64,000 nucleotides of DNA from Desulfobulbus oligotrophicus (GTDB lineage: Bacteria > Desulfobacterota > Desulfobulbia > Desulfobulbales > Desulfobulbaceae), in the NCBI RefSeq assembly GCF_016446285.1, contig NZ_CP054140.1:2966001-3030000 (forward strand), in the 5' to 3' direction. The notes under the pieces are model-generated. The model had not been told where the DNA came from. It saw nothing but the letters and a program-made list of their open reading frames with translations, and did no database searches. Of the stretch, positions 1-64,000 are shown one piece after another; the first letter of the stretch is position 1, and every line of letters begins with the position of its first letter. Position numbers and translations under genes: made by a program.

Positions 1-542
1 AGGTAGTCTACGATTCTGCCATTGTTGCCGAGCCAGCGCTTTTGCACGGGGTTATACACATAGGCAGGAGGTAGAGCAGACAGCGCTGCATTGATCGATG
101 TCACATCAACAGTATCCCGCGTCACCACAATAAGATCAACAAGGTCAAGCAGTTCTTCAACCCGGTACCAGTGCCCAAGCTCCAGTAAAGAATCGGCACC
201 AACAACAAGGGCGAACTGTTCCGCCTCCATTTCCTGCATCAGCGCCTGTACCGTATTGATGGTGTAGGAAGGTTTCGGCAGCTGCTGTTCAATGAGCGAG
301 CACAGCACCTGATCTTTGATATCCGGGCATTCGCCAAGGGCAGCGTTGAGCATTGCCACCCGATCGGTAAAGCCGGCTACAGGTTGCCGTTTGTGGGGAG
401 GCAGCTTTGCCGGAATAAACAGCAACCGGTCCAGCCGACAGCGGGTAAGAACGTGCCGGACCAGATCGAGATGTCCCTGATGGACAGGATCAAAGGTGCC
501 GCCGAATAGGCCGATCACCGGTTTTTTCGTCCAACCGGCCAT
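1..542 (-). CDS. nadD: Nicotinate-nucleotide adenylyltransferase, 3' end missing (cut by window edge)
   Basis: Adenylates nicotinate mononucleotide in NAD synthesis. The visible 180 residues begin MAGWTKKPVIGLFGGTFDPV and contain the nucleotidyltransferase signature GGTFDPVHQGH (HxGH-type) near residue 13. Further on come PPHK and SYTINTVQAL, both typical of NadD. The frame is still open at base 1, so about 30-40 C-terminal residues lie outside the window. It starts two bases after the proA stop codon and is the last gene of the rplU-rpmA-obgE-proB-proA-nadD block, an order common in related bacteria. Confidence 0.93.
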   Translation of the reverse strand, partial: MAGWTKKPVIGLFGGTFDPVHQGHLDLVRHVLTRCRLDRLLFIPAKLPPHKRQPVAGFTDRVAMLNAALGECPDIKDQVLCSLIEQQLPKPSYTINTVQALMQEMEAEQFALVVGADSLLELGHWYRVEELLDLVDLIVVTRDTVDVTSINAALSALPPAYVYNPVQKRWLGNNGRIVDY

Positions 543-544
543 GC

Positions 545-1816
545 CTAGGTACGGATCTCACCACTACCGTAGACAATGAACTTCTGGGTCGTCAACTCCT
601 TTAACCCCATGGGGCCGTAGGCATGCAGCTTGGTGGTCGAGATCCCTATTTCTGCTCCCAGACCAAACTGACCGCCGTCATTAAACCGCGTCGACGCATT
701 CACCATGACCGCCGACGCATCGACTTCCTGCAGAAATCTCTGGCCATGCGCATAGGAACGGGTAAGGATCGTTTCCGTATGTCTGGAGCCATAACGGGCA
801 ATATAATCCATGGCCTCATCCAGACCATGCACCACTTTGACCACCATGGCCAGATCAAGGAACTCTGTTCCCCAATCGGTCTCTGCTGCCGGTTGAATCA
901 TCTCCTCACAGATCAAGCAACTGGACCGGCAACCTAAAAGTCGTACATTTTCCTTTTTCAATGCCTGACTCACCTTAGGCAGGAATTTTTCGGCAATCTC
1001 GCGGTGCACCAGTAATCCTTCAAGGGCATTACACACGCCCGGCCGTTGCACCTTGGCGTTGAGGATGATCGAGACAGCCATGTCCTGATCAGCATCCGCA
1101 TCAACAAAACAGTGGCAGACCCCCTTGTAATGTTTGAGCACGGGGATACGGGATTTTTCGGTTACTGCCCGGATCAACCCCTCACCACCCCGTGGAATCA
1201 CCAGGTCAATAGACTCTTCCTGTTGCAGCAGGATATCGACGGCTTCCCGGTCGGTGAACGGCAACACCTGAACAACTGTCGGGGTAACCGAATGTCTGAT
1301 CAGAACTTCCTGTAATACTTTAGCCAGGGCCAGGTTGGAATAAATTGCCTCAGAACCGCCGCGCAGAATGACGGCATTACCGGCTTTCAGACACAGGGCG
1401 GCCGAGTCAATGGTAACGTTTGGTCGAGATTCATAAATCATCAGGATAACACCCAACGGCACCCGCATCCGCCCGACAGTAATGCCGCTGGGACGCCGTC
1501 GCATCTCCGAGATCTCACCCACCGGATCTTCCAGGGCAGCCACCTCGCGCAAGCCCTGCACCATATCACCAATACCCTTTTCTGTGATCTGCAGGCGATC
1601 AAGCATGGCTGTGGACAGTCCCTTTTTTTTACCGGCCTCCATGTCCTTAGAATTTTCAGCAAGAATGAATGCCTGCTGCCTGAGCAAAGCCTCAGCAATA
1701 TCGCCTAAAATGCTATTCTTCTGCATAGTCGGCATGGCAGCAATGATTCTGGATGCAGATCTGGCTTCCTGCACCATCTCCAATACCGATTTTGCAATCT
1801 GCGCACCTTCCATCAT
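545..1816 (-). CDS. proA: Gamma-glutamyl phosphate reductase
   Basis: Second enzyme of proline synthesis: NADPH-dependent reduction of gamma-glutamyl phosphate to glutamate semialdehyde. It belongs to the aldehyde dehydrogenase fold; the catalytic cysteine is in RPGVCNALEGLLVH and the C-terminal FGLGAEIGIST motif is present. The open frame extends 17 codons further upstream. The start is placed at the double ATG (1816 or 1813) because AGGAG lies directly ahead and this gives the usual length of about 420 residues. It follows proB after a gap of about 160 bases and leads straight into nadD. Confidence 0.95.
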   Translation of the reverse strand: MMEGAQIAKSVLEMVQEARSASRIIAAMPTMQKNSILGDIAEALLRQQAFILAENSKDMEAGKKKGLSTAMLDRLQITEKGIGDMVQGLREVAALEDPVGEISEMRRRPSGITVGRMRVPLGVILMIYESRPNVTIDSAALCLKAGNAVILRGGSEAIYSNLALAKVLQEVLIRHSVTPTVVQVLPFTDREAVDILLQQEESIDLVIPRGGEGLIRAVTEKSRIPVLKHYKGVCHCFVDADADQDMAVSIILNAKVQRPGVCNALEGLLVHREIAEKFLPKVSQALKKENVRLLGCRSSCLICEEMIQPAAETDWGTEFLDLAMVVKVVHGLDEAMDYIARYGSRHTETILTRSYAHGQRFLQEVDASAVMVNASTRFNDGGQFGLGAEIGISTTKLHAYGPMGLKELTTQKFIVYGSGEIRT

Positions 1817-1974
1817 ACTCTCCTGACCAATTGTATCACGACCGCACCCGACATTACCTGATGACAATCATCCTGATGCCGGCGAAGGCCTGAGAAAATA
1901 TGTTTGAAAATTGTATGAACATAACAAGCATCCTGCAAACACTTGTGGCAGTGGCCGGCTGACGGACAACAAGA

Positions 1975-3150
1975 TCATGCCCCCTCCCCACTGCCTAACA
2001 CGACCAGATTGTCACGGTGAATGACCTCATCAGCATCTTTGTGACCGAGGATGTCGACAATCTCCTGCGTTTTTCTTCCTTTGATCCGTTCAATGTCTGC
2101 AGCTGTGTAGTTGCTCAATCCGGCGGCAATAACCGTACCGGTACGGTCCAGACAATGAACAGGCGCCCCGACAGCAAAACTCCCCTGCACCTCAACAATT
2201 CCTGAAGGCAGCAGACTCTTCCCCTGTTCGAGTAATGCTCTTCGTGCCCCATCGTCAACCACCACAGCCCCCTGTGGTTTGAGGACATAGGCAATCCAGT
2301 GCTTGCGCCGGGTAATCGTTCCTTTGGTCGGCAGAAAAAAGGTGCCCACCAGCTCACCACTGAACAGTGCCTGGAGAATATGCGGATGCCGCCCTGGGCC
2401 GATGAACGAACAGCCACCGCTGGCAGCCACCATTTTAGCGGCCCGAATCTTGGCCATCATGCCGCCGGTTCCAAGAATACTGGTTGAATGACCGGCCATA
2501 TTTTCAACCTCCCTGGTAATCCTGGCAACAGTATAAATTGGACACGCTTCAGGATCTTCGCTGGGATGGCCGGTGTACAGACTGTCAACATCGGTAAGGA
2601 TAATGAACATATCTGCGCCGATCATATTCGTCATCAAGGCGCCAAGGGTGTCGTTATCGGAAAAACGCAGTTCTTCGGCAGAGACCGTATCGTTTTCATT
2701 GATAATCGGCACCACTCCGAATTCAAAAAGCGTTCGGACAGTGTTGCGAACATTCAGGTAACGGCGTCGATGAGAAAGATCAGCATGGGTCAGAAGCACC
2801 TGAGCGACTGGTTGTGTATATTCGGCAAAGGCCTGTTCATAGGCCTGCATAAGCAAACCCTGGCCAGTGGCGGCCAGTGCCTGTTTGATCCGTAATTCTT
2901 CATGCGGGGTCTTCTCCACTCCCAACCGTTTACGGCCGGCTGCCACGGCTCCCGAGCTGACCAGGATGATCTCCCGGCCTGTGGATTGAAGAAAGGAGAC
3001 CTGACGGGCAATATGAGAGATGATGGCATAATCCAAACCATTCTCATTGGTCAGTACTGCACTACCCACCTTGATGACGACGCGCCTGGCCTGATCAAAA
3101 AGGGTCTGCCGATAGTACAGACCATCCTCCTTACTCACCTGAAAAGTCAT
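1975..3150 (-). CDS. proB: Glutamate 5-kinase with C-terminal PUA domain
   Basis: Phosphorylates glutamate as the committed step of proline synthesis. The amino acid kinase domain covers residues 20-270 (VVIKVGSAVLT, LLTHADL, INENDTVSAEEL, GTGGMMAKIRAA). The last 100 residues form a PUA domain (GAVVVDDGARRAL, GLSNYTAADIERIKG), as in the long, proline-inhibited ProB enzymes. A strong AGGAGG precedes the ATG. The start overlaps the end of obgE by 20 bases, suggesting translational coupling. Length, 391 residues, is slightly above the usual 370. Confidence 0.95.
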   Translation of the reverse strand: MTFQVSKEDGLYYRQTLFDQARRVVIKVGSAVLTNENGLDYAIISHIARQVSFLQSTGREIILVSSGAVAAGRKRLGVEKTPHEELRIKQALAATGQGLLMQAYEQAFAEYTQPVAQVLLTHADLSHRRRYLNVRNTVRTLFEFGVVPIINENDTVSAEELRFSDNDTLGALMTNMIGADMFIILTDVDSLYTGHPSEDPEACPIYTVARITREVENMAGHSTSILGTGGMMAKIRAAKMVAASGGCSFIGPGRHPHILQALFSGELVGTFFLPTKGTITRRKHWIAYVLKPQGAVVVDDGARRALLEQGKSLLPSGIVEVQGSFAVGAPVHCLDRTGTVIAAGLSNYTAADIERIKGRKTQEIVDILGHKDADEVIHRDNLVVLGSGEGA

Positions 3151-4159
3151 GGTCCTCCTCTATGTACTGCTGTTCAAGGTACGTGCCGAGTAACGCTTTC
3201 AACCCTTCAAGCCCAGTACCTTTTTCAGCCGAAATTGAAATCAGAGGGACATCGATGTCGGTAAACTGATGATATACTTCGGATAACCGTTGTTCATCAA
3301 TCAGATCCACTTTGTTCAGAACAACCACCTGAACACGATTGATCAACTCTTTTTTATACGCTTCCAGCTCACTGGCCAGCACCGTATAGTCATCGTAGGG
3401 TTGCTGATTTTCACCGGATACATCAATCAGATGCAATAAGATGGAGGTACGCTCGATGTGACGGAGAAACTGATGCCCTAACCCTACGCCACGATGCGCG
3501 CCCTCAATGAGTCCGGGAATATCAGCTATAATGCAGGGGCCGGTTGAGGGGAGATGAAGTACACCTAACTGTGGCTCCAGAGTTGTGAATGGGTACGAGG
3601 CTATTTTGGGGTTGGCTGCTGAAAGTCTGGACAGCAGTGTTGACTTGCCGGCATTGGGAAGCCCGATAAGGCCGACATCGGCCAGAAGTTTAAGTTCGAT
3701 CTTCAGCCATCGCTCTTCACCGGGCTGCCCTGGTGTCGATTGACGGGGTGCCCGGTTGGTTGAAGTCGCAAACCGTGCGTTCCCCAGACCGCCTGCGCCA
3801 CCGGCGGCGGCAAGATAGGTCTGGTCGTGTTCAATCAAATCAACCAGTACCGCACCGGTCTCAACATCCCTGACCACTGTGCCCACCGGGACCAGCACGA
3901 TACAGTCTTTACCACCTCGACCGTGCTTGTCGCTGCCCTGTCCACCGGCACCCGACCCGCCTTTGAAATGTACTTTAAACCGGAAATCAAGCAGCGAGCG
4001 GATGCTGCGATCGGCAACCAGAAATACATCTCCGCCTTTGCCGCCATCACCGCCGTTAGGTCCGCCCTTTGGAACAAACTTCTCCCGCCGGAAACTAACG
4101 CAGCCATTGCCACCGTCGCCTCCCTTGACGAAAAATTTTGCTTCGTCGACAAACCCCAT
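3131..4159 (-). CDS. obgE: Obg-family GTPase ObgE/CgtA
   Basis: Essential ribosome-associated GTPase acting in large-subunit maturation and the stringent response. The glycine-rich Obg fold fills residues 1-157 (FVKGGDGGNGCVSFRREK, GGKGGDVF). The GTPase domain follows, with G1 GLPNAGKST, the switch region YPFTTLEPQLG, G3 DIPGLIEGAHRGVGLG and G4 NKVDL. At 342 residues it lacks the extra C-terminal domain of some Gram-positive homologues. A terminator-like hairpin lies about 33 bases before its start, between rpmA and obgE. Confidence 0.97.
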   Translation of the reverse strand: MGFVDEAKFFVKGGDGGNGCVSFRREKFVPKGGPNGGDGGKGGDVFLVADRSIRSLLDFRFKVHFKGGSGAGGQGSDKHGRGGKDCIVLVPVGTVVRDVETGAVLVDLIEHDQTYLAAAGGAGGLGNARFATSTNRAPRQSTPGQPGEERWLKIELKLLADVGLIGLPNAGKSTLLSRLSAANPKIASYPFTTLEPQLGVLHLPSTGPCIIADIPGLIEGAHRGVGLGHQFLRHIERTSILLHLIDVSGENQQPYDDYTVLASELEAYKKELINRVQVVVLNKVDLIDEQRLSEVYHQFTDIDVPLISISAEKGTGLEGLKALLGTYLEQQYIEEDHDFSGE

Positions 4160-4191
4160 AATACCTTGTTGACCAAATCCAGAAAACCATG

Positions 4192-4225
4192 AAAAAACCC
4201 GACATCAATCTATGATGATGCCGGG
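4192..4225 (-). terminator. Hairpin plus T-run between rpmA and obgE
   Basis: Read on the minus strand, arms CCCGGCATCA and TGATGTCGGG pair over 10 bp with one G-T pair, followed by six T. This is a Rho-independent terminator or partial attenuator. It would separate abundant L21/L27 transcripts from the downstream GTPase and proline genes. The obgE start codon is only about 33 bases beyond the T-run, leaving little room for a promoter, so obgE expression probably depends on read-through. Confidence 0.75.
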
Positions 4226-4287
4226 TCCGAAATCCGTCGTGCAGGCAATTTCTTTAAAATCACCTGCTCTGACTCATTAAATTTGTC

Positions 4288-4545
4288 TTACTCGACAGGA
4301 TACACGGAGACCCTTTTTCGATCCTTTCCGAATTTTTCGTACTTAACAGTACCATCAATTTTGGCAAAAAGGGTATAATCACGACCACAGCCGACATTGG
4401 TACCGGGATGTATCACCGTACCCAACTGCCGGACGAGGATGTTTCCGGCTTTGACAATCTGGCCGCCAAACCGTTTGACTCCACGCCGTTGCCCAGCGCT
4501 ATCGCGGCCATTGCGTGAACTACCGCCTGCTTTCTTATGTGCCAT
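4288..4545 (-). CDS. rpmA: 50S ribosomal protein L27
   Basis: Large-subunit protein whose N-terminus reaches the peptidyl transferase centre. The 85-residue sequence begins [16 protein letters not shown] and contains [19 protein letters not shown] and [20 protein letters not shown], diagnostic for L27. It begins directly with MAHKK, without the N-terminal cleaved extension of Firmicutes L27. It lies 26 bases after rplU in the standard L21-L27 pair. Confidence 0.98.
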
Positions 4546-4571
4546 TATACTCTCCGCAATAACAGTTTTGC

Positions 4572-4883
4572 TTATGCAGCTATCGTCTCAATGGTCAGGG
4601 CAGTATACATCTGCCGGTGTCCTTTTTTTACCTGATAGCCCTTACGCCGCTTTTTCTTAAAGACAGTAATTTTTTTATGACGGCCCTGTTCAACAATTTT
4701 AGCGACCACTCTTGCCCCTTCAACCACGGGCTGACCGACTTTAATTGTTTCGCCATCGACCAGTAACAGCACTTCCGACAGCTCGACAGTATCGCCCACA
4801 TCACCCTGCAATTTTTCAACACGAAGGGTGTCACCGGACTCCACCTGATATTGCTTGCCGCCAGTACGAATTATTGCATACAT
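4572..4883 (-). CDS. rplU: 50S ribosomal protein L21
   Basis: Binds 23S rRNA in the large subunit. The 103 residues begin [20 protein letters not shown] and end with the basic segment [18 protein letters not shown], both family hallmarks. The start is supported by AGGAGG six bases upstream. First gene of the minus-strand block that runs to nadD. Confidence 0.98.
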
Positions 4884-4950
4884 GCGGTTCCTCCTCTCTA
4901 TTTTCTCAACCTGAAAGTCGCAAATGGAAACATTTATTATAGAATCTGAT

Positions 4951-4980
4951 ATTTAAATCGATCACGCCGCATCTTGTCAA
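4951..4980 (-). promoter_or_regulatory. Candidate promoter for rplU
   Basis: On the minus strand a perfect TTGACA (4980-4975) is followed, after 17-18 bases, by a weak -10 (TTTAAA/TTAAAT). A better TATAAT lies lower, at 4941-4936, but lacks a well-spaced -35. The transcription start is therefore uncertain. Confidence 0.4.
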
Positions 4981-5123
4981 GAGTTATTCTCCACCCCTGA
5001 CCTTTTCCATTCCAGACACCCCTTCTGTGCTACATCGTTTGTTTGCATCACGTTGAGGGACAACCGAGGGAATTTTTAAGAAAAGATCGGTTTCTCTTGT
5101 CTGATCCAGTAAAACGACTTAAG

Positions 5124-5151
5124 TTAGACCACAAGTACGTTCTTATATAAT
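5124..5151 (+). promoter_or_regulatory. Candidate sigma70 promoter for rubredoxin gene
   Basis: TATAAT at 5146-5151 is a perfect -10. TTAGAC at 5124-5129, 16 bases upstream, is a partial -35. It lies 54 bases before the rubredoxin start codon. Confidence 0.5.
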
Positions 5152-5205
5152 AAGAAATTCGAGGCTTATCGAAAAACATCCCTCTTATCTACAGGAGAAC
5201 AAACT

Positions 5206-5364
5206 ATGCAGAAGATGGAGTGTCCCTGCGGTTATGTGTACGATCCAGCTGAAGGTGATCACGAAACCGGAATCGAGGCCGGCACTGCCTTTGCTGACAT
5301 TCCCGATGACTGGGTCTGCCCAAAATGCGGGGCTGAAAAAGAGTATTTCTATCCAATCGACTAA
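5206..5364 (+). CDS. Rubredoxin with shortened first iron knuckle
   Basis: Small cytoplasmic one-iron electron carrier, 52 residues. The start codon follows AGGAG (5193-5197) at 8 bases. The family pattern is clear: [28 protein letters not shown]. The second knuckle is the normal CPKCG. The first reads ECPCG, so cysteines 6 and 8 are separated by one residue instead of two. Monocistronic: it has its own promoter-like sequence and a terminator directly after it. Partners are not visible nearby. Confidence 0.93.
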
Positions 5365-5371
5365 CCGTCAG

Positions 5372-5406
5372 GCCACTGGTCGACGCTCTCCGGTCAGTGG
5401 CTTTTT
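5372..5406 (+). terminator. Rho-independent terminator after rubredoxin
   Basis: Arms GCCACTG and CAGTGGC pair across a 16-base loop region and are followed by TTTTT. It lies seven bases after the rubredoxin stop codon. Confidence 0.75.
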
Positions 5407-5576
5407 GTGCAACAGAATTTTTCCCGCAATCATCAGACAATTCAACTACTGTGCTGTTCACCGATTCAACGATTCGACCTGCTTTTTTCCCGGACATGGC
5501 AGGGTAAAACAACAGCATGGTCTATGCCTTGAGCAATAAGAAATCCGTCACTCGTTTTTCAATGGAGGATTCTCAC

Positions 5577-6275
5577 ATGCCACGCTCTTGCCGATTCGTG
5601 CTGTTCTTGCTGGCGCTGATTCATCTCCTTCCAGTCTACTCTGCTCGAGCGGATTATTATGCTGAACCTGCAGATCTGGTTGATCGGGCCGCTGTGGTTT
5701 ACCGTGGTTTCATAAACGATCCCAACATGACCTGGTTTCAGAACAATGTCGACCGGGCCAAGGGTATCTTCATCGTGCCGCAGATGCTGCGGGGTGGCTT
5801 CATTATCGGCGGTTCAGGTGGACGGGGTGTACTTGTGGGGCAGGATACCAATACGGCCAGATGGAGTTCACCGGCATTTTACAGTATGGGCTCTGTTTCT
5901 CTGGGATTTCAAATCGGTGCCGACTCCTCGGAAATCATTCTTCTGATAATGACTGACCGGGGATTGAATGCTATGCTGTCGACGGACTATAAAATCGGTG
6001 CGGACGTAGCCGTTGCCGCCGGTCCTATCGGCGCTTCCGCCAAGGCTCAATCCGCCGACATCCTCGCCTTCGGCCGTTCCCAGGGGATCTTTGGCGGGGT
6101 CAGCATCGAAGGAGCCGCCATTACCCCGTTAAACGACTGGAACCGTCGCTACTACGGCAAACCGGTGCAGGTATTTGATATCCTCATCAAGCAAAAAGTC
6201 AACAATGCCCATGCCGATCGTTTGCGACAGCTGTTGCCCAAGGCAAAACCCAATGCTCAACCGATCGGACGATAA
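5577..6275 (+). CDS. Exported SYLF/YSC84-domain protein
   Basis: A 232-residue protein with an N-terminal signal peptide (hydrophobic core FVLFLLALIHLLPVY, likely cleavage after ARA). The rest is a SYLF (YSC84) domain, a lipid-binding fold; IFIVPQMLRGGFIIGGSGG and the VAAGPIGASAKAQSADILAF region are typical. The open frame extends 20 codons upstream, but GGAGG eight bases before 5577 fixes this start. It lies 40 bases ahead of the Mla-type transporter genes, so a role in envelope lipid handling is a reasonable inference. Confidence 0.85.
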   Translation: MPRSCRFVLFLLALIHLLPVYSARADYYAEPADLVDRAAVVYRGFINDPNMTWFQNNVDRAKGIFIVPQMLRGGFIIGGSGGRGVLVGQDTNTARWSSPAFYSMGSVSLGFQIGADSSEIILLIMTDRGLNAMLSTDYKIGADVAVAAGPIGASAKAQSADILAFGRSQGIFGGVSIEGAAITPLNDWNRRYYGKPVQVFDILIKQKVNNAHADRLRQLLPKAKPNAQPIGR

Positions 6276-6314
6276 TACCAGATATGCCTCATCCTGCTCC
6301 TCAAGACCATTGCC

Positions 6315-7430
6315 ATGGCCCGGCAATCACTTTTCACCCTTGAATCTCTGCAACAGGGAGAGCTGATTATCCGATTTGCAGGAGCATGGACCCTGCATTC
6401 ACAGCCCCCCTCCCCGCACGAGCTGCTCTCCGGTATCGGTCAGGATATCATCTCCATAGCCTTTGCCTGTGACGAACTCGAAAAATGGGATACCCGGCTG
6501 CTGATCTTCCTCAAAGCCATCCTTGCTGAAATTCACAACCGCAACATCCGGGTGAATGAGGATGGATTACCGCCGGGCGTTCGCCGACTCCTCACTCTAT
6601 CCGAGGCTGTACCGGAACAGATCACCTCACGCCCTCCTGCTGCAGAAAATATCGTCGTCCGTATCGGTCGCTCAACGATAGAGGCAAGCAGGCAACTGCG
6701 TGAGGTGGCTACCTTCACCGGCGAACTCCTTTTCGCCCTGCTGGACCTTATGAGAGGCAAGGTTCTTTTCAAATCCCGGGATTTTTTTTATTTCGTTCAG
6801 GTCTGCGGGGTGGAATCCCTGCCGATCGTCTCTCTGATTGCCGTTTTAGTCGGGGTGATTTTATCATTTGTCGGCGCCGTGCAACTCCAGATGTTCGGCG
6901 CCCAAATCTATGTGGCCAACCTTGTCGGACTGGGCATGGTCCTTGAAATGGGCGCTCTGATGAGCGGAATCATTATTGCAGGACGGGTCGGCGCCTCGTA
7001 TGCAGCCCAATTAGGAACCATGCAGGTGAATGAAGAGATTGATGCCCTGCGGACCATGGGTATCTCGCCGGTGGGTTTTCTCGTTCTCCCAAGGATACTG
7101 GCCCTGATACTGATGCTGCCTCTCCTGTGTGTCTATGCAGACATTATGGGAATTTTAGGAGGCTCAATCATCGGGGTTACCATGCTTGATCTCTCGTTAA
7201 CAGAGTATCTTGAACAGACCCGTAAAACCATACAGCTCAGTCAATTTGGTCAGGGCATTCTTAAAGCCTCCATCTTTGGCATACTTATCGGTTATGCGGG
7301 CTGTCTGCGTGGCATGCAGTGTGGTCGCAGTGCACTGGCTGTGGGAGAGGCCACCACTTCAGCTGTTGTTACCTCAATTGTTTTAATTGTAGTTTCAGAT
7401 TCGTTCATCACGTTCCTTCTCTACCGTTGA
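6315..7430 (+). CDS. mlaE: MlaE-type ABC permease with N-terminal STAS domain
   Basis: Inner-membrane permease of a phospholipid (Mla/Mce) transporter, 371 residues. Residues 1-100 resemble a STAS domain (GELIIRFAGAWTL, acidic AFACDELEKWDTRLL). The MlaE domain follows with about five membrane segments and the conserved GRVGASYAAQLGTMQVNEEI and ALRTMGISPVGFLVLPR stretches. The N-terminal STAS fusion is common outside Enterobacteria. The gene is followed after three bases by the ATPase gene. No strong ribosome binding site is seen before the ATG. Confidence 0.92.
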   Translation: MARQSLFTLESLQQGELIIRFAGAWTLHSQPPSPHELLSGIGQDIISIAFACDELEKWDTRLLIFLKAILAEIHNRNIRVNEDGLPPGVRRLLTLSEAVPEQITSRPPAAENIVVRIGRSTIEASRQLREVATFTGELLFALLDLMRGKVLFKSRDFFYFVQVCGVESLPIVSLIAVLVGVILSFVGAVQLQMFGAQIYVANLVGLGMVLEMGALMSGIIIAGRVGASYAAQLGTMQVNEEIDALRTMGISPVGFLVLPRILALILMLPLLCVYADIMGILGGSIIGVTMLDLSLTEYLEQTRKTIQLSQFGQGILKASIFGILIGYAGCLRGMQCGRSALAVGEATTSAVVTSIVLIVVSDSFITFLLYR

Positions 7431-7433
7431 CCA

Positions 7434-8219
7434 GTGTCCATGAACTCCCCGGTACCAGCGATAACTGTTCGTGATCTGACCATGGCCTACGGTAGTTTTG
7501 TGCTGCAACGGGACCTGAATTTCACCATTTACGAGGGGGATATCTTCATAATCATGGGTGGATCGGGTTGCGGCAAGTCGACCCTGCTCCGCCAGATGAT
7601 CGGCCTTAAACCGCCGGCAACCGGATCAGTCTGCTACGGCTCGGCCAACTTCTGGGAACTGGATGACGAACAGCAGGCCTCGATTATCCGCAAGGCCGGA
7701 GTGCTCTATCAATCCGGTGCCCTCTGGAGCTCCATGACCCTGGCCGAAAATGTTGCTCTACCGCTGCAACACTATACAGATCTTACACCCGCAGTGATTG
7801 CTGAACTCGTGACCTTCAAACTCTCCCTGGTCGGCCTGGCCGGATTTGAAGAATTTTATCCGGCACAACTCTCCGGCGGTATGCGTAAACGGGCAGCTCT
7901 GGCACGGGCCATCGCCATGGATCCGGAATTTTTATTTTTCGACGAGCCTTCCGCAGGGCTGGACCCCATCAGCTCCCGCAATCTCGATCAGTTAATCCTG
8001 GAGTTGCGGGAAAGTTTACGAGCCACAGTCATCATCGTCACCCATGAACTGGCATCAATCTATGCCATTGCCACCAACTCCGTCTTCCTGGACAGCAACA
8101 GTAAAACCATGCTGGCCACGGGAGACCCCAAAACCCTTTTACAACAGGAGTCCACCCATCCAACGGTACTCCAATTTCTGACCCGGGGAACCGGAAAACG
8201 CGAGGTCTGTACGGTGTGA
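7434..8219 (+). CDS. mlaF: MlaF-type ABC transporter ATPase
   Basis: ATPase that powers MlaE/MlaD lipid transport. Walker A GGSGCGKST, signature LSGGMRKR, Walker B LFFDEPSAGLD and the H-loop VTHE are all intact. The first possible start is GTG at 7434; an ATG two codons later (7440) is an alternative. The 3' end overlaps the next gene by 4 bases (GTGA), indicating translational coupling. Confidence 0.94.
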   Translation: MSMNSPVPAITVRDLTMAYGSFVLQRDLNFTIYEGDIFIIMGGSGCGKSTLLRQMIGLKPPATGSVCYGSANFWELDDEQQASIIRKAGVLYQSGALWSSMTLAENVALPLQHYTDLTPAVIAELVTFKLSLVGLAGFEEFYPAQLSGGMRKRAALARAIAMDPEFLFFDEPSAGLDPISSRNLDQLILELRESLRATVIIVTHELASIYAIATNSVFLDSNSKTMLATGDPKTLLQQESTHPTVLQFLTRGTGKREVCTV

Positions 8220-9226
8220 GCAAAAAAGCCAATCCCACTCTTGTTGGTACCTTTATCCTGATCGCTCTTTGTTTAGCCCTGGCAGCCATTGTTGTTCTGG
8301 GAAAAGTAAAATTCAAGGACAATCGACTCCACTGTGTTGCCTTTTTCACCGGCTCACTCTACGGCCTTGACGTCGGTGCTCCTGTAACGTTCCGGGGCGT
8401 CACCATCGGCAGAGTCAGTGCTGTTCGGATCAGTTTTGATAAACAAAAAAAGGACTATCTCATGCCGGTGTATATTGACATCGAACAGCGACCTGTGGTG
8501 TCCGGAGAGAACCGGGGTGAATGGGAACCTGAAAAAATGCGCGCCATGCTCCAGCACCTGATTGATAAAGGGGTTCGGGCACAACTCAAGACCACCAGCC
8601 TGTTAACCGGTAAGCTGTATATCGATCTTGCTTTTTTCCCCGACACCTCGACAACCCGCTACCGAACGGATGATACCTACCTGGAGATTCCGACCCAACC
8701 CTCAGGCCTGGAACAAATCACCCAAAAACTGGAACAATTACCACTTGATGAAATCCTCAACAAGACAGCCGCAGCCCTTGACGGTATTAACAGCATCATC
8801 AACTCTGAGGAAACCCGTAACGTGCTCAGCAGCTTCAACAGCACCCTCCAGCAGTTCAACTCACTGGTTACCCGTATAAATACGGAATTCCCAGCTGCAG
8901 CAGCCGAAGTTCACAGCGGGCTGACAAGTTTCACCACCCTGGCCGATACAGCGACATCACTGCTTCGTACCACCGGTAAAGAGTTGCCGCCCATCAGTGC
9001 TGAGCTGAAAAAACTCCTCACCGAACTCAATTCCACAGCCGGTGTATTGACCAAAGCTTTAAAAAATATCGAACAACTCACTGCCGAAGATTCCCTGTTA
9101 GCCTACCAGCTTGGAACGTCGTTGCGTGAGATTGAACAGGCTGCTCTCTCGGTCCGGCATCTGAGCGATTATCTGCAGCAGACGCCCAATGCCCTGATCT
9201 TTGGTCAAACCAAGGAAACGCCATGA
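8216..9226 (+). CDS. mlaD: MlaD-type MCE-domain protein
   Basis: Substrate-binding component anchored in the inner membrane. A single N-terminal membrane segment (TFILIALCLALAAIVVLG) precedes one MCE domain (YGLDVGAPVTFRGVTIGRV). A long helical C-terminal region of about 150 residues follows, rich in Asn, Ser, Thr and Leu, as in longer MlaD proteins that may form a periplasmic tube. Start is GTG, overlapping the mlaF stop. Confidence 0.92.
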   Translation: MSKKANPTLVGTFILIALCLALAAIVVLGKVKFKDNRLHCVAFFTGSLYGLDVGAPVTFRGVTIGRVSAVRISFDKQKKDYLMPVYIDIEQRPVVSGENRGEWEPEKMRAMLQHLIDKGVRAQLKTTSLLTGKLYIDLAFFPDTSTTRYRTDDTYLEIPTQPSGLEQITQKLEQLPLDEILNKTAAALDGINSIINSEETRNVLSSFNSTLQQFNSLVTRINTEFPAAAAEVHSGLTSFTTLADTATSLLRTTGKELPPISAELKKLLTELNSTAGVLTKALKNIEQLTAEDSLLAYQLGTSLREIEQAALSVRHLSDYLQQTPNALIFGQTKETP

Positions 9227-9855
9227 CTACAAACAACTCCAGCCTTCGTCATTGTTGGTTCATTCTCTCTGTGCTGTTGCTTCTCAGCGGCTGCCTTCGG
9301 CCATCAAACATCACGACCCTGTACACCCTGGAGCCAATCCGCCAACAGCCCCTGACATCTGAATGGAAGGATGTCAGCGAAATGACGCTGCTCATGCCGG
9401 TTCAACTGGCATCACATCTGCAAAGACGAGGCCTGCTGTATCCACAGGTTCCCGGTACAACCCGTTCATCTGCAACCGATCTGTGGGCCGGCCCTCTTGA
9501 TCAACTGGTCAGTCAGCAAATCGTCGCAGGCCTTAAAGATCTGCTGGCCACCGAAAATATTGCCGCTTTTCCAGGACCACGTTTCAGCACTGTTCGCTAT
9601 CAAGTTGAAGTCGAATTAAACGAATTCAGCAGTGATGGTCGTCAATTTATCACCACTGCAGTCTATACGTTAAGTGATGTCAGCAACAAAACCATTCTGG
9701 TGAGGAAGACGTTTCGTCAACAAGACAACCTCAATCATACCGGATATGAGGGAACTGTCACCAGTGCTTCACAGGCCATTGGAGATCTCAGCAAAGAGAT
9801 CGCCGTCTCACTCCTGGCCGCTCATCGACAAAACGTAACAGCACATGCCCGATAA
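9223..9855 (+). CDS. ABC-transport auxiliary lipoprotein (PqiC/ABC_trans_aux type)
   Basis: A 210-residue lipoprotein: the signal peptide ends in the lipobox LLSGC (Cys near residue 23), with Leu-Arg-Pro after it, consistent with the outer membrane. The remainder has the ABC_trans_aux pattern (YTLEPI at the start; LWAGPLDQLVSQQI; YQVEVELNEF). This family accompanies MCE transporters lacking MlaA/MlaC and is thought to link the MCE protein with the outer membrane. It overlaps mlaD by an ATGA. Confidence 0.85.
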   Translation: MTTNNSSLRHCWFILSVLLLLSGCLRPSNITTLYTLEPIRQQPLTSEWKDVSEMTLLMPVQLASHLQRRGLLYPQVPGTTRSSATDLWAGPLDQLVSQQIVAGLKDLLATENIAAFPGPRFSTVRYQVEVELNEFSSDGRQFITTAVYTLSDVSNKTILVRKTFRQQDNLNHTGYEGTVTSASQAIGDLSKEIAVSLLAAHRQNVTAHAR

Positions 9856-10122
9856 ATCTCATGGCCTCCTCTTTTTTCAGCATTGAAGCCCTGTCTTTCA
9901 CTGCTCCGTGCCTGTCACAATCGTAACACTCAGTTAGACTGGAACAAGGAGGGACATCAGACAAAACACTGGACACGCAACCAAGTTATGATCAACCATG
10001 TATTGGCACAGGATACTCCGGCTGTTGTCGACTCCACAATCACCGGAAGATCCTGGTGTACATCTAAACCGGCAATCCTGTCTTTTCAGCTCCTGTTTTC
10101 CGCTCATTGTCAAGGAATGTCT

Positions 10123-10935
10123 ATGTACCGTTTATTACCCGCTCTCTCTCTTCTGATCGCCACACTCGTGCTCAGCGGCTGCCAACCATCCACTTCCACG
10201 ACACGGTTCAACCGTTTCTTTGACCCTAAACCACTGAGGGTCGGTATGACGCTGGATGCACCACCGCTTACCTACAAAAAGGAGAGCAATGCGGCCGGAC
10301 TGGAAATGAAGTTTGCCTCCGGATTGGCACATTTTGTTGAACGCCGATTGGAAGTGGTAGCGGTCTCGCGTGACAATATGGCAACAGCCCTGCTCAACAG
10401 ACAGGTGGACATCCTGATGACCGGGCTGTCGGTGGCCGATGCCCGCAGGCAAAATCTGCTGACTGCGGATCCCTACCTGCTATCCGGCCAGATAGCGCTG
10501 ATGCGTCTGGACGGATATGCACTGTACGGCACCGGCAGTCAGCATCTTGTTGATCAGAATGTACGGCTCGGCGTAGTGAAAGACAGTAATGGCGACACCC
10601 TGGTAAAAAAACTCGGCGCCCGGGGAAAAATTGTCCACTTTGCGTCAGCGACTGAAGCAGCCGATGCCCTGATCGCCGGTCATATCGATGTTTTCTTATC
10701 CGACCTGCCGACCAGTACTTACTACGCCGCTCAATACATTGACAAAGGCCTGACACCGGGATCGACTTTACTGACCAAGGAACCGCTTGCCTGGGCTGTC
10801 CACCCCCAAAATGACAAACTGCTTGCCGCAGCCAACAACTATCTGGCCTCACTTGAACAAAGCGGAGAACTGCAGAAAATACTGGAGCAGGAAATACCTT
10901 TCTATCGCAATACTGTCTACAGCCTGAAACAGTAG
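10123..10935 (+). CDS. Family-3 solute-binding lipoprotein
   Basis: A 270-residue periplasmic binding-protein fold (SBP_bac_3). It begins with a lipoprotein signal peptide (LLIATLVLSGC) and continues LRVGMTLDAPPLTY, then the two-lobe pattern (ADARRQNLLTADPYLLSGQ; GVVKDSNGDTLVKKL; DVFLSDLPTSTYYA). The start at 10123 is chosen because AAGGA lies six bases upstream and the signal peptide begins here, although the frame is open 80 codons earlier. Such proteins normally feed an amino-acid ABC permease, but none is adjacent. Ligand unknown. Bases 9856-10122 show nothing else. Confidence 0.82.
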   Translation: MYRLLPALSLLIATLVLSGCQPSTSTTRFNRFFDPKPLRVGMTLDAPPLTYKKESNAAGLEMKFASGLAHFVERRLEVVAVSRDNMATALLNRQVDILMTGLSVADARRQNLLTADPYLLSGQIALMRLDGYALYGTGSQHLVDQNVRLGVVKDSNGDTLVKKLGARGKIVHFASATEAADALIAGHIDVFLSDLPTSTYYAAQYIDKGLTPGSTLLTKEPLAWAVHPQNDKLLAAANNYLASLEQSGELQKILEQEIPFYRNTVYSLKQ

Positions 10936-11172
10936 CTTTCCACATCCATTGCCGTGCTTTGCTGCTCCAAAAAGTATCGCCTCATACTAAAAATCAATTG
11001 AACCTGAAAAGATTCCCGGAGATACTACTGACCAATGGCTGCATCACCCCAATGAAACAGTGCACTCTCATGATGAGGCCTGCCTGTCTGTCCGGCAATC
11101 ACTTAATACAAAGGATGTTCACCACCACAGTCAACGTGCTGGAACCACTTAAAACTGCAGAGGAGTAAAGTT

Positions 11173-12213
11173 ATGAAAACTACAGTACCGGCCCCTGTTT
11201 TCCGTCACGTGTTCATGATCATGTCGGCGTGGTTTTTCGTGGCCTTTTCCTTTCTTCCCTCCATACAGGCTGCCGATCTGCCGGGTGCAAAGGATCATCC
11301 GCTGCTCAAACGCTTTGGCGGTTCAGAAATCGTTGCTTACGATACCAAACGTTTTGTTGAGTACGATCTGCAAACATCTACGTTTACTTCCTATGATCTT
11401 AACGCAAAAAAACGGCACTACGTTAACCCGCCGCTCCGTTTGGAAGGGGCGCTGACCCGGATCTGGTATGAGGCAGCCGACGACACGAGCAGTCTCGAGC
11501 TGCTGCGCAACTACCAGAACGAACTGGCTGCTGAAGGATTTGATATCCTCTACGATTCCACAAAAGACGATAACGCTACCAAATGGACGAACTACCTCGC
11601 CTTCTTCAGTGGCCTGAACATTCGCACCAATCGCAGTATCTACGTTGTGTATGCTGCCGACACCAAAGGTCTGAAAACACTCACTGCTAAGAAACAACGA
11701 CCTGAAGGGGATATCTATGTCTCTCTGATCACGGTTGAATGGAATAAAGACGATGCCATCTATAAGGCAAAGCGCGGTGCCTACGCAGCGGTGGATGTGA
11801 TTGAGGTCAAACCCATGGTCCAGAACATGGTGGCGGTCAAGGCCGATGAAATGGCCAGATCTATCACCTCTGACGGCCGGGTGGCCCTGTACGGGATCCT
11901 GTTTGATTTCAATAAAACAGAGATCAAGGATGAATCCAGACCCGTGCTGGAGGAGATCGCCAAGCTGCTCAACAATGAACCGGATCTCAATCTGTATGTG
12001 GTTGGACATACGGACAACATCGGCAACTTCGATTTCAACCTGAACCTCTCCAAACGGCGCGCTGAGTCAGTGGTGACAGCGCTGAGCAGCGAATATGGTA
12101 TAAAAACAGATCGCCTGACCCCTCATGGCGTCGCCAATCTTGCTCCGGTAGCGACAAACGCAACCGAACCTGGCCGGGCAAAAAACCGCAGAGTGGAACT
12201 GGTGCCACGATAA
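11173..12213 (+). CDS. OmpA-family peptidoglycan-binding outer-membrane protein
   Basis: A 346-residue exported protein: signal peptide ending ...SIQAADLPG, a roughly 190-residue N-terminal region of unknown fold, then a C-terminal OmpA domain (ILFDFNKTEIK, YVVGHTDNIG, NLNLSKRRAESV, GRAKNRRVELVPR) that binds peptidoglycan. Preceded by AGAGGAG at good spacing. It ends 19 bases from the convergent ABC exporter gene. It probably closes the envelope cluster begun at 5577. The 237 bases before it contain no convincing gene. Confidence 0.87.
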   Translation: MKTTVPAPVFRHVFMIMSAWFFVAFSFLPSIQAADLPGAKDHPLLKRFGGSEIVAYDTKRFVEYDLQTSTFTSYDLNAKKRHYVNPPLRLEGALTRIWYEAADDTSSLELLRNYQNELAAEGFDILYDSTKDDNATKWTNYLAFFSGLNIRTNRSIYVVYAADTKGLKTLTAKKQRPEGDIYVSLITVEWNKDDAIYKAKRGAYAAVDVIEVKPMVQNMVAVKADEMARSITSDGRVALYGILFDFNKTEIKDESRPVLEEIAKLLNNEPDLNLYVVGHTDNIGNFDFNLNLSKRRAESVVTALSSEYGIKTDRLTPHGVANLAPVATNATEPGRAKNRRVELVPR

Positions 12214-12232
12214 GCACCAGCAAGGTTGTCCA

Positions 12233-14077
12233 TCAGGGCAGGACCGGAGATGCTTGTACTGAAAGCGGCAGGGGCTCTGGTCCTGTTTCACTGTCCAGAC
12301 GGACCAAAGCCTGATACATGCTTCCTTCCCGTGTGACCAGCTCCTCATGGACTCCCTGCTCAACGATCCGCCCCTGATCCAGGACCACGATCCGGTCAGC
12401 ACGGCGGATGGTTGACAGCCGATGAGCGATAACCACAGAGGTACGGTCCTGAAATCCAGCGGCAATGGCTGCCTCCAGCATGTTTTCCGACTCGGTATCA
12501 ATGGAGGCAGTGGCTTCATCAAGGACCAGGATAGCGGGATTCCGATAGAGAGCGCGAACAAAGGAGAGCAGCTGTTTTTCCCCCTGACTCAGGTTGAGTG
12601 CCCCTTCGCCGATCCGGGTCTCCAGCCCTTGCGGCAGACGGTTGATAAACTGTTCCAGCCCGGTCTGCTGCAGGATAATGTCGAGTTGTTTTGCATCATA
12701 CTCCTGGTCAAGGACAATGTTGGCTCGTACCGTATCGGGCAGGATGAAAATATCCTGCATGATCAGGCCGATCTGCCGGCGCAGTGCTTTGAAAGGTATC
12801 TGACGAATATCAACGCCATCAATGAAGATACTACCGCTGGTCGGCTCGTAAAAACGGACTAAAAGTGAAACAAGTGTTGATTTACCTGCACCGGTCGCAC
12901 CAACCAGGGCAACTGTCTCACCGGGTGCAACAATAAGATTGATATCCGATAAAACCGGCTCACCCTCCTGATAGGCAAAATGAATGCCTTTAAATTCGAT
13001 GGACCCGCGCCCGGCAACAGAAACCGTATCAGCTGCCAAAGCTTCCACCTGCATGGCTGACCGGCAATCCATACTTTGAAAGATGCGCTCTGCTGAAGCC
13101 ATGGCTGACTGAACAATGGAATACTTTTGCGACAACTCACGCAATGGCTGAAAAAAAAGTCGCATATAGGTGAGGAAAGCTGCCAGCTCTCCTATGGTCA
13201 GATGCTGACGGATGACCTCACCGCCGCCATACCAGATTATCAGAGCCACTGCTGCTGAACTCATCAACTCGGTCAGGGGCATGAAGAGACCGAAAACTTT
13301 AATCTGTCCAAAAGAACGCACCAGATATTCCTGTGTCAAGCCGCTGTGAATATGACTGCTCCGCTGCTGTCCGCCAAAACACTGAACAATCCCTATCCCG
13401 GCGAGTGACTCAGCCAGAAAACTGTTGATCTTGGCCATCTGACTGCGGATGGCCCTGAATTTTTCGCGGGCGATACGGGAAAACAGCAGGGTGCTCACTG
13501 CGGCCAGAGGAATAAAGATCGCCATCACCAAAGCCAATCGGCTGTTCATAAGAAAGAGAAAGCAGAAAATGCCAATCAGTTTCAAACCGTCATTAAAGAG
13601 GGTCACCATCACCGAAGTGAACATCTCATGCATGTTCTGAACATCATTGGTCAGCCGCGTCACCAGACGACCGGCCGGTTGACTGTGAAAATAGTTGAGA
13701 TCAAGGGTCAGCAGATGGTCAAAAAGCTTTTGGCGGAGCTGGTGCATAATCGATTGACCGATCCACTCCAGAACAACGACCTGACAGAAGGTGGCAACAA
13801 AGATGCACGTTATAAGCAGACCATACCACAGAGCAACCTGCCCGAGCCCGGCAAGCCGTGCTGAGTTCGCCAGGTTTTCTACCACAATATAGTGGTCGAT
13901 CCCCAGCTGCATAAGCCTCGGCAGCCCCAAAGAGGCCAGAGCAATGATCATGGAGAGCACCACCGCTCCGGTCAACGCCACAGCATGGCCTCGGCAGTAC
14001 CCGAAAATCCGCTGCCAAAGCCGTACATCGCCGATGGACCCCTGGTGTCCCTCTTCTGAATAGCCGAAATTATGCAT
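12233..14077 (-). CDS. ABC exporter half-transporter, catalytically complete Walker B
   Basis: A 614-residue ABC exporter subunit: six membrane segments in residues 1-320, then the nucleotide-binding domain with Walker A GATGAGKST, signature LSQGEKQ, Walker B ILVLDEATASID and H-loop IAHRLST. The signature departs from LSGGQ while the Walker B glutamate is intact. Its partner shows the opposite pattern, so the two should form a heterodimer with one active and one degenerate site. The frame extends 47 codons further upstream; the ATG at 14077 overlaps the partner's end by 8 bases and gives normal length. Substrate unknown (lipid or drug). Confidence 0.88.
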   Translation of the reverse strand: MHNFGYSEEGHQGSIGDVRLWQRIFGYCRGHAVALTGAVVLSMIIALASLGLPRLMQLGIDHYIVVENLANSARLAGLGQVALWYGLLITCIFVATFCQVVVLEWIGQSIMHQLRQKLFDHLLTLDLNYFHSQPAGRLVTRLTNDVQNMHEMFTSVMVTLFNDGLKLIGIFCFLFLMNSRLALVMAIFIPLAAVSTLLFSRIAREKFRAIRSQMAKINSFLAESLAGIGIVQCFGGQQRSSHIHSGLTQEYLVRSFGQIKVFGLFMPLTELMSSAAVALIIWYGGGEVIRQHLTIGELAAFLTYMRLFFQPLRELSQKYSIVQSAMASAERIFQSMDCRSAMQVEALAADTVSVAGRGSIEFKGIHFAYQEGEPVLSDINLIVAPGETVALVGATGAGKSTLVSLLVRFYEPTSGSIFIDGVDIRQIPFKALRRQIGLIMQDIFILPDTVRANIVLDQEYDAKQLDIILQQTGLEQFINRLPQGLETRIGEGALNLSQGEKQLLSFVRALYRNPAILVLDEATASIDTESENMLEAAIAAGFQDRTSVVIAHRLSTIRRADRIVVLDQGRIVEQGVHEELVTREGSMYQALVRLDSETGPEPLPLSVQASPVLP

Positions 14078-15869
14078 GGCTGCGCTGCTTTGCCACCATG
14101 GAGGAGTAAAAGGGATGAGCCAGTAACTCCTGATGCCCTCCCTGACCAACGATCCGCCCGTTGTCCAGAATAAAAATATGGTCAGCATGTCGCAACACGT
14201 TGACTCGATGCGAAACAAGCAGAATCGATTGTCCGTCCATATTGTTCAAAATATTTTCCAGAACCAGCTGTTCGGTTTCCACATCAATGGCAGACAGCCC
14301 GTCATCAATGATCAACAGAGGTCGTTTGCACAGCAGTGCCCGCGCCAGGGCCAGCCGCTGACGTTGTCCGCCGGAAAGCTTGACCCCTCGTTCGCCGATC
14401 ACTGTTGCATACCCCTCGGAAAAGCCCTGAATATCCATATCAATGGCAGCAGTTGCAGCAGCTTCTTTAATCTCAGCCATGGTTGCCTCAGGTCTGCCAA
14501 AGGCAATATTGGCGGCGATGGTCGTGGCAAAAACCACCGGTTCCTGACTGACATAGGCGATACAGTCACGAATATCAGCCTGGGATAACCGGTTGACATC
14601 CACGCCCCGAAACACCAGCATACCATCCTCCACCGGATACATCCGCAGCAGCAGTTTACAAAGGGTGGATTTGCCTGAACCTGTACGACCGGTCAGACCT
14701 GTCAACCCGGGGCCGATCTCCATGTTCAGCTCATTGAGAGCCGGGCGGGCGGTACCTGCATAGGTAAAGGTAAGGTGGCGACAGCTGTAGGTTGTACCGA
14801 TCGTCGTTTGCGGCAGCGGCAACGGCTGGGTTATCCCTCTGCTGACGGCAGGCAACTGTTCCAGCAGACGATGAATCCGGCGCAGACTGGTGATGCCCCG
14901 CTGAGTAAGATTTGCCACCCAGCCGATCGCCATCATCGGCCAGATAAGCATGTAAAGATAACTGACAAAGGCGACAAAGGAACCGATGGTGATGGTGTCC
15001 TCAATGACGAGCATGCCACCGTAATAGAGCAACAGCAACATACCGACATTCCCCACCAGGGTGGCAACGGGAAACAGCAGTCCCTGAATAATCGCCACAC
15101 GCAGATTGCTTCGGATGTAGGCCTCTCCTAAACTCTGAAAACGAGTTCCCTGGAAATTTTCCAATGTATAGGCCTTGATCAGACGTATCGAAACAAGTGT
15201 GGTGCGGGCAAATTCAGTCAGCAGGGAGAACTGCTCCTGCACGAGGTTAAAACGCTGGTGGAGGCGGCCGGAGAGAATCCTGGTGCAGACAATGAGCACC
15301 GGCATGGGCAACAGGGCAATCAGAGTTAACTTGACACTGATCGCCAGCATAAAACCAAGAGCTGCGGCAGACATCACCAGAGCATCCACCGCCGCCACCA
15401 GTCCCATACCGCAGGCCATCTGCACTGTGGCCAGATCATTTCCGGCATGCGCCATAAGATCGCCGATGGTCCATCGCTCAAAAAACTGCTGATCCATCCG
15501 GAGGATATGGTTAAAGAGACGATCCCGCAACTTCTTCTCCAGGATACGGGAAAATCCGATAATCAGATAACGCCAGAAAAAACGCAGTACGGCAACAATA
15601 CCTGCGATCAGCAGAACAAACATGCTCAGCGTAAGAAGTTGAGATGATGTTGCAGACTGTGCGGTAAGACCATCCACTGCTGTTTTAATAAAACGGGGAA
15701 TGATCAACTGCAAAAAATCAACGGTGATCAGCGCCAGAAAACCTGCGGCAAGGCGGGACCAGTGCGTTGTGAAGATTGGGGAAAGTAAACGTAAAAGAGC
15801 AGATAATGATGCTTCCGGGCTACTGTTGGTATACTCCCCGGCAGACGTGTTGCAAGACGATTTGGTCAT
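14070..15869 (-). CDS. ABC exporter half-transporter with degenerate Walker B
   Basis: A 599-residue exporter subunit with membrane domain (residues 30-330) and ATPase domain: Walker A GRTGSGKST, canonical signature LSGGQRQ, Walker B LLIIDDGLSAID, H-loop VSHR. The catalytic glutamate after Walker B is replaced by aspartate, as in the non-catalytic subunit of BmrC/BmrD- or TM287/288-type heterodimers. It overlaps the downstream subunit by 8 bases and the upstream J-domain gene by 4, indicating coupled translation of all three. Confidence 0.88.
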   Translation of the reverse strand: MTKSSCNTSAGEYTNSSPEASLSALLRLLSPIFTTHWSRLAAGFLALITVDFLQLIIPRFIKTAVDGLTAQSATSSQLLTLSMFVLLIAGIVAVLRFFWRYLIIGFSRILEKKLRDRLFNHILRMDQQFFERWTIGDLMAHAGNDLATVQMACGMGLVAAVDALVMSAAALGFMLAISVKLTLIALLPMPVLIVCTRILSGRLHQRFNLVQEQFSLLTEFARTTLVSIRLIKAYTLENFQGTRFQSLGEAYIRSNLRVAIIQGLLFPVATLVGNVGMLLLLYYGGMLVIEDTITIGSFVAFVSYLYMLIWPMMAIGWVANLTQRGITSLRRIHRLLEQLPAVSRGITQPLPLPQTTIGTTYSCRHLTFTYAGTARPALNELNMEIGPGLTGLTGRTGSGKSTLCKLLLRMYPVEDGMLVFRGVDVNRLSQADIRDCIAYVSQEPVVFATTIAANIAFGRPEATMAEIKEAAATAAIDMDIQGFSEGYATVIGERGVKLSGGQRQRLALARALLCKRPLLIIDDGLSAIDVETEQLVLENILNNMDGQSILLVSHRVNVLRHADHIFILDNGRIVGQGGHQELLAHPFYSSMVAKQRSHA

Positions 15870-16876
15870 CGCAACGACGGCAACAACTCTTCATAGGCTG
15901 CAGTCAGACGTATAAACTGTTCAGTGTTGCCGCCTTTATCCGGATGGAGCTCATGCGCTTTTTGTCGATAGATGCGAGTGAGGTCCTTCTTCTTCATGGC
16001 GGCAAGTTGTTCGGCCGAAATATCGAACATGACCATGGCCTGACTTCTTGATATCTTTTCCGTCACCGGTGCAGCCCGGTGTTGAAATCGTCCGGCCCGT
16101 GCACGACGACCGAAGTTACTCCAGGAGATCGGCTCAGCAGGCGCAGTGTCAAAGTACATGATCAGGTAACGGACCAGGGTGTACGGCAAACGATCATGAT
16201 GCCGTGAGAATCCGCACCAGAATTCGGCATCAGCGGCTAAGCTGCAGATCTCTTGAACAAAGAGGGCGTCCAGTTGATCACGATCAAGCGCCTGTGGTAT
16301 TGAACGGGCGTAGCTTTGCTGGAAAAAACGTTGCAGATTAAAGATAGTGAACAGATAACTCTGATAATCACGGGGTGGAAGCTGCTGCTCCTGCTCGAGT
16401 ATCATCTGCTCGATTTCATCACGGCTCTTATCAAGAAGGGCAATATACAGCGGTGCGGTTTTATCCACTATCTCTTCGGAAGTTCGGCCCATACGAAGAA
16501 AGTGGACACGCCGACGGTCAAAAATATGGGTTTCTTCTAAAGCCCGCCTTCGTACTGTTTCGTCCGCCGGCCGCCAATTACGATACTTGCTTCGATGGCG
16601 AAAAGGTTGCAACCGATTTTTAATATAGGGGTCAAGAAACGGAAAGAGCAGTTCCTCCAGCTCGCTGTCGATGACCTTCACGCCCTGATCACGCAGCTGC
16701 TGCAGAAACTCTTCATCGATATAAAACGACGATTCATCAGGATAGACGATACATCGGCCCGGATCAGATCCCAAATCTGCTAATTCACGGGAGTACAGAA
16801 TACCGTCACTGCGATAGGATTCCCGAAGCAGATACTGATATCGCCGGGGACCGACCTCCATACGGGCAAGATACAT
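15866..16876 (-). CDS. Protein with C-terminal J-domain
   Basis: A 336-residue cytoplasmic protein. The last 65 residues form a compact DnaJ domain with the HPD motif (IYRQKAHELHPDKGG, FIRLTAAYEELL), which stimulates DnaK-type chaperones. Residues 1-270 match no family I recognise; they are rich in Arg, Tyr and acidic residues and begin MYLARMEVGPRRYQYLLRES. The J-domain is at the C-terminus, unlike classical DnaJ. The 4-base overlap with the exporter genes suggests shared expression; a direct function in the exporter is only a possibility. Confidence 0.8.
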   Translation of the reverse strand: MYLARMEVGPRRYQYLLRESYRSDGILYSRELADLGSDPGRCIVYPDESSFYIDEEFLQQLRDQGVKVIDSELEELLFPFLDPYIKNRLQPFRHRSKYRNWRPADETVRRRALEETHIFDRRRVHFLRMGRTSEEIVDKTAPLYIALLDKSRDEIEQMILEQEQQLPPRDYQSYLFTIFNLQRFFQQSYARSIPQALDRDQLDALFVQEICSLAADAEFWCGFSRHHDRLPYTLVRYLIMYFDTAPAEPISWSNFGRRARAGRFQHRAAPVTEKISRSQAMVMFDISAEQLAAMKKKDLTRIYRQKAHELHPDKGGNTEQFIRLTAAYEELLPSLR

Positions 16877-16942
16877 AGATACAGACTCTCTACAATAAAA
16901 CGGGGGATATTCGGCGGACTATAGCTCGTTTCAGTGGACAAC

Positions 16943-18907
16943 TCAAAGGAAACGATTAACTACCTCCTCAATCGTCTCGATGGTAAAGGGTTTTTCCATG
17001 GCGAAAACAAAACCATAATCACCGTATCTCCGCATCACCATACTGTTCCGATCTCCACTGACAGCGACCAGGGCGGCCTTCGGATCTACAGTCAGGATCT
17101 CACCGGCCACATCTGCTTTTCCAACACCCCGGGGCATATGCAGATCAAGCAGGACCAGATCAAAAGGGCGACCGGCTTCCAGTTCGCTGCGGTACAGGGT
17201 GACCGCCTCTTCCACGTTCAAGGCTTCGGTTACAAGACAGCCAAAGTGCTCAAACATTTTTTTTGTGGGTATGCGTACTATTGCCTCATCATCTATAATA
17301 AGAACCCGACGCCCCTGTTTTTGACGATGAGCTAAACGATGTTCAGCATCGGCAATCTCATGGAGAGGAAAATACAGGACAACCCTGCACCCCCCTTCCC
17401 GTACTGGCAGAATGTGGACGGAACCACCGTGTTTTTTGGCAATGGCGTGGACTATGGTAAGCCCCAACCCCATTCCCTTTTGTGCACCTTTCTGTTTGGT
17501 GGAAAAATAGGGGTCAAACACCTGGTCCAGGGACTTCAACGGAATCCCCGGCCCTGAATCAGTAAAAACAAGCCGGATCAACTCACCTTTCGGGACCAGT
17601 TGACCGATGCGAACAGATTCCTCATTGCCGTTGACACGGTCCACATGCACATCGATCCGGCCGACTCCGGCCATGGCATCCACTGCATTGCTGGCAAGGT
17701 TGACAAACACCTGCTGCACAAGATGCGGATCAACGTTCACGATAAAGTCATTTTCCTTGCAGTGCAGCTCAAAACAGATGTCAGTATGCGCCAGCTCCTG
17801 ATCCAGTACCTCGGCAATCAGAGCGAGCAGATACACCTGCGACTTTTGCGGAACATAGTTGTTGGAAAAAGTGGAAAACTGATGAATCAGCTGTGTGGCC
17901 AAGGAGATCGCCTTGTTTGCCTCTTCCAACATCTGCCCGATATTTTCCTGTTGACAAACATAGCGTGCCATTTCAACATTGCCACGGATAATGGTCAAGA
18001 GGTTATTGAAATCATGGGAAATACCACCAGCCATTAGTGACATGGCCTCTAGTTTCCGTATCCGTTGCAACTCGCCTTCCAACCGGCGCTGACGCTGTTC
18101 TAAAACTTTACGACGGGTAACATTCTGCAGAATACCGATAACAAAAAATGTAGACCCTTCCGCAACAGATACAAGGTTTAACGTGACCTGCTGCGTCCCC
18201 AACTGGAGAGGATCATCATAGGAAAAAAACAGAGGACCGCAGGCATCTCCTCTTTCCAGTCGATCCAGCCAGGTTATGAACCGTTCGTTTGCCTGTGCCG
18301 GCAGCAACTGCACAAGCGGACTGCTCAGGATCTTCACCTCCGGAAGCCCGAAAAGACCGACAGCAGCCTCATTAACCATGACAACACGACCTTTGTTGTC
18401 AAGTTCAATCACCCCTTCGGCCATCCGCTGCAGGATCACTTCCCGATGTTTCTTACTGACCAGCAGCTCGCTGGTCACCTCACGGGCATGCAGCCCCTCC
18501 AGTCCGTGAATCACACCGGTTTGCCCCCGCTGGTTACGACGAAACCGATCCAGAGCAGCAACAACATGTTCTTTCATGGTCACCATCGGTCCCTTGGCAA
18601 TACACACATCAGCACCGATACGCAGGGTGATCTCGTAATCTTCGAGTGCCACCCCGGAAAGAATAACCAGAAAAATATCTTCCAGCTCCGGTGTATTACG
18701 AACAATATACCCCAGTTTCTCGCCATCGATTTTAGGCATAATGAGATCGATGAAGATAATATCCGGTCGTTGCCTGCCGATGCAGTCCAGCGCTTCCAGG
18801 CCATTTCCAGCCGTCTCAACCCGACACCCTTCCGCCTCCAGTATATAGCTGAGAATTTTACGAATGACCGGACTGTTGTCAACAACAAGCGCATGTATCT
18901 CATCCAT
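16943..18907 (-). CDS. Hybrid sensor kinase, REC-PAS-HisKA-HATPase-REC
   Basis: A 654-residue soluble hybrid histidine kinase. Order: receiver (residues 1-125, phosphorylatable Asp in FIDLIMPKIDG), PAS (about 150-260, GVIELDNKGRVVMVNEAA), HisKA with the His in GGISHDFNNLL, HATPase (DSGPGIPLKSLDQVFDPYFS, GMGLGLTIV) and a C-terminal receiver (LIIDDEAIV, LVLLDLHMPRG, MEKPF). No membrane segment, so input probably comes through the N-terminal receiver. The ATG at 18907 overlaps the preceding receiver gene by 8 bases; longer in-frame starts would run through that gene. Confidence 0.88.
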   Translation of the reverse strand: MDEIHALVVDNSPVIRKILSYILEAEGCRVETAGNGLEALDCIGRQRPDIIFIDLIMPKIDGEKLGYIVRNTPELEDIFLVILSGVALEDYEITLRIGADVCIAKGPMVTMKEHVVAALDRFRRNQRGQTGVIHGLEGLHAREVTSELLVSKKHREVILQRMAEGVIELDNKGRVVMVNEAAVGLFGLPEVKILSSPLVQLLPAQANERFITWLDRLERGDACGPLFFSYDDPLQLGTQQVTLNLVSVAEGSTFFVIGILQNVTRRKVLEQRQRRLEGELQRIRKLEAMSLMAGGISHDFNNLLTIIRGNVEMARYVCQQENIGQMLEEANKAISLATQLIHQFSTFSNNYVPQKSQVYLLALIAEVLDQELAHTDICFELHCKENDFIVNVDPHLVQQVFVNLASNAVDAMAGVGRIDVHVDRVNGNEESVRIGQLVPKGELIRLVFTDSGPGIPLKSLDQVFDPYFSTKQKGAQKGMGLGLTIVHAIAKKHGGSVHILPVREGGCRVVLYFPLHEIADAEHRLAHRQKQGRRVLIIDDEAIVRIPTKKMFEHFGCLVTEALNVEEAVTLYRSELEAGRPFDLVLLDLHMPRGVGKADVAGEILTVDPKAALVAVSGDRNSMVMRRYGDYGFVFAMEKPFTIETIEEVVNRFL

Positions 18908-19268
18908 GATGGAGTAGTTCCCGGACTGCTTCGGCAAGCTCGTGGACATCAAAAGGTTTAGTAAAGACCTTGTCTGCACCCAGTTCCTGAGCTGCCGGCA
19001 GGTAGGCTTCGGGCCCGATACGACCACCCCCGGAAATCGCAATAATTTTTATAGCAGGGTACGCTTTTTTTAAAGAGGTGATGGTTTCCAGACCCTCCTG
19101 TTCAGGCATAATGAGATCTGTGATCACCAGATCTGCAGGCTGCTTGAGATGTTTTTGCATACCTTCCCGGCCATTTTCAGCCTCCATGACCTCATATCCT
19201 GCCCACTCCATCACCTGGCGAAGCAATGTACGCATCTGATCATCGTCGTCAATCACCAAGATTCTCAT
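18900..19268 (-). CDS. Single-domain response regulator (CheY-like)
   Basis: 122 residues, a lone receiver domain: acidic pocket VIDDDDQ, phosphoacceptor in LVITDLIMPEQEG, conserved Ser in AISGGG and Lys in VFTKPF. No output domain, so it works as a phosphotransfer intermediate or by protein contact. It sits between two hybrid kinases, overlapping the upstream kinase by 20 bases and the downstream by 8. That suggests a local phosphorelay. Confidence 0.88.
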   Translation of the reverse strand: MRILVIDDDDQMRTLLRQVMEWAGYEVMEAENGREGMQKHLKQPADLVITDLIMPEQEGLETITSLKKAYPAIKIIAISGGGRIGPEAYLPAAQELGADKVFTKPFDVHELAEAVRELLHHG

Positions 19269-20949
19269 CTTCAACTCCTCTCTTCTTTGGCAGGATCTCA
19301 CGAACGGCCCGTGCTAACAGCTGCATATCTACAGGTTTTGCCAGGAAACGGTGAACCCCGCACCGCTTCGCCTCTTCCATGGTAACCGCCTCACTATATC
19401 CTGAACACAGGATTATCGGCAATCCAGGCCGTAGTAGCCTGCTGACCCGATCCGCCAACTGTATCCCTGTCATTCTCGGCATGGTATGATCCGTGATCAT
19501 CAAGTCAATCTGTTCATCTTCTTTTTCAAAATACTGCAGCGCCCGCTCCGGGGTATCGGCGGCAAGAACCCGATACCCCAGATGAGCAAGCATTCGGGTA
19601 CGCATCTTGACAATTTCTTCTTCATCATCGACAAACAAAATAGTTTCATCACCGCCGGGCAGGATGTCATTTTGCTGTTCAACTTCCTTTGTTTCGGCTA
19701 TACGGGGAAAAAAGATGGTGAAGACCGTTCCCTTTCCCAGTGTGGAAGAAACGTCAATAACCCCTTCATGGGTTGTGATGATTCCATGTAACACAGCCAA
19801 CCCCATGCCGGAGCCTTCCCCAACCTCACGGGTGGTAAAAAAAGGATCGAAAATCCGTTCAAGTGTCTCCTGGGATATACCTTTACCAGTATCTTTGATC
19901 GTCAACACCACATAAAAACCCGGTTTCAGACCATGATAACGGTGCTGTTCCGCCTTACCGGTCTCAGTCTGCCGCAAAGAGATCTCGATCGTCCCACACT
20001 GGTTTTCCAATGACTGAGCTGCATTGGTGCACAGTTGCATGACTATCTGCTGAATCTGCCCGGGATCGGCATGGATCATGTCGATTCTGTCGGATATGGA
20101 AACCTTGATGTCAATGGTAGTCGGCAGAGTAGAGCGCAACAGGCGACATGTCTCTTTGACCAGTGGTGCAATCGATAGATCTTGTCGTTTATGACTGGAC
20201 TGTCGACTGAAGGCAAGGATTTGGCTGACCAGATCCTTGGCACGATTCCCAGCCTGTTTGATTGCGTGCAGGTGTTCAATAAGTTCCGCTGTTGTCAACG
20301 GTGGTCCGAAAAGAGGACTGCTCCCATCTTTGTTCTGCACGGGTATCCGATAGAGCAATAAATCGGTGTTACCGAGGATGGCACCAAGGATATTGTTGAA
20401 ATCATGAGCAATACCACCGGCAAGTGTAGCAATGGACTCCATCTTATGTGCGTGCATCAACTGTTTTTCTAAATTACGCTGATGACTGATATCTTTGGCC
20501 GTGACCACAAAACCAACAATTTTCTCCTCCTCCTGCAAGGGAAAACAGTTCACCATCAAGGTACGGCCAAGATAATCGTGCGTAATCTCCTGGCAGTGTG
20601 GTTTGTTTTCTGCACAGGTACTGGAGATAAAACAGAATGGACAGGGTGTATCTGTTCCTGCAAACAGACTGTGACATGCTTTGCCTTCAAGGGAGCTACC
20701 GTCAGAGGAAAGGAGTTGAACAGCCGCCCTGTTCCCCCTGGTCACTCGACTCTCACTGTCTAAAACAAGGACAGGATCAACAATGACATCAAAGATACAC
20801 TGCCATTCATCCAGTGCTTTCTGCAGCGTTTCACAACCTTCTGAATGTACCTGAAGCCGAGGTCGCAATCGAAACAGATAATAGGCAACCGAAAAAATTG
20901 TATACAGTGCCAGTACCGAACAGACGATCCACAATGTCAAAGCGTTCAC
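19249..20949 (-). CDS. Membrane-anchored hybrid histidine kinase, PAS-HisKA-HATPase-REC
   Basis: 566 residues with one N-terminal membrane segment (residues 4-26) and no sizeable periplasmic part. A PAS domain follows (FDVIVDPVLVLDSESRVTRG) with a cysteine cluster CPFCFISSTCAENKPHC seen in many deltaproteobacterial PAS domains. Then HisKA (GGIAHDFNNILG), HATPase (DTGKGISQETLERIFDPFFT, GSGMGLAVLHG) and a C-terminal receiver (LFVDDEEEI, LMITDHTMPRMTG, LAKPVD). It overlaps the CofD/YvcK-like gene by 4 bases. Confidence 0.88.
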   Translation of the reverse strand: MNALTLWIVCSVLALYTIFSVAYYLFRLRPRLQVHSEGCETLQKALDEWQCIFDVIVDPVLVLDSESRVTRGNRAAVQLLSSDGSSLEGKACHSLFAGTDTPCPFCFISSTCAENKPHCQEITHDYLGRTLMVNCFPLQEEEKIVGFVVTAKDISHQRNLEKQLMHAHKMESIATLAGGIAHDFNNILGAILGNTDLLLYRIPVQNKDGSSPLFGPPLTTAELIEHLHAIKQAGNRAKDLVSQILAFSRQSSHKRQDLSIAPLVKETCRLLRSTLPTTIDIKVSISDRIDMIHADPGQIQQIVMQLCTNAAQSLENQCGTIEISLRQTETGKAEQHRYHGLKPGFYVVLTIKDTGKGISQETLERIFDPFFTTREVGEGSGMGLAVLHGIITTHEGVIDVSSTLGKGTVFTIFFPRIAETKEVEQQNDILPGGDETILFVDDEEEIVKMRTRMLAHLGYRVLAADTPERALQYFEKEDEQIDLMITDHTMPRMTGIQLADRVSRLLRPGLPIILCSGYSEAVTMEEAKRCGVHRFLAKPVDMQLLARAVREILPKKRGVEDENLGD

Positions 20950-23291
20950 CGTTCCCGAGCGAACAAGAAGGGGGAGTGCTGCCTAAAAATCCGCTCACGA
21001 AAAAAATCAATTGTTTTGCGCCTCCTCTCAACAATACGCACCTGTTCCGGTATGAGGTCGGAAATAGGATTACGTATGATCGACATTTTATATTCTATGT
21101 TGGCAGCAAAACGATTGTCCAGATACCAGGCATAAAAAAGTCCGAAAAAAAGACCTGGTGGCGTAAACCCTTCATCAGGATTGATCACTCTGGTGTAAAC
21201 ACGACCATCCGGCCGCAATCGATGCATTTTAGAGAGATACAGATAGGTGTCGATATCCTTCGGCGTCAGAAAAGCCTCCAGGGCCTCGCCATCTCTGACC
21301 AATATCCGATAGGTCCGTCCGAGGATGTCATCACCATGCCGTAAATCCATCATCTGCTTATCTTCAGCATAGTTGCCCAGCAGTGACTGTCCCAGCGCCA
21401 CCAGAAAAACCATCTCAAAACGATTGAGGTTGGTCACTTGATCCTGTCGAACCTTGATTCGTTGGTCAAGTGGATCATAAAAAGAATAGATGTTATCCCA
21501 TTGCTGGCAACGCTTCCAGGCCCCGGGCTCGATTAAAGTAATGCCGCGGCTGAACTGCAGGTGTTCCAAAGGAATATCCGGGTGTAACCAAAGTATCTCC
21601 AGCACCCGGTCCAACAGTTGACGACGATCCGTTTCAGCCATCTTGACCATGGAATCCGAGGCAATGCATTCGGTATGAAGACGAGTCAGGTGATCCCGAA
21701 TTTTGTCGTAGCGCAGACAGGGCACCAGCCGGACAGGATACTCCCTGCCAATGGCGACGTCCACCTCGGACAGTGTTTCTTTGCATGGAGGTACAGTCAG
21801 ATAATCAGCCTGATTAAGCGCCCACAACCCCTTGACCACCCTGGCAAGTGCATCTGGATCATGCTGGATCACCCCGCGTTGCCGCAGCTGCTCCTTTGCA
21901 AAAATCCGGGCTTCCACTGAAGAAAACCCCAAAGCTCTGACCCGACTTCGATCCATAAAAATCGGTTCCTTATCTTCAAGGGCATAGCGCTGCAGAATCG
22001 AACCCGGAATATCGGTCAAATCAAGGCCCACGATATGGGAAAACAACTGATCTACCCCACCTGGAATATTACGGTGGTAGGCCCTGATCAGATCGGAAAC
22101 ATAAAATTTCCGGTCCGGTGCATCCCGGGCGGCATCGGTTTCTCCTTTCTGAACCCAGATATTGGCCACCAGCACCTTCAGTGCCCCGGTATTGTCACGA
22201 ATAGCCTGTGCCAGTCCAGGGACCTGAAGAATGGGTATGATGGAGGTATACAGACTGCCTGGTGCAAAGAGGATGATGTCGGCCTGCTGCACCAGCTGGA
22301 CTACTTCCGGCTGGAGAAAAGGATTTCGGCTGAACTCGACGATCACCCTGTCAACAGGAAATCCTCGTCTGGCTTTCCCCGACTTGTACTCACTGGTAAC
22401 CAACACACCGTTGGCATACAGCATCTGCAGTTGCGACAAAGTCGTGGTACAGGGAAGTACGGAATGGGGTCGCACGCCGAGAACACCGGATATTTCTGCA
22501 AGTCCACGGCTGGTTGCCGATCGTACGACCTGATGCGAAACGAGCAGCTCCTCCGGTGTAAGGTCAGGGCCCAACTGTTTATAGATGGCAGCAGCCAGCA
22601 GAAGATTTCCCAGACACTGCGGCCGTTGCAAAGTCGGACTCAAACGAACATCAGTGTACAGAAGATCACAAAGTTCAACAAGATAGGTCAGGAGTTGCTC
22701 GGGAAGATCAGAAAGTGTTGCCCCTGTGTCCCGAAGCAACTGACCGGCTGACAAGGGGTAGGACATAAAACGGTAGTTGAAGACAGCATACAGAGCTGTG
22801 GCACAGTGTTTGGCACCAGCTGTGTCCAGTTTGTAGCGCTGGACAAGATTTTGCCGGCGTATCGACGAGACAAGGACATGTCGAATATCACCAAGGGCGA
22901 TGAGGGGCACATCTTTTTGTAACTCACCGGTTGATCCGCCATCATCCGTCACACAGACCACCGAACTCACCAGTGGAAAAATTTCCTTTAAGCCGGTAAA
23001 GGGATTATACGCCCAGGCTTGTCGACGTGAGTCTCCACCAATAATATTGGACAGACCGGTACCACCACCAAACACGACCACTTTGACGGAAGACGTGTCC
23101 AAGGCGTCGAACTGCTGTTTGAGTTTGTCAAAAAATGAGGTGATGACCGGGGGCAGTCCGCCGGCGGTACTTTCCAGGAGTATGGAGGCGATTTTCTCAG
23201 CCAGGCTGCTTTCCGGCAGAACATCAAGCACGGAAAACCCCTCTGAGGTCATAAATTTCAGGTGATGTTTAAACTGCTGTTCTCCGGACAT
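20946..23291 (-). CDS. Long CofD/YvcK-family protein
   Basis: 781 residues. After about 65 unassigned residues, a CofD/YvcK (UPF0052) domain runs to about residue 460: VVVFGGGTGLSNII, VVCVTDDGGSTGELQ, GDIRHVL, LGNLLLAA, ADIILFAPGSLYTSIIP. YvcK proteins bind UDP-sugars and affect carbon flow and cell shape; CofD enzymes transfer lactyl phosphate to the F420 precursor. The roughly 300-residue C-terminal part has no family I recognise. It lies 36 bases after kdsB and is coupled to the kinase gene downstream. Which function applies cannot be decided here. Confidence 0.8.
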   Translation of the reverse strand: MSGEQQFKHHLKFMTSEGFSVLDVLPESSLAEKIASILLESTAGGLPPVITSFFDKLKQQFDALDTSSVKVVVFGGGTGLSNIIGGDSRRQAWAYNPFTGLKEIFPLVSSVVCVTDDGGSTGELQKDVPLIALGDIRHVLVSSIRRQNLVQRYKLDTAGAKHCATALYAVFNYRFMSYPLSAGQLLRDTGATLSDLPEQLLTYLVELCDLLYTDVRLSPTLQRPQCLGNLLLAAAIYKQLGPDLTPEELLVSHQVVRSATSRGLAEISGVLGVRPHSVLPCTTTLSQLQMLYANGVLVTSEYKSGKARRGFPVDRVIVEFSRNPFLQPEVVQLVQQADIILFAPGSLYTSIIPILQVPGLAQAIRDNTGALKVLVANIWVQKGETDAARDAPDRKFYVSDLIRAYHRNIPGGVDQLFSHIVGLDLTDIPGSILQRYALEDKEPIFMDRSRVRALGFSSVEARIFAKEQLRQRGVIQHDPDALARVVKGLWALNQADYLTVPPCKETLSEVDVAIGREYPVRLVPCLRYDKIRDHLTRLHTECIASDSMVKMAETDRRQLLDRVLEILWLHPDIPLEHLQFSRGITLIEPGAWKRCQQWDNIYSFYDPLDQRIKVRQDQVTNLNRFEMVFLVALGQSLLGNYAEDKQMMDLRHGDDILGRTYRILVRDGEALEAFLTPKDIDTYLYLSKMHRLRPDGRVYTRVINPDEGFTPPGLFFGLFYAWYLDNRFAANIEYKMSIIRNPISDLIPEQVRIVERRRKTIDFFRERIFRQHSPFLFARER

Positions 23292-23327
23292 GTACTCTCG
23301 CTCAATAAAAAGTCCGGTAATCGTAAC

Positions 23328-24095
23328 TTACAGTAAGGGAGCTGCCGGCAACAACTGCTCCACCCTTTCCAGATCCTTGAAGGTGTCCACTTCTACTGAA
23401 TCGTACTCTGTAAGAACAACCCGGACGGTGTATCCAAACTCAAGGGCACGCAACTGCTCAAGTTTTTCGCACTGCTCCCACTTTCCTTCAGGTAATCCGA
23501 CAAAGGTGGTGAGAAAGTTTTTGCGATACGCATAGACGCCCAGATGTTTGTAATACGCAGGTTGTTGTGTCCCGTCAGCGTCACGCTGAAAGGGTATGGG
23601 CGCCCGAGAAAAATAAAGGGCATTGCCACGACAATCGAACACGGTTTTGACATGGTTGGGATCAGGGATCTCTTCAGGGCGGATAATTTTATAGATGAGA
23701 GTCGACATCGGCAGCGATGGATCGTCCACCAGCGGCCCGACAACCTGCTCAATCACCTCTGGAGGAAAAACAGGTTGATCTCCCTGGATATTAACGACGA
23801 TATCCTGATCTTCGAGGGCCAGCAGGTGAGCCGCTTCCGCGAGCCTGTCGGTACCGGTGGCATGGTCACGCCGGGTCATCACCCACCTGCCGCCAAAGGA
23901 GGTGACCGCCTGAGCAATACGTTCATCATCGGTGGCAACCACCACCTCTGTCAACACTGACACCTGCCAAGCCCGTTCAACCACATGTTGAATCATGGGC
24001 CGGCCCTGAATCAGGGCTAAGGGTTTCCCTTCAAAACGATTGGAATGATACCGTGCAGGAATAATGGCAACAATTTTAGGGGTGGATGAGTTCAT
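23328..24095 (-). CDS. kdsB: CMP-KDO synthetase (3-deoxy-manno-octulosonate cytidylyltransferase)
   Basis: Activates KDO for lipopolysaccharide core synthesis. The 255-residue product shows IIPARYHSNRFEGKPLALI, VVVATDDERIAQAV, MTRRDHATGTDRLAEAA, NIQGDQPVFPPEVI and YKHLGVYAYRKNFL, all KdsB signatures. The frame is open 29 codons further upstream without a better ribosome site; the start at 24095 is chosen by family length. It shows that this organism makes a KDO-containing outer membrane. Confidence 0.95.
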   Translation of the reverse strand: MNSSTPKIVAIIPARYHSNRFEGKPLALIQGRPMIQHVVERAWQVSVLTEVVVATDDERIAQAVTSFGGRWVMTRRDHATGTDRLAEAAHLLALEDQDIVVNIQGDQPVFPPEVIEQVVGPLVDDPSLPMSTLIYKIIRPEEIPDPNHVKTVFDCRGNALYFSRAPIPFQRDADGTQQPAYYKHLGVYAYRKNFLTTFVGLPEGKWEQCEKLEQLRALEFGYTVRVVLTEYDSVEVDTFKDLERVEQLLPAAPLL

Positions 24096-24296
24096 CGACA
24101 GTCTTGAAGGTACCTCTGAAGAACAGTATTGGATTGCATCTCTCTTTTGAGCCATGATACAGTGCACACCGATAAAAGGCAATCACCTGATAACCTCGAA
24201 TTATCGTCTTATTCTTTGGACCATCCGAAATAACCCGGGGCTGAAAACGGAAGAGATTATTCCTTTCACCCGGTTATTGTAGAGCAAGTATCGAAT

Positions 24297-25121
24297 ATGC
24301 ATCATGCTACCCGAGTTTTTCCGTTGACAGCCTCACCCGTTTTTCTCGCAGTCCTGGCCGATCCCGACAGCTCCATGACTTCTGCACACAGTCTGGCAGC
24401 ATCTCTTGCCATTCCTTTAGTTACCGACCCCTGTGCCGCCACGCTCCTGTTACGGTACAGCAGTGAAGGTTTAGAACTCTTTAAACCCGGGGATCCATCA
24501 CTGCCGGGAAGCCTCAGGGTCAACTTCTCCAGCCCAGGTGTCACTAAACGCTGCACTGATCCTGGTCAGGAGCTCCTTATCCGGGCGACAAAAATCCGGC
24601 ATACATCCGAACCACTGCTCACCGACACCACAGCCGGTCTCGGTTACGATGGTTTTATTTTAGCGGTTGCCGGGTTTCAGGTACATATGATCGAAGCCGA
24701 TCCGGTGGTGGCGGCACTGCTTGCCGATGGGTTGGAGCGTGCACGTCACAACCCGACCCTGGCTCCCGTGGTGGAACGTATCAGTCTGACCATTGGTGAG
24801 GCACAAGATGTTCTTCCCCGGCAGATGAAACATCCTGATGTCATTTACCTGGACCCGATGTTTCCCAGACGCTCCAAATCAGCACTGGTCAAGCAGGAAC
24901 TGCGTCTCCTGCAACTCCTCACCTCCCGGACAACCACTTCCCCTGAACAGTTACTGCATCAGGCATTGGCTGTGCAGGCCAGGAAGGTTGTGGTGAAACG
25001 ACCGCGCACCGGCCCCAACCTTCTCAATCTGCGCCCGTCTTATACAATCAGAGGCAAAGCCATTCGATTTGATGTCTATGTTGGTTCAGGAAAAGCCCCG
25101 ACCCCTTTGCCGACAGCGTAA
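24297..25121 (+). CDS. rsmJ: 16S rRNA (guanine-1516-N2)-methyltransferase RsmJ
   Basis: SAM-dependent rRNA methyltransferase, 274 residues. The central Rossmann motif is LLTDTTAGLGYDGFILA, followed by the acidic IEADPVVAALLADGL and the catalytic YLDPMFPRRSKSALVKQ. The C-terminal KVVVKRPRTGPNL is typical of RsmJ (YhiQ). It is a lone plus-strand gene between two minus-strand operons. No clear Shine-Dalgarno is seen before the ATG. Confidence 0.88.
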   Translation: MHHATRVFPLTASPVFLAVLADPDSSMTSAHSLAASLAIPLVTDPCAATLLLRYSSEGLELFKPGDPSLPGSLRVNFSSPGVTKRCTDPGQELLIRATKIRHTSEPLLTDTTAGLGYDGFILAVAGFQVHMIEADPVVAALLADGLERARHNPTLAPVVERISLTIGEAQDVLPRQMKHPDVIYLDPMFPRRSKSALVKQELRLLQLLTSRTTTSPEQLLHQALAVQARKVVVKRPRTGPNLLNLRPSYTIRGKAIRFDVYVGSGKAPTPLPTA

Positions 25122-25157
25122 TAAAAAATATCCCTGAAGCGAGTCGGAAATCAGCGG

Positions 25158-26357
25158 TCAACACCGGGCCGCCTTTTCAAGAGCTGCCGCCACCGTTGTC
25201 TTCTGCTCCTCTGCCAGCACAACAGGCACCTGAAACGTTAAGGCGCGCTCCATGATCGCTGCAGAGATCGGCAGGGCCTGGGGATCATAAACAACCCGTC
25301 GCTTGCCATGGGCTACAAACGGCCACCCGTCACGGCAATAACTTTTACCCTGCAACAGGTGTTCCCAGTTGGGATAGTAATGCCACCCATTTTCACTCCA
25401 ACGGATTGCTCCTGCACCATGATCGCGCAACACCTGATGAACGGCGGTTGCCTGTTTCTTATCCGGCAGGAGAAAGGTGCAAAAGGTTGCTGAATCACCA
25501 TCTTTGTCTAAAATTTCCCGGAACTGCACTCCAGGCAGAACACTTACAGCCTCTTGATAAAACTGCTTGTTACGCTTTTGAGCAGCAACGATATCATCAA
25601 GTTTGGCTAACTGAGCCAGACCGATCGCCCCCTGGATCTCCATCATCCGATAGTTGAAACCGACAAAAGATCTTCCTTCACCACCACGCCCACCGGGATT
25701 AGGTACATGGTCATGCCCATGATCCTGATACTCGGACATCCGTTGCCATAATCCATGGTCACTGGTGATGCACATACCGCCTTCACCGGTGGTTATGGTT
25801 TTGACCGCATCAAAAGAAAAGGTGCCGACAGCACCGAAACTGCCGAGGTGACGACCTTGCAGGCGTGCACCGGCAGCCTGGGCAGTATCCTCGATCACGG
25901 GAATATTGTGCCGGTGAGCAATGGTCATAATCTCATTGATCCGTGCCTGAGCACCCATCATATGGACAGGAATGATCGCTTTAGTTCGCGGGGTAATCTT
26001 TTTTTCCAGATCGGCAGGATCCATGTTGAGGGTCATATCAACTTCAGTAAAAACCGGGATTGCACCGCAGTCAAGTATCGCCTCCCAGGTCGCAACAAAG
26101 GTGAAGCCCTGTGTGATAACCTCGTCGCCTGCGCCAATACCGAGAGCAGCCAGTGCCACCTTGAGAGCCGCGGTGCCGGAAGTTACTGCCTGTGCATAGG
26201 AGGCGTTGGCATACTCAGCAAATGCCTTTTCAAACTCAAGTACCTTCCACTTCCCTTGGCGTTGAGCGGCAAACTCGTAACGAAACAGCACACCACTGTC
26301 CAGCACCTCTAGAACCTGTTTTTTTTCCTCAGCTCCGAAAACCTCAAATCCGGGCAC
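25158..26357 (-). CDS. DegT/DnrJ/EryC1/StrS-family aminotransferase
   Basis: PLP-dependent enzyme of the sugar aminotransferase family, 399 residues, starting at GTG with AGAGGTG five bases upstream. The PLP lysine is in SFDAVKTITTGEGGMCIT. The phosphate- and sugar-binding regions VTSGTAALKVAL, EDTAQAAGARLQG and VGFNYRMMEIQGAIG are present. These enzymes make amino sugars for surface polysaccharides or antibiotics, or 3-amino-5-hydroxybenzoate-like precursors. No other sugar genes are adjacent, so the substrate is unknown. Confidence 0.88.
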   Translation of the reverse strand: MPGFEVFGAEEKKQVLEVLDSGVLFRYEFAAQRQGKWKVLEFEKAFAEYANASYAQAVTSGTAALKVALAALGIGAGDEVITQGFTFVATWEAILDCGAIPVFTEVDMTLNMDPADLEKKITPRTKAIIPVHMMGAQARINEIMTIAHRHNIPVIEDTAQAAGARLQGRHLGSFGAVGTFSFDAVKTITTGEGGMCITSDHGLWQRMSEYQDHGHDHVPNPGGRGGEGRSFVGFNYRMMEIQGAIGLAQLAKLDDIVAAQKRNKQFYQEAVSVLPGVQFREILDKDGDSATFCTFLLPDKKQATAVHQVLRDHGAGAIRWSENGWHYYPNWEHLLQGKSYCRDGWPFVAHGKRRVVYDPQALPISAAIMERALTFQVPVVLAEEQKTTVAAALEKAARC

Positions 26358-26411
26358 AGTTACACCTCTTTTATGAAAAATTTATACCGATATACACGTA
26401 CAGCACTCTAT

Positions 26412-27284
26412 TCAGCCATGCTGCCGGGACAGAACAAATCCATTATCAATTAACCGGACCTTGCCCACCTTACCCTCAACAAACACCGCCAATGCAAGAA
26501 CAGTCTGTTCATCCACCACATCTGCCGGTTCCAGGGTCTCGCAGTTGACAAAGCTGACATAATCCACAGCCGTGCCGGTAAACGAATGAATATGTTTTTC
26601 AAGCAAAGCCGTCAGTACAGCTGTTGACCGTTGCCCCTGTAGGGCTTGAGTTTGGGCCAATTGCAAAGAGGTGACCAGGCTTAATGCTGCTGCCCGGTTA
26701 GCCGGGTCAAGGTTGGCATTACGGGAACTCATGGCCAGCCCATCTTTTTCACGGACAATCGGGTGGCCGACAATCCGCACAGGAAGATTCAGATCCGCTA
26801 CCAGGCGACGAACAATCACCAGCTGCTGAAAATCCTTCTCTCCGAACACAGCGACATCCGCCTGAACAATGTTGAACAGTTTGCTCACCACCGTGGCAAC
26901 ACCGGCAAAGTGAACAGGTCGGCTTTTACCGCAGAGATGGGTGGCCAACTGACGAACCTGTACTTCGGTCTGAAATCCCTTCGGGTACATCAGCTCAGGT
27001 GTGGGAGCAAAAACGACAGCCACCCCCTCCTTCTGTGCCAATTGTCTGTCCCGTTCAAAATCACGGGGATAACGGTCAAGATCTTCGTTGGGGCCAAATT
27101 GGGTGGGGTTGACAAACAGACTGACCACCAGCAAATCACAGAGCCCGGCAGCCATGCGCATCAGACCAAGATGACCTTCATGAAAAAAACCCATGGTCGG
27201 AACCAGGCCGACGGTCGCACCGGAACGGATCTGTGCTTTTGCCCAGTCTTGCATCTCCTGAGGATGCTGAATCACTCGCATCAT
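26412..27284 (-). CDS. panC: Pantothenate synthetase
   Basis: Joins pantoate and beta-alanine using ATP, toward coenzyme A. The 290-residue product carries VPTMGFFHEGHLGLMR (HxGH), VSLFVNPTQFGPNEDLDRYPR, FGEKDFQQL and the KMSKS-like region AMSSRNANL. The frame is open for 59 more codons, but the ATG at 27284 shares ATGA with the stop of the upstream gene and gives the family length. Confidence 0.95.
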   Translation of the reverse strand: MMRVIQHPQEMQDWAKAQIRSGATVGLVPTMGFFHEGHLGLMRMAAGLCDLLVVSLFVNPTQFGPNEDLDRYPRDFERDRQLAQKEGVAVVFAPTPELMYPKGFQTEVQVRQLATHLCGKSRPVHFAGVATVVSKLFNIVQADVAVFGEKDFQQLVIVRRLVADLNLPVRIVGHPIVREKDGLAMSSRNANLDPANRAAALSLVTSLQLAQTQALQGQRSTAVLTALLEKHIHSFTGTAVDYVSFVNCETLEPADVVDEQTVLALAVFVEGKVGKVRLIDNGFVLSRQHG

Positions 27285-27976
27285 TTCTGCAACTGACCAA
27301 GTCTCGACTGCACCATCTCCCGGATCGGGTCCACCTTCCCCTGTCCGGCCTGGAATTCCGACAACTCTAGATATTTCCCATACATGGCTACAGCCTCCTC
27401 CTTCTTGTCGGTTTGCTCGTACAGCCGCCCCAATGCACGATAGGCCTCTGCAGCAAACCACTCATTCCCCGAGAGCTGGGTATACAACTGGACAGCCTTA
27501 TCAACCTGGCCCTCCATCTCACACAGGCCTGCCAACCTGCTGAGCACCAATGGTTTGAGAGACATATCCGGCCTGAGTTCGCTCTGCAACACCTCTAAAG
27601 TCTCTATGGCCTTACCGCGCTGCCCCTCCTGTGCATACAAAGTGGCCAACTCAATCTTCGCCCATCGGTCGGCAGCAGTACCTCCATAATCCTGCGTCAC
27701 CTTCTCCAGCAACGGTTTCCTGTCCTGCTGAGCAATAAGCGCAGCATCCAGAGCGGAAGCACCTCTTGTCTCTCGCAGTTCACGATAGGTGGTGTAACCG
27801 GAAACAGCCACGAACACCACCACGGCAGTCACAATAACCGTCCAGATTGTCCGTTGATGACGGTGTATAAATGCGATTACCTTGGGCGGCAAGTTGAACT
27901 GCTCCAACAAACCCTCTGAAGCTAATAACTGTTGTTTAATAACAGCATCTCGATTAACGGTTGTCTGCTCCGCCAT
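27281..27976 (-). CDS. Membrane-anchored tetratricopeptide protein (YfgM-like)
   Basis: 231 residues: a cytoplasmic N-terminus, one membrane segment (TIWTVIVTAVVVFVAVSGYT, residues 42-61) and TPR-like repeats outside (WAKIELATLYAQEGQRGKAI; AYRALGRLYEQTDKKEEA). This layout matches YfgM-type proteins linked to the Sec translocon, and more generally TPR_21 proteins. AGGAG nine bases before 27976 supports this start over upstream ATGs. Translationally coupled to panC. Confidence 0.72.
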   Translation of the reverse strand: MAEQTTVNRDAVIKQQLLASEGLLEQFNLPPKVIAFIHRHQRTIWTVIVTAVVVFVAVSGYTTYRELRETRGASALDAALIAQQDRKPLLEKVTQDYGGTAADRWAKIELATLYAQEGQRGKAIETLEVLQSELRPDMSLKPLVLSRLAGLCEMEGQVDKAVQLYTQLSGNEWFAAEAYRALGRLYEQTDKKEEAVAMYGKYLELSEFQAGQGKVDPIREMVQSRLGQLQK

Positions 27977-28237
27977 GCGGGACATCTCCTGTAAAATCTT
28001 TACGAACTGTAAGACCGGCACGCAATAGCATCATGCCTCACTGCCTCTCACCAAAAACACTTGCAAGATCTATTGTATCACGTTCAGGTATGGATACATA
28101 CCAGACTACCTTCAGCCTGAAACGCTGAATTATACCGTGACACACAAAAAAAGCATCAGCCAATCCATGATATCTCAACAAAAACAGATCAGGGCTTCCT
28201 TAGCCGCCTCTCTTCCCACCTCCAGTACTCATCGTGT

Positions 28238-29590
28238 ATGAATGATCGCCGTCTACTCACTGTCAGTGAGCTCACCACCACCATCCGCAGTCTGCTGGAA
28301 GGGAGTTTTCCCTTTGTCAGCGTTGTCGGTGAGATCTCCAATCTGCACCGTCCCCTTTCCGGGCATTTTTATTTTACCCTCAAGGATGCCGACGCGCAGA
28401 TCAGAGCGGTTTTGTTCAAAACTCAGCAACGTTATCTGACTGAACCACCGGCAGATGGAAGACAGGTCGTCTGTCGAGGACGCATCTCCGTGTATGAAGC
28501 AAGGGGCGATTATCAGTTAATTGTTGACACCATTGAACCCCGCGGCACCGGTATGCTCCAGCAGGCGTTTGCAGAACTCAAACATCGATTGACAGCAGAA
28601 GGATTATTCGATGCACACCTGAAACGACAGCCACCGTCTTTTCCCCGCCACATAACCCTCATAACATCCCCCAAAGGCGCTGCGGTCCATGACTTCATCC
28701 GGATCGCAACCCGTCGCTTCCCACCGATCAGGATTGCTGTTTACCCGGTAACTGTACAAGGGGAACAGGCTGCCCCCAGTATGATAGAAGCTCTCACCAC
28801 CATCAACACCAGCATCTCCACAGACCTGATCGTCCTCTGCCGGGGAGGGGGTTCCATTGAAGATCTCTGGGCGTTTAATGATGAGCAGTTAGCCCGAGCC
28901 ATTCGGCGATCAACCATACCGGTGGTCAGTGCCGTCGGCCATGAAATCGATTTCACCATTGCCGATTTTGCCGCTGACCTCCGTGCGCCAACACCCAGTG
29001 GAGCCGCTGAGCTGCTGATCCCCGATGGATCGGCATTACAAAAAAATCTTGCTGATCTCTGTGCACGCATGCAGCACAGCTTGCGTTTCAGTCTGAACGA
29101 TACCGGTCAGCGTGTACAACTGGCACGCCAGAGGTTGCTCTCCGTGCCGCATTCCCTGGATCGGCTATCCCTTCATCTTGACTATCTCAGTGTTCGCCTG
29201 AAAAGATCTTTTGTTGATACGCTTGCCGATAAACAACGTGATCTCGACCAGACCGCCCTTCATCTGTCCCGTTTAAGTCCGAAACATCATCATGCCATCC
29301 GCTGTCAACAGTTACTCAATCTCAAAGAACGCCTGGTTCGAGCGGGCAAACTGCTCCTGCAAAACAAAGAGATACAGTTGACAAAAATTGTCGCTGTCCT
29401 GGATGCTGTCAGTCCGTTGGCAACCTTGGCCAGAGGATACGCTGTGGTTCGTTTAACCAGAGGCAAAAAACGCTTGGTAACAGAGGCAAACCAAGTTCGG
29501 ATCGGCTCTGTCGTGGAGATACTTCTTCACCAGGGCAGATTACAGTGCAAAGTGGAAGATCGGTATGGGGAAAATGATGAACCGCTGTGA
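28238..29590 (+). CDS. xseA: Exodeoxyribonuclease VII large subunit
   Basis: 450 residues. N-terminal OB domain (SELTTTIRSLLEGSFPFVSV, GHFYFTLKDADAQIRAVLF), catalytic domain (ITSPKGAAVHDFIRI, LCRGGGSIEDLWAFNDEQLA, VSAVGHEIDFTIADFAADLR) and C-terminal coiled coil. Degrades single-stranded DNA together with the small subunit XseB. No xseB follows; the next gene is on the other strand. The 216 bases upstream contain no recognised gene. Confidence 0.95.
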   Translation: MNDRRLLTVSELTTTIRSLLEGSFPFVSVVGEISNLHRPLSGHFYFTLKDADAQIRAVLFKTQQRYLTEPPADGRQVVCRGRISVYEARGDYQLIVDTIEPRGTGMLQQAFAELKHRLTAEGLFDAHLKRQPPSFPRHITLITSPKGAAVHDFIRIATRRFPPIRIAVYPVTVQGEQAAPSMIEALTTINTSISTDLIVLCRGGGSIEDLWAFNDEQLARAIRRSTIPVVSAVGHEIDFTIADFAADLRAPTPSGAAELLIPDGSALQKNLADLCARMQHSLRFSLNDTGQRVQLARQRLLSVPHSLDRLSLHLDYLSVRLKRSFVDTLADKQRDLDQTALHLSRLSPKHHHAIRCQQLLNLKERLVRAGKLLLQNKEIQLTKIVAVLDAVSPLATLARGYAVVRLTRGKKRLVTEANQVRIGSVVEILLHQGRLQCKVEDRYGENDEPL

Positions 29591-29594
29591 AGGG

Positions 29595-30044
29595 CTAATC
29601 AAGTACAGCGTCGACTTTTTTATCAATGGTCTCAAGAGCCTGAGCCAGCAACTGGGGATTATCGCGTGCGGTTTGACGAAGGATATCACCCCATTCCCGC
29701 AACATGGTACTGTTCACTTTACGGACACTGTTGGGTCGACTCCATTCGACACCGATTTTTGTACCAAGGTTGTCAAGAGCAACCTTCTGGGCGGTCTTTT
29801 GTTCCAAAGGGGTTTTAGCAAGGATTTCACTCGAGATTGACTGCCATCCCTCGGCTAACAGATTACCTTCTTGGAAAGTTTTAAACCATCGCTGCTCCTC
29901 AGGACTAAGTTCCGCAGGAATCACATAACGCTGCTCAAGCACTCCTCCCATCGGAGCAGCCTGTGCCTCACTTGCCCGCACCTCAGCAACCGGCGCAATA
30001 CCTAGTATCCACAATGCAAGTATGATCAAACCGATATTTTTCAC
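29595..30044 (-). CDS. Secreted protein of unknown function
   Basis: 149 residues with a signal peptide (IGLIILALWILGIAPVAEV, cleavage likely near VRASEA). The mature part is polar and probably helical, with no cysteine and no motif I recognise (RYVIPAELSPEEQRWFKTFQ; LREWGDILRQTARDNPQLLA). It begins about 50 codons before any overlap with another gene and converges on xseA with a 4-base gap. Considered real because of the clean signal peptide and normal composition. Confidence 0.7.
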   Translation of the reverse strand: MKNIGLIILALWILGIAPVAEVRASEAQAAPMGGVLEQRYVIPAELSPEEQRWFKTFQEGNLLAEGWQSISSEILAKTPLEQKTAQKVALDNLGTKIGVEWSRPNSVRKVNSTMLREWGDILRQTARDNPQLLAQALETIDKKVDAVLD

Positions 30045-30158
30045 GGCAGCCTCTTCAACTTAAATCTTTACGCAGAGCCTGAAATTTATCACATGTTCCG
30101 GGACAGGTCAAGTGCAGCAGCACTGTTGATACAATTTTTTGTACCAGTCATATATCCT

Positions 30159-31253
30159 TCATTTTTGAACAGACCGACTTGAATCGCTGACCCCGGCCTC
30201 TGAAAAAGTTGCCACCTCGGTAAGAATCGCAACAGCAGCATCAACCAGATGCATGGCCAAAGCCGCCCCTGTGCCTTCCCCAAGCCGCAGATTAAGCTCC
30301 AGTAAAGGCCGGCACTGCAATTTACTCAACAGCACCTTGTGAGCCGGTTCCACACTGCAGTGAGCACACACAAGAAAATCCCGGACAAACGGCTCTAAAC
30401 TGCAGGCAATCATCGCCCCGGCAGTAGAAATAAAACCGTCGACAACCACCGGTTTACGATGGGCCGCTGCTCCAAGAATCAGGCCGGCAATGGCACCGAT
30501 TTCAAAGCCGCCCACCTTTGCCAATACATCAATTCCATCTTTGGGGTCAGGCCTGTTGATCTGCAGCGCCCGTTCAATGACCGCAATTTTTTTCAGTAAA
30601 CCAGCATCATCTATACCGGTACCACGCCCCGTGAGCTCACTTACTTTCTCACCGGTAAAGACTGCAGCAATAGCTGTACTTGGCGTGGTGTTACCAATCC
30701 CCATATCTCCTGTACCAAAGACATCAGTAGTGGCTGCCAGATCATTGGCAATCTCAATCCCAGCCTCCACCGCCATTACAGCATGGGTCCTGGACATGGC
30801 CGGTCCATGCGCAATGTTTGCTGTTCCATGCCCGATTTTTTTGGCAACAATTCTGCCTGTCTCCACCAGTTCATCAAAGCTGTCCCTGGCCCCAACATCA
30901 ACAACACAGACTTCCGTCTGACTCCTTCCGGCAAGAGCGTTAATTCCGGCACCGCCGCGGATAAAGTTGTAGACCATCTGTGTCGTGACCTCTGCCGGAA
31001 ACAGAGAAACTCCCTCAGCAGCAACGCCGTGGTCACCGACCATCACCACCACCTTCTTTCGTGCCACCGGAGGCTGCAACGATCGAGTCATACCGGCCAA
31101 ATCAACGGCTAAATCCATGAGATCGCCCAATGCCCAATGCGGCATGGTCAGTTGATTGAGATGCTCCTCTGCCCGTTGACGATATTCAAAATCCTGGGGA
31201 TAAATTGATCGAAAAGTAGCATCAAGGAAACTGAGGCCGCTGCTGTTTTTCAT
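30159..31253 (-). CDS. cobT: Nicotinate-nucleotide-dimethylbenzimidazole phosphoribosyltransferase
   Basis: Makes alpha-ribazole phosphate for the lower ligand of cobalamin. 364 residues with MVGDHGVAAEGVSLFPAEVT, FIRGGAGINALA, GDMGIGNTTPSTAIAAVF, the C-terminal RLGEGTGAALAMHLVDAA and the catalytic glutamate in that stretch. Alone: no other cobalamin gene is adjacent, and no B12 riboswitch was recognised in the 137 bases upstream. Confidence 0.95.
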   Translation of the reverse strand: MKNSSGLSFLDATFRSIYPQDFEYRQRAEEHLNQLTMPHWALGDLMDLAVDLAGMTRSLQPPVARKKVVVMVGDHGVAAEGVSLFPAEVTTQMVYNFIRGGAGINALAGRSQTEVCVVDVGARDSFDELVETGRIVAKKIGHGTANIAHGPAMSRTHAVMAVEAGIEIANDLAATTDVFGTGDMGIGNTTPSTAIAAVFTGEKVSELTGRGTGIDDAGLLKKIAVIERALQINRPDPKDGIDVLAKVGGFEIGAIAGLILGAAAHRKPVVVDGFISTAGAMIACSLEPFVRDFLVCAHCSVEPAHKVLLSKLQCRPLLELNLRLGEGTGAALAMHLVDAAVAILTEVATFSEAGVSDSSRSVQK

Positions 31254-31390
31254 ATAGACATCCTGATTTTAATAAGAAAAACTTAAGATAGTCATCCAGA
31301 CTGAAGGCCTGAACAAGTGCATGGTATTGGCCGGGAAGTGCTCGCAGAGAAATATGGACCAATACATCATACATCTTAAACATCAAGGAA

Positions 31391-33148
31391 CTACTCACTA
31401 CCGGCCAGAGTGCGGTCGTAGAACTTCCCTACTCCATACTCCTTGCGGCGCTGGAATTTTTCATACGGTGGGCCGATCAGCTGCATTTCCGGATACAACC
31501 TTTGCATCTGCATGGCAATCTCTATCTCCTTAGTGCAGCCGGTGGAGTACGTGGCATCCTTTCCAGTCCATTCCGGCGGCACCTTCTTCCCCATCAACTC
31601 AAAGGATTTGTCCACATCATCGACACTCTGAAAGCGCCAGATATCGATATTGCCTGATCGTTGAAAGATCTCCCACATGTACATGATGTCATCGGCATCC
31701 ATTCCCTCAACAAAGTGTTCGCCGGGGTTGATTATCACCACGTCATGCAAGGAGGAGCGTAGATACTCGACAAAGATATTCAGAATCTCTTTGGCTGTTT
31801 TCAACTGTCCGGGAATTGACCCCACAATCGCCGAATAAAACAAAATCGTTTTTCCCTGCGCCTTTTCCTGCTTGACCATATCGATCAGGTTTTGCGCCAT
31901 GCGACGCAGGGTGGCACGGGAGAACCGGACCGCCCTGGGGTGATGGGGTTTAAAAAGGATATCGATCTCTCCGTCATCACCGGGGATAATGGAGATAATA
32001 TCGCGTGTGAACTGGAAATGATTAAAAATGGTTTCACGACCGCCCGGACTCCGGTAAACGACTAAATCAGCCTCCTTAAATGCCCTTGCATATGTAACCG
32101 AGGTCAACAGCGGATTGAATGGTTCCCGGGTACCATCCGAGATAATCAGAAACCGGTTGTCGCTGTCAAGGCGACGTACAAGTTCATTTTTGGAAATTGT
32201 ATCATCACCGATGATGTCGGCATCTTCAAGAAGCTCGCCAAGAGTCGGATCTTCGAGCAGATCGATAAAAGACACCCGATGATAATAGAACCCCCGTTTA
32301 ACCGCCAGTATCACCTTCATGCCGATTTTCATCAGTATGCGGAGGATGGCAAAATCAAACACTATCTCTCCGGAACGACCTCCCACCCAGAGAATGCACG
32401 GCCGACGCCGGCCGGCAACAACATCCCGCAGCCAGTTGCACATCCACATCCACTCAGGTGTCTCCAGCTGCCTGTTCATCACTGCGCGCAAGATATCCAT
32501 ACTCGGCGGCTCGTCCTGCCGCCAGATGGGCCGCATTGAACTGAGCAGCAACAGGCGGCACAACCGGAGAAGGTGCAGCTGAAAATCAAGGTCGCTCAGG
32601 CTGGTCTGCTCGTTGATCTCCAGCCCTTCAGGTGAATTAAACAAACGTTCAAAAACATCTGACTTGAGAAAGAGCGCTACTCGTCGATTTTCCTGCTCCC
32701 GTTCCATGGCCAATGGCCGATCGATCTCACTGATGGTGGTAAAGATACTTAAAAGTCGTTTTTCGATTCGCCCGGGCAGCTGCACCTTATGGGCAGTCTC
32801 ATGATTGAACTTAATGGTGAGCAGACTGAGAAGGTAACGCTGTTTATAGGGATCGTTCACCACTTCACGCACTAATTTTTCCAGTCGGGTCCAGATAGCG
32901 ATGTAGGCAGAAGTCAGAACCGTATCAGCCTTTTTCTCGACAATGGCCTGAAACAGCTCATCAGAGCACGGATAATAAATTTGTTCATCATCAAGATGAA
33001 CTATAAATTTTAACTGCTCCGGTGAGGCAACCTTATCCGGAAAAGTCTCATAGGCGAGATGATTTTCAGTGAAAAAATTAGTCACCCAGGCATCTCGATC
33101 CGGATCGAGCCCTTTAACATAACGTGTGAATTCACTCACAGCTGACAT
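31391..33148 (-). CDS. Large DUF89/ARMT1-like protein
   Basis: 585 residues, cytoplasmic. The middle (about residues 255-450) resembles the DUF89/ARMT1 metal-dependent phosphatase fold: VGGRSGEIVFDFAILRILM, then ADIIGDDTIS and ADLVVYRSPGGRETIF, which correspond to the D-N-x-G-E, G-x-D and P-x-x-Q-G-N-x-E-like stretches of that family. Several metal-ligand positions differ from consensus. The N-terminal 250 residues are helical and unassigned. The C-terminal part (STGCTKEIEIAMQMQRLYPE) suggests further conserved sites. Family call is tentative. Isolated gene. Confidence 0.6.
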   Translation of the reverse strand: MSAVSEFTRYVKGLDPDRDAWVTNFFTENHLAYETFPDKVASPEQLKFIVHLDDEQIYYPCSDELFQAIVEKKADTVLTSAYIAIWTRLEKLVREVVNDPYKQRYLLSLLTIKFNHETAHKVQLPGRIEKRLLSIFTTISEIDRPLAMEREQENRRVALFLKSDVFERLFNSPEGLEINEQTSLSDLDFQLHLLRLCRLLLLSSMRPIWRQDEPPSMDILRAVMNRQLETPEWMWMCNWLRDVVAGRRRPCILWVGGRSGEIVFDFAILRILMKIGMKVILAVKRGFYYHRVSFIDLLEDPTLGELLEDADIIGDDTISKNELVRRLDSDNRFLIISDGTREPFNPLLTSVTYARAFKEADLVVYRSPGGRETIFNHFQFTRDIISIIPGDDGEIDILFKPHHPRAVRFSRATLRRMAQNLIDMVKQEKAQGKTILFYSAIVGSIPGQLKTAKEILNIFVEYLRSSLHDVVIINPGEHFVEGMDADDIMYMWEIFQRSGNIDIWRFQSVDDVDKSFELMGKKVPPEWTGKDATYSTGCTKEIEIAMQMQRLYPEMQLIGPPYEKFQRRKEYGVGKFYDRTLAGSE

Positions 33149-33403
33149 CCTCAGTCACAGGTCTGTTCATTTTTTTGTTTTCTATATACCGAGGCAGTAT
33201 AAAAATGTCCAACAGGCAATGGACAGTGTTCCTGTTCTCCTGCAAAATCCTGAAAGCACAAAAAAGGGACCAGGCTCCTGTTGCACCCAAAGGCCACTCC
33301 ATGCAAAAGATTCAACGCAAACCACAACGATGGAGCCATTCTTGCATGCAAACAATACATGCATAACTTCGATTTTTCCTCAAAAAAGGTCGGCCGACCG
33401 GAA

Positions 33404-33904
33404 ATGACCGGGCAAGGCAGACAGTATGGTTGCCCATATTGGAATGGGATAGACCGCAACTGTACCCTGATCAGGGAAGGCTTATTTTTGCCCGCAAAGC
33501 AGCATATCCGGGCCTACTGCCTCTCCAGGCACCATCACGCCTGCCCCCACCTGCAACAGTCTGCCGGAGCATCTGTTCTCAACAGGCAACAGACAGTATC
33601 GCAGTTCAATCGACGGCGATCTATTCGGATTCTCCACAGTTACCCCTTCCGATTTTCCGAAATATCAGACACCAAAACAAAGATCTGTCTCCATGAAGAC
33701 AATGCCTATACTGTGGATCTCAGCAATCATGGCATTCGTTTTGTCGCTCAGGTTCAACTCCCCCTTGGCACTGTACTCAGATATCAACTCGGACCAGATG
33801 AAAACAGCCATGAAACGCATGGAACAGGACAGGTAGTATGGGTAAAACCCATTGATAACACACAACTTTTTTATATTGGGATCTCTTTCGAGCATCGCGA
33901 ATAA
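33404..33904 (+). CDS. PilZ-domain protein with N-terminal four-cysteine motif
   Basis: About 166 residues. The C-terminal 110 form a PilZ domain, the receptor for cyclic di-GMP: the arginine motif FNRRRSIRI and the DLSNHGIRF motif (D-x-S-x-x-G) are both intact. Before it lies a cysteine pattern C-x9-C-x18-C-x7-C (CPYWNGIDRNC, then YCLSRHHHACPHL) that could bind a metal or iron-sulfur cluster. The start is uncertain: the frame is open from 33281 and no strong ribosome site is seen; 33404 is the last ATG before the cysteine motif. Confidence 0.68.
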   Translation: MTGQGRQYGCPYWNGIDRNCTLIREGLFLPAKQHIRAYCLSRHHHACPHLQQSAGASVLNRQQTVSQFNRRRSIRILHSYPFRFSEISDTKTKICLHEDNAYTVDLSNHGIRFVAQVQLPLGTVLRYQLGPDENSHETHGTGQVVWVKPIDNTQLFYIGISFEHRE

Positions 33905-34269
33905 TTTCCAGAAACATTCCCTGTACCCGTTCCCGGGTGCGAAACCTGTGACTATGACTGCAGTAACGGCACCTGCATGGTTACCCAATCCACTCCCCGG
34001 TTTTAGCCTCCCCCCTCTCCTTGGACGCTCTTGCCACTCGATACCAATTCCGTTTTTCCGGAAAATCAAACTGAATATCCCACTGATTTTCCGATTAAAT
34101 ACAAAATCTGTCCACTTTTCCAAAAAAATGAGCCCGCCAGATGTTCAACTCAACCATAACGTTGAACAGACCCAAAACGCCTCTTTGCGAGAAAATCATC
34201 GTATTTCTATTAAAAATCATATGGTTACACATTAGCACCCCTCAAAGATCCTATTGTAACAGGCAGGAT

Positions 34270-34284
34270 GGCATGATTATTGGA
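34270..34284 (+). promoter_or_regulatory. Sigma54-like promoter before PEP-CTERM gene
   Basis: TGGCAT, five bases, then TTGG, about 60 bases before the start codon. This matches the -24 element of the sigma54 consensus (TGGCAC-N5-TTGC) at correct spacing but has GG instead of GC at -12. PEP-CTERM genes are often driven by sigma54 with PrsR-type activators, which makes the site plausible. The rest of 33905-34345 contains no recognised gene. Confidence 0.35.
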
Positions 34285-34345
34285 TGAAATGGTTAAACGT
34301 CGATTACTATGCTTGATGACCAGGCTTAATTTTAAAGAGGATGAG

Positions 34346-34993
34346 ATGAAAAGAATACTTACTGTAACAGCGTGCGCTGCGATAATTGGATGGGCCGGTA
34401 GTGCGACTGCTCTTTCTATAACAAACGGCAGCTTTGAAACCGGTAATTTCTCAGGCTGGAGTATTACCGAACAGTGGGGCGGCTCAGCAAAAGTTGTAAC
34501 CGTAGCTGAAGCGTTTAAGGGAAACACGTACACAGCAACCGACGGTCGATACATGGCTGATCTGACAGCCACCTCATTCGTTCAACAAAATCAAACGTGG
34601 AGCGCCGGAGAAAGTCTGTCCTTTGACTGGGCCTTTCTGGGAATGGATGCAAGGGTTCCTATTGTAAACTGGTTTAATGACACTGCTCTGTTTGAGATAG
34701 TCGGAGCGAACAATGTGCCGGTTTACTCGGTGGTTCTGGCAGATATTTTAAGCACCGGTAACTATAACGATACCGGCTGGCAGACATTTACCTATACCTT
34801 TACAACCGACGGCAGCGGCTCAATACGGTTCGGGGTACAAAACAAGACCAGTTTCTTTCAAGATTCAGTTTTGTTAGTGGATAATGTTCGTTCGGCAGCC
34901 CCGGTCCCCGAACCGACCACCATGCTTCTGTTTGGTACCGGACTGTTGAGTTTAGCTGCAGTCGGTCGAAGACGAGCCGCCTCTAAAGCGTAA
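34346..34993 (+). CDS. PEP-CTERM sorting-domain exported protein
   Basis: 215 residues: signal peptide (ILTVTACAAIIGWAGSATA), a beta-rich body starting ITNGSFETGNFSGW (DUF642-like carbohydrate-binding pattern), and a C-terminal sorting signal VPEPTTMLLFGTGLLSLAA followed by GRRRAA. Such proteins are processed by an exosortase and delivered to the surface with exopolysaccharide. No exosortase is in this window. AGAGG five bases ahead fixes the start; the frame is open 22 codons upstream. Confidence 0.85.
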   Translation: MKRILTVTACAAIIGWAGSATALSITNGSFETGNFSGWSITEQWGGSAKVVTVAEAFKGNTYTATDGRYMADLTATSFVQQNQTWSAGESLSFDWAFLGMDARVPIVNWFNDTALFEIVGANNVPVYSVVLADILSTGNYNDTGWQTFTYTFTTDGSGSIRFGVQNKTSFFQDSVLLVDNVRSAAPVPEPTTMLLFGTGLLSLAAVGRRRAASKA

Positions 34994-35014
34994 TCACCTT
35001 ACGCAGATACAAAA

Positions 35015-35054
35015 ACACACCCGGCACATCCTTGCTGCCGGGTGTGTTTTTTTT
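35015..35054 (+). terminator. Strong Rho-independent terminator after PEP-CTERM gene
   Basis: Perfect 12-bp stem (ACACACCCGGCA / TGCCGGGTGTGT) with a 9-base loop, followed by seven T. The stem also has an A-run on its left, so it could act on the opposite strand for the gene at 35131-35553. Confidence 0.92.
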
Positions 35055-35130
35055 GATCATAGCTTCCTACCCGAAAAATCACTTACTTTATAGACACCAT
35101 TTTATTGACTGACAATAGTCAGTTCAAACA

Positions 35131-35553
35131 TCACCGGTCTGATCGCTCATGGTGTTGTTCTGCAAAAACAAACTCCACCTTCCCCTGTTTCCGGCGGATC
35201 CAGTTCAATGCGTTTATAATTTGAGGACTACTTGCCAGCCGATCAAGCAGTCGACGCTTACCGGGAAAATCCATCAGACAGATGGCAATAAGAATCGTCA
35301 ACACCCCTTGTCCCGGCAGAAAAAGCATAGCAATACCCGCCAGAAGTACACAAAAGCCGATGCTGTTACGGATGCAGGTAATGAGCAAGGTTAAGACAGG
35401 ATGACGTCGATGTCGGACATTGACTCTGTACCGGTGGGTCAGAAAATAATCCGACTGCATCCGGCCGATCAGCCAGGGAACACCGACCAGACTCCCGATA
35501 AAGGCAAGCAGACTCAACAGACCCAACATTTCCAACAGCCCTATATCGTACAT
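35131..35553 (-). CDS. PGPGW-family small membrane protein
   Basis: 140 residues with two or three membrane segments (MLGLLSLLAFIGSLVGVPWL; NSIGFCVLLAGIAMLF) and the hallmark LPGQGVLTILIAICLMDFPG of the PGPGW putative transmembrane family. Function unknown. The C-terminal tail is basic and cytoplasmic (ALNWIRRKQGKVEF). Single gene, convergent with the PEP-CTERM gene through the terminator between them. Confidence 0.75.
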   Translation of the reverse strand: MYDIGLLEMLGLLSLLAFIGSLVGVPWLIGRMQSDYFLTHRYRVNVRHRRHPVLTLLITCIRNSIGFCVLLAGIAMLFLPGQGVLTILIAICLMDFPGKRRLLDRLASSPQIINALNWIRRKQGKVEFVFAEQHHERSDR

Positions 35554-36136
35554 ATTTTCACCACTTGCCGCGGACCGATGCGATGCTTCTTTTTTGCAGC
35601 ATACGGTATGTTATCCTCTACTGTGCCGAAAGCACGTACCACAAACACGTCTCTTTTATTTCCAGTGCACAGATGCAGTTCCATTGATATCCCTGTAAAA
35701 TCGACCTTGTTTCAGCACCTGAGTCCCGATCAACTCCTTTAACCGCATTTTATTTGTTCAGCCGCAAGGCACATGCCACAAAAGTACTTTCTCCTCTCCA
35801 CAGAAGGAGAGTATAATCAACCAGCACCAGGAGCCGTGAACAACAATAAAAAGCATGGCAAAAAAACGGGCTGCCTGCTACCTACAAACACTGTCAAAGA
35901 CGAGCAAAATACATAAACACCGCACTGTCCGTAGTGTTCTCATAGCCACTGACTCTTCAATGTCAGCGAGAACAGGATACCGGTGAGCTACTTTAACCTG
36001 ACTGTGCACTGTAACCATGCGCTGCTCCTTATCTGTTCGGCCAGCCTGCAAAATCACATATTTTTTTATCCATCACCTCGTCTATACAGTATCTTTATCA
36101 GATCTATCAACCAAGTAAAGAGGAGACTATCCGCCC
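35554..36136. other. Long intergenic region before glmM
   Basis: 583 bases between divergent genes. No open frame with protein-like character, tRNA or repeat was seen. A small hairpin CTCTCC-ACAGAA-GGAGAG lies near 35793-35812 without a T-run. AGAGGAG precedes glmM at 11 bases, a longer spacing than usual. Confidence 0.5.
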
Positions 36137-37489
36137 ATGAAGAAACTCTTTGGGACCGACGGCGTTCGTGGCGTTGCCAACATCTATCCCATGACCTCGG
36201 AAATTGTTATGCAGCTCGGCCGAGCCATTGCATTCATCATCAAAAACCGGGTCGAAGGGAACACCATCATCATTGGCAAGGATACCCGACTTTCCGGCTA
36301 TATGATTGAAAACGCCCTTGCAGCCGGTATCTGTTCCATGGGTGTTGATGTCCAGATCGTCGGTCCTTTGCCCACTCCCGGTATCGCCTTTATCACCACT
36401 TCAATGCGCGCGGACGCCGGTGTGGTCATATCAGCCTCGCATAATCCTTTCCAGGATAACGGCATTAAAATTTTTTCTGCAAACGGTCACAAGTTACCCG
36501 ACGAACTGGAAGCTGATATCGAAGATCTGATCTTTTCCCAAAAAATGGCAGCCCTTCGCCCGGTTGCCGATGAAATCGGTAAAGCTTCGCGTATTGATGA
36601 CGCATCAGGTCGATACATCGTGTATCTCAAAAACACCTTCCCCAGAAACTATGTCCTTGATGATTTCCACATTGTCCTTGACTGTGCCCATGGTGCCACG
36701 TACAAGGTGGCCCCCCATGTTTTCACTGAACTGGGTGCCAAGGTAACAACCATCGGGACTGAACCCAACGGTAAAAATATCAACCACGAATGCGGCGCTC
36801 TCCACCCGGAAGTTATGGCTGCCAAAGTTAAACAACTCGGAGCGGATATAGGCCTGGCTCTGGATGGCGACGGTGACCGATTAATCGTCTGTGATGAACA
36901 CGGTACAATTGTGGATGGTGATCACATAATGGCCATCTGTGCCGCTGACCTGATAAGCCGGCGCAAACTCAAGAAAAAAACCCTTGTTACCACCGTCATG
37001 AGCAACATGGGCCTGGAGCAGGCAATAACCGGTATGGGCGGCCAGATGGTGCGCACACAGGTTGGTGACCGTTATGTTGTCGAAGCAATGCGGACAAAGG
37101 GGTATAACTTTGGCGGTGAACAGTCAGGACACCTAGTTTTTCTCGATTACAATACCACCGGTGACGGCACCCTGGCCGCCCTGCAGCTGCTGGCAATCAT
37201 GATTAAGAAAAACAAACCATTATCTGAACTGGCAGCTATTATGTCCACCTATCCCCAGATTCTGAAAAATGTGCGCATGGGCACAAAAATCGACCCCGAG
37301 CACATTCCTGGTTTTCCGGAGGCTCTGAAAGCCGCAAGCCAGAGACTCGGCAACCGTGGCCGTATTCTCGTCCGCCCGTCGGGTACCGAACCAGTTATCC
37401 GCGTCATGACCGAGGGGGAAGACGAACAAGAGATCATTGCCGTTGCTGAAGAGCTCTGCGAAGTGATACGGAAAGTGGATCGGGGCTGA
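36137..37489 (+). CDS. glmM: Phosphoglucosamine mutase
   Basis: Converts glucosamine-6-phosphate to glucosamine-1-phosphate for peptidoglycan and LPS. 450 residues: [15 protein letters not shown] at the start, active-site serine in [18 protein letters not shown], metal loop [11 protein letters not shown], sugar loop [11 protein letters not shown] and phosphate loop [12 protein letters not shown]. All key motifs intact. Followed by a terminator shared with the convergent aminotransferase gene. Confidence 0.97.
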
Positions 37490-37526
37490 CCAGCTGTTCC
37501 ATCACCCCAAACCAGCACCACAATAT

Positions 37527-37563
37527 AAAAGGCCGTCCTCATCAATGGTGAGGATGGCCTTTT
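37527..37563. terminator. Bidirectional terminator between glmM and aminotransferase gene
   Basis: Arms AAAAGGCCGTCCTCA and TGAGGATGGCCTTTT pair over 15 bases with one mismatch-like G-T position, around a 7-base loop. The A and T ends make it functional on both strands, matching the convergent genes on either side. Confidence 0.88.
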
Positions 37564-37611
37564 ATTGTACCTGTCACCTCTTTCGGAGGGTCTTGAGTTT
37601 TCTCTTTGCGG

Positions 37612-38799
37612 CTATTTTTGTGTTGCCGCTGCCATCGCTCGTTTAAACCCCTCGGATGACCCGGCAATAACTTTCTCATCAACACAGAAGGCCAGTCGGA
37701 TATGCCCGGGCAGACCGAATCCCCGCCCAGGTACCGCCAGAATCTTTTCAGCGGTCAAGAGCCGGCAGAACTCCACATCATCGATCGGTGTCTGTGGAAA
37801 GAGATAAAATGCCCCTTTGGGACGCACATAGGACATACCGGCTTCATCCAGCACCTTGCAAAAGACCTCGAGCCGTCGAGCATAAACAGAGTTCTCAGCT
37901 GATACATTCTGCAGCTGTGCCACTGCCCGCTGCATAAGAGCCGGGGCGTTGACAAAGCCGAGAATGCGGTTTGCTAACGTCAAGGCGCCGATCACTGCCT
38001 CTTTCTCCGCCATCTCCGGATGCACGGCAAGATAGCCGATTCGTTCACCGGGCAGAGACAGTTCCTTGGAATACGATGAAGCTATGATAGTATTGGTGGT
38101 CACCGGCATCAGCGCCGGTACTTCATTCCCATCAAAGACGATGTTGCGATACGGTTCGTCGGAAACCAGATAGATCGAGGTGCCGAAACGTTCACCGGCA
38201 GTATCCAGTAAGCGTCCCAATTCTCGGAGAGAGGCTGCGGAGTAGATCTGCCCGGTGGGGTTGTTGGGTGAGTTGATGAGCACAACCTTGGTTTTTGCAG
38301 TCAGAGCCGCTTCAATCGCCTTTAAATCGAGATTGAACTCCGAGTCAGTGGCAACCACCTTGGCAACACCGCCATGGTTATCAATATAAAAATGATACTC
38401 AACAAAAAACGGCGCCAGGATAATCACCTCATCACCGGGATCCAGCAGGGCCTTAAAAATCACATTCAGCCCACCAGCTGCACCACAGGTCATCAGAATA
38501 TCATTTGCACTGAAGCTGACCCCCTGCTCACCACCAAGACGCCCGGCCAAAGCCTCCCGGACGAACGGGTAGCCGGCATTGGGCATATACCCATGGATAC
38601 CGGGCTGTTCATCCTGGGCCAATTCACGAAGGACAGTATAAAATTTCGGCGGCGGCGGCACATCCGGATTACCGATACTGAAGTCAAACACCTTGTCCGG
38701 TCCGAATTCGGCTTTCATCTTTGCTCCCTCTTCAAACATCTTCCGAATCCAGGAGGATTTCTCTGCAAACGCCTTCATTTTTTTGGCAACACCGCTCAT
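37612..38799 (-). CDS. Class I/II pyridoxal-phosphate aminotransferase
   Basis: 395 residues of the aspartate aminotransferase fold: FDFSIGNPDVPPPPKF, GYMPNAGYPFVREALA, CGAAGGLNVIFKALL, NSPNNPTGQIY, YLVSDEPYRNIVFDG, PLP lysine in SSYSKELSLPGERIGYLAV and the arginine in GHIRLAFCV. Probably aspartate or a broad amino-acid aminotransferase; the exact substrate cannot be read. Single gene, 57 bases downstream of the DjlA-like gene. Confidence 0.9.
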   Translation of the reverse strand: MSGVAKKMKAFAEKSSWIRKMFEEGAKMKAEFGPDKVFDFSIGNPDVPPPPKFYTVLRELAQDEQPGIHGYMPNAGYPFVREALAGRLGGEQGVSFSANDILMTCGAAGGLNVIFKALLDPGDEVIILAPFFVEYHFYIDNHGGVAKVVATDSEFNLDLKAIEAALTAKTKVVLINSPNNPTGQIYSAASLRELGRLLDTAGERFGTSIYLVSDEPYRNIVFDGNEVPALMPVTTNTIIASSYSKELSLPGERIGYLAVHPEMAEKEAVIGALTLANRILGFVNAPALMQRAVAQLQNVSAENSVYARRLEVFCKVLDEAGMSYVRPKGAFYLFPQTPIDDVEFCRLLTAEKILAVPGRGFGLPGHIRLAFCVDEKVIAGSSEGFKRAMAAATQK

Positions 38800-38856
38800 T
38801 GTGTCTCACCTCATCTTTAGTTTATTTGTTGGAATCCTGTGCCAACGGATAAGCTA

Positions 38857-39696
38857 TCAGCGCCCGGAAAACTTCTTTTCAAAGTAGCTGTAGGCCACAT
38901 TAATCTCTTTCATCTTCTCTTCGGCGACCTTTTTAAACTCATCACCAAGATGACCGACTTTGTCAGGATGGTACTGCATAGACAGGGTACGATAGGCTTT
39001 TTTGATTGCGGTGAAGTCCGCCCCCTTTTGTAAACCGAGCACCGCGTAATAGCTTTCTTCTAACTGATCTGCACTGGCGGCCTCCCGGCGTTGGCGATAC
39101 ATGTACTTCGCCTCAATAGTTCTCTGATCGTAGGCGGAGATCTCAAGCAGCTGAGCAATTTCACGGGCTAATCGCAGCTCACTTTCCGGAGGTGGTTGCT
39201 TTGTGTGGATGATCTGATAAATAAGCTCAAGCAGAATTAAACGCGGCTCGTAATTGAAGCGGACGCGAAATTCATCCACAAGTTCATGCAGCCTGACCGG
39301 ATTATCCCTGGCCTCTTTAGTCAACTGCTTAACCCAGTACATCTGATCCTGGTTATAGCGTAAGTTATACTGAAAAAAGTTCAGGATAGCCTGAAGCTCA
39401 GCCCGGGTAAAATGACCGTCATGCTGGGCAATCTTCACCAGAATGTTCACCAGCAAAAAAACAAACCGGTTATGGACATCTGTCTGGGAGGCTTCGTAAG
39501 CCGAGACCCGGCCCTGCACATAATAAGTAAACGCCCAGAAAGCACCTACTGCCAGCAGGATAACAGCCAGTCCCGAATAAAAAAGAAAACCGAGCAGATT
39601 CAGTAAGGCCGGAGCTCCTCCGGTGACAAAGGCGATCAGGAGTAAAATCAACAGACAACCACCGCATCCTGGCTGTCTATGCTGCCTATATTCCAT
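38857..39696 (-). CDS. DjlA-like membrane J-domain protein
   Basis: 279 residues: two N-terminal hydrophobic segments (GGCLLILLLIAFVTGG and LFYSGLAVILLAVGAFWAF), a TerB/DjlA-like helical domain (ILVKIAQHDGHFTRAELQAI) and a C-terminal J-domain (YYAVLGLQKGADFTAIKKAY, HPDKVGHLG). DjlA proteins are membrane-bound partners of DnaK. Architecture fits, although the second hydrophobic segment differs from E. coli DjlA. Confidence 0.85.
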   Translation of the reverse strand: MEYRQHRQPGCGGCLLILLLIAFVTGGAPALLNLLGFLFYSGLAVILLAVGAFWAFTYYVQGRVSAYEASQTDVHNRFVFLLVNILVKIAQHDGHFTRAELQAILNFFQYNLRYNQDQMYWVKQLTKEARDNPVRLHELVDEFRVRFNYEPRLILLELIYQIIHTKQPPPESELRLAREIAQLLEISAYDQRTIEAKYMYRQRREAASADQLEESYYAVLGLQKGADFTAIKKAYRTLSMQYHPDKVGHLGDEFKKVAEEKMKEINVAYSYFEKKFSGR

Positions 39697-39725
39697 TATA
39701 ACAATGACCTTTTACAAAAGAATTC

Positions 39726-39744
39726 CTGCCGACTTGACCGGCAG
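39726..39744 (-). terminator. Weak terminator-like hairpin after ftsY
   Basis: Stem CTGCCG/CGGCAG with a 7-base loop, followed on the minus strand by GAATTCTTTTG, a poor T-run. It lies 110 bases after the ftsY stop and could end the hsp20-lon-ftsY transcript. Bases 39697-39856 show nothing else. Confidence 0.3.
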
Positions 39745-39856
39745 ATCAAGCTGAAGAGCAGAACAAGAACAATGGACAAGTAACAAGATGGTTTAAAGAA
39801 TACCTGAACGTGCAAATGTCATGCAAGTCTTTCCAGGTATGGCCGGCAAAAATCTC

Positions 39857-41575
39857 CTAGACCTTATCCTGACTGAAAAACAGGGCATCAACAAACTCAC
39901 GGGCGTTGAAATCGCGAAGATCATTCATCTGCTCACCGATGCCGATAAAACGAACGGGAATCTTCATTTCCCGACAGACATTGGCAATGATCCCCCCTTT
40001 GGCAGTACCATCAAGCTTGGTCAAGGCAAGGCCGCTGATGCCAACGGCCTCATGGAAAAGTTTGGCCTGGGATACGCCATTTTGACCGGTGGTGGCATCC
40101 AGGACCAGCATCACCTCATGTGGCGCACCGGGCATTTTTTTATCAATAACCCGTCTGATTTTTTTCAGCTCCGCCATCAGGTTGACGCTTGTGTGCAAGC
40201 GGCCGGCAGTGTCAATAATGATAACATCAAATGCTCGTGCCACGCCGTATTCAAGACCATCAAACACAACGGAAGAAGGATCAGCGCCAGGACTTCGGGC
40301 CGTGACCTCAGCTCCGACACGATCTCCCCAGATTTTCAGCTGATTAATTGCAGCAGCCCGAAAAGTGTCGGCAGCAACCAGCAGGACCGATTGTCCGGAC
40401 CGGATAAATTTGGCAGCGAGTTTACCGATGGTCGTGGTTTTGCCGACACCGTTGACCCCCACCACCATGATAACAAACGGCCCCTCTTCGGGCATAACCA
40501 GCTCGGCAGGTTGCTCGGATGCTTCAATATACGTCAGAATCTGATCGCGGATGATAGATTTTAAAGACTGAGGATCACGTAATTGCTCACGTTTGACCTT
40601 TTTGCGGGCGATGTCGAGCAGGTCCAGGGTCGTGCCGACACCGAGATCAGAAGTGATCAGGAGTTCTTCCAACTGTTCGAACAGTTCCTGGTCGATCTCT
40701 TTTTTACCAAGAAAAAGACGATCCAACTGATAGACAAAAGAATCTCTGGTCTTGCCAAGTCGTTCCTGTAATCTTTGAAACAACGTTTTACGTGTCTGTA
40801 CTTGCCGTGTTTTGCTTGTACTGACGTCAGAACTGTCCTCTGCTGCTTGAGGATGCGCTGATTCAAGACCTCCGGGATCAACCACTGATATCTCGTCTGC
40901 TTCCGGCTCCTCCAGGCCCGGCGGCTCGAGCCCATAGCTGTGATCCGCCTCCTTTATACCGGCTTCCTGCAGTTCATCTGCGGTGTCCCCCTGTTCGGCT
41001 GTAGCAAGCTGGCTACCATCAACCACTGCCGACAGAGGTTCAAGCTCAACCGCTGCCGTCTGTTCGGCCGACATCACGACCGGATCAGCTCCCGCTGAAT
41101 CCGGCTCAGCCACCACATCGCTTGCTGCAGAGACAATGTCTTCCTCAGTGTCGACCGTTTCGCTTAAAAAGCCAGCTGAAGTCTCTTCCTTATCCAGCTC
41201 AAACAGACTGTCTTCAGGCTCAGAAACACCTTCATCCTCCACTACAACGATAATCTGCTCATTAGTATCCGCTGACAGCTGCTGCTCTGCCTCAACAGTT
41301 TGCACCTCAGCTGTCGTGGTTTCTTCCTGGTCTGCCTCATCATGCACATCAAAAACAACGGCTTCTTCGACAACGACCTCATCCGTCGCCGCAGCAAAAA
41401 CAGGAGACTCCTCTTCATCTGACTTGAGCAGGCTATCTTCGGATTCGAAAACACCTCCATCCTCCACGGCAACGACAACCTGCTCATCGATATCCGCTGA
41501 CAGCTGCTGCTCTGTTTCAACAGTCTCAGCCGCATCAGTCTGCTTACGGAATTTCTTCTTGAACCAGCCCAGCAT
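39857..41575 (-). CDS. ftsY: Signal recognition particle receptor FtsY with long acidic N-terminus
   Basis: 572 residues. The C-terminal 300 are the NG GTPase: GVNGVGKTTTIGKLAAKF, DTFRAAAINQLKIW, DTAGRLHTSVNLMAELKKI, TKLDGTAKGGI, IGIGEQMNDLRDF. Docks SRP-ribosome complexes at the membrane. Residues 15-270 are a very acidic, low-complexity A domain containing two copies of a 40-residue unit. The N-terminus [11 protein letters not shown] can contact lipid. The start codon overlaps the lon stop (TGATG). Confidence 0.95.
   Translation of the reverse strand: MLGWFKKKFRKQTDAAETVETEQQLSADIDEQVVVAVEDGGVFESEDSLLKSDEEESPVFAAATDEVVVEEAVVFDVHDEADQEETTTAEVQTVEAEQQLSADTNEQIIVVVEDEGVSEPEDSLFELDKEETSAGFLSETVDTEEDIVSAASDVVAEPDSAGADPVVMSAEQTAAVELEPLSAVVDGSQLATAEQGDTADELQEAGIKEADHSYGLEPPGLEEPEADEISVVDPGGLESAHPQAAEDSSDVSTSKTRQVQTRKTLFQRLQERLGKTRDSFVYQLDRLFLGKKEIDQELFEQLEELLITSDLGVGTTLDLLDIARKKVKREQLRDPQSLKSIIRDQILTYIEASEQPAELVMPEEGPFVIMVVGVNGVGKTTTIGKLAAKFIRSGQSVLLVAADTFRAAAINQLKIWGDRVGAEVTARSPGADPSSVVFDGLEYGVARAFDVIIIDTAGRLHTSVNLMAELKKIRRVIDKKMPGAPHEVMLVLDATTGQNGVSQAKLFHEAVGISGLALTKLDGTAKGGIIANVCREMKIPVRFIGIGEQMNDLRDFNAREFVDALFFSQDKV
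41180..41524 (-). repeat. Internal duplication in the FtsY acidic domain
   Basis: Two copies of a roughly 120-base unit, 225 bases apart, at 41405-41524 and 41180-41299. The encoded segments TVETEQQLSADIDEQVVV and TVEAEQQLSADTNEQIIV continue similarly through SEDSLLKSDEE / PEDSLFELDKE. Similarity is visible at DNA level too (cagctgctgctctg in both), pointing to a fairly recent tandem duplication. Confidence 0.75.
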
Positions 41576-43962
41576 CAGCCCTGTGCCTCATCTTTTTCTA
41601 TGGCAATTGCAAGCACCTCTTGGATGGTGTGAGGATAGTGAAAGATGACACCGGCACGAATATCCTCCGGTATTTCCAACACGTCTTTTTCGTTGAGCAC
41701 CGGTACAATCACCTCCCGTATTCCAGCCCGAAGTGCAGCCAGGACCTTGTCACCTATACCTCCAACCGGCAGCACGTCTCCGCGCAGGGTGATTTCACCG
41801 GTCATGGCCACATCCTGGCGAACCGGTCGCCCGAGGAAAAGTGAGACCAGTGAGGAAACCATGGCCACTCCTGCAGACGGGCCATCTTTCGGGATGGCAC
41901 CCTCGGGGACATGGACATGAAGATCAACTTCAGCAAACACGTCTTCGTCAATCCCCAACTCCCTGGCGTGCGACTTGATATACGTCAACGCCGCAGTGGC
42001 CGATTCTCTCATCACCTCACCAAGTTTTCCGGTCAGGGTCAAACCGCCACGCCCCTTCATCTTTGATGTTTCAATGAAAAGAATCTGACCGCCAACCGGT
42101 GTCCAGGCCAGACCTGTTGCCAGCCCAGGTCCCCAGCTGCGGGCCTTTATCTCCGGATAAAACCGCTGCGGGCCCAGAAAATCATACAGCTTTTCTGGAG
42201 TGACCACGTTCTTGCCGACATGACCACGTGCGATCTCCGCGGCAACACCCCGGCAGATGGCTGCCAGTTCGCGCTCAAGATTACGCACCCCCGCCTCTCG
42301 GGTATAAGACGCTATCAGTGCCTCAATAGCCGTGGTCGAAATTTCAAGATCATCAGCCGTCAACCCGTGTGCCTCCAACTGTTTGGGAAGAAGATGACGC
42401 TCGGCAATAGCCACCTTTTCTTCCTGTGTATACCCCGATAATTCCACCACTTCCATACGATCACGAAGCGGTCCGGGGATGGTATCTAAAACATTGGCAG
42501 TGGCAATAAACATCACCCTGGAAAGGTCGAATTCAATGTCCAGATAATGATCCGTAAAGGTTGAGTTCTGTTCAGGATCAAGAACCTCAAGCAGAGCTGA
42601 AGAGGGATCTCCCCGAAAATCACTGCCGAGTTTATCGATCTCATCCAAAAGAAAAACCGGATTATTCGAGCCCGCTCTCTTGAGACTTACAATGACCCTT
42701 CCGGGAAGGGCACCGATATAGGTGCGCCGATGACCACGAATTTCGGCCTCATCACGTACACCGCCAAGAGCGATACGCACAAACTTACGATTCATGGTAC
42801 GGGCAATGGACTGTCCCAGCGAAGTCTTACCAACACCTGGAGGCCCGACAAGACACAGGATCGGCCCATGGATATCCTGTTTAAGTTTACGCACAGCCAG
42901 AAACTCAATGATCCGTTGCTTAATTTTCTTAAGCCCGTAGTGGTCCTGATCAAGATCTGCTTCAGCCTTGTTCAGGTCCAGAGTGTCTTCAGTCGAATCA
43001 AGCCAGGGCAGGTCAAGGATCCAGTCAATATAATTTCGAGAAACCGTATACTCCGGCGAGGACGGTGGAATGCGTTCCATTCGGGCCAGCTCCTTGTCAA
43101 CCACCTCTCTTGCCTGCGGAGTCAACGCCTTTTCCGCCACCTTCTCCTGTAACTCCTTGACCTCGACCTTATCCTCATCACCCTCACCGAGCTCCTTACG
43201 GATGGCCTGCAGCTGCTGCCGAAGAAAGAACTCACGCTGACGCTCGTCCATGTCTTTTTTCATTGAAGCCTGCAGCTGCTTGCTCATCTCCACGGTTTCC
43301 AGCCGTTTATTCAACTCACGGGCCACCTGATGCAGTAGGTCGTGAAGAGCAGTGATCTCGAGAATCTCCTGTTCCATCTCAATTTTCAGATTCAACTGAG
43401 AACTCACCAGATAGGCCACATAGAAGGGATTGGTGAGGCTGTTGATTGTGGCAACCAGCTCCTGGGGAAGCTCGGTGCCACTCACCAACTTTTGGAACTG
43501 GGCCCGAATATTGTACAACAGGGCTTCAATTTTCTTATCCTCGACGATTTCCATCGGGACCTCAACCACCCTGGCACGTAAATACGGCTTTGAATCAATG
43601 TATTCATCAATGGCAAACTTCTTCGTGCCACTCACTAAAATCTGGTAATACCCTTCCGGTGCCTTGTTCAGTTTGTGCAGGTACCCGACCACACCGATCG
43701 TGTACAAATCATCCGGTCCCAGTTCGTCATCGTCTGCAACCTGCTCACGACGACTCGGTACAAGCCCCATCATCCGATCGCCCAGAAGGACATCGTCAAT
43801 CAGTTGTTTCGAGGTTTCACTGGATACCTGTAAAGGAAATCCCATGCCCGGATAAAAGACAAACCCGTGCAATGGCAAAATAGGCAGCGATTCCGGCAAT
43901 GCCAGTTCCGCGGGATCCACTTTTTTAGGCGGCACTTGTTGTGTTTGCTGATCTTGTTCCAT
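41575..43962 (-). CDS. lon: ATP-dependent protease Lon (LonA)
   Basis: 795 residues: N-terminal substrate-binding domain ([15 protein letters not shown]), coiled coil, AAA+ domain (Walker [36 protein letters not shown]) and protease domain with the Ser-Lys dyad ([27 protein letters not shown]). Degrades damaged and regulatory proteins. Placed between hsp20 (1-base gap) and ftsY, suggesting a stress-linked operon. The upstream Hsp20 gene supports induction by protein stress. Confidence 0.97.
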
Positions 43963-43963
43963 A

Positions 43964-44407
43964 TCATTCTCCAGGAATTATCCGGATGGACACTTTGCCT
44001 TTTCTGATCCGTTTCGGCAGCGTCACTGTGAGCAGACCGTTTGTGCAACTCGATATAACGCCGTCCGTTTCCACAGACGAAGGGAGGGTGAGAGTACGTT
44101 GAAAGCTTCCCAGCTCAATTTCCAGTTGATGGATGCAGGCAATAGACTGATGAGCCGGTAGTTGGCGGGAACCGCTGATCCGTAACTGACGACCGTCAAT
44201 AACCACCCGAAGACTTTCACTGATAACGCCTGCAAGCTCTGCATACACATAGATGCAGTCTTCAGCCTCGTAAATATCCACCGCCGGCTGCCAGCCGGCG
44301 GTTTCCATCGTCATCATGCGAGTCACCGACATGGAGCGGAGAATACGACCTGTGTGCTGCTGCATCTGTTCCAGTTCTTCTAACAACTTCTTGCTGAACG
44401 GATCCAT
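43964..44407 (-). CDS. Hsp20/alpha-crystallin small heat-shock protein
   Basis: 147 residues with the alpha-crystallin domain: WQPAVDIYEAEDCIYVYAEL at its start, RQLRISGSRQ in the centre and the closing FQRTLTLPSSVETDGV and NGLLTVTLPK. ATP-independent holdase. The start at 44407 has GAGGGGG upstream; the open frame extends 20 codons further. First gene of hsp20-lon-ftsY. Confidence 0.9.
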   Translation of the reverse strand: MDPFSKKLLEELEQMQQHTGRILRSMSVTRMMTMETAGWQPAVDIYEAEDCIYVYAELAGVISESLRVVIDGRQLRISGSRQLPAHQSIACIHQLEIELGSFQRTLTLPSSVETDGVISSCTNGLLTVTLPKRIRKGKVSIRIIPGE

Positions 44408-44850
44408 CTGATTCCCCCTCGCCGCCTCTTCGGTATATATTTGGTTATCTGACACAGCGTGTATCACGCGTACATTTTTTGCCTTTTACGCCTCAGGCGC
44501 AGAAAGTACAGTTCAATAGGCTCATAAGGGTAAGCACTATAACTATTCTCGCAATTGAAACGCAACAAAAAGACAGCTGCTCTGCAGGTAAGGCCCTGAA
44601 CCGGCCCTATAATTTTTTAATTGCTTTTCAACCCGCTGGCATTAATGTATGCGCCATATTACCATGAACCTGCATCTCCACAGTATCTCCAGCTGTTACT
44701 CTGCAAACACGTTGCGGGGTTTCTGCTTTCCGGCTCTTCCCTGCACGGTGTTGCACCTCACTGAGCACGACCGAGGCAGTCGGATACACGTTGATCATCA
44801 TCAATCGCGGGTTCCTTTTTTTGTACCTTTATTGACCGTTGGAGGAAAAT
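44408..44850. other. Divergent regulatory region between hsp20 and mrp
   Basis: 443 bases between two divergent operons. Contains an FNR-type palindrome near its right end. No sigma32 promoter could be assigned with confidence on the hsp20 side. No gene-like frame was seen. Confidence 0.5.
44791..44804 (+). promoter_or_regulatory. FNR/CRP-family binding site before mrp
   Basis: TTGAT-CATC-ATCAA, a perfect match to the FNR consensus TTGAT-N4-ATCAA, 46 bases before the mrp start codon. Regulators of the CRP/FNR family in anaerobes respond to oxygen, nitric oxide or CO. The position close to the likely promoter allows activation or repression. Confidence 0.6.
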
Positions 44851-45795
44851 ATGAGCAGTTCTTGTGGGAGCTCCTGCGAAAGCAGCAGTCAGAATAGCAG
44901 TTGTGGTTCAGGTGATGCCCGTTTGGCACAGCAGGATATCGCGATCACCAGATCTCTGGGAAAAATAAAAAACAAAATCCTGGTCATGAGCGGCAAAGGC
45001 GGTGTCGGCAAGTCAACCGTTGCCGTCAACCTAGCCCTATGTCTGGCTAAAAAAGGTCACAAAGTCGGCCTGATGGACGTCGACCTTCATGGTCCTGATG
45101 TGGTTCGGATGCTTAATCTTACCGGAACTTTAGAGCCTCCAGCTAACCCTGATGATCTCATTCCACCTCTCGCCTTCAACGAAAACCTGAAAGTCGTCAG
45201 TCTTGAATATATGATGAAAGACAGAGATGACGCGATAATCTGGCGGGGTCCCTTGAAAATTCAGGCAATCCGCCAATTCCTTGCCGACATGGACTGGGGA
45301 GAGCTCGATTACCTGATTGTCGACGCCCCTCCAGGAACCGGCGACGAACCGCTGACCGTGGCGCAAACCATTCCCGGTGTACAGGCTGTTGTGGTGACCA
45401 CCCCGCAGGCAGTCGCCCTGGCCGATGTCCGTAAGTCGATCAACTTCTGCAAAGCGGTTGACATGCCGATCGTCGGCGTGGTCGAAAACATGGCAGGCTT
45501 TGTCTGCCCCCACTGCGGCGAAACCGTCGATATCTTCAGCAAGGGTGGTGGTGAAGAGACAGCCCGTGACTTTGACCTCCCCTTTCTCGGCCGGGTACCA
45601 ATGGACCCGCGGGTCGTTGTCGCAGGAGACACCGGCACGCCGTACCTTTCCAGCAACGAAGACAGCCCCGCCATTAAAGCCTTTGATGCCGTGGTAACAG
45701 CTGTCGAACGCCGGTTACCGCCTGGTCCGGCCACTGTGAACCCCTTTGCGGCAACAGGTTGTGCCTGTACATCGGGCGGTTGCGGCAGTAAATAA
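44851..45795 (+). CDS. Mrp/NBP35-family iron-sulfur carrier ATPase
   Basis: 314 residues. P-loop of the deviant type VMSGKGGVGKSTVAVNLA, switch MDVDLHGPDV, IVDAPPGTGDEPLT, and the cluster-binding CxxC in VCPHCGETVDIF, where a dimer holds a bridging 4Fe-4S. Both ends are cysteine-rich: CGSSCESSSQNSSCGSG at the start and GCACTSGGCGSK at the end, unlike ApbC of E. coli. GGAGG lies directly ahead of this ATG. First gene of mrp-hydrolase-selB. Confidence 0.92.
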   Translation: MSSSCGSSCESSSQNSSCGSGDARLAQQDIAITRSLGKIKNKILVMSGKGGVGKSTVAVNLALCLAKKGHKVGLMDVDLHGPDVVRMLNLTGTLEPPANPDDLIPPLAFNENLKVVSLEYMMKDRDDAIIWRGPLKIQAIRQFLADMDWGELDYLIVDAPPGTGDEPLTVAQTIPGVQAVVVTTPQAVALADVRKSINFCKAVDMPIVGVVENMAGFVCPHCGETVDIFSKGGGEETARDFDLPFLGRVPMDPRVVVAGDTGTPYLSSNEDSPAIKAFDAVVTAVERRLPPGPATVNPFAATGCACTSGGCGSK

Positions 45796-45919
45796 AAACC
45801 TTCCCGATCGGTGCCTGCGGGGTGCACTCGCAGGCTACTCCGAGCACTATGGATATCCGCCAACCACATCCGCAGATGCAGTCCAGAGGTCTGCGGACAA
45901 CAATCACAGGAGCCGGCCT

Positions 45920-46552
45920 ATGCTTGTTCAACAGCTCACCGTTGGTATGATGGGAGTTTGCTGCTACATTGCCTCATGCGAAGACACGAAAGAGGCAGCC
46001 ATTATTGACCCCGGCGGTGATGAGGATCGTATCCTCGACCACTGCCGAAAAAATGACCTCAAGGTGATCTACATCATAAACACCCACGGCCATCCGGACC
46101 ATGTTTGCGGCAATGCGGCGATTCAAGAGGCAACCAAGGCAAAAATTGTCATGCATGCGGAGGATGTCAGCTACTTCAATGAACCCGGGATCAAGGGGTT
46201 ATTTTCCTCCCTCGGGCTACCGGAATCTCCACCTGTCGATGTAACGGTCAAAGACGGCGATGTTATTACAATCGGCAAGGAGCAGCTGGAGGTTATCCAC
46301 ACACCGGGCCATACCCCGGGAGGCATCTGTCTTTACAGTCCGCCACACTGCTTTACCGGCGATACACTGTTCGTCGGTGCAGTCGGCCGGACCGATTTCC
46401 CGGGTGGCTCCATGCGACAGCTCATTGACGGGATCAAGAGCCGACTCATGGTTCTACCGCCGGATACCATCGTCTGGCCCGGTCATGGTTATGGCGGTTC
46501 GCAATCAACCATTGAAAGGGAAAAGAGAACAAATCCCTACCTTGATCTCTGA
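45920..46552 (+). CDS. Metallo-beta-lactamase-fold hydrolase (glyoxalase II-like)
   Basis: 210 residues with the two-metal motif [11 protein letters not shown], later His in [13 protein letters not shown], Asp in [19 protein letters not shown] and the last His in WPGHGYGG. Short glyoxalase II-like enzymes hydrolyse thioesters or persulfides; the substrate is unknown. AGGAG at seven bases fixes the start; the open frame reaches back 58 codons into mrp. Follows mrp and precedes selB by 15 bases. Confidence 0.88.
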
Positions 46553-46567
46553 TTACCGCCACTGCTC

Positions 46568-48493
46568 ATGCGCGAAGTCATCCTCGGAACAGCCGGCCAT
46601 GTCGACCACGGTAAAACCAGTCTCATCCGTGCCCTGACCGGTATTGACACCGACCGGCTCAGAGAAGAAAAAGTACGCGGCATCACCATTGAGTTAGGGT
46701 TTGCTCATCTCGACCTTCCCTGCGGTCACCGGGTTGGCATTGTTGACGTCCCGGGCCACGAAAAGTTCATTCGCAACATGGTGGCCGGTGCAGCTGGAAT
46801 GGATCTCGTTATGTTTGTCATTGCTGCAGATGAAGGAATTATGCCGCAAACAGTTGAACATTTCGAAATCTGCCGCCTGCTCGGTGTCCGGGACGGACTT
46901 ATTGTCCTGACCAAAAAAGACACCGTTGACCAGGAATGGCTCGACATGGTTACAGAGGAGGTTCATGATTTTTTTGCCGGCAGCTTTCTCGCCGAAGCCC
47001 CAATCGTACCGGTCGATTCAATCAGTCGCAGCGGAATAGATGATCTCCTTCGCCTGTTGGACGACAAGGTCTCCACCATCCATTTCCACGAGGTATTCGG
47101 ACCTTTTCGCATGCCTGTTGATCGGGTTTTCTCGATGAAGGGGTTTGGCACCGTGATTACCGGCACCTCGATCTCCGGCAGAATCGAGACAGGAGATGAT
47201 CTGGCATTTTATCCCGGTGGTCTTACGGCCAAAGTACGCGGTATCCAGGTGCATGGACAGGACATCGACATGGTTGAGGCCGGCCACCGGACCGCCATCA
47301 ATCTCCAGGGTATCGAGAAAGAGCAGATTGAACGAGGCAGCATGGCGGCCACTCCCGGCAGCATGATCAGCTCCACTCTCCTGGACGCCGGATTTCATTA
47401 TCTGGCATCAGCCGGTAAAGAACTGAAACATCGTTCTCTGGTGCGGGTTCACCTCGGCACCCGGGAGATCATCGGTCGTGTTCTGCTTGCAGAGACAGAG
47501 GCTGTTTCCCCCGGAGAAGACACCAGAGTCCAGTTGATCCTGCAGGAGCCCGTTGCTGTCTGGCCGGGTGACCACTATGTTGTCCGCAGCTATTCGCCGG
47601 TCACCACCATTGGTGGCGGCTTCATTCTGGACAACAGTCCACGAAAGCGTAAACGGGCATCAGAAAACGACAGACTGGACAATCAGGATTATTTTACCGC
47701 CCTCACCGCTGCTGATGATGAACGTCGACTCCTCATGCTGGTTGAAGCATGCGGTCCCAGAGGGATCACTGCCGACCAGTTGGCTGCGCGTACCGGTGTG
47801 TTCAGCAAAAAGCTCAAAAAACAACTGCAACTTCCTCTTTCCACCGGGGTCATTGTGGTTGTTGACTCGGAAAGCCAGCGCTTCCTGGCAGCCTCTGTGG
47901 CTGAAACACTCAGCCAGCGAATTGTTGCCCTGCTCACACGATTTCACCAGCAGAACCCCCTGGACACCGGTCTAGCCAAAGAAGCGTTACGCTCACAACT
48001 GAAGCCGCCCATTGACACCAAGGTACTGAACAGTCTGCTGGCCGGTCTTGTTAAAAAAGAAGTGATTGAGCAAAGCGGGGCAGAAATCAGGATAAGCGGC
48101 CACACAGTGACCTTACAGGTTGATGAACAAACCATGGAAGAGGAAATCAACGCCATGTACAGGGAGGCCGGTCTTACTCCACCCATTCTTAAGGATGTCT
48201 TCGCAGCCTTTTCTTCAATCCCTGAACGCCAGGTTCGCCAGGTTATTGACCTGCTTGTTAAAAAAGCAGCGCTTATCCGCATTAACGAGACCTTGTTTTT
48301 CCACGCCCCGGCTGTTGCCGAACTGCAAGAAAAGGTAACCGCTTTCATTCGCCGCGAAGGAGATATCGATGCTCAACGCTTCAAGGAGCTGACCGGTCTG
48401 ACGCGCAAGTTTTCCATCCCTCTTTTAGAGCACTTTGACAAGATCAAGCTGACCATCCGGATTGATGATAAAAGGGTTCTGCGCAAGAGTTAA
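46568..48493 (+). CDS. selB: Selenocysteine-specific elongation factor
   Basis: 641 residues. N-terminal EF-Tu-like GTPase: G1 [19 protein letters not shown], effector [10 protein letters not shown]-like [17 protein letters not shown]3 [13 protein letters not shown]4 LTKKD. Domains II-IV follow, then C-terminal winged-helix repeats (about residues 375-641) that bind the SECIS hairpin of selenoprotein mRNAs. Its presence proves that UGA can be read as selenocysteine here. selA, selD and the Sec tRNA are not in the window. It converges on the next gene with a 4-base overlap. Confidence 0.96.
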
Positions 48494-49176
48494 CCGGCTC
48501 TCTGGAACCGACCGGTTTTCAAAAAACATCCCACCTGCTCGTGCACCGGCCTGTGCACCATGATCATGCTGTGACCATAGGGTAACACGAGAAAATCAGA
48601 CATTCCCGCCAACTTTGCCCGGGAGACAGTCACCTTGCCGTCATTGGGTTCAGAAAAAAAGTGGCCGAACCCCTGCAGTGGACGATCACCGGTAATAATT
48701 CCAAGGGCAAACCGGGCCGGGCCAAGCCGGTTGGGTAAGGAACATGGATCAGTCCCCAGCTGGCAACCGGCTGGTCCAAAAAACCAACGAAACCAGAAAA
48801 AAGAACGCCACAGATCCACCAGCTCACTTCCCTGGTTTGGAGGACTGAGCATAACCACCCGTCCCAGTTCGGGCAATATTCCGTCTGCTGCCAGGAAAGA
48901 TCGCAACACAATACCGCCCATGGAATGGGTGACAAAGTGCACAGTGCCGACATCCTGCCGGCGGAAGGTTGCCAGTGCCGGGGGGAGAACATCCTGAGCA
49001 AGGCGCTCGACGGGAAAGTGGCGGGAAGGATAACCGACGTTCAGGACGGCGTAGTTCTGCCGGCTCAGATACGAAGCAAGTGATCGCATAGACAGCCGGG
49101 TGCGTGCCAGCCCGTGAAGCAGTATCACCCCCTGCTGCCTGTCACTCACCTCCGGCCTCCTCTCATAACCGATCAC
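48490..49176 (-). CDS. Alpha/beta-hydrolase (esterase/lipase-like)
   Basis: 228 residues: oxyanion region VILLHGLARTRLSM, nucleophile elbow in THSMGGIVLRSFLA, and late acid/His positions (SDFLVLPYGHSMIM). No signal peptide, so cytoplasmic. Substrate unknown. AGGTGA lies seven bases before the ATG. It follows the DsrE-like gene after 79 bases on the same strand and may be its operon partner. Confidence 0.85.
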   Translation of the reverse strand: MIGYERRPEVSDRQQGVILLHGLARTRLSMRSLASYLSRQNYAVLNVGYPSRHFPVERLAQDVLPPALATFRRQDVGTVHFVTHSMGGIVLRSFLAADGILPELGRVVMLSPPNQGSELVDLWRSFFWFRWFFGPAGCQLGTDPCSLPNRLGPARFALGIITGDRPLQGFGHFFSEPNDGKVTVSRAKLAGMSDFLVLPYGHSMIMVHRPVHEQVGCFLKTGRFQRAG

Positions 49177-49255
49177 CTGATCTTTATGAAGGTACGCCCA
49201 TACCGGCCGGCAGCCACAAAGGGTTCTGCCTGGAGATGGCTGTGAACCTTGTCAC

Positions 49256-49573
49256 TTAAAATGTCACCAACCGATCGCTTTCAACAATCAGCGAGTAGAG
49301 GTCACTCTGTTTTGCCCGCTGATGCTGCCCTGCCTCCACACCGTGGAGGTCCAGCAGCTTGCCTCATGCTAAAAGCACCCCTTCAGAAAGGGTGAAAACT
49401 CTGGCCAACTCCATCAAAGGAAACGTTTCAGAAGACAGTTGTTCATACTGAACCGACGGCCCATTGAGAAACATGGTCACATCGTCCATCTGCTCCAGCA
49501 TCAGATTACCCATCCGAAAAGCGTTCCACACCACCTCCGGATCGCCGCTGCACACCATTAAAGTCATCTTCAT
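49256..49573 (-). CDS. DsrE-like sulfur-relay protein, probable selenoprotein (Sec at UGA 49366-49364)
   Basis: Conventional translation stops after 69 residues at TGA (49366-49364). Reading through gives 105 residues ending at TAA. The first part, MKMTLMVCSGDPEVVWNAFR to ARVFTLSEG, has the DsrE/DsrF/TusD fold pattern. The TGA falls in GVLLA-U-GKLLDLHG, where relatives have A-C-G-x-C-L-x-x-R-G, so Sec replaces the sulfur-carrying cysteine. The continuation ends SDLYSLIVESDRLVTF, the usual DsrE C-terminus. A hairpin follows the TGA, and selB ends about 760 bases away. It lies 18 bases after the tandem DsrC gene. The ribosome site is weak. A pseudogene is less likely, because the frame is otherwise perfect. 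Confidence 0.82.
49324..49358 (-). promoter_or_regulatory. SECIS-like hairpin downstream of the in-frame UGA
   Basis: In the mRNA, five bases after the UGA, outer arms GCUGC/GCAGC enclose an internal loop and a perfect 7-bp stem CCUCCAC/GUGGAGG with the apical loop GGU (49342-49340). The loop begins 21 bases after the UGA, within the window known for bacterial SECIS elements, and carries the guanines usual in the SelB-contacting loop. It lies inside the coding sequence, as in bacterial selenoprotein genes. Confidence 0.7.
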
Positions 49574-49591
49574 GCTGCATCTTTGCCGTTG

Positions 49592-50254
49592 TTATTTGAT
49601 AAATCGAAGACCGGCAACTTTCAGGGCACCACGGTGATACCCGTCCGGAAAAAGCTGTTCAAACCTGTCCAAGTCGATATCGCAGCTTTCACAGGTTTCA
49701 TAGATAGTGGGGATTCGATGTTCGACCTGAAAAACATCACGCAGATAGTAGAGGATCCGCCAGTGCTCATCGGTGAGCTTCCCTTCCGGAATACGCATTT
49801 CCATGGCACGGTGAACGGCGAAGTTCTCGTCCCATGTGTCCGGATCGACAAGGAACCCCCGGACATCAGTGGTGTACACCTTGTCTCCTGACAAAGCCCG
49901 TAGATCGGCCACACTCTCACGGAGATGCACACTGTACGGCACAGTGCTTAAACGGTAATGCACACCGGCAATCCGGCACAGACCTCGATGATACCCGGCC
50001 GGAAAAAGCTTCTGCATCTCCTGGGGACGCAGTCCGTTAGCTTTACAGGCGGCAAAAATAGTGGGACAGACACCGGTTTGTTCATGGGTTTGCCGAATAT
50101 AATCGATCACGTCCCAATGTTCACCCGACAGTACCGGAATGTCGCACTCCCGTGCCATGCCTTCAGCAAAATCCCTGGTCCACTGTTTTGGATCAAGCAG
50201 GCAACCCTGTTCATCCAATTCGTATGTTACGTCTTTGTAGTGAAAGGGTTTCAT
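49592..50254 (-). CDS. Tandem DsrC/TusE-family fusion protein
   Basis: 220 residues made of two DsrC-like domains. Shared landmarks recur 118 residues apart: EHW at 45 and 163, LFPAGYHRG at 83 and LFPDGYHRG at 201, AG at 96-97 and 214-215. DsrC carries sulfur on cysteines of its C-terminal arm (C-x-IAGLPKPxGC). Here domain 1 keeps only the upstream one (Cys93 in GLCRIAG), and domain 2 ends ALKVAGLRFIK with none. Other cysteines (18, 37, 63, 70, 188, 191) are atypical. AAGGAG five bases upstream fixes the start. It precedes the DsrE-like selenoprotein by 18 bases, suggesting a sulfur-transfer pair. Confidence 0.8.
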   Translation of the reverse strand: MKPFHYKDVTYELDEQGCLLDPKQWTRDFAEGMARECDIPVLSGEHWDVIDYIRQTHEQTGVCPTIFAACKANGLRPQEMQKLFPAGYHRGLCRIAGVHYRLSTVPYSVHLRESVADLRALSGDKVYTTDVRGFLVDPDTWDENFAVHRAMEMRIPEGKLTDEHWRILYYLRDVFQVEHRIPTIYETCESCDIDLDRFEQLFPDGYHRGALKVAGLRFIK

Positions 50255-50539
50255 ATGTTCTCCTTTTGCGCCTCGAGTTTCATGCCGCACCACGGCTTCT
50301 CAGCAACATCTCAGTAAGAGCATGGTTACACCGTTAAAATTCTGTGAAAAAAACTGTCTCATCAACCCGTCAGAAAACGTCTTTTCCATTACAAACTGTA
50401 CAAATGTGCACTTTTGCATGCAATAAATACCGGGATCCAACAGCATTGTCCTTTCAACAACACGTTGAAGGCCCCTATTTTATCCGCAACTTTTCTTAAA
50501 AAGCTATAGCACCGGGTCATTTTCTCTGCAAGAATTCTT

Positions 50540-51376
50540 TCATGATTCCGGACAAAGCGACAGGGCCTGCGCCACCAGCAGTATGTGTTCTTTTTCTCCT
50601 TCAGCAAGGGCCTGAAACACGGCCTCCAGAGGTTGGCCTCGCCAGTGATGCGCCATATTGCGAGACAGATCATACGCCACATACTCAAGGGACAGTGCCA
50701 TCTCCAGGGTATCGCGGCACAGCGTCCTCTCATCATCCGCCAGCCTATCCAGGAGATCGGGAATCGTCATTCCGCCTTCAACGATATCTTTTCTTAAATC
50801 CGCATAGACGGCAGAAAAGGACGGTGGAGCAGTCTGTTGCTCCGCCCAGGCACGATAGATCGTCATGGCATGCGCCTTCTCAGCAGCCGCAAGTTCGGAC
50901 AGGGTCTTTGCCCAGGGACTATCGCCATAACGCTGAGACAAAACAAGGTAATACTCTGCCGCCCCACGCTCCAGCTCCATGGCCCGATACAGGATATCGT
51001 GCTCCGTGCCGCTGAGATCAAACACCCGCAACTGCGGGCCGGTTGCCAGCAGCTCACCATTCCACGCAAGGATGCCACCGGCCATATTAAAAACAGTGCC
51101 GGCAATATGCGGTTGAGAAGCAACAAAGATAGCCGCACCTCTGGATCGGTTGCCGGAACGACAATAAAAAATAATGTCTTTATCTGTTTCCAGCTCAGCC
51201 ATTCTCTCGGGAATCTCTCCCAGAGGAATAAGTATGGCTCCGGGAATATGCGCCTGGTTGTATTCACTGGGTTGACGGACATCGATCAGCATATAATCCT
51301 GTTCATCATGCTGCTGCAAATACCCCCGCACCTTCTCCACACTGATATCCTGAAACTCAGGCTCCAATTTTTGCAT
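50540..51376 (-). CDS. Rhodanese-rubrerythrin fusion
   Basis: 278 residues. Residues 8-115 are a rhodanese domain (MLIDVRQPSEYNQAHIPGA, catalytic Cys72 in YCRSGNRSRG). Residues 130-278 are a four-helix ferritin-like domain with diiron-type ligands (MELERGAAEYY, AAAEKAHAMTIY, EMALSLEYVAYDL, EGEKEHILLV). It joins persulfide transfer with an oxygen- or peroxide-handling fold. AGGAG seven bases upstream supports this start; 14 more codons are open upstream. It is upstream of, and co-directional with, the DsrC and DsrE-like genes, separated by 285 bases. Confidence 0.87.
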   Translation of the reverse strand: MQKLEPEFQDISVEKVRGYLQQHDEQDYMLIDVRQPSEYNQAHIPGAILIPLGEIPERMAELETDKDIIFYCRSGNRSRGAAIFVASQPHIAGTVFNMAGGILAWNGELLATGPQLRVFDLSGTEHDILYRAMELERGAAEYYLVLSQRYGDSPWAKTLSELAAAEKAHAMTIYRAWAEQQTAPPSFSAVYADLRKDIVEGGMTIPDLLDRLADDERTLCRDTLEMALSLEYVAYDLSRNMAHHWRGQPLEAVFQALAEGEKEHILLVAQALSLCPES

Positions 51377-51843
51377 TGACGTACTCCTGTTACCGAACTC
51401 TTTCGGCTGACTGATCATGATATAAAAATATCAAAGGTACTGTCCAGACAGATGATATCCTCCATGAATATACCCGACATTAAAACATGAGACCGGCAAA
51501 ATTATCCAGCAAGTTTCAGAATCGGGCTGTACAGATCTGCCAGTGCACCGACCATACCACACCAAACAGTCATCACTGCAACTCCTGTCCGGCCTCTATC
51601 TTGCATAGTTGGAAACAGTTTACCGCTGGTGAGTCGATAGTTAGTCCATCTGTACAACCGCACGTCTTTCGACAGGCAGCACGTGTACTCTCACCTTGAC
51701 GATTCGAACAGACGGACTGTCTTTCCCCTCAACGATTCAGCCATCGATCGTCGCGGCAAGTTCTTTACAACCGCGGCCGACAATGGTTATGCATAGTCTG
51801 CATGGATCAGCTGTCATGCAACACAATCTCCAGAGCACTTTTT
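51377..51843. other. Divergent intergenic region
   Basis: 467 bases between the rhodanese fusion and the Zra-like operon. Short frames here look random. One TTTCGACA (51667-51674) matches the half-site seen upstream of the convergent Zra-type target gene. No clear promoter was assigned. Confidence 0.4.
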
Positions 51844-52212
51844 ATGAGAACAACATATTTTCCGCCTCGTCTCTCTTTACCTGCCTCCGCACTCAAACGC
51901 GCAAAACTATATCTCCTTGCCGGCTGCATCGGCCTGGCAATGACGCATGGTTTTGAGATGAACACTACTCATGCTGCAGAACCTTTATATTCCGGGACAG
52001 AAGTACCATCTACCCCGCCGAAAAAAAACAAAGAGCAGGTCGGCCCGGATGATCACTCCGGATCCACCGACTCAGGCCAATCGCTCAGGCAGCGTTATCC
52101 GGAAGATCCTACAGGTGTCAGGGCTCGACTGTGTACATGCCGGGGCAACATGCATGGAGGGAAAAAACACGGCCACGGCCATCGCCACCGCTTGCATGGG
52201 GGCAGACGATGA
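51844..52212 (+). CDS. Small exported His-rich protein, coupled to sensor kinase
   Basis: 122 residues. An N-terminal hydrophobic segment (LYLLAGCIGLAMTHGF) with a likely cleavage near THAAEP points to the periplasm. The middle is polar; the C-terminus CTCRGNMHGGKKHGHGHRHR is rich in His and Lys with a CxC, a plausible metal-binding tail. The stop shares ATGA with the kinase start, strong evidence for translation. No family recognised. By position it may buffer or present metal to the sensor. Confidence 0.6.
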   Translation: MRTTYFPPRLSLPASALKRAKLYLLAGCIGLAMTHGFEMNTTHAAEPLYSGTEVPSTPPKKNKEQVGPDDHSGSTDSGQSLRQRYPEDPTGVRARLCTCRGNMHGGKKHGHGHRHRLHGGRR

Positions 52213-53774
52213 AAGCCGACCCACCCGCCAGGCCGAAATATCCACTCCCCTTCTGGGCATTAAACCTGACCGGTTTCGGAATACTTATCGTTCTCGTTCT
52301 GGTCGTGTTTTTCTGGCAGATGACCACCAATGACCGTGATCTGCAACGTAACACACTTGGTCGGTCACAGATGATCAGTATGATTATCGAGGAACACCTG
52401 GCAAATGCCGAGCTGGCTCGTAACACCATTGAAAATGTGATGGTGTCTGTACTCCGTGACAAGATCCGTTTTATCGACTACCTCAACACCATTGATCCTC
52501 TCCAGGAAGATGAGTTGACCGCCCTGGCAAAAGAAACCGGTCTGGTCGGTATCGAGGTGGTGCAACAGGACGGAACAAGAATCACCGGCCCTGCAGACTG
52601 GCAACGCAGCCAACCCTGCACTCTGAGCCCTGATGTGGTGCATTATGATCAGCATGGCACTGCCCTGTTTGTCGGTACTTCAGACAACAAAGCCGTCCAG
52701 TGCATCCAGGTCGGTCTTGATGCAAAGGCAAGTATCCAGCTCCAAGCCGAAATGGCATTACCGGCACTGCTGACCAATCTTTCCAACCTGCCCGGCATTC
52801 GTTCGGTTCATCTTGAAGAAGGTCTTCCACCTTCTGCCGGCGGAACGATCCGGCTCATCGATGAGCACGGCAAGTGGACAGCAGAGACACGCCTTTCCAT
52901 GTCGTCAGGCACCCTGGTCATCGCTCTGGACGCATCGCAGCACTTCAATCGGATCAAACTGCTGCGCCGGCAATTTTTTCTGTTCAGCGCGCTGCTCCTC
53001 TCCCTGGGCCTCTTTTTTTCCTGGTTACTGTACCATGTCCAGCAAAACGACCTTAACCGTACCCGTTCCTTTGAACGGTTACTGGCCAGAGAGCATGAAG
53101 CCGCTGCCCTGGGAAGAGCAACCGCCATCATTGCACACGAAGTTCGTAATCCGCTCAATGCCATCAGTATGGGGTTGCAGCGTCTTCGGCTGGAGTCGAC
53201 CAGTCTTGATACTGCGCAACACGAACTGGTCATTGCCATGCAGGAGGCGGTGAACCGCACCAGTGTTATCATCAATGAGCTGCAACGCTTTACCCAGCCG
53301 CTTAACCCACGGTTGCAAATCGTTGATGTACCCTTACTTATCCAGCAGCTGCTCATCCTCTACCAGCAACGATGTCAACAACAGAACATTGAGATAACAC
53401 AGACCAACACCTCTGTCGGTTTAATCGAAGCAGATCCTGATCTGCTGGCGGAGCTGCTGGAAAATCTGCTGAAAAACAGCATTGAAGCACAACCGACCGG
53501 AGGATATATCCATATTGCACTGAATAAAACAGCAGCCAAGGCATGTATCACTTTAACAAACGGAAACTGCACCCTCTCTGTTGATGATGCAAAACGTTTA
53601 GGCGAGCCGTATTTCACAACCAAAATGCGCGGCACCGGGCTGGGCCTTGCACTCAGCAGGCGTATAGCAGAAGCACACAGAGGTGCTCTTGAGGTCACTG
53701 TTGATCACTCCCGGCAGCAGTTCACAGCTCTTCTGGTCATACCGCTGGTGCAGACGGCTACCCTTCCTTCTTAA
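52209..53774 (+). CDS. Membrane sensor histidine kinase (ZraS-like)
   Basis: 521 residues: membrane segment 1 (WALNLTGFGILIVLVLVVFF), a periplasmic domain of about 230 residues, membrane segment 2 (FFLFSALLLSLGLFFSWLL), HisKA with AIIAHEVRNPLNAISMG and a HATPase domain (ELLENLLKNSIEAQ, GEPYFTTKMRGTGLGLALS). The type pairs with NtrC-family regulators. The longer open frame begins at 52131, but the ATGA overlap places the start at 52209. Ligand unknown; zinc or envelope stress is suggested by the neighbours. Confidence 0.88.
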   Translation: MKADPPARPKYPLPFWALNLTGFGILIVLVLVVFFWQMTTNDRDLQRNTLGRSQMISMIIEEHLANAELARNTIENVMVSVLRDKIRFIDYLNTIDPLQEDELTALAKETGLVGIEVVQQDGTRITGPADWQRSQPCTLSPDVVHYDQHGTALFVGTSDNKAVQCIQVGLDAKASIQLQAEMALPALLTNLSNLPGIRSVHLEEGLPPSAGGTIRLIDEHGKWTAETRLSMSSGTLVIALDASQHFNRIKLLRRQFFLFSALLLSLGLFFSWLLYHVQQNDLNRTRSFERLLAREHEAAALGRATAIIAHEVRNPLNAISMGLQRLRLESTSLDTAQHELVIAMQEAVNRTSVIINELQRFTQPLNPRLQIVDVPLLIQQLLILYQQRCQQQNIEITQTNTSVGLIEADPDLLAELLENLLKNSIEAQPTGGYIHIALNKTAAKACITLTNGNCTLSVDDAKRLGEPYFTTKMRGTGLGLALSRRIAEAHRGALEVTVDHSRQQFTALLVIPLVQTATLPS

Positions 53775-53802
53775 AAACACTCTTGTCAGTAAACAGACTG
53801 TT

Positions 53803-55134
53803 ATGCATATCTTAATTGTTGATGATGAACAGCTACAGCGTAATCTTCTGGCCGGTTTTCTTGTAAAACAAGGCTATACCATTACTGAAGCAGCCACCGG
53901 TGAAGAGGCGATCCACGCTTTCCGTCACCTCCCCATTGATCTTGTTCTGCTCGATCATCGTCTGCCGGACCTGCATGGTGACGCAGTACTTGCTGAACTC
54001 AAACGCATCAACCCGCTGGTGCGAGTCATCATGATCACCGCCTACGGCGCCGTTGATACCGCTGTTCGGGTGATGCAGCTGGGAGCAGATGATTTCCTTG
54101 AAAAACCTGTGGATTTGACACACCTTCTGAAACAGATTCAGACCATTGAAGAAGGTCTGTATATTGCCAGGGATGTGGCTCAGGTGGAAAAGGTGATCAA
54201 CACCACCGATTTACCGGTACGGATCGTGGCTGCCAGTCCGGCAATGCAACAGGTCATTTCCCTTGTCATGCGGGCAGCTCCAAGCCCCTGGACTGTCCTG
54301 ATCCAGGGAGAAACCGGTACCGGCAAGGAACTGATCGCTCGCCTGTTACACCTGCTCAGTCCACGCAAGGCCGGGCCGTTTATACCGCTCAACTGCGCAG
54401 CCGTACCGGAAGGTTTGTTCGAATCGGAACTTTTCGGCCACGAAAAGGGAGCATTTACCGGTGCCGTCAGCCGCCGTCGTGGTGTGTTTGAGCAGGCGCA
54501 CCAGGGCACACTGCTTCTGGATGAGGTCGGGGAGCTGCCTATGATGGTACAGGCCAAGTTACTGCGGGCACTTCAGGAAAAATCAATCCAACGGGTGGGA
54601 GGTGAACAGTTTGTGCCGGTGGATGTACGCGTACTGGCTGCCACGAACCGTGATCTGAAGCAGATGACAACGGATGGCACTTTTCGTGAGGATCTCTACT
54701 TTCGACTCAATGTCATTGCCATCGACCTGCCTCCTCTCAGGCAACGCAAGGAGGACATTCCGGCTCTGACCCATTTTTTCTTAAACAAATATCACAGTAA
54801 AGCTGTAATTGATGACCAGGCAATGGGGCAGTTGACCAAGTACGCTTTCCCCGGCAACATCAGGGAGCTGGAACATATCCTCCAGCGCACGATCACCTTT
54901 GCCCGTTCGCCTGTTATCAGCCTGCGTGATCTTCCTGCAGAGGTGCGTACCTTTCAGAACCAGACCATTGAAGGCGATCTCAACACCCGGCTGAGCGAAG
55001 TTGAGCGACAGATGCTCATTGAGGCTCTTGAGCGCTCCAACTGGGTGCAGACCAGAGCAGCTGAATCTCTGGGCATCAGCGAACGGGTGCTCCGGTACAA
55101 AATGGAAAAGTTGAATATCGCAAAAAAAAGATGA
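53803..55134 (+). CDS. NtrC-family sigma54-dependent response regulator (ZraR-like)
   Basis: 443 residues: receiver (LIVDDEQLQRN, LVLLDHRLPDLHG, LEKPVD), AAA+ domain with Walker A GETGTGKELIA and the sigma54-contacting GAFTGA in FGHEKGAFTGAVSRR, Walker B TLLLDEVGELP, and a Fis-type helix-turn-helix (NWVQTRAAESLGISERVLR). Activates RpoN promoters; the likely target is the convergent gene at 55178-55552. The start at 53803 follows the kinase by 28 bases; the frame is open 40 codons upstream inside the kinase gene. Confidence 0.94.
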   Translation: MHILIVDDEQLQRNLLAGFLVKQGYTITEAATGEEAIHAFRHLPIDLVLLDHRLPDLHGDAVLAELKRINPLVRVIMITAYGAVDTAVRVMQLGADDFLEKPVDLTHLLKQIQTIEEGLYIARDVAQVEKVINTTDLPVRIVAASPAMQQVISLVMRAAPSPWTVLIQGETGTGKELIARLLHLLSPRKAGPFIPLNCAAVPEGLFESELFGHEKGAFTGAVSRRRGVFEQAHQGTLLLDEVGELPMMVQAKLLRALQEKSIQRVGGEQFVPVDVRVLAATNRDLKQMTTDGTFREDLYFRLNVIAIDLPPLRQRKEDIPALTHFFLNKYHSKAVIDDQAMGQLTKYAFPGNIRELEHILQRTITFARSPVISLRDLPAEVRTFQNQTIEGDLNTRLSEVERQMLIEALERSNWVQTRAAESLGISERVLRYKMEKLNIAKKR

Positions 55135-55164
55135 GATCGGCATCCGTTCTACTGGATGCCGATC
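55135..55164 (-). terminator. Hairpin between convergent genes
   Basis: Perfect 11-bp inverted repeat GATCGGCATCC / GGATGCCGATC with an 8-base loop. On the minus strand it is followed, after five bases, by eight T, so it fits termination of the gene at 55178-55552. It begins directly after the regulator's stop codon and may block transcription from that side too. Confidence 0.65.
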
Positions 55165-55177
55165 CATGCAATTCCGT

Positions 55178-55552
55178 TTACTTTCCCGCTGGCGGAGCAG
55201 TATCACCACCGCCCTGATACTGCCAACCCGGTCCTCCTCCTGGACAGGGACAACAGTACCCACCACCTCTCGGCCCCATCATTCCTCTACCCATGCCATG
55301 CCCTCTCCCATAGCCCTGATGCCACCCACGGGGACCCATATACTTCTGCCGCTCGTCCGGCCCCATCTGGCTGAGTCGCTTCCACCACTCGGTATGGAAG
55401 TTATTCCACTCTTCCGGGGTGGCGTTGTACATGGTACCGCGATGGGTATTTAACTCATCATTGGACATCCGGGAATAATCCACTGCCCAGGCGGTTCCGG
55501 CTGCCATACACACAACCGAAAGGACCAACAGTATTTTTTTCATCGTGTTCAT
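55178..55552 (-). CDS. Small periplasmic ZraP-like protein with Gly/Cys/His-rich tail
   Basis: 124 residues: signal peptide (KKILLVLSVVCMAAGTAWA), a helical part (SRMSNDELNTHRGTMYNATP, EWWKRLSQMGPDERQKYM), then a tail of Gly, Met, Arg and His repeats with YCCPCPGG. Size and layout resemble ZraP/CpxP-like zinc or stress proteins, although the LTxxQ motif is not seen. GAGGT six bases upstream supports the start. Convergent with its probable regulator, and preceded by a sigma54-like promoter. Confidence 0.72.
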   Translation of the reverse strand: MNTMKKILLVLSVVCMAAGTAWAVDYSRMSNDELNTHRGTMYNATPEEWNNFHTEWWKRLSQMGPDERQKYMGPRGWHQGYGRGHGMGRGMMGPRGGGYCCPCPGGGPGWQYQGGGDTAPPAGK

Positions 55553-55627
55553 CGTCTGACCTCACTGACATAGTGGTTACTCTGAGCGTTCCTCCAAGGG
55601 AACATCGGTTTTCCTGCCCAATACCAT

Positions 55628-55642
55628 TCAACATTCATGCCA
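55628..55642 (-). promoter_or_regulatory. Sigma54-like promoter for the ZraP-like gene
   Basis: Minus-strand TGGCAT, five bases, TTGA: -24 element nearly consensus, -12 element TTGA instead of TTGC. It lies 76 bases before the start codon, downstream of a group of TCGACA sites and next to an NtrC-type regulator operon, which raises the likelihood. Confidence 0.5.
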
Positions 55643-55712
55643 GAAAGGTAGTATAAAAAATGGCGGTATACTCACCCAGCGGAGCACATTGCGGGCTCGT
55701 TCACCCCAACAT

Positions 55713-55750
55713 TTCGACATCTCATCGACATGCTCGACAAAATTGTCGAA
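55713..55750 (-). promoter_or_regulatory. Clustered TCGACA sites, probable activator-binding region
   Basis: Three direct copies (TTCGACA 55713, ATCGACA 55724, CTCGACA 55733) and one inverted copy (TGTCGAA 55744). The last two form TCGACAA-AA-TTGTCGA, an almost perfect 16-base palindrome. Located 71-122 bases upstream of the sigma54-like promoter, the usual distance for an NtrC-type enhancer. It also adjoins the tilS stop codon, but the two-base loop makes a terminator unlikely. Confidence 0.55.
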
Positions 55751-55752
55751 AA

Positions 55753-56790
55753 TCAGTGCGTCTGAAGACGACCACGCCAGGGACCTTTTCCCTGTGGGTA
55801 CGAAAAGAGCATGTACGAACGGCTGACCACCACCCGTAATCCGCGGCGAAGATGCAGTTCACTGCTGCTGCGACCGGAACGACCGAGTGCCGCAACAGCC
55901 AGGATCTGGGCATGATGGGCTGCAGCATCAAGTTTCCACAGAAGCTGTTCGATCAGACGGCGCTGCAGGGCTGCATGCAACTGTATAAAGGCAGGACGGT
56001 GAAGACGGCAAAAGGGATGACCACTGCCATCAACAGCCAGCCGGTCGACCACCCTGTCCCAGCACTGGCTAAGGAGTTGTGCCAACAACTCCTCATCCTC
56101 GGCCAGGTTGGCAGCGGTTTTCAGAAGAGCGGAACGGATACCTGCATCAAACCGTGTTTCTAAAAAAGGAAGGAGTTCAAGACGGATGCGGTTGCGCAGG
56201 AAGTGGACTTCATCGTTACTTGAATCGTGACAGAAGACAATCCCCTGATCCTGCAGATAGGCAAGCAGTTCGGCTTTACGAATACCCAAAAGGGGTCGAA
56301 TCACATGACCTGTCTGCTGGGACATCCCGGACAGTGCCTTACGGCCACCACCCCGGAACAGTCGCAGTAAAACCTCTTCCGCCTGGTCATCAGCGGTATG
56401 CGCCACGGCCAACAGGCTGGTTCCCCACTGTCGGCTCAGCTGTGCAAAGGCACGATACCGTACTTCCCGTGCGGCATGCTCCACCGACAGCCTGCGTTCC
56501 GCAGCCTCGCCATGGACATCAACGCTGATGCGTATACTCTCAATACCCAGAGAATCGGCGGCCTGCTGCACACAATGCCACTCCAGCGGGGTCTCTTCCG
56601 GTCGCAAACCATGATCGATATAGGCTGCAAACAGAGTAAACGAACAGAGGTGCCGAAGTGCTGCCAGGATATGGAGCAATGCCATCGAATCAGCACCCCC
56701 GGATACACCGATCAGTACCCGACTCCCCTGCACCGGTTCCGGTAAGCCGGCCAGGACCCGTTGCACCGTCATCTCAAGAGGATGTGCCAT
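55753..56790 (-). CDS. tilS: tRNA(Ile)-lysidine synthetase
   Basis: Converts C34 of the AUA-reading tRNA(Ile) to lysidine. 345 residues with the PP-loop VLIGVSGGADSMALLHIL, the DHGLRPEE and AVAHTADDQAEEVLLRLFRGG motifs and FLRNRIRLELLPFL. The C-terminal substrate-binding domain is short compared with E. coli. An alternative ATG at 56772 shares ATGA with the end of a small upstream frame; the first ATG has the better ribosome site. Confidence 0.94.
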   Translation of the reverse strand: MAHPLEMTVQRVLAGLPEPVQGSRVLIGVSGGADSMALLHILAALRHLCSFTLFAAYIDHGLRPEETPLEWHCVQQAADSLGIESIRISVDVHGEAAERRLSVEHAAREVRYRAFAQLSRQWGTSLLAVAHTADDQAEEVLLRLFRGGGRKALSGMSQQTGHVIRPLLGIRKAELLAYLQDQGIVFCHDSSNDEVHFLRNRIRLELLPFLETRFDAGIRSALLKTAANLAEDEELLAQLLSQCWDRVVDRLAVDGSGHPFCRLHRPAFIQLHAALQRRLIEQLLWKLDAAAHHAQILAVAALGRSGRSSSELHLRRGLRVVVSRSYMLFSYPQGKGPWRGRLQTH

Positions 56791-56927
56791 TCTTCAACCT
56801 GCTGTTGCCCTGTGGCCACAACGTCTGTCCAACGTGCACCTGCAGCAAAGACAGAATGTATCTGATCAACCTCCTCCTTTCTGATGATGCTTTCGATGGC
56901 ATGTCCTGCCTGCAGCCGATCAATCAC
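56769..56927 (-). CDS. Possible small gene overlapping tilS start
   Basis: An open frame of about 52 codons from GTG (56927), filling the gap between pntB and tilS and ending in an ATGA at the second tilS methionine. The encoded peptide (IESIIRKEEVDQIHSVFAAG, ARWTDVVATGQQQVEEWHIL) has a balanced, protein-like composition. No ribosome site is obvious and no family is recognised. An ATG start at 57005 would overlap pntB by 53 bases. Confidence 0.3.
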   Translation of the reverse strand: MIDRLQAGHAIESIIRKEEVDQIHSVFAAGARWTDVVATGQQQVEEWHILLR

Positions 56928-56952
56928 TGGTTTTATCGCAGAACTTCCGGGC

Positions 56953-58344
56953 TCAGCCTCCGCTCTTAAATTCGGCCACCAGAGCCTGAATCGATGCTTT
57001 GGCATCACCAAAATACATCCGGGTGTTCTCGCGGAAGAAAAGTGCATTCTCGATCCCGGCAAAACCCGGACTCATCGATCGTTTCAGAACAATGACGGTC
57101 TTGGCCCGGTATGTCTCAATAATAGGCATCCCGTAAATCGGGCTGTTCTCTTCAAACACAGCGGCCGGATTGACAACATCGTTGGCACCGATGACCACAC
57201 AGACATCAACAGCATCCATTCGCGGGTTGATATCGTCCATCTCCACCAACTGATCGTAGGAGACGTTGGCCTCGGCAAGAAGCACGTTCATATGACCGGG
57301 CATTCGGCCGGCCACCGGATGGATAGCATAAACGACCTCACTGCCGTTTGCCTCCAGCAGATCACCCAGCTCCTTGACGACATGCTGGGCCTGGGCAACC
57401 GCCAGCCCATACCCCGGAACAAAGGCCACCGAATCTGCCGCCTCAAGGATATAGTAGACATCCTCGGCACTGGCCGGTTTGACCTCACCCTGCAGTTCTT
57501 TATCCCCGCTCTGCTTCACGGTGCCTGAACCAAATCCGGAAAAGAGCACATTGGCTAAAGAACGGTTCATAGCCTTGCACATGATCTGCGTGAGGATAAT
57601 ACCGCTTGCCCCGACCAATGCTCCAGCAACAATGAGGATGTTGTTGGAGACCACGAAACCGGCGGCACAGGCGGCAAGTCCCGAGTAACTGTTCAAGAGC
57701 GAAATAACCACCGGCATATCTGCTCCGCCGATGGGAATGGTTGAGGTTACACCAAAGCCGAGCGCGATGAGGACAAGCAGTACAAAAAAGAAATACCCGA
57801 ACAGTGAGGTGGAGGTCAGGTAAAAGAGCGCTGCCGTCCCAAACACCATCAGCAGGATACCGGCATTGATCAGATGTTGCCCCTTGAACACGATCGCCTT
57901 TTGCGGCAGTTTGCCGGCGAGTTTACCAAAGGCCACCATGGATCCGGTAAAGGTGACACCACCGATGAAGACCGATATGGCGGCAATGATAACTATGGTC
58001 GGTACCATGGCTGGGTTTTGATGGTACTCCGACCAGGCCAGCAGTAGGGAGGCCAGCCCTCCAAACCCGTTGAACAGGGCGACCATCTCCGGCATGGCGG
58101 TCATCTTGACGAAATAGGCGCCGGTCATCCCCAAAAGACTGCCGATCACCATACCGATAAGGATCCAGCGGAAGTCAAGTCCCTGGGCAAGAAGAGTGGC
58201 AACAATGGCGATGAGCATACCCAGAGCGGAAATCAGGTTGCCGCGACGGGCTGTAGCCGGCGAGCTGAGCATTTTCAGCCCAAACACAAAAAGAGCTGCC
58301 GATACTACATAGACAAAATTGATTTCAATCTGGTCGAGATTCAC
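56953..58344 (-). CDS. pntB: NAD(P) transhydrogenase subunit beta
   Basis: 463-residue membrane subunit of the proton-pumping transhydrogenase. About nine membrane segments in residues 1-270, then the NADPH-binding domain III (FVPGYGLAVAQAQHVVKEL, HPVAGRMPGHMNVLLAEA, VIGANDVVNPAA, RSMSPGFAGIENALFF). Exchanges hydride between NADH and NADP using the proton gradient. Overlaps pntA2 by 4 bases. Confidence 0.96.
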   Translation of the reverse strand: MNLDQIEINFVYVVSAALFVFGLKMLSSPATARRGNLISALGMLIAIVATLLAQGLDFRWILIGMVIGSLLGMTGAYFVKMTAMPEMVALFNGFGGLASLLLAWSEYHQNPAMVPTIVIIAAISVFIGGVTFTGSMVAFGKLAGKLPQKAIVFKGQHLINAGILLMVFGTAALFYLTSTSLFGYFFFVLLVLIALGFGVTSTIPIGGADMPVVISLLNSYSGLAACAAGFVVSNNILIVAGALVGASGIILTQIMCKAMNRSLANVLFSGFGSGTVKQSGDKELQGEVKPASAEDVYYILEAADSVAFVPGYGLAVAQAQHVVKELGDLLEANGSEVVYAIHPVAGRMPGHMNVLLAEANVSYDQLVEMDDINPRMDAVDVCVVIGANDVVNPAAVFEENSPIYGMPIIETYRAKTVIVLKRSMSPGFAGIENALFFRENTRMYFGDAKASIQALVAEFKSGG

Positions 58345-58646
58345 TGCGCCCCTCCCTTGTCTTTCTTCTTGAACATGGACAGCATTCGATCGGTGACCGC
58401 GTACCCACCGACAACATTGATGGTGGCCAGAATCACGGCCAGGGTACCGAGGACCGTGGTAAAACCATGGTTGGAAAGCTGCATCGAAGCCAACGCTCCG
58501 ATCAGGGTGATCCCGGAGATGGCGTTGGATCCGGACATGAGCGGCGTGTGCAGTGTTGACGGCACCTTGGAGATCACTTCAAAGCCAAGGAAAATAGTCA
58601 GTACAAAGATAAACGTTAAAAAAACAGCGGTCATTATGCACCTCAC
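58341..58646 (-). CDS. pntA2: NAD(P) transhydrogenase subunit alpha, membrane part
   Basis: 101 residues with three or four membrane segments (FLTFIFVLTIFLGFEVI; TPLMSGSNAISGITLIGALA; TTVLGTLAVILATINVVGG) and the ending YAVTDRMLSMFKKK typical of PntAB. In this three-gene form the alpha subunit is split. It overlaps both neighbours by 4 bases. Confidence 0.95.
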   Translation of the reverse strand: MRCIMTAVFLTFIFVLTIFLGFEVISKVPSTLHTPLMSGSNAISGITLIGALASMQLSNHGFTTVLGTLAVILATINVVGGYAVTDRMLSMFKKKDKGGAQ

Positions 58647-59779
58647 TTGTGCATGATATTTTTATACATTTCACTAAAGATCGCCCCGTTGTGGGTAACC
58701 AGTGCTCCTTTGATAATCTCGTCGTCCAGGTTCAGATGAAAGGCGTTCTCCTCTTTATTCCAGAAATGGCTCAAAAAGTTGCCGAGGTTGTTAGAATACA
58801 TCTGGCTTGCGGCCAGGGCCACCTTGCCGGGCAGATTACCTATCCCTATAACCTTAACCCCCTCAATCTCCACGACTTTATCCACCTCTGATCCCTCAAC
58901 ATTACCACCGGTTTCCACTGCCATATCAACAATAACCGATCCCGGCTGCATCTGGGCGATCATGGCATGGTCAACGATACGCGGAGCCGGTCGGCCAAAG
59001 AGCTGGGCCGTGGTGATGACGATGTCCGCCTGGCTACAGGCCTTGGCCATCCCCTGTTTTTGCAGGGCAAGCTGCTCCGGGGTCAGCTGGGTCGCATACC
59101 CGTCTTTGGTCTGGCCTGTTTCGCCGATATCTATCTTGACAAATTTAGCACCAAGCGACTTGACCTGTTCTTCCACCACCGGTCTGGTGTCAAAGGCTTC
59201 AACCCTGGCGCCCAGTCGTCTGGCCGTGGCAATGGCCTGCAGACCGGCAACCCCGACTCCGATGATGAAGACCTTGCCCGGCTTGATGGTACCGGCCGGT
59301 GTTGTCATCATCGGCAGGATCTTATCCAGGTGGGAGGCTCCCAGTAACACCGAAACATAGCCGGCAAGATTTGCCTGGGAACTGAGTACATCCATCTTCT
59401 GCGCCAGGGTGGTCCGGGGAATCATCTCCAGACTGACGCCGCTGATACGGGCCGTGACCATGGCCTCAACCAGTGCCACCTCATTGAAGGGGTCGAGATA
59501 ACTCACATGGAGGGCACCCTGTCGCATGAGGGGTATCTCGCTTAACGGTGGTTTACGTAAACGAAGAACAATATCAGCATTGGCGAGCATCTCTTCGCGT
59601 GCCGGGGAGACACGCGCCCCCACGGCCTCGTAGGCAGCATCGTCAAACCGACATGTCGCCCCGACCCCGGCTTCCACCACCACTTCTGCACCGAGCTTCA
59701 CCAAACGTTCAACCGTTGCCGGTACCATGGGCACCCTGGTTTCTCCGGGATGGACCTCTTTCATTACCGCAATATTCAT
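58643..59779 (-). CDS. pntA1: NAD(P) transhydrogenase subunit alpha, soluble part
   Basis: 378 residues, alanine dehydrogenase-like NAD(H)-binding domain I: MNIAVMKEVHPGETRVPMVP, SSQANLAGYVSVL, VGVAGLQAIATARRLGARVE, GYATQLTP and VIVDMAVETGGNVEG. The ATG at 59779 has AAGGAG at seven bases; a GTG two codons earlier is less likely. First gene of pntA1-pntA2-pntB. Confidence 0.95.
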   Translation of the reverse strand: MNIAVMKEVHPGETRVPMVPATVERLVKLGAEVVVEAGVGATCRFDDAAYEAVGARVSPAREEMLANADIVLRLRKPPLSEIPLMRQGALHVSYLDPFNEVALVEAMVTARISGVSLEMIPRTTLAQKMDVLSSQANLAGYVSVLLGASHLDKILPMMTTPAGTIKPGKVFIIGVGVAGLQAIATARRLGARVEAFDTRPVVEEQVKSLGAKFVKIDIGETGQTKDGYATQLTPEQLALQKQGMAKACSQADIVITTAQLFGRPAPRIVDHAMIAQMQPGSVIVDMAVETGGNVEGSEVDKVVEIEGVKVIGIGNLPGKVALAASQMYSNNLGNFLSHFWNKEENAFHLNLDDEIIKGALVTHNGAIFSEMYKNIMHK

Positions 59780-59866
59780 AAACACACTCCTTATACAAAG
59801 ACAAAAAAAGCAGTGCCAGGGGCAACCACTTTCAACAGTTGGAGAATAAGATGTATAAAAATACTG

Positions 59867-61330
59867 TTACGATACGCTGTCCGCCGGTTTACTCAACAAC
59901 GTTAACAACCGGTCATGGATACCGTCAAACCCACCGTTGGAAAGGATAACGACTATGTCACCGGCCATACAATCTGTAACAAGTGCCGTCAGGATGGCAT
60001 CCGTATCGGCGTAGGCCCGGGCAGGTAGACCCTGTGCGGCCAGATCCGCCGCAAGCCTGGCTGATGAAAACTGCTCTTCCAAGGAGAGGGTATCCAGAGG
60101 CACGTGCTCACGAATCAACACGCGATCAGCAGCAGAAAACACACCGGCATACTCCTTTTGAAACACGGCCCGCCGGCTGGTATTGGTGCGCGGCTCAAAC
60201 ACGACCACCAACCGGTTGTCCGGCCAGGCCAGGCGCAGGGCCTGCAGCGTCTCCCGGACCGCGGTCGGATGGTGAGCAAAATCATCAACAACTGTGATCC
60301 CACCTACCTGCCCCCGGATCTGTTGGCGGCGTTTCACCCCTTCAAAAGACGCCAGCCCGGAAAAAATCGCCTCAACAGAAAAACCAAGATGGTTGAGCAG
60401 GGCAATGACGGCCAGGGCATTCAGGCAGTTGTGCAATCCCGGCATGGGCAGGCGGCAGCGCCCCACAAACTGCCCTTTATGATACACTGAAAACGTGCTG
60501 GTCAGGCCCTCCATCTGCAGATCAGACACACGCCAGTGACAATGCCGTCCTGTTCCATAGCTGATCACCGGACAACGGGCATTGTTGCGGGCCAGCTCCG
60601 CCACCACCGGATCATCAAAGTTTGCCACCAGCACCCCTTTGCCGGGAAGACGGCCGATAAATTTGGAAAAAGAGGCCTGCACCGCGTCAAAATCAGCAAA
60701 GATGTCGGCATGATCAAACTCCACTGAGGTGAGAATAGCGCACTCTGCCTGATAATGGTGGAACTTCGACACCTTGTTAAAAAAGGCGGTGTCGTACTCA
60801 TCCCCTTCAACCACAAAGAACCGGCCGTCACTGAGATGGAAGTTACGGCCAAAGGCTTCAACCAGACCACCGATCATAAACCCGGGAGTAGCACCCAGAC
60901 GATGCAACGTTGTCGCCAGCATGGAAGAGGTGGTTGTTTTACCATGGGTACCGGCTACCACAAGCGAACGCTTACCGGTAAGAAAGAAATGCGCCAGGGC
61001 CTGGGGCATGGACAGATATGGCAGGCCCAGCCGGGAAAGCTCCACAGCCTCGGGGTTGGTGACCCGCACCACATTACCGACAATCACCAGATCAGTGCGC
61101 GCAGTGAGATGAGCAGCAGCATAGCCCTGCATCACCGGAATACCCAGATCAGCCAGAAAATCAGACATCGGTGGATACACATTCTGATCCGAACCGGTGA
61201 TCGCATATCCCTTTTCCTGCAGCATACCGGCAAGAGCGGCCATACCGGTGCCGCAGATACCGATCAGGTGGATACGCCGCACATCGGCCGGCGCCCTGTT
61301 CAGAGACGGATCAAGCAGTGTGTTGCTCAT
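59867..61330 (-). CDS. mpl: UDP-MurNAc:L-Ala-gamma-D-Glu-meso-DAP ligase (murein recycling)
   Basis: 487 residues of the Mur ligase family. IHLIGICGTGMAALAGML and ITGSDQNVYPPMSDFL are closer to Mpl than to MurC. The ATP loop is VAGTHGKTTTSSMLA; VEGDEYDTAFF, VDDFAHHPTAVRETL and the C-terminal domain VFEPRTNTSRRAVFQ follow. Reattaches recovered murein tripeptide to UDP-MurNAc. MurC itself is the alternative, but it normally sits with murB/ftsQ. Overlaps the small gene upstream by an ATGA. Confidence 0.9.
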   Translation of the reverse strand: MSNTLLDPSLNRAPADVRRIHLIGICGTGMAALAGMLQEKGYAITGSDQNVYPPMSDFLADLGIPVMQGYAAAHLTARTDLVIVGNVVRVTNPEAVELSRLGLPYLSMPQALAHFFLTGKRSLVVAGTHGKTTTSSMLATTLHRLGATPGFMIGGLVEAFGRNFHLSDGRFFVVEGDEYDTAFFNKVSKFHHYQAECAILTSVEFDHADIFADFDAVQASFSKFIGRLPGKGVLVANFDDPVVAELARNNARCPVISYGTGRHCHWRVSDLQMEGLTSTFSVYHKGQFVGRCRLPMPGLHNCLNALAVIALLNHLGFSVEAIFSGLASFEGVKRRQQIRGQVGGITVVDDFAHHPTAVRETLQALRLAWPDNRLVVVFEPRTNTSRRAVFQKEYAGVFSAADRVLIREHVPLDTLSLEEQFSSARLAADLAAQGLPARAYADTDAILTALVTDCMAGDIVVILSNGGFDGIHDRLLTLLSKPADSVS

Positions 61331-61509
61331 TTGGAACGTACCGTCTGCTCGATAGCCTTATACACCCGATCAAAGGTGTCCGCAAAGGAGGCCGGAGTCA
61401 GACGGCCGACTTCAATGAACTTGACGACAATCTCTTTGGTGACTTTGAAAATCGCCTCCTGGCTGACCTCTTGCCGGCCGGTTGCCCGGCTTTTGTCTTC
61501 TTCACCCAT
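61327..61509 (-). CDS. Small protein coupled to mpl, unknown function
   Basis: 60 residues, charged and probably helical: MGEEDKSRATGRQEVSQEAI, then VTKEIVVKFIEVGRLTPASF. No signal peptide or cysteine. ATGA overlap with mpl and protein-like composition support a real gene. A large terminator-like hairpin ends 24 bases before its start codon. Confidence 0.7.
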   Translation of the reverse strand: MGEEDKSRATGRQEVSQEAIFKVTKEIVVKFIEVGRLTPASFADTFDRVYKAIEQTVRSK

Positions 61510-61532
61510 GACTGTTCTCTTTGAGTACCTGC

Positions 61533-61585
61533 AAAAAACCCCTGTTACAGGAAGAAGGCCAATTCTTTACCGATTGTAACAGGGG
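61533..61585 (-). terminator. Large hairpin and T-run upstream of the mpl operon
   Basis: Perfect 11-bp inverted repeat (CCCCTGTTACA / TGTAACAGGGG) with a 25-base loop, followed on the minus strand by six T. It can terminate the transcript of the gene at 61678-62274. Because it directly precedes the next gene, it could also act as a leader attenuator. Confidence 0.7.
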
Positions 61586-61677
61586 CAACCACCCTCACAC
61601 GAAAAAAACCTCATCAGCATTTCCCGGGAGCCCGTGGTTTCTTCTCCGGAACACAGCGGCCTTTTCCACGCTCTCCA

Positions 61678-62274
61678 TCAATTTTTTTCCAGAATCTGAT
61701 AATCGATGGCCTCTCCATAGGCGAGCAGTTCTTCTTTTGTTGCCGGCCTGCCCTTCACGGTGACCACAAAACGGGAAGCGACCACCACGAAAAGTTCTCC
61801 GCTTTTCTTCTCGTTATCATACTTGAGAACAGCACGCTGCCCTTTAACGGTCTCCAGCTTACCGCCGCCGGCACCGGCAAACATCGGACTGTTCAACATC
61901 ATCAGCACCGATTGCAACACCGGTGAGTCGGAGACGATTTCAATGGCAACTGTGGACGTCTCTTTTTGATATTCACGACTGACCGTCACCCCGCCGCCGA
62001 GGATGGCTGCCCCCAATGCCTGAGCACTGGCCTCTTTCCCCTGCCAACCGGACAACGGTTCCGGCAGCATGGCCTTCATGCGCTCACTTTTCTGCTGCCG
62101 GACAAGCTGCGCCGCATAATCAAGGTTTGCGGCTGCTGCTGTATAATCACCGCTTGCATACTGTCGGGTTGCCTCTTTAATCGTGTCCAGTACATTATCC
62201 TCCGAGCGCACCGGTAGCGCACCGAGACAGACGGCCAATGACAACACAAAAAAGAGGAGAGAGTACTGAGACAC
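61678..62274 (-). CDS. Exported protein of unknown function
   Basis: 198 residues with a signal peptide (LLFFVLSLAVCLGALPV, cleavage near VRSEDN). The mature part begins with a helical repeat-like stretch (ATRQYASGDYTAAAANLDYA) and continues as alternating beta strands (TVAIEIVSDSPVLQSVLMML, GQRAVLKYDNEKKSGELFVV). I do not recognise the family with certainty. Followed by a terminator hairpin. Confidence 0.75.
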   Translation of the reverse strand: MSQYSLLFFVLSLAVCLGALPVRSEDNVLDTIKEATRQYASGDYTAAAANLDYAAQLVRQQKSERMKAMLPEPLSGWQGKEASAQALGAAILGGGVTVSREYQKETSTVAIEIVSDSPVLQSVLMMLNSPMFAGAGGGKLETVKGQRAVLKYDNEKKSGELFVVVASRFVVTVKGRPATKEELLAYGEAIDYQILEKN

Positions 62275-62574
62275 AGGAACCCCTGCAATGAATCGGAAAA
62301 AAAGTCAGCTCTCTGATACCAAGAGGCCTAAGAGGTGTCAAGTAAAGATCAGAAGGAGACCGTACGGTTCTTTCCTGATGGGAAAAACCTTGAAAATCTC
62401 TGATCCTCACAAGATCTCCTGAAAGCCCGGCCCGGACATCCGGGTTGCATAACATCTTGTATCCACCCATTACTATGCTGACCATTTTTTCGCCATTGCG
62501 CAGGCAACAGATCAGGGTATACTTTTCAGATACCCTGCCCTTCATCAACCAAACCACGTTTATCAAGAGGACGT
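62275..62574. other. Divergent intergenic region
   Basis: 300 bases between the exported-protein gene and the CYTH gene. A long minus-strand frame here has no ribosome site or protein-like composition and overlaps the signal peptide of the neighbouring gene. No clear promoter was assigned. Confidence 0.4.
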
Positions 62575-63051
62575 ATGGCGCAAGAAATAGAACGTAAATT
62601 TCTTCTTAAGAATGCACAGTGGCGGGGGCTGGCAGAGGGTGTTGTCTACCGTCAGGGATACCTCTGCGCAAGTCCTGAGCGAACAGTGCGGGTGCGCATT
62701 GTCGGTGATCAGGGATACCTGACAGTCAAAGGAGCCACCCTTGGGATGGTGCGCAGTGAGTACGAGTACACCATCCCTCTCGCAGATGCCCGGGAGATGC
62801 TCGATACCCTCTGCCCGCAACCGCAGATCGAAAAAAAACGCTACACCATCCCCTACCATGGCTGTATCTGGGAGGTTGACGAGTTTTCCGGCTTAAACCA
62901 GGGCCTGGTTGTTGCTGAAATCGAACTGACAAGTGAAGACCAGCCCTTTGACCGCCCCGAGTGGATCGGCCGGGAGGTGACGGGAGAGATGCGGTACTAC
63001 AACGCCGCCCTCTGTATCACGCCGTACACCACCTGGAAACCAGAGTCCTGA
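62575..63051 (+). CDS. CYTH-domain triphosphate-processing enzyme
   Basis: 158 residues. The CYTH signature IERKFLL (ExExK) is at the N-terminus, followed by basic and acidic strands lining the tunnel (RTVRVRIVGDQGYLTVKG, YEYTIPLADAREML, KKRYTIPYHGCIWEVDEF, GLVVAEIELTSED). Bacterial members of this size are inorganic triphosphatases. AGAGGA precedes the ATG. Single gene. Confidence 0.9.
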   Translation: MAQEIERKFLLKNAQWRGLAEGVVYRQGYLCASPERTVRVRIVGDQGYLTVKGATLGMVRSEYEYTIPLADAREMLDTLCPQPQIEKKRYTIPYHGCIWEVDEFSGLNQGLVVAEIELTSEDQPFDRPEWIGREVTGEMRYYNAALCITPYTTWKPES

Positions 63052-63073
63052 AACCCGTCAAGCAGCACAGGTG

Positions 63074-63868
63074 CTAGGAAGAGATGTCGGCTGTTTTGGA
63101 TGCGACCTCACTGTTTTTCACACCCTGCAGGCTGTTGAGAAGGTCCATCGGAACCGGAAAGACCAGAGTCGAACTCTTGTCACCAGCCACCTGGGTCAGC
63201 GTTTGCAAATATCGCAGCTGCATGGATGCCGGTTCTTTGGACAGCATCTCAGCTGCCTCACGCAGGGTTTGTGCCGCCTGTTTCTCACCTTCGGCATGGA
63301 TGATTTTAGCGCGGCGTTCACGTTCGGCTTCAGCCTGCTGGGCAATGGCACGAATCATGCTTTCATTCAGATCAATGTGTTTGATCTCAACGTTGATCAC
63401 CTTGATTCCCCACGAGTCGGTCTGGGCATCAAGAATCTGCTGAACAGCAAAATTGAGCCGCTCCCGTTCACTCAACATCTCATCCAGCTCATGTTTGCCA
63501 AGAACCGCCCGCAGCGTTGTCTGCGCCAGTTGACTGGTGGCAACGAGAAAGTTCTCCACCTGAATAATTGCCTTTTCCGGGTCAATCACACGAAAGAAGA
63601 CAATGGCATTCACCTTCACAGAGACGTTGTCTTTAGAAATCACGTCCTGAGACGGTACATCCATGGTCACCACCCGCAGGTCCACTTTGACGATCTGCTG
63701 AAGACCGGGAATGACGATCACCAGCCCGGGCCCTTTTACCTTCCAGAAACGGCCCAGCAGAAAGATGACTCCCCGCTCGTACTCCCGCAAAATCTTGATC
63801 GATGCAAAGACAAGCACAACCAGTGCGATCAATAAAGGAGCAAGACTGAACTGCATATTGAATACCAT
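63074..63868 (-). CDS. Slipin (stomatin/SPFH-family membrane protein)
   Basis: 264 residues: N-terminal hydrophobic hairpin ([19 protein letters not shown]), SPFH domain ([58 protein letters not shown]) and a helical coiled coil ([20 protein letters not shown]). Forms membrane microdomain assemblies. GGAGG seven bases ahead fixes the start. The NfeD-like gene directly upstream is its usual partner. Confidence 0.93.
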
Positions 63869-63887
63869 ATAAAATCCTCCGGAACTG

Positions 63888-64000
63888 TTTAAGAATCGGT
63901 CACGGGTATCACCTCAACGGTCAACCCATCCAGGCGCACGACCCGCACCCTGGCACCCGGTGCAAGTGAATGCTCTGAACGGGCGAGCCAGCGTTCTCCA
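63888..64000 (-). CDS. NfeD-family protein, C-terminal fragment (cut by window edge)
   Basis: Only the last 36 residues are visible: [20 protein letters not shown] and the following GLTVEVIPV, the OB-fold end of NfeD proteins, then TAA. NfeD and slipin genes are commonly paired, and this one ends 19 bases before the slipin start. The N-terminal protease or membrane part is outside the window. Confidence 0.8.

Follow-up and report, generated by a model that had tools for sequence, protein, structure and literature searches.

DsrE-like selenoproteins have been known as a kind since 2005, when Zhang and Gladyshev described two sequences with a UxxC motif from the Sargasso Sea (PMC1088965). One DsrE-like selenoprotein gene was then reported from Desulfovibrio vulgaris in 2006 (PMC1794560), and the GOS analysis of 2008 distinguished DsrE 1 and DsrE 2, both with UxxC (PMC2398784). 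Two reviews likewise give the motif as UxxC (PMC9312934 and PMC13188914); the second treats these proteins as predicted and their functions as largely uncharacterised, and the string UxxL is absent from its main text. The sulfur-transfer proteins to which this family is related are described in PMC3397948: in A. vinosum, sulfur is bound at DsrE-Cys78, and DsrC receives it from DsrEFH.

Here we describe a dsrE-like gene on the minus strand of a 64,000-nucleotide stretch of Desulfobulbus oligotrophicus DNA, the whole of which is referred to as the window. The gene (49256..49573) comprises 105 codons with an in-frame UGA at codon 70 and a TAA stop. The best overall explanation, to which we assign a probability of about 0.88, is that it encodes a 105-residue selenoprotein of the DsrE fold in which UGA 70 is read as selenocysteine (Sec). 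On this reading the gene shares with the published family its DsrE homology, Sec at the position of the reactive cysteine and a bacterial SECIS element, and has a deltaproteobacterial host in common with the D. vulgaris gene of 2006. Its motif, by contrast, is UGKL rather than the published UxxC, and we therefore class the protein as a variant and not as a plain member of the family. As far as our searches reach (the Tso-operon literature was covered in part), the UGKL form, the existence of a Sec-only clade and the neighbouring DsrC-DsrC gene are additions to the literature.

Conservation of the in-frame UGA and of the sequence beyond it

The frame starts with ATG at 49573-49571, ends with TAA at 49258-49256, and is interrupted solely by the UGA at 49364..49366 (minus strand), which occupies the column of the reactive cysteine of DsrE relatives. 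Under the standard bacterial code the protein stops after residue 69, while reading through gives a product of 105 residues with the sequence ...LSEGVLLA-U-GKLLDLHGVEAGQHQRAKQSDLYSLIVESDRLVTF around the Sec and SDRLVTF at its C-terminus. A preliminary description of this DNA, which left the strand unstated, had noted a frame of 69 codons followed by 35 more, and the re-read frame and coordinates bear this out. It had also placed the UGA at the first cysteine of an A-C-G-x-C motif; the first-cysteine column does hold among relatives, but the window reads A-U-G-K-L and the second cysteine is missing.

Homologues were collected in several steps. A search of 55 genomes, made up of the window's own and those of relatives, gave matches in 21, including, besides the window gene, 16 relatives' genes at 55-84% identity with exactly one internal TGA each. 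A 21-row profile then matched 64 of the 257 genomes of the order and 73 of 395 in the phylum. Matches above 150 bits numbered 41 in the order and 13 in the phylum (4 of them outside the order), every one with one TGA; searching at class level brought back an identical set of 257 genomes and yielded nothing extra. From these we assembled a clade set of 45 distinct close homologues: all but one of the 41 order matches (40 genes), the phylum matches from outside the order (4) and one gene from the named genome collection (L040). The order match left out (G139) lacks its start at a contig end; the G354 gene described below is not part of the set either.

All 45 genes have UGA at codon 70, while their true stops are mixed (TAA 20, TGA 17, TAG 8). 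The 35 codons past the UGA are open and keep their codon periodicity in 45/45 homologues, with mean pairwise differences over the 45 rows at codon positions 1/2/3 of 0.247/0.155/0.576 before the UGA and 0.226/0.182/0.550 after it. Judged from these sequences, selection at the protein level looks alike on either side of the UGA, which would be unexpected past a real stop. Columns after the UGA that are invariant in 21 rows include K72, D75, L76, H77, G78, V79, R86, Q89 and Y93; among the 45 rows, single rows deviate at columns 78 and 79.

These data bear directly on the reading in which the UGA is an ordinary stop, so that a 69-residue protein is made and the remainder is a decaying remnant. 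The standard bacterial code does end the frame there, and in one relative, G354 (L105/L066), a genome in one contig, the two halves of the clade gene lie in different frames with the break beside the UGA, which may be either a sequencing error or decay. Set against this, the open, periodic frame in every one of the 45 homologues and the invariant columns beyond the UGA make an ordinary stop very unlikely.

Translation of the UGA as Sec is further consistent with the residue found at this column in more distant proteins. In 103 distinct rows extracted from fetched loci, which represent part of all order and phylum matches, the Sec column holds UGA in 88, Cys in 14 distant rows (ACGTC and similar) and, in the one remaining row, the first half of the G354 gene. 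L064 and L080, both of them UGA rows, contain an additional TAG elsewhere in frame. When Sec was written as C in a mixed alignment of 19 rows, the Sec column and six others were invariant, the five Cys rows having 30-45% identity to the window protein. No Cys version was found within the clade, so that the evidence for Cys opposite UGA at this column comes from homologues with 30-45% identity. Among Desulfobulbales and their kin, the Cys-type DsrE proteins (ACGTC; L026, for example, with 34% full-length identity) differ from the window protein in having two cysteines and no Sec at the same column, and the longest stem found where the SECIS would lie does not exceed 3 bp in the L090 row. The check proposed in the preliminary description, namely that homologues should carry Cys or UGA at this column, thus came out in its favour.

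Within the genus the gene is patchily distributed: it is present in 13 of 23 genomes and gave no match in the other 10, five of which are at least 92% complete, implying that it is dispensable.

A SECIS-like hairpin and the selenocysteine machinery

Directly past the UGA lies a SECIS-like hairpin (49333..49349, minus strand) with a 7-bp stem, CCUCCAC/GUGGAGG, and a GGU loop. It begins 14 nt past the UGA and leaves 21 nt between UGA and loop, in line with the usual limits on UGA-to-SECIS distance. The 50 nt from the UGA have a folding energy of -23.2 kcal/mol (z -2.3), which was equalled by 4 of 200 shuffles. Position just past the UGA and a G in the apical loop are the features of the hairpin of a bacterial selenoprotein gene, both of which the window hairpin has, and a conserved G in the loop of bacterial SECIS elements is stated in a published figure legend.

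The stem (positions 18-24 / 28-34) is perfect in 42/45 clade rows, of which 41 have a GGN loop and one (L085) has GUU, and 99.0% of stem cells are paired across 44 distinct rows. With counts that are inflated by the relatedness of the rows, 10 cells changed on both sides, compared with a shuffled mean of 1.6 (0/500 shuffles as high), and the covariation score was 0.203 versus 0.150 when shuffled (reached by 0/500); two-sided change was seen in 2 pairs, a count not above shuffles, 129/500 of which reach it. The clearest case joining protein and RNA is the pairing of the codons for Leu76 and residue 80: in 7 rows with AAG (Lys80) the Leu76 codon is CTT, in 33 rows with GAG (Glu80) it is CTC, and one exceptional row combines CTT and GAG.

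Homologues outside the clade were compared at the same place. The clade profile gives 48-71 bits for a UGxC group of 24 rows; 15 of these form a different but likewise perfect stem with its loop in the same place (UCCCAC..GUGGGA and UCCCGU..ACGGGA among them), and in the remaining 9 the best stem is shorter or located elsewhere. The best stems of 13/14 Cys rows are only 2-6 bp at the SECIS place; the other Cys row, L065, has an 8-bp stem at a different place, and neither of its first two loop bases is G.

We do not regard the hairpin as stand-alone proof, since 37 of the 2609 TGA triplets in the window, codon 70 included, score at least equally. If the comparison is limited to the 96 window TGAs preceded by 60 or more open codons and followed by 30 or more, one has a hairpin that scores higher and one ties. 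An Rfam scan of the window gave no match. The case for Sec is carried by conservation, not by the hairpin.

The genome, a single contig of 3,102,012 bases, encodes the complete Sec machinery: tRNA-Sec (71.5 bits against a cut-off of 47), SelA (619 bits), SelD (361 bits; its gene also contains one in-frame TGA) and SelB. ARAGORN found no tRNA in the window. The selB gene for the Sec-specific elongation factor (46568..48493, plus strand; 348 bits with TIGR00475, whose cut-off is 242) is within the window, as the preliminary description had observed in support of selenocysteine. Its nearness proves little, and we rejected it as proof: selB lies near the dsrE-like gene in 9/13 same-genus loci, together with their duplicates from the named collection (the L015 locus is cut by a contig end), and near none of the compared loci outside the genus.

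An open frame alone is silent on the residue inserted, and the UGA might be translated as Cys, as Trp, or through unspecific suppression. The presence of tRNA-Sec, SelA, SelB and SelD in this genome, the SelD match that likewise contains an in-frame TGA, and the covarying hairpin directly past the UGA all argue against such readthrough, which we regard as exceedingly unlikely. Recoding of the UGA as Sec is, on the evidence of these sequences, strongly supported. We envisage that SelB and tRNA-Sec would decode UGA 70 as Sec with the aid of the downstream hairpin.

Fold and motif of the protein

AlphaFold2, run on the 21-row alignment, gave a best model with mean pLDDT 82.2 and pTM 0.78, the five models ranging in pLDDT from 82 to 41. 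Compared with solved structures, this model is closest to E. coli YchN (1jx7_A; Z 10.9, 103 residues aligned, 3.1 A), followed by a Sulfolobus DsrE/DsrF-like protein (Z 9.8), TusBCD chain A (2d1p_A; 8.9), a DsrE sulfurtransferase (8.9) and DsrEFH chain C (2hy5_C; 8.8). Interspersed among these DsrE-fold matches are a designed cage protein (Z 9.2) and 2pd2 (Z 9.1). Foldseek ranked 2hy5_A third. In the model, residue 70 closes a strand (66-70) and a helix runs from 71. The predicted structure thus has the DsrE/YchN fold, which it shares over nearly the whole chain with DsrEFH (2hy5), TusBCD (2d1p) and YchN (1jx7). These proteins have Cys where the window protein has Sec, the cysteine of YchN being aligned with the window Sec column, and DsrEFH and TusBCD are heterohexamers.

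At the level of sequence profiles the relationship is more distant. The read-through protein matched nothing in Pfam or NCBIfam at E up to 1, in contrast to the UGVC relatives L029 and L030, which score 34-35 bits with PF02635 (cut-off 22.7). PF02635 matches 14/21 clade members at E up to 0.1 (best 0.00026), and three members scored singly reach 17.9-21.5 bits, under the cut-off; the window protein has full-length homology to PF02635-positive rows. A search of PDB sequences with the clade profile alone gave nothing up to E 1, and the mixed profile found YchN at 1.8e-07. In its own genome PF02635 matches four other places, the dsrE-like gene not being among them, and plasmid records contained merely five distant archaeal DsrE proteins at 31-34% identity. 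The usual profile libraries would thus miss a protein whose gene, under the standard code, is in any case cut short.

Taken together, the conserved UGA with coding sequence on both sides, the covarying hairpin, the Sec machinery, the Cys homologues and the DsrE fold sustain the original proposal of selenocysteine at the sulfur-carrying position.

The window motif is U-G-K-L and lacks the UxxC redox pair. Across the 45 clade genes the motifs are UGKL (30), UGKC (13), USKL (1) and UGKI (1), such that Leu occupies the position three past Sec in 31 genes, Cys in 13 and Ile in 1. On a tree of 92 rows, which includes 42/45 clade rows and the G354 piece, and whose 106 columns are flagged by the software as a small number for so large a set, a branch with 100/99 support separates the clade from the other rows. 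The Leu label requires at least 3 changes on this tree, implying that the residue three past Sec has changed more than once within the clade, with no change seen in the Sec codon. At 105 residues, with one selenol and no partner cysteine at the usual place, the clade would represent the simplest form of such a protein, making the role of selenium in sulfur transfer directly testable.

Genomic surroundings and possible function

Immediately upstream of the dsrE-like gene, in the same direction, is a gene for a tandem DsrC-DsrC fusion (49592..50293, minus strand; Pfam DsrC 1.7e-37, two stretches), a frame of 233 codons with its first ATG at about 50254, the end of which lies 18 nt from the dsrE-like start codon. 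Its arms read GYHRGLCRIAGVHY and GYHRGALKVAGLRFIK; one cysteine is kept in the first arm, and neither has the terminal PTGCV of canonical DsrC, which the same genome encodes elsewhere as GACKMAGLPKPTGCV (L161). Further upstream is a rhodanese-rubrerythrin fusion gene (50540..51418, minus strand; Pfam Rhodanese 1.2e-20, Rubrerythrin 6.6e-09), found also in L031, L033 and L035. On the downstream side lies an alpha/beta-hydrolase-like gene (48490..49176, minus strand; Pfam Abhydrolase_6 1.7e-05, just under the cut-off). The DsrC-DsrC and hydrolase genes thus flank the dsrE-like gene; small frames nearby were scanned in part, and none of the scanned neighbours was identified as dsrF- or dsrH-like.

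In 9/13 same-genus loci no more than about 110 nt separate the end of a DsrC-DsrC gene from the dsrE-like gene; in L011/L032 the DsrC-DsrC gene lies 2.3 kb away. None was seen in L023/L039 (5 kb each side), in L024 or L025 (1.5 kb each side), or near the dsrE-like gene in loci outside the genus, where neighbour clustering found no partner common to most loci. Several relatives (for instance L013, L016 and L017) have two DsrC-DsrC-type genes in succession.

The order match tables contain 23 genomes with both DsrE-like and TsoA-like matches, TsoA being a known selenoprotein of the Tso operon. In 10 of these 23 (G027, G035, G067, G101, G112, G116, G206, G230, G234 and G252) the two genes lie less than 1 kb apart on one strand with TsoA first; G112 and G116 are the only two of the ten in which the DsrE belongs to the window clade. 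A gene for an ArsR-type regulator precedes some of the TsoA-linked loci (Pfam HTH_5 in two tested). No TsoA match was found in the genome from which the window comes.

How the selenoprotein might act is suggested by its fold and neighbours. The selenol would take the place of the sulfur-carrying cysteine of DsrE proteins. Since the residue three further on is Leu, the internal Se-S bond expected in UxxC relatives would not form, and the protein would most likely carry or reduce sulfane sulfur by way of its single selenol, the Se-S or Se-SH product being resolved by the thiol of another protein or by a small thiol. The preliminary description had supposed that a selenium-based carrier might show altered persulfide chemistry. 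That it functions in this way, with the upstream tandem DsrC-like protein as its partner in the Desulfobulbus group, is a tentative proposal to which we give somewhat less than even odds. The DsrC of A. vinosum accepts sulfur on its penultimate Cys111, a cysteine that the window DsrC-DsrC protein lacks; because of this, transfer to the adjacent protein would need another site.

Alternatively, Sec may be correct and the protein may be a thiol-dependent one-Sec reductase or peroxidase, or a binder of selenium, metal or metalloid, and not a sulfur carrier. The homologues that adjoin ArsR-type regulators and the TsoA gene in some other genomes speak for this, as does a loss of the partner cysteine comparable to that in 1-Cys peroxidases. 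Against it stand the fold, which is that of sulfur-carrier proteins, the coincidence of the Sec column with their reactive cysteine, and the DsrC-like and rhodanese genes of the window. We put the chance of such a role at around one in three. Going beyond the one-selenol carrier or reductase proposed above, one may picture a Sec-only, mostly one-selenol DsrE lineage across Desulfobacterota, which in Desulfobulbus hands perselenide sulfur or selenium to the adjacent tandem DsrC-like protein. This broader scheme is rather unlikely; if true, it would mean that the relay from DsrE to DsrC has a selenium-based counterpart in which sulfur is accepted at another site.

Other known and possible selenoprotein genes in the compared loci

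A gene with a conserved UGA found beside dsrE in other genomes was considered as a new gene and rejected, since NCBIfam names it TsoA. Such TsoA genes (motif LULAxC) are present in L059, L062, L065, L121, L122, L123 and some of L127-L156, with NF045695 matching the one tested. All 26 distinct rows with the TsoA motif have UGA, and the DNA past it is very constant. A second TsoA copy in L169 (G107; 301-741, plus strand) has AGA (Arg) as the codon at the Sec place (472-474).

Paired DsrE genes, the first with Cys (CGTC) and the second with Sec (UGVC), occur in L088/L123 (G067) and L098/L124 (G496), and L118 (G380) has two adjacent DsrE-like frames, each containing an in-frame UGA (SULTC in one, AUGAC in the other). 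Finally, a DsrE frame in L125 (3247-3654, plus strand; PF02635 1.1e-08) has the motif U-K-K-A, as does L117, and a hydrophobic N-terminus that by eye resembles a signal peptide, raising the possibility of an exported DsrE protein with one Sec.
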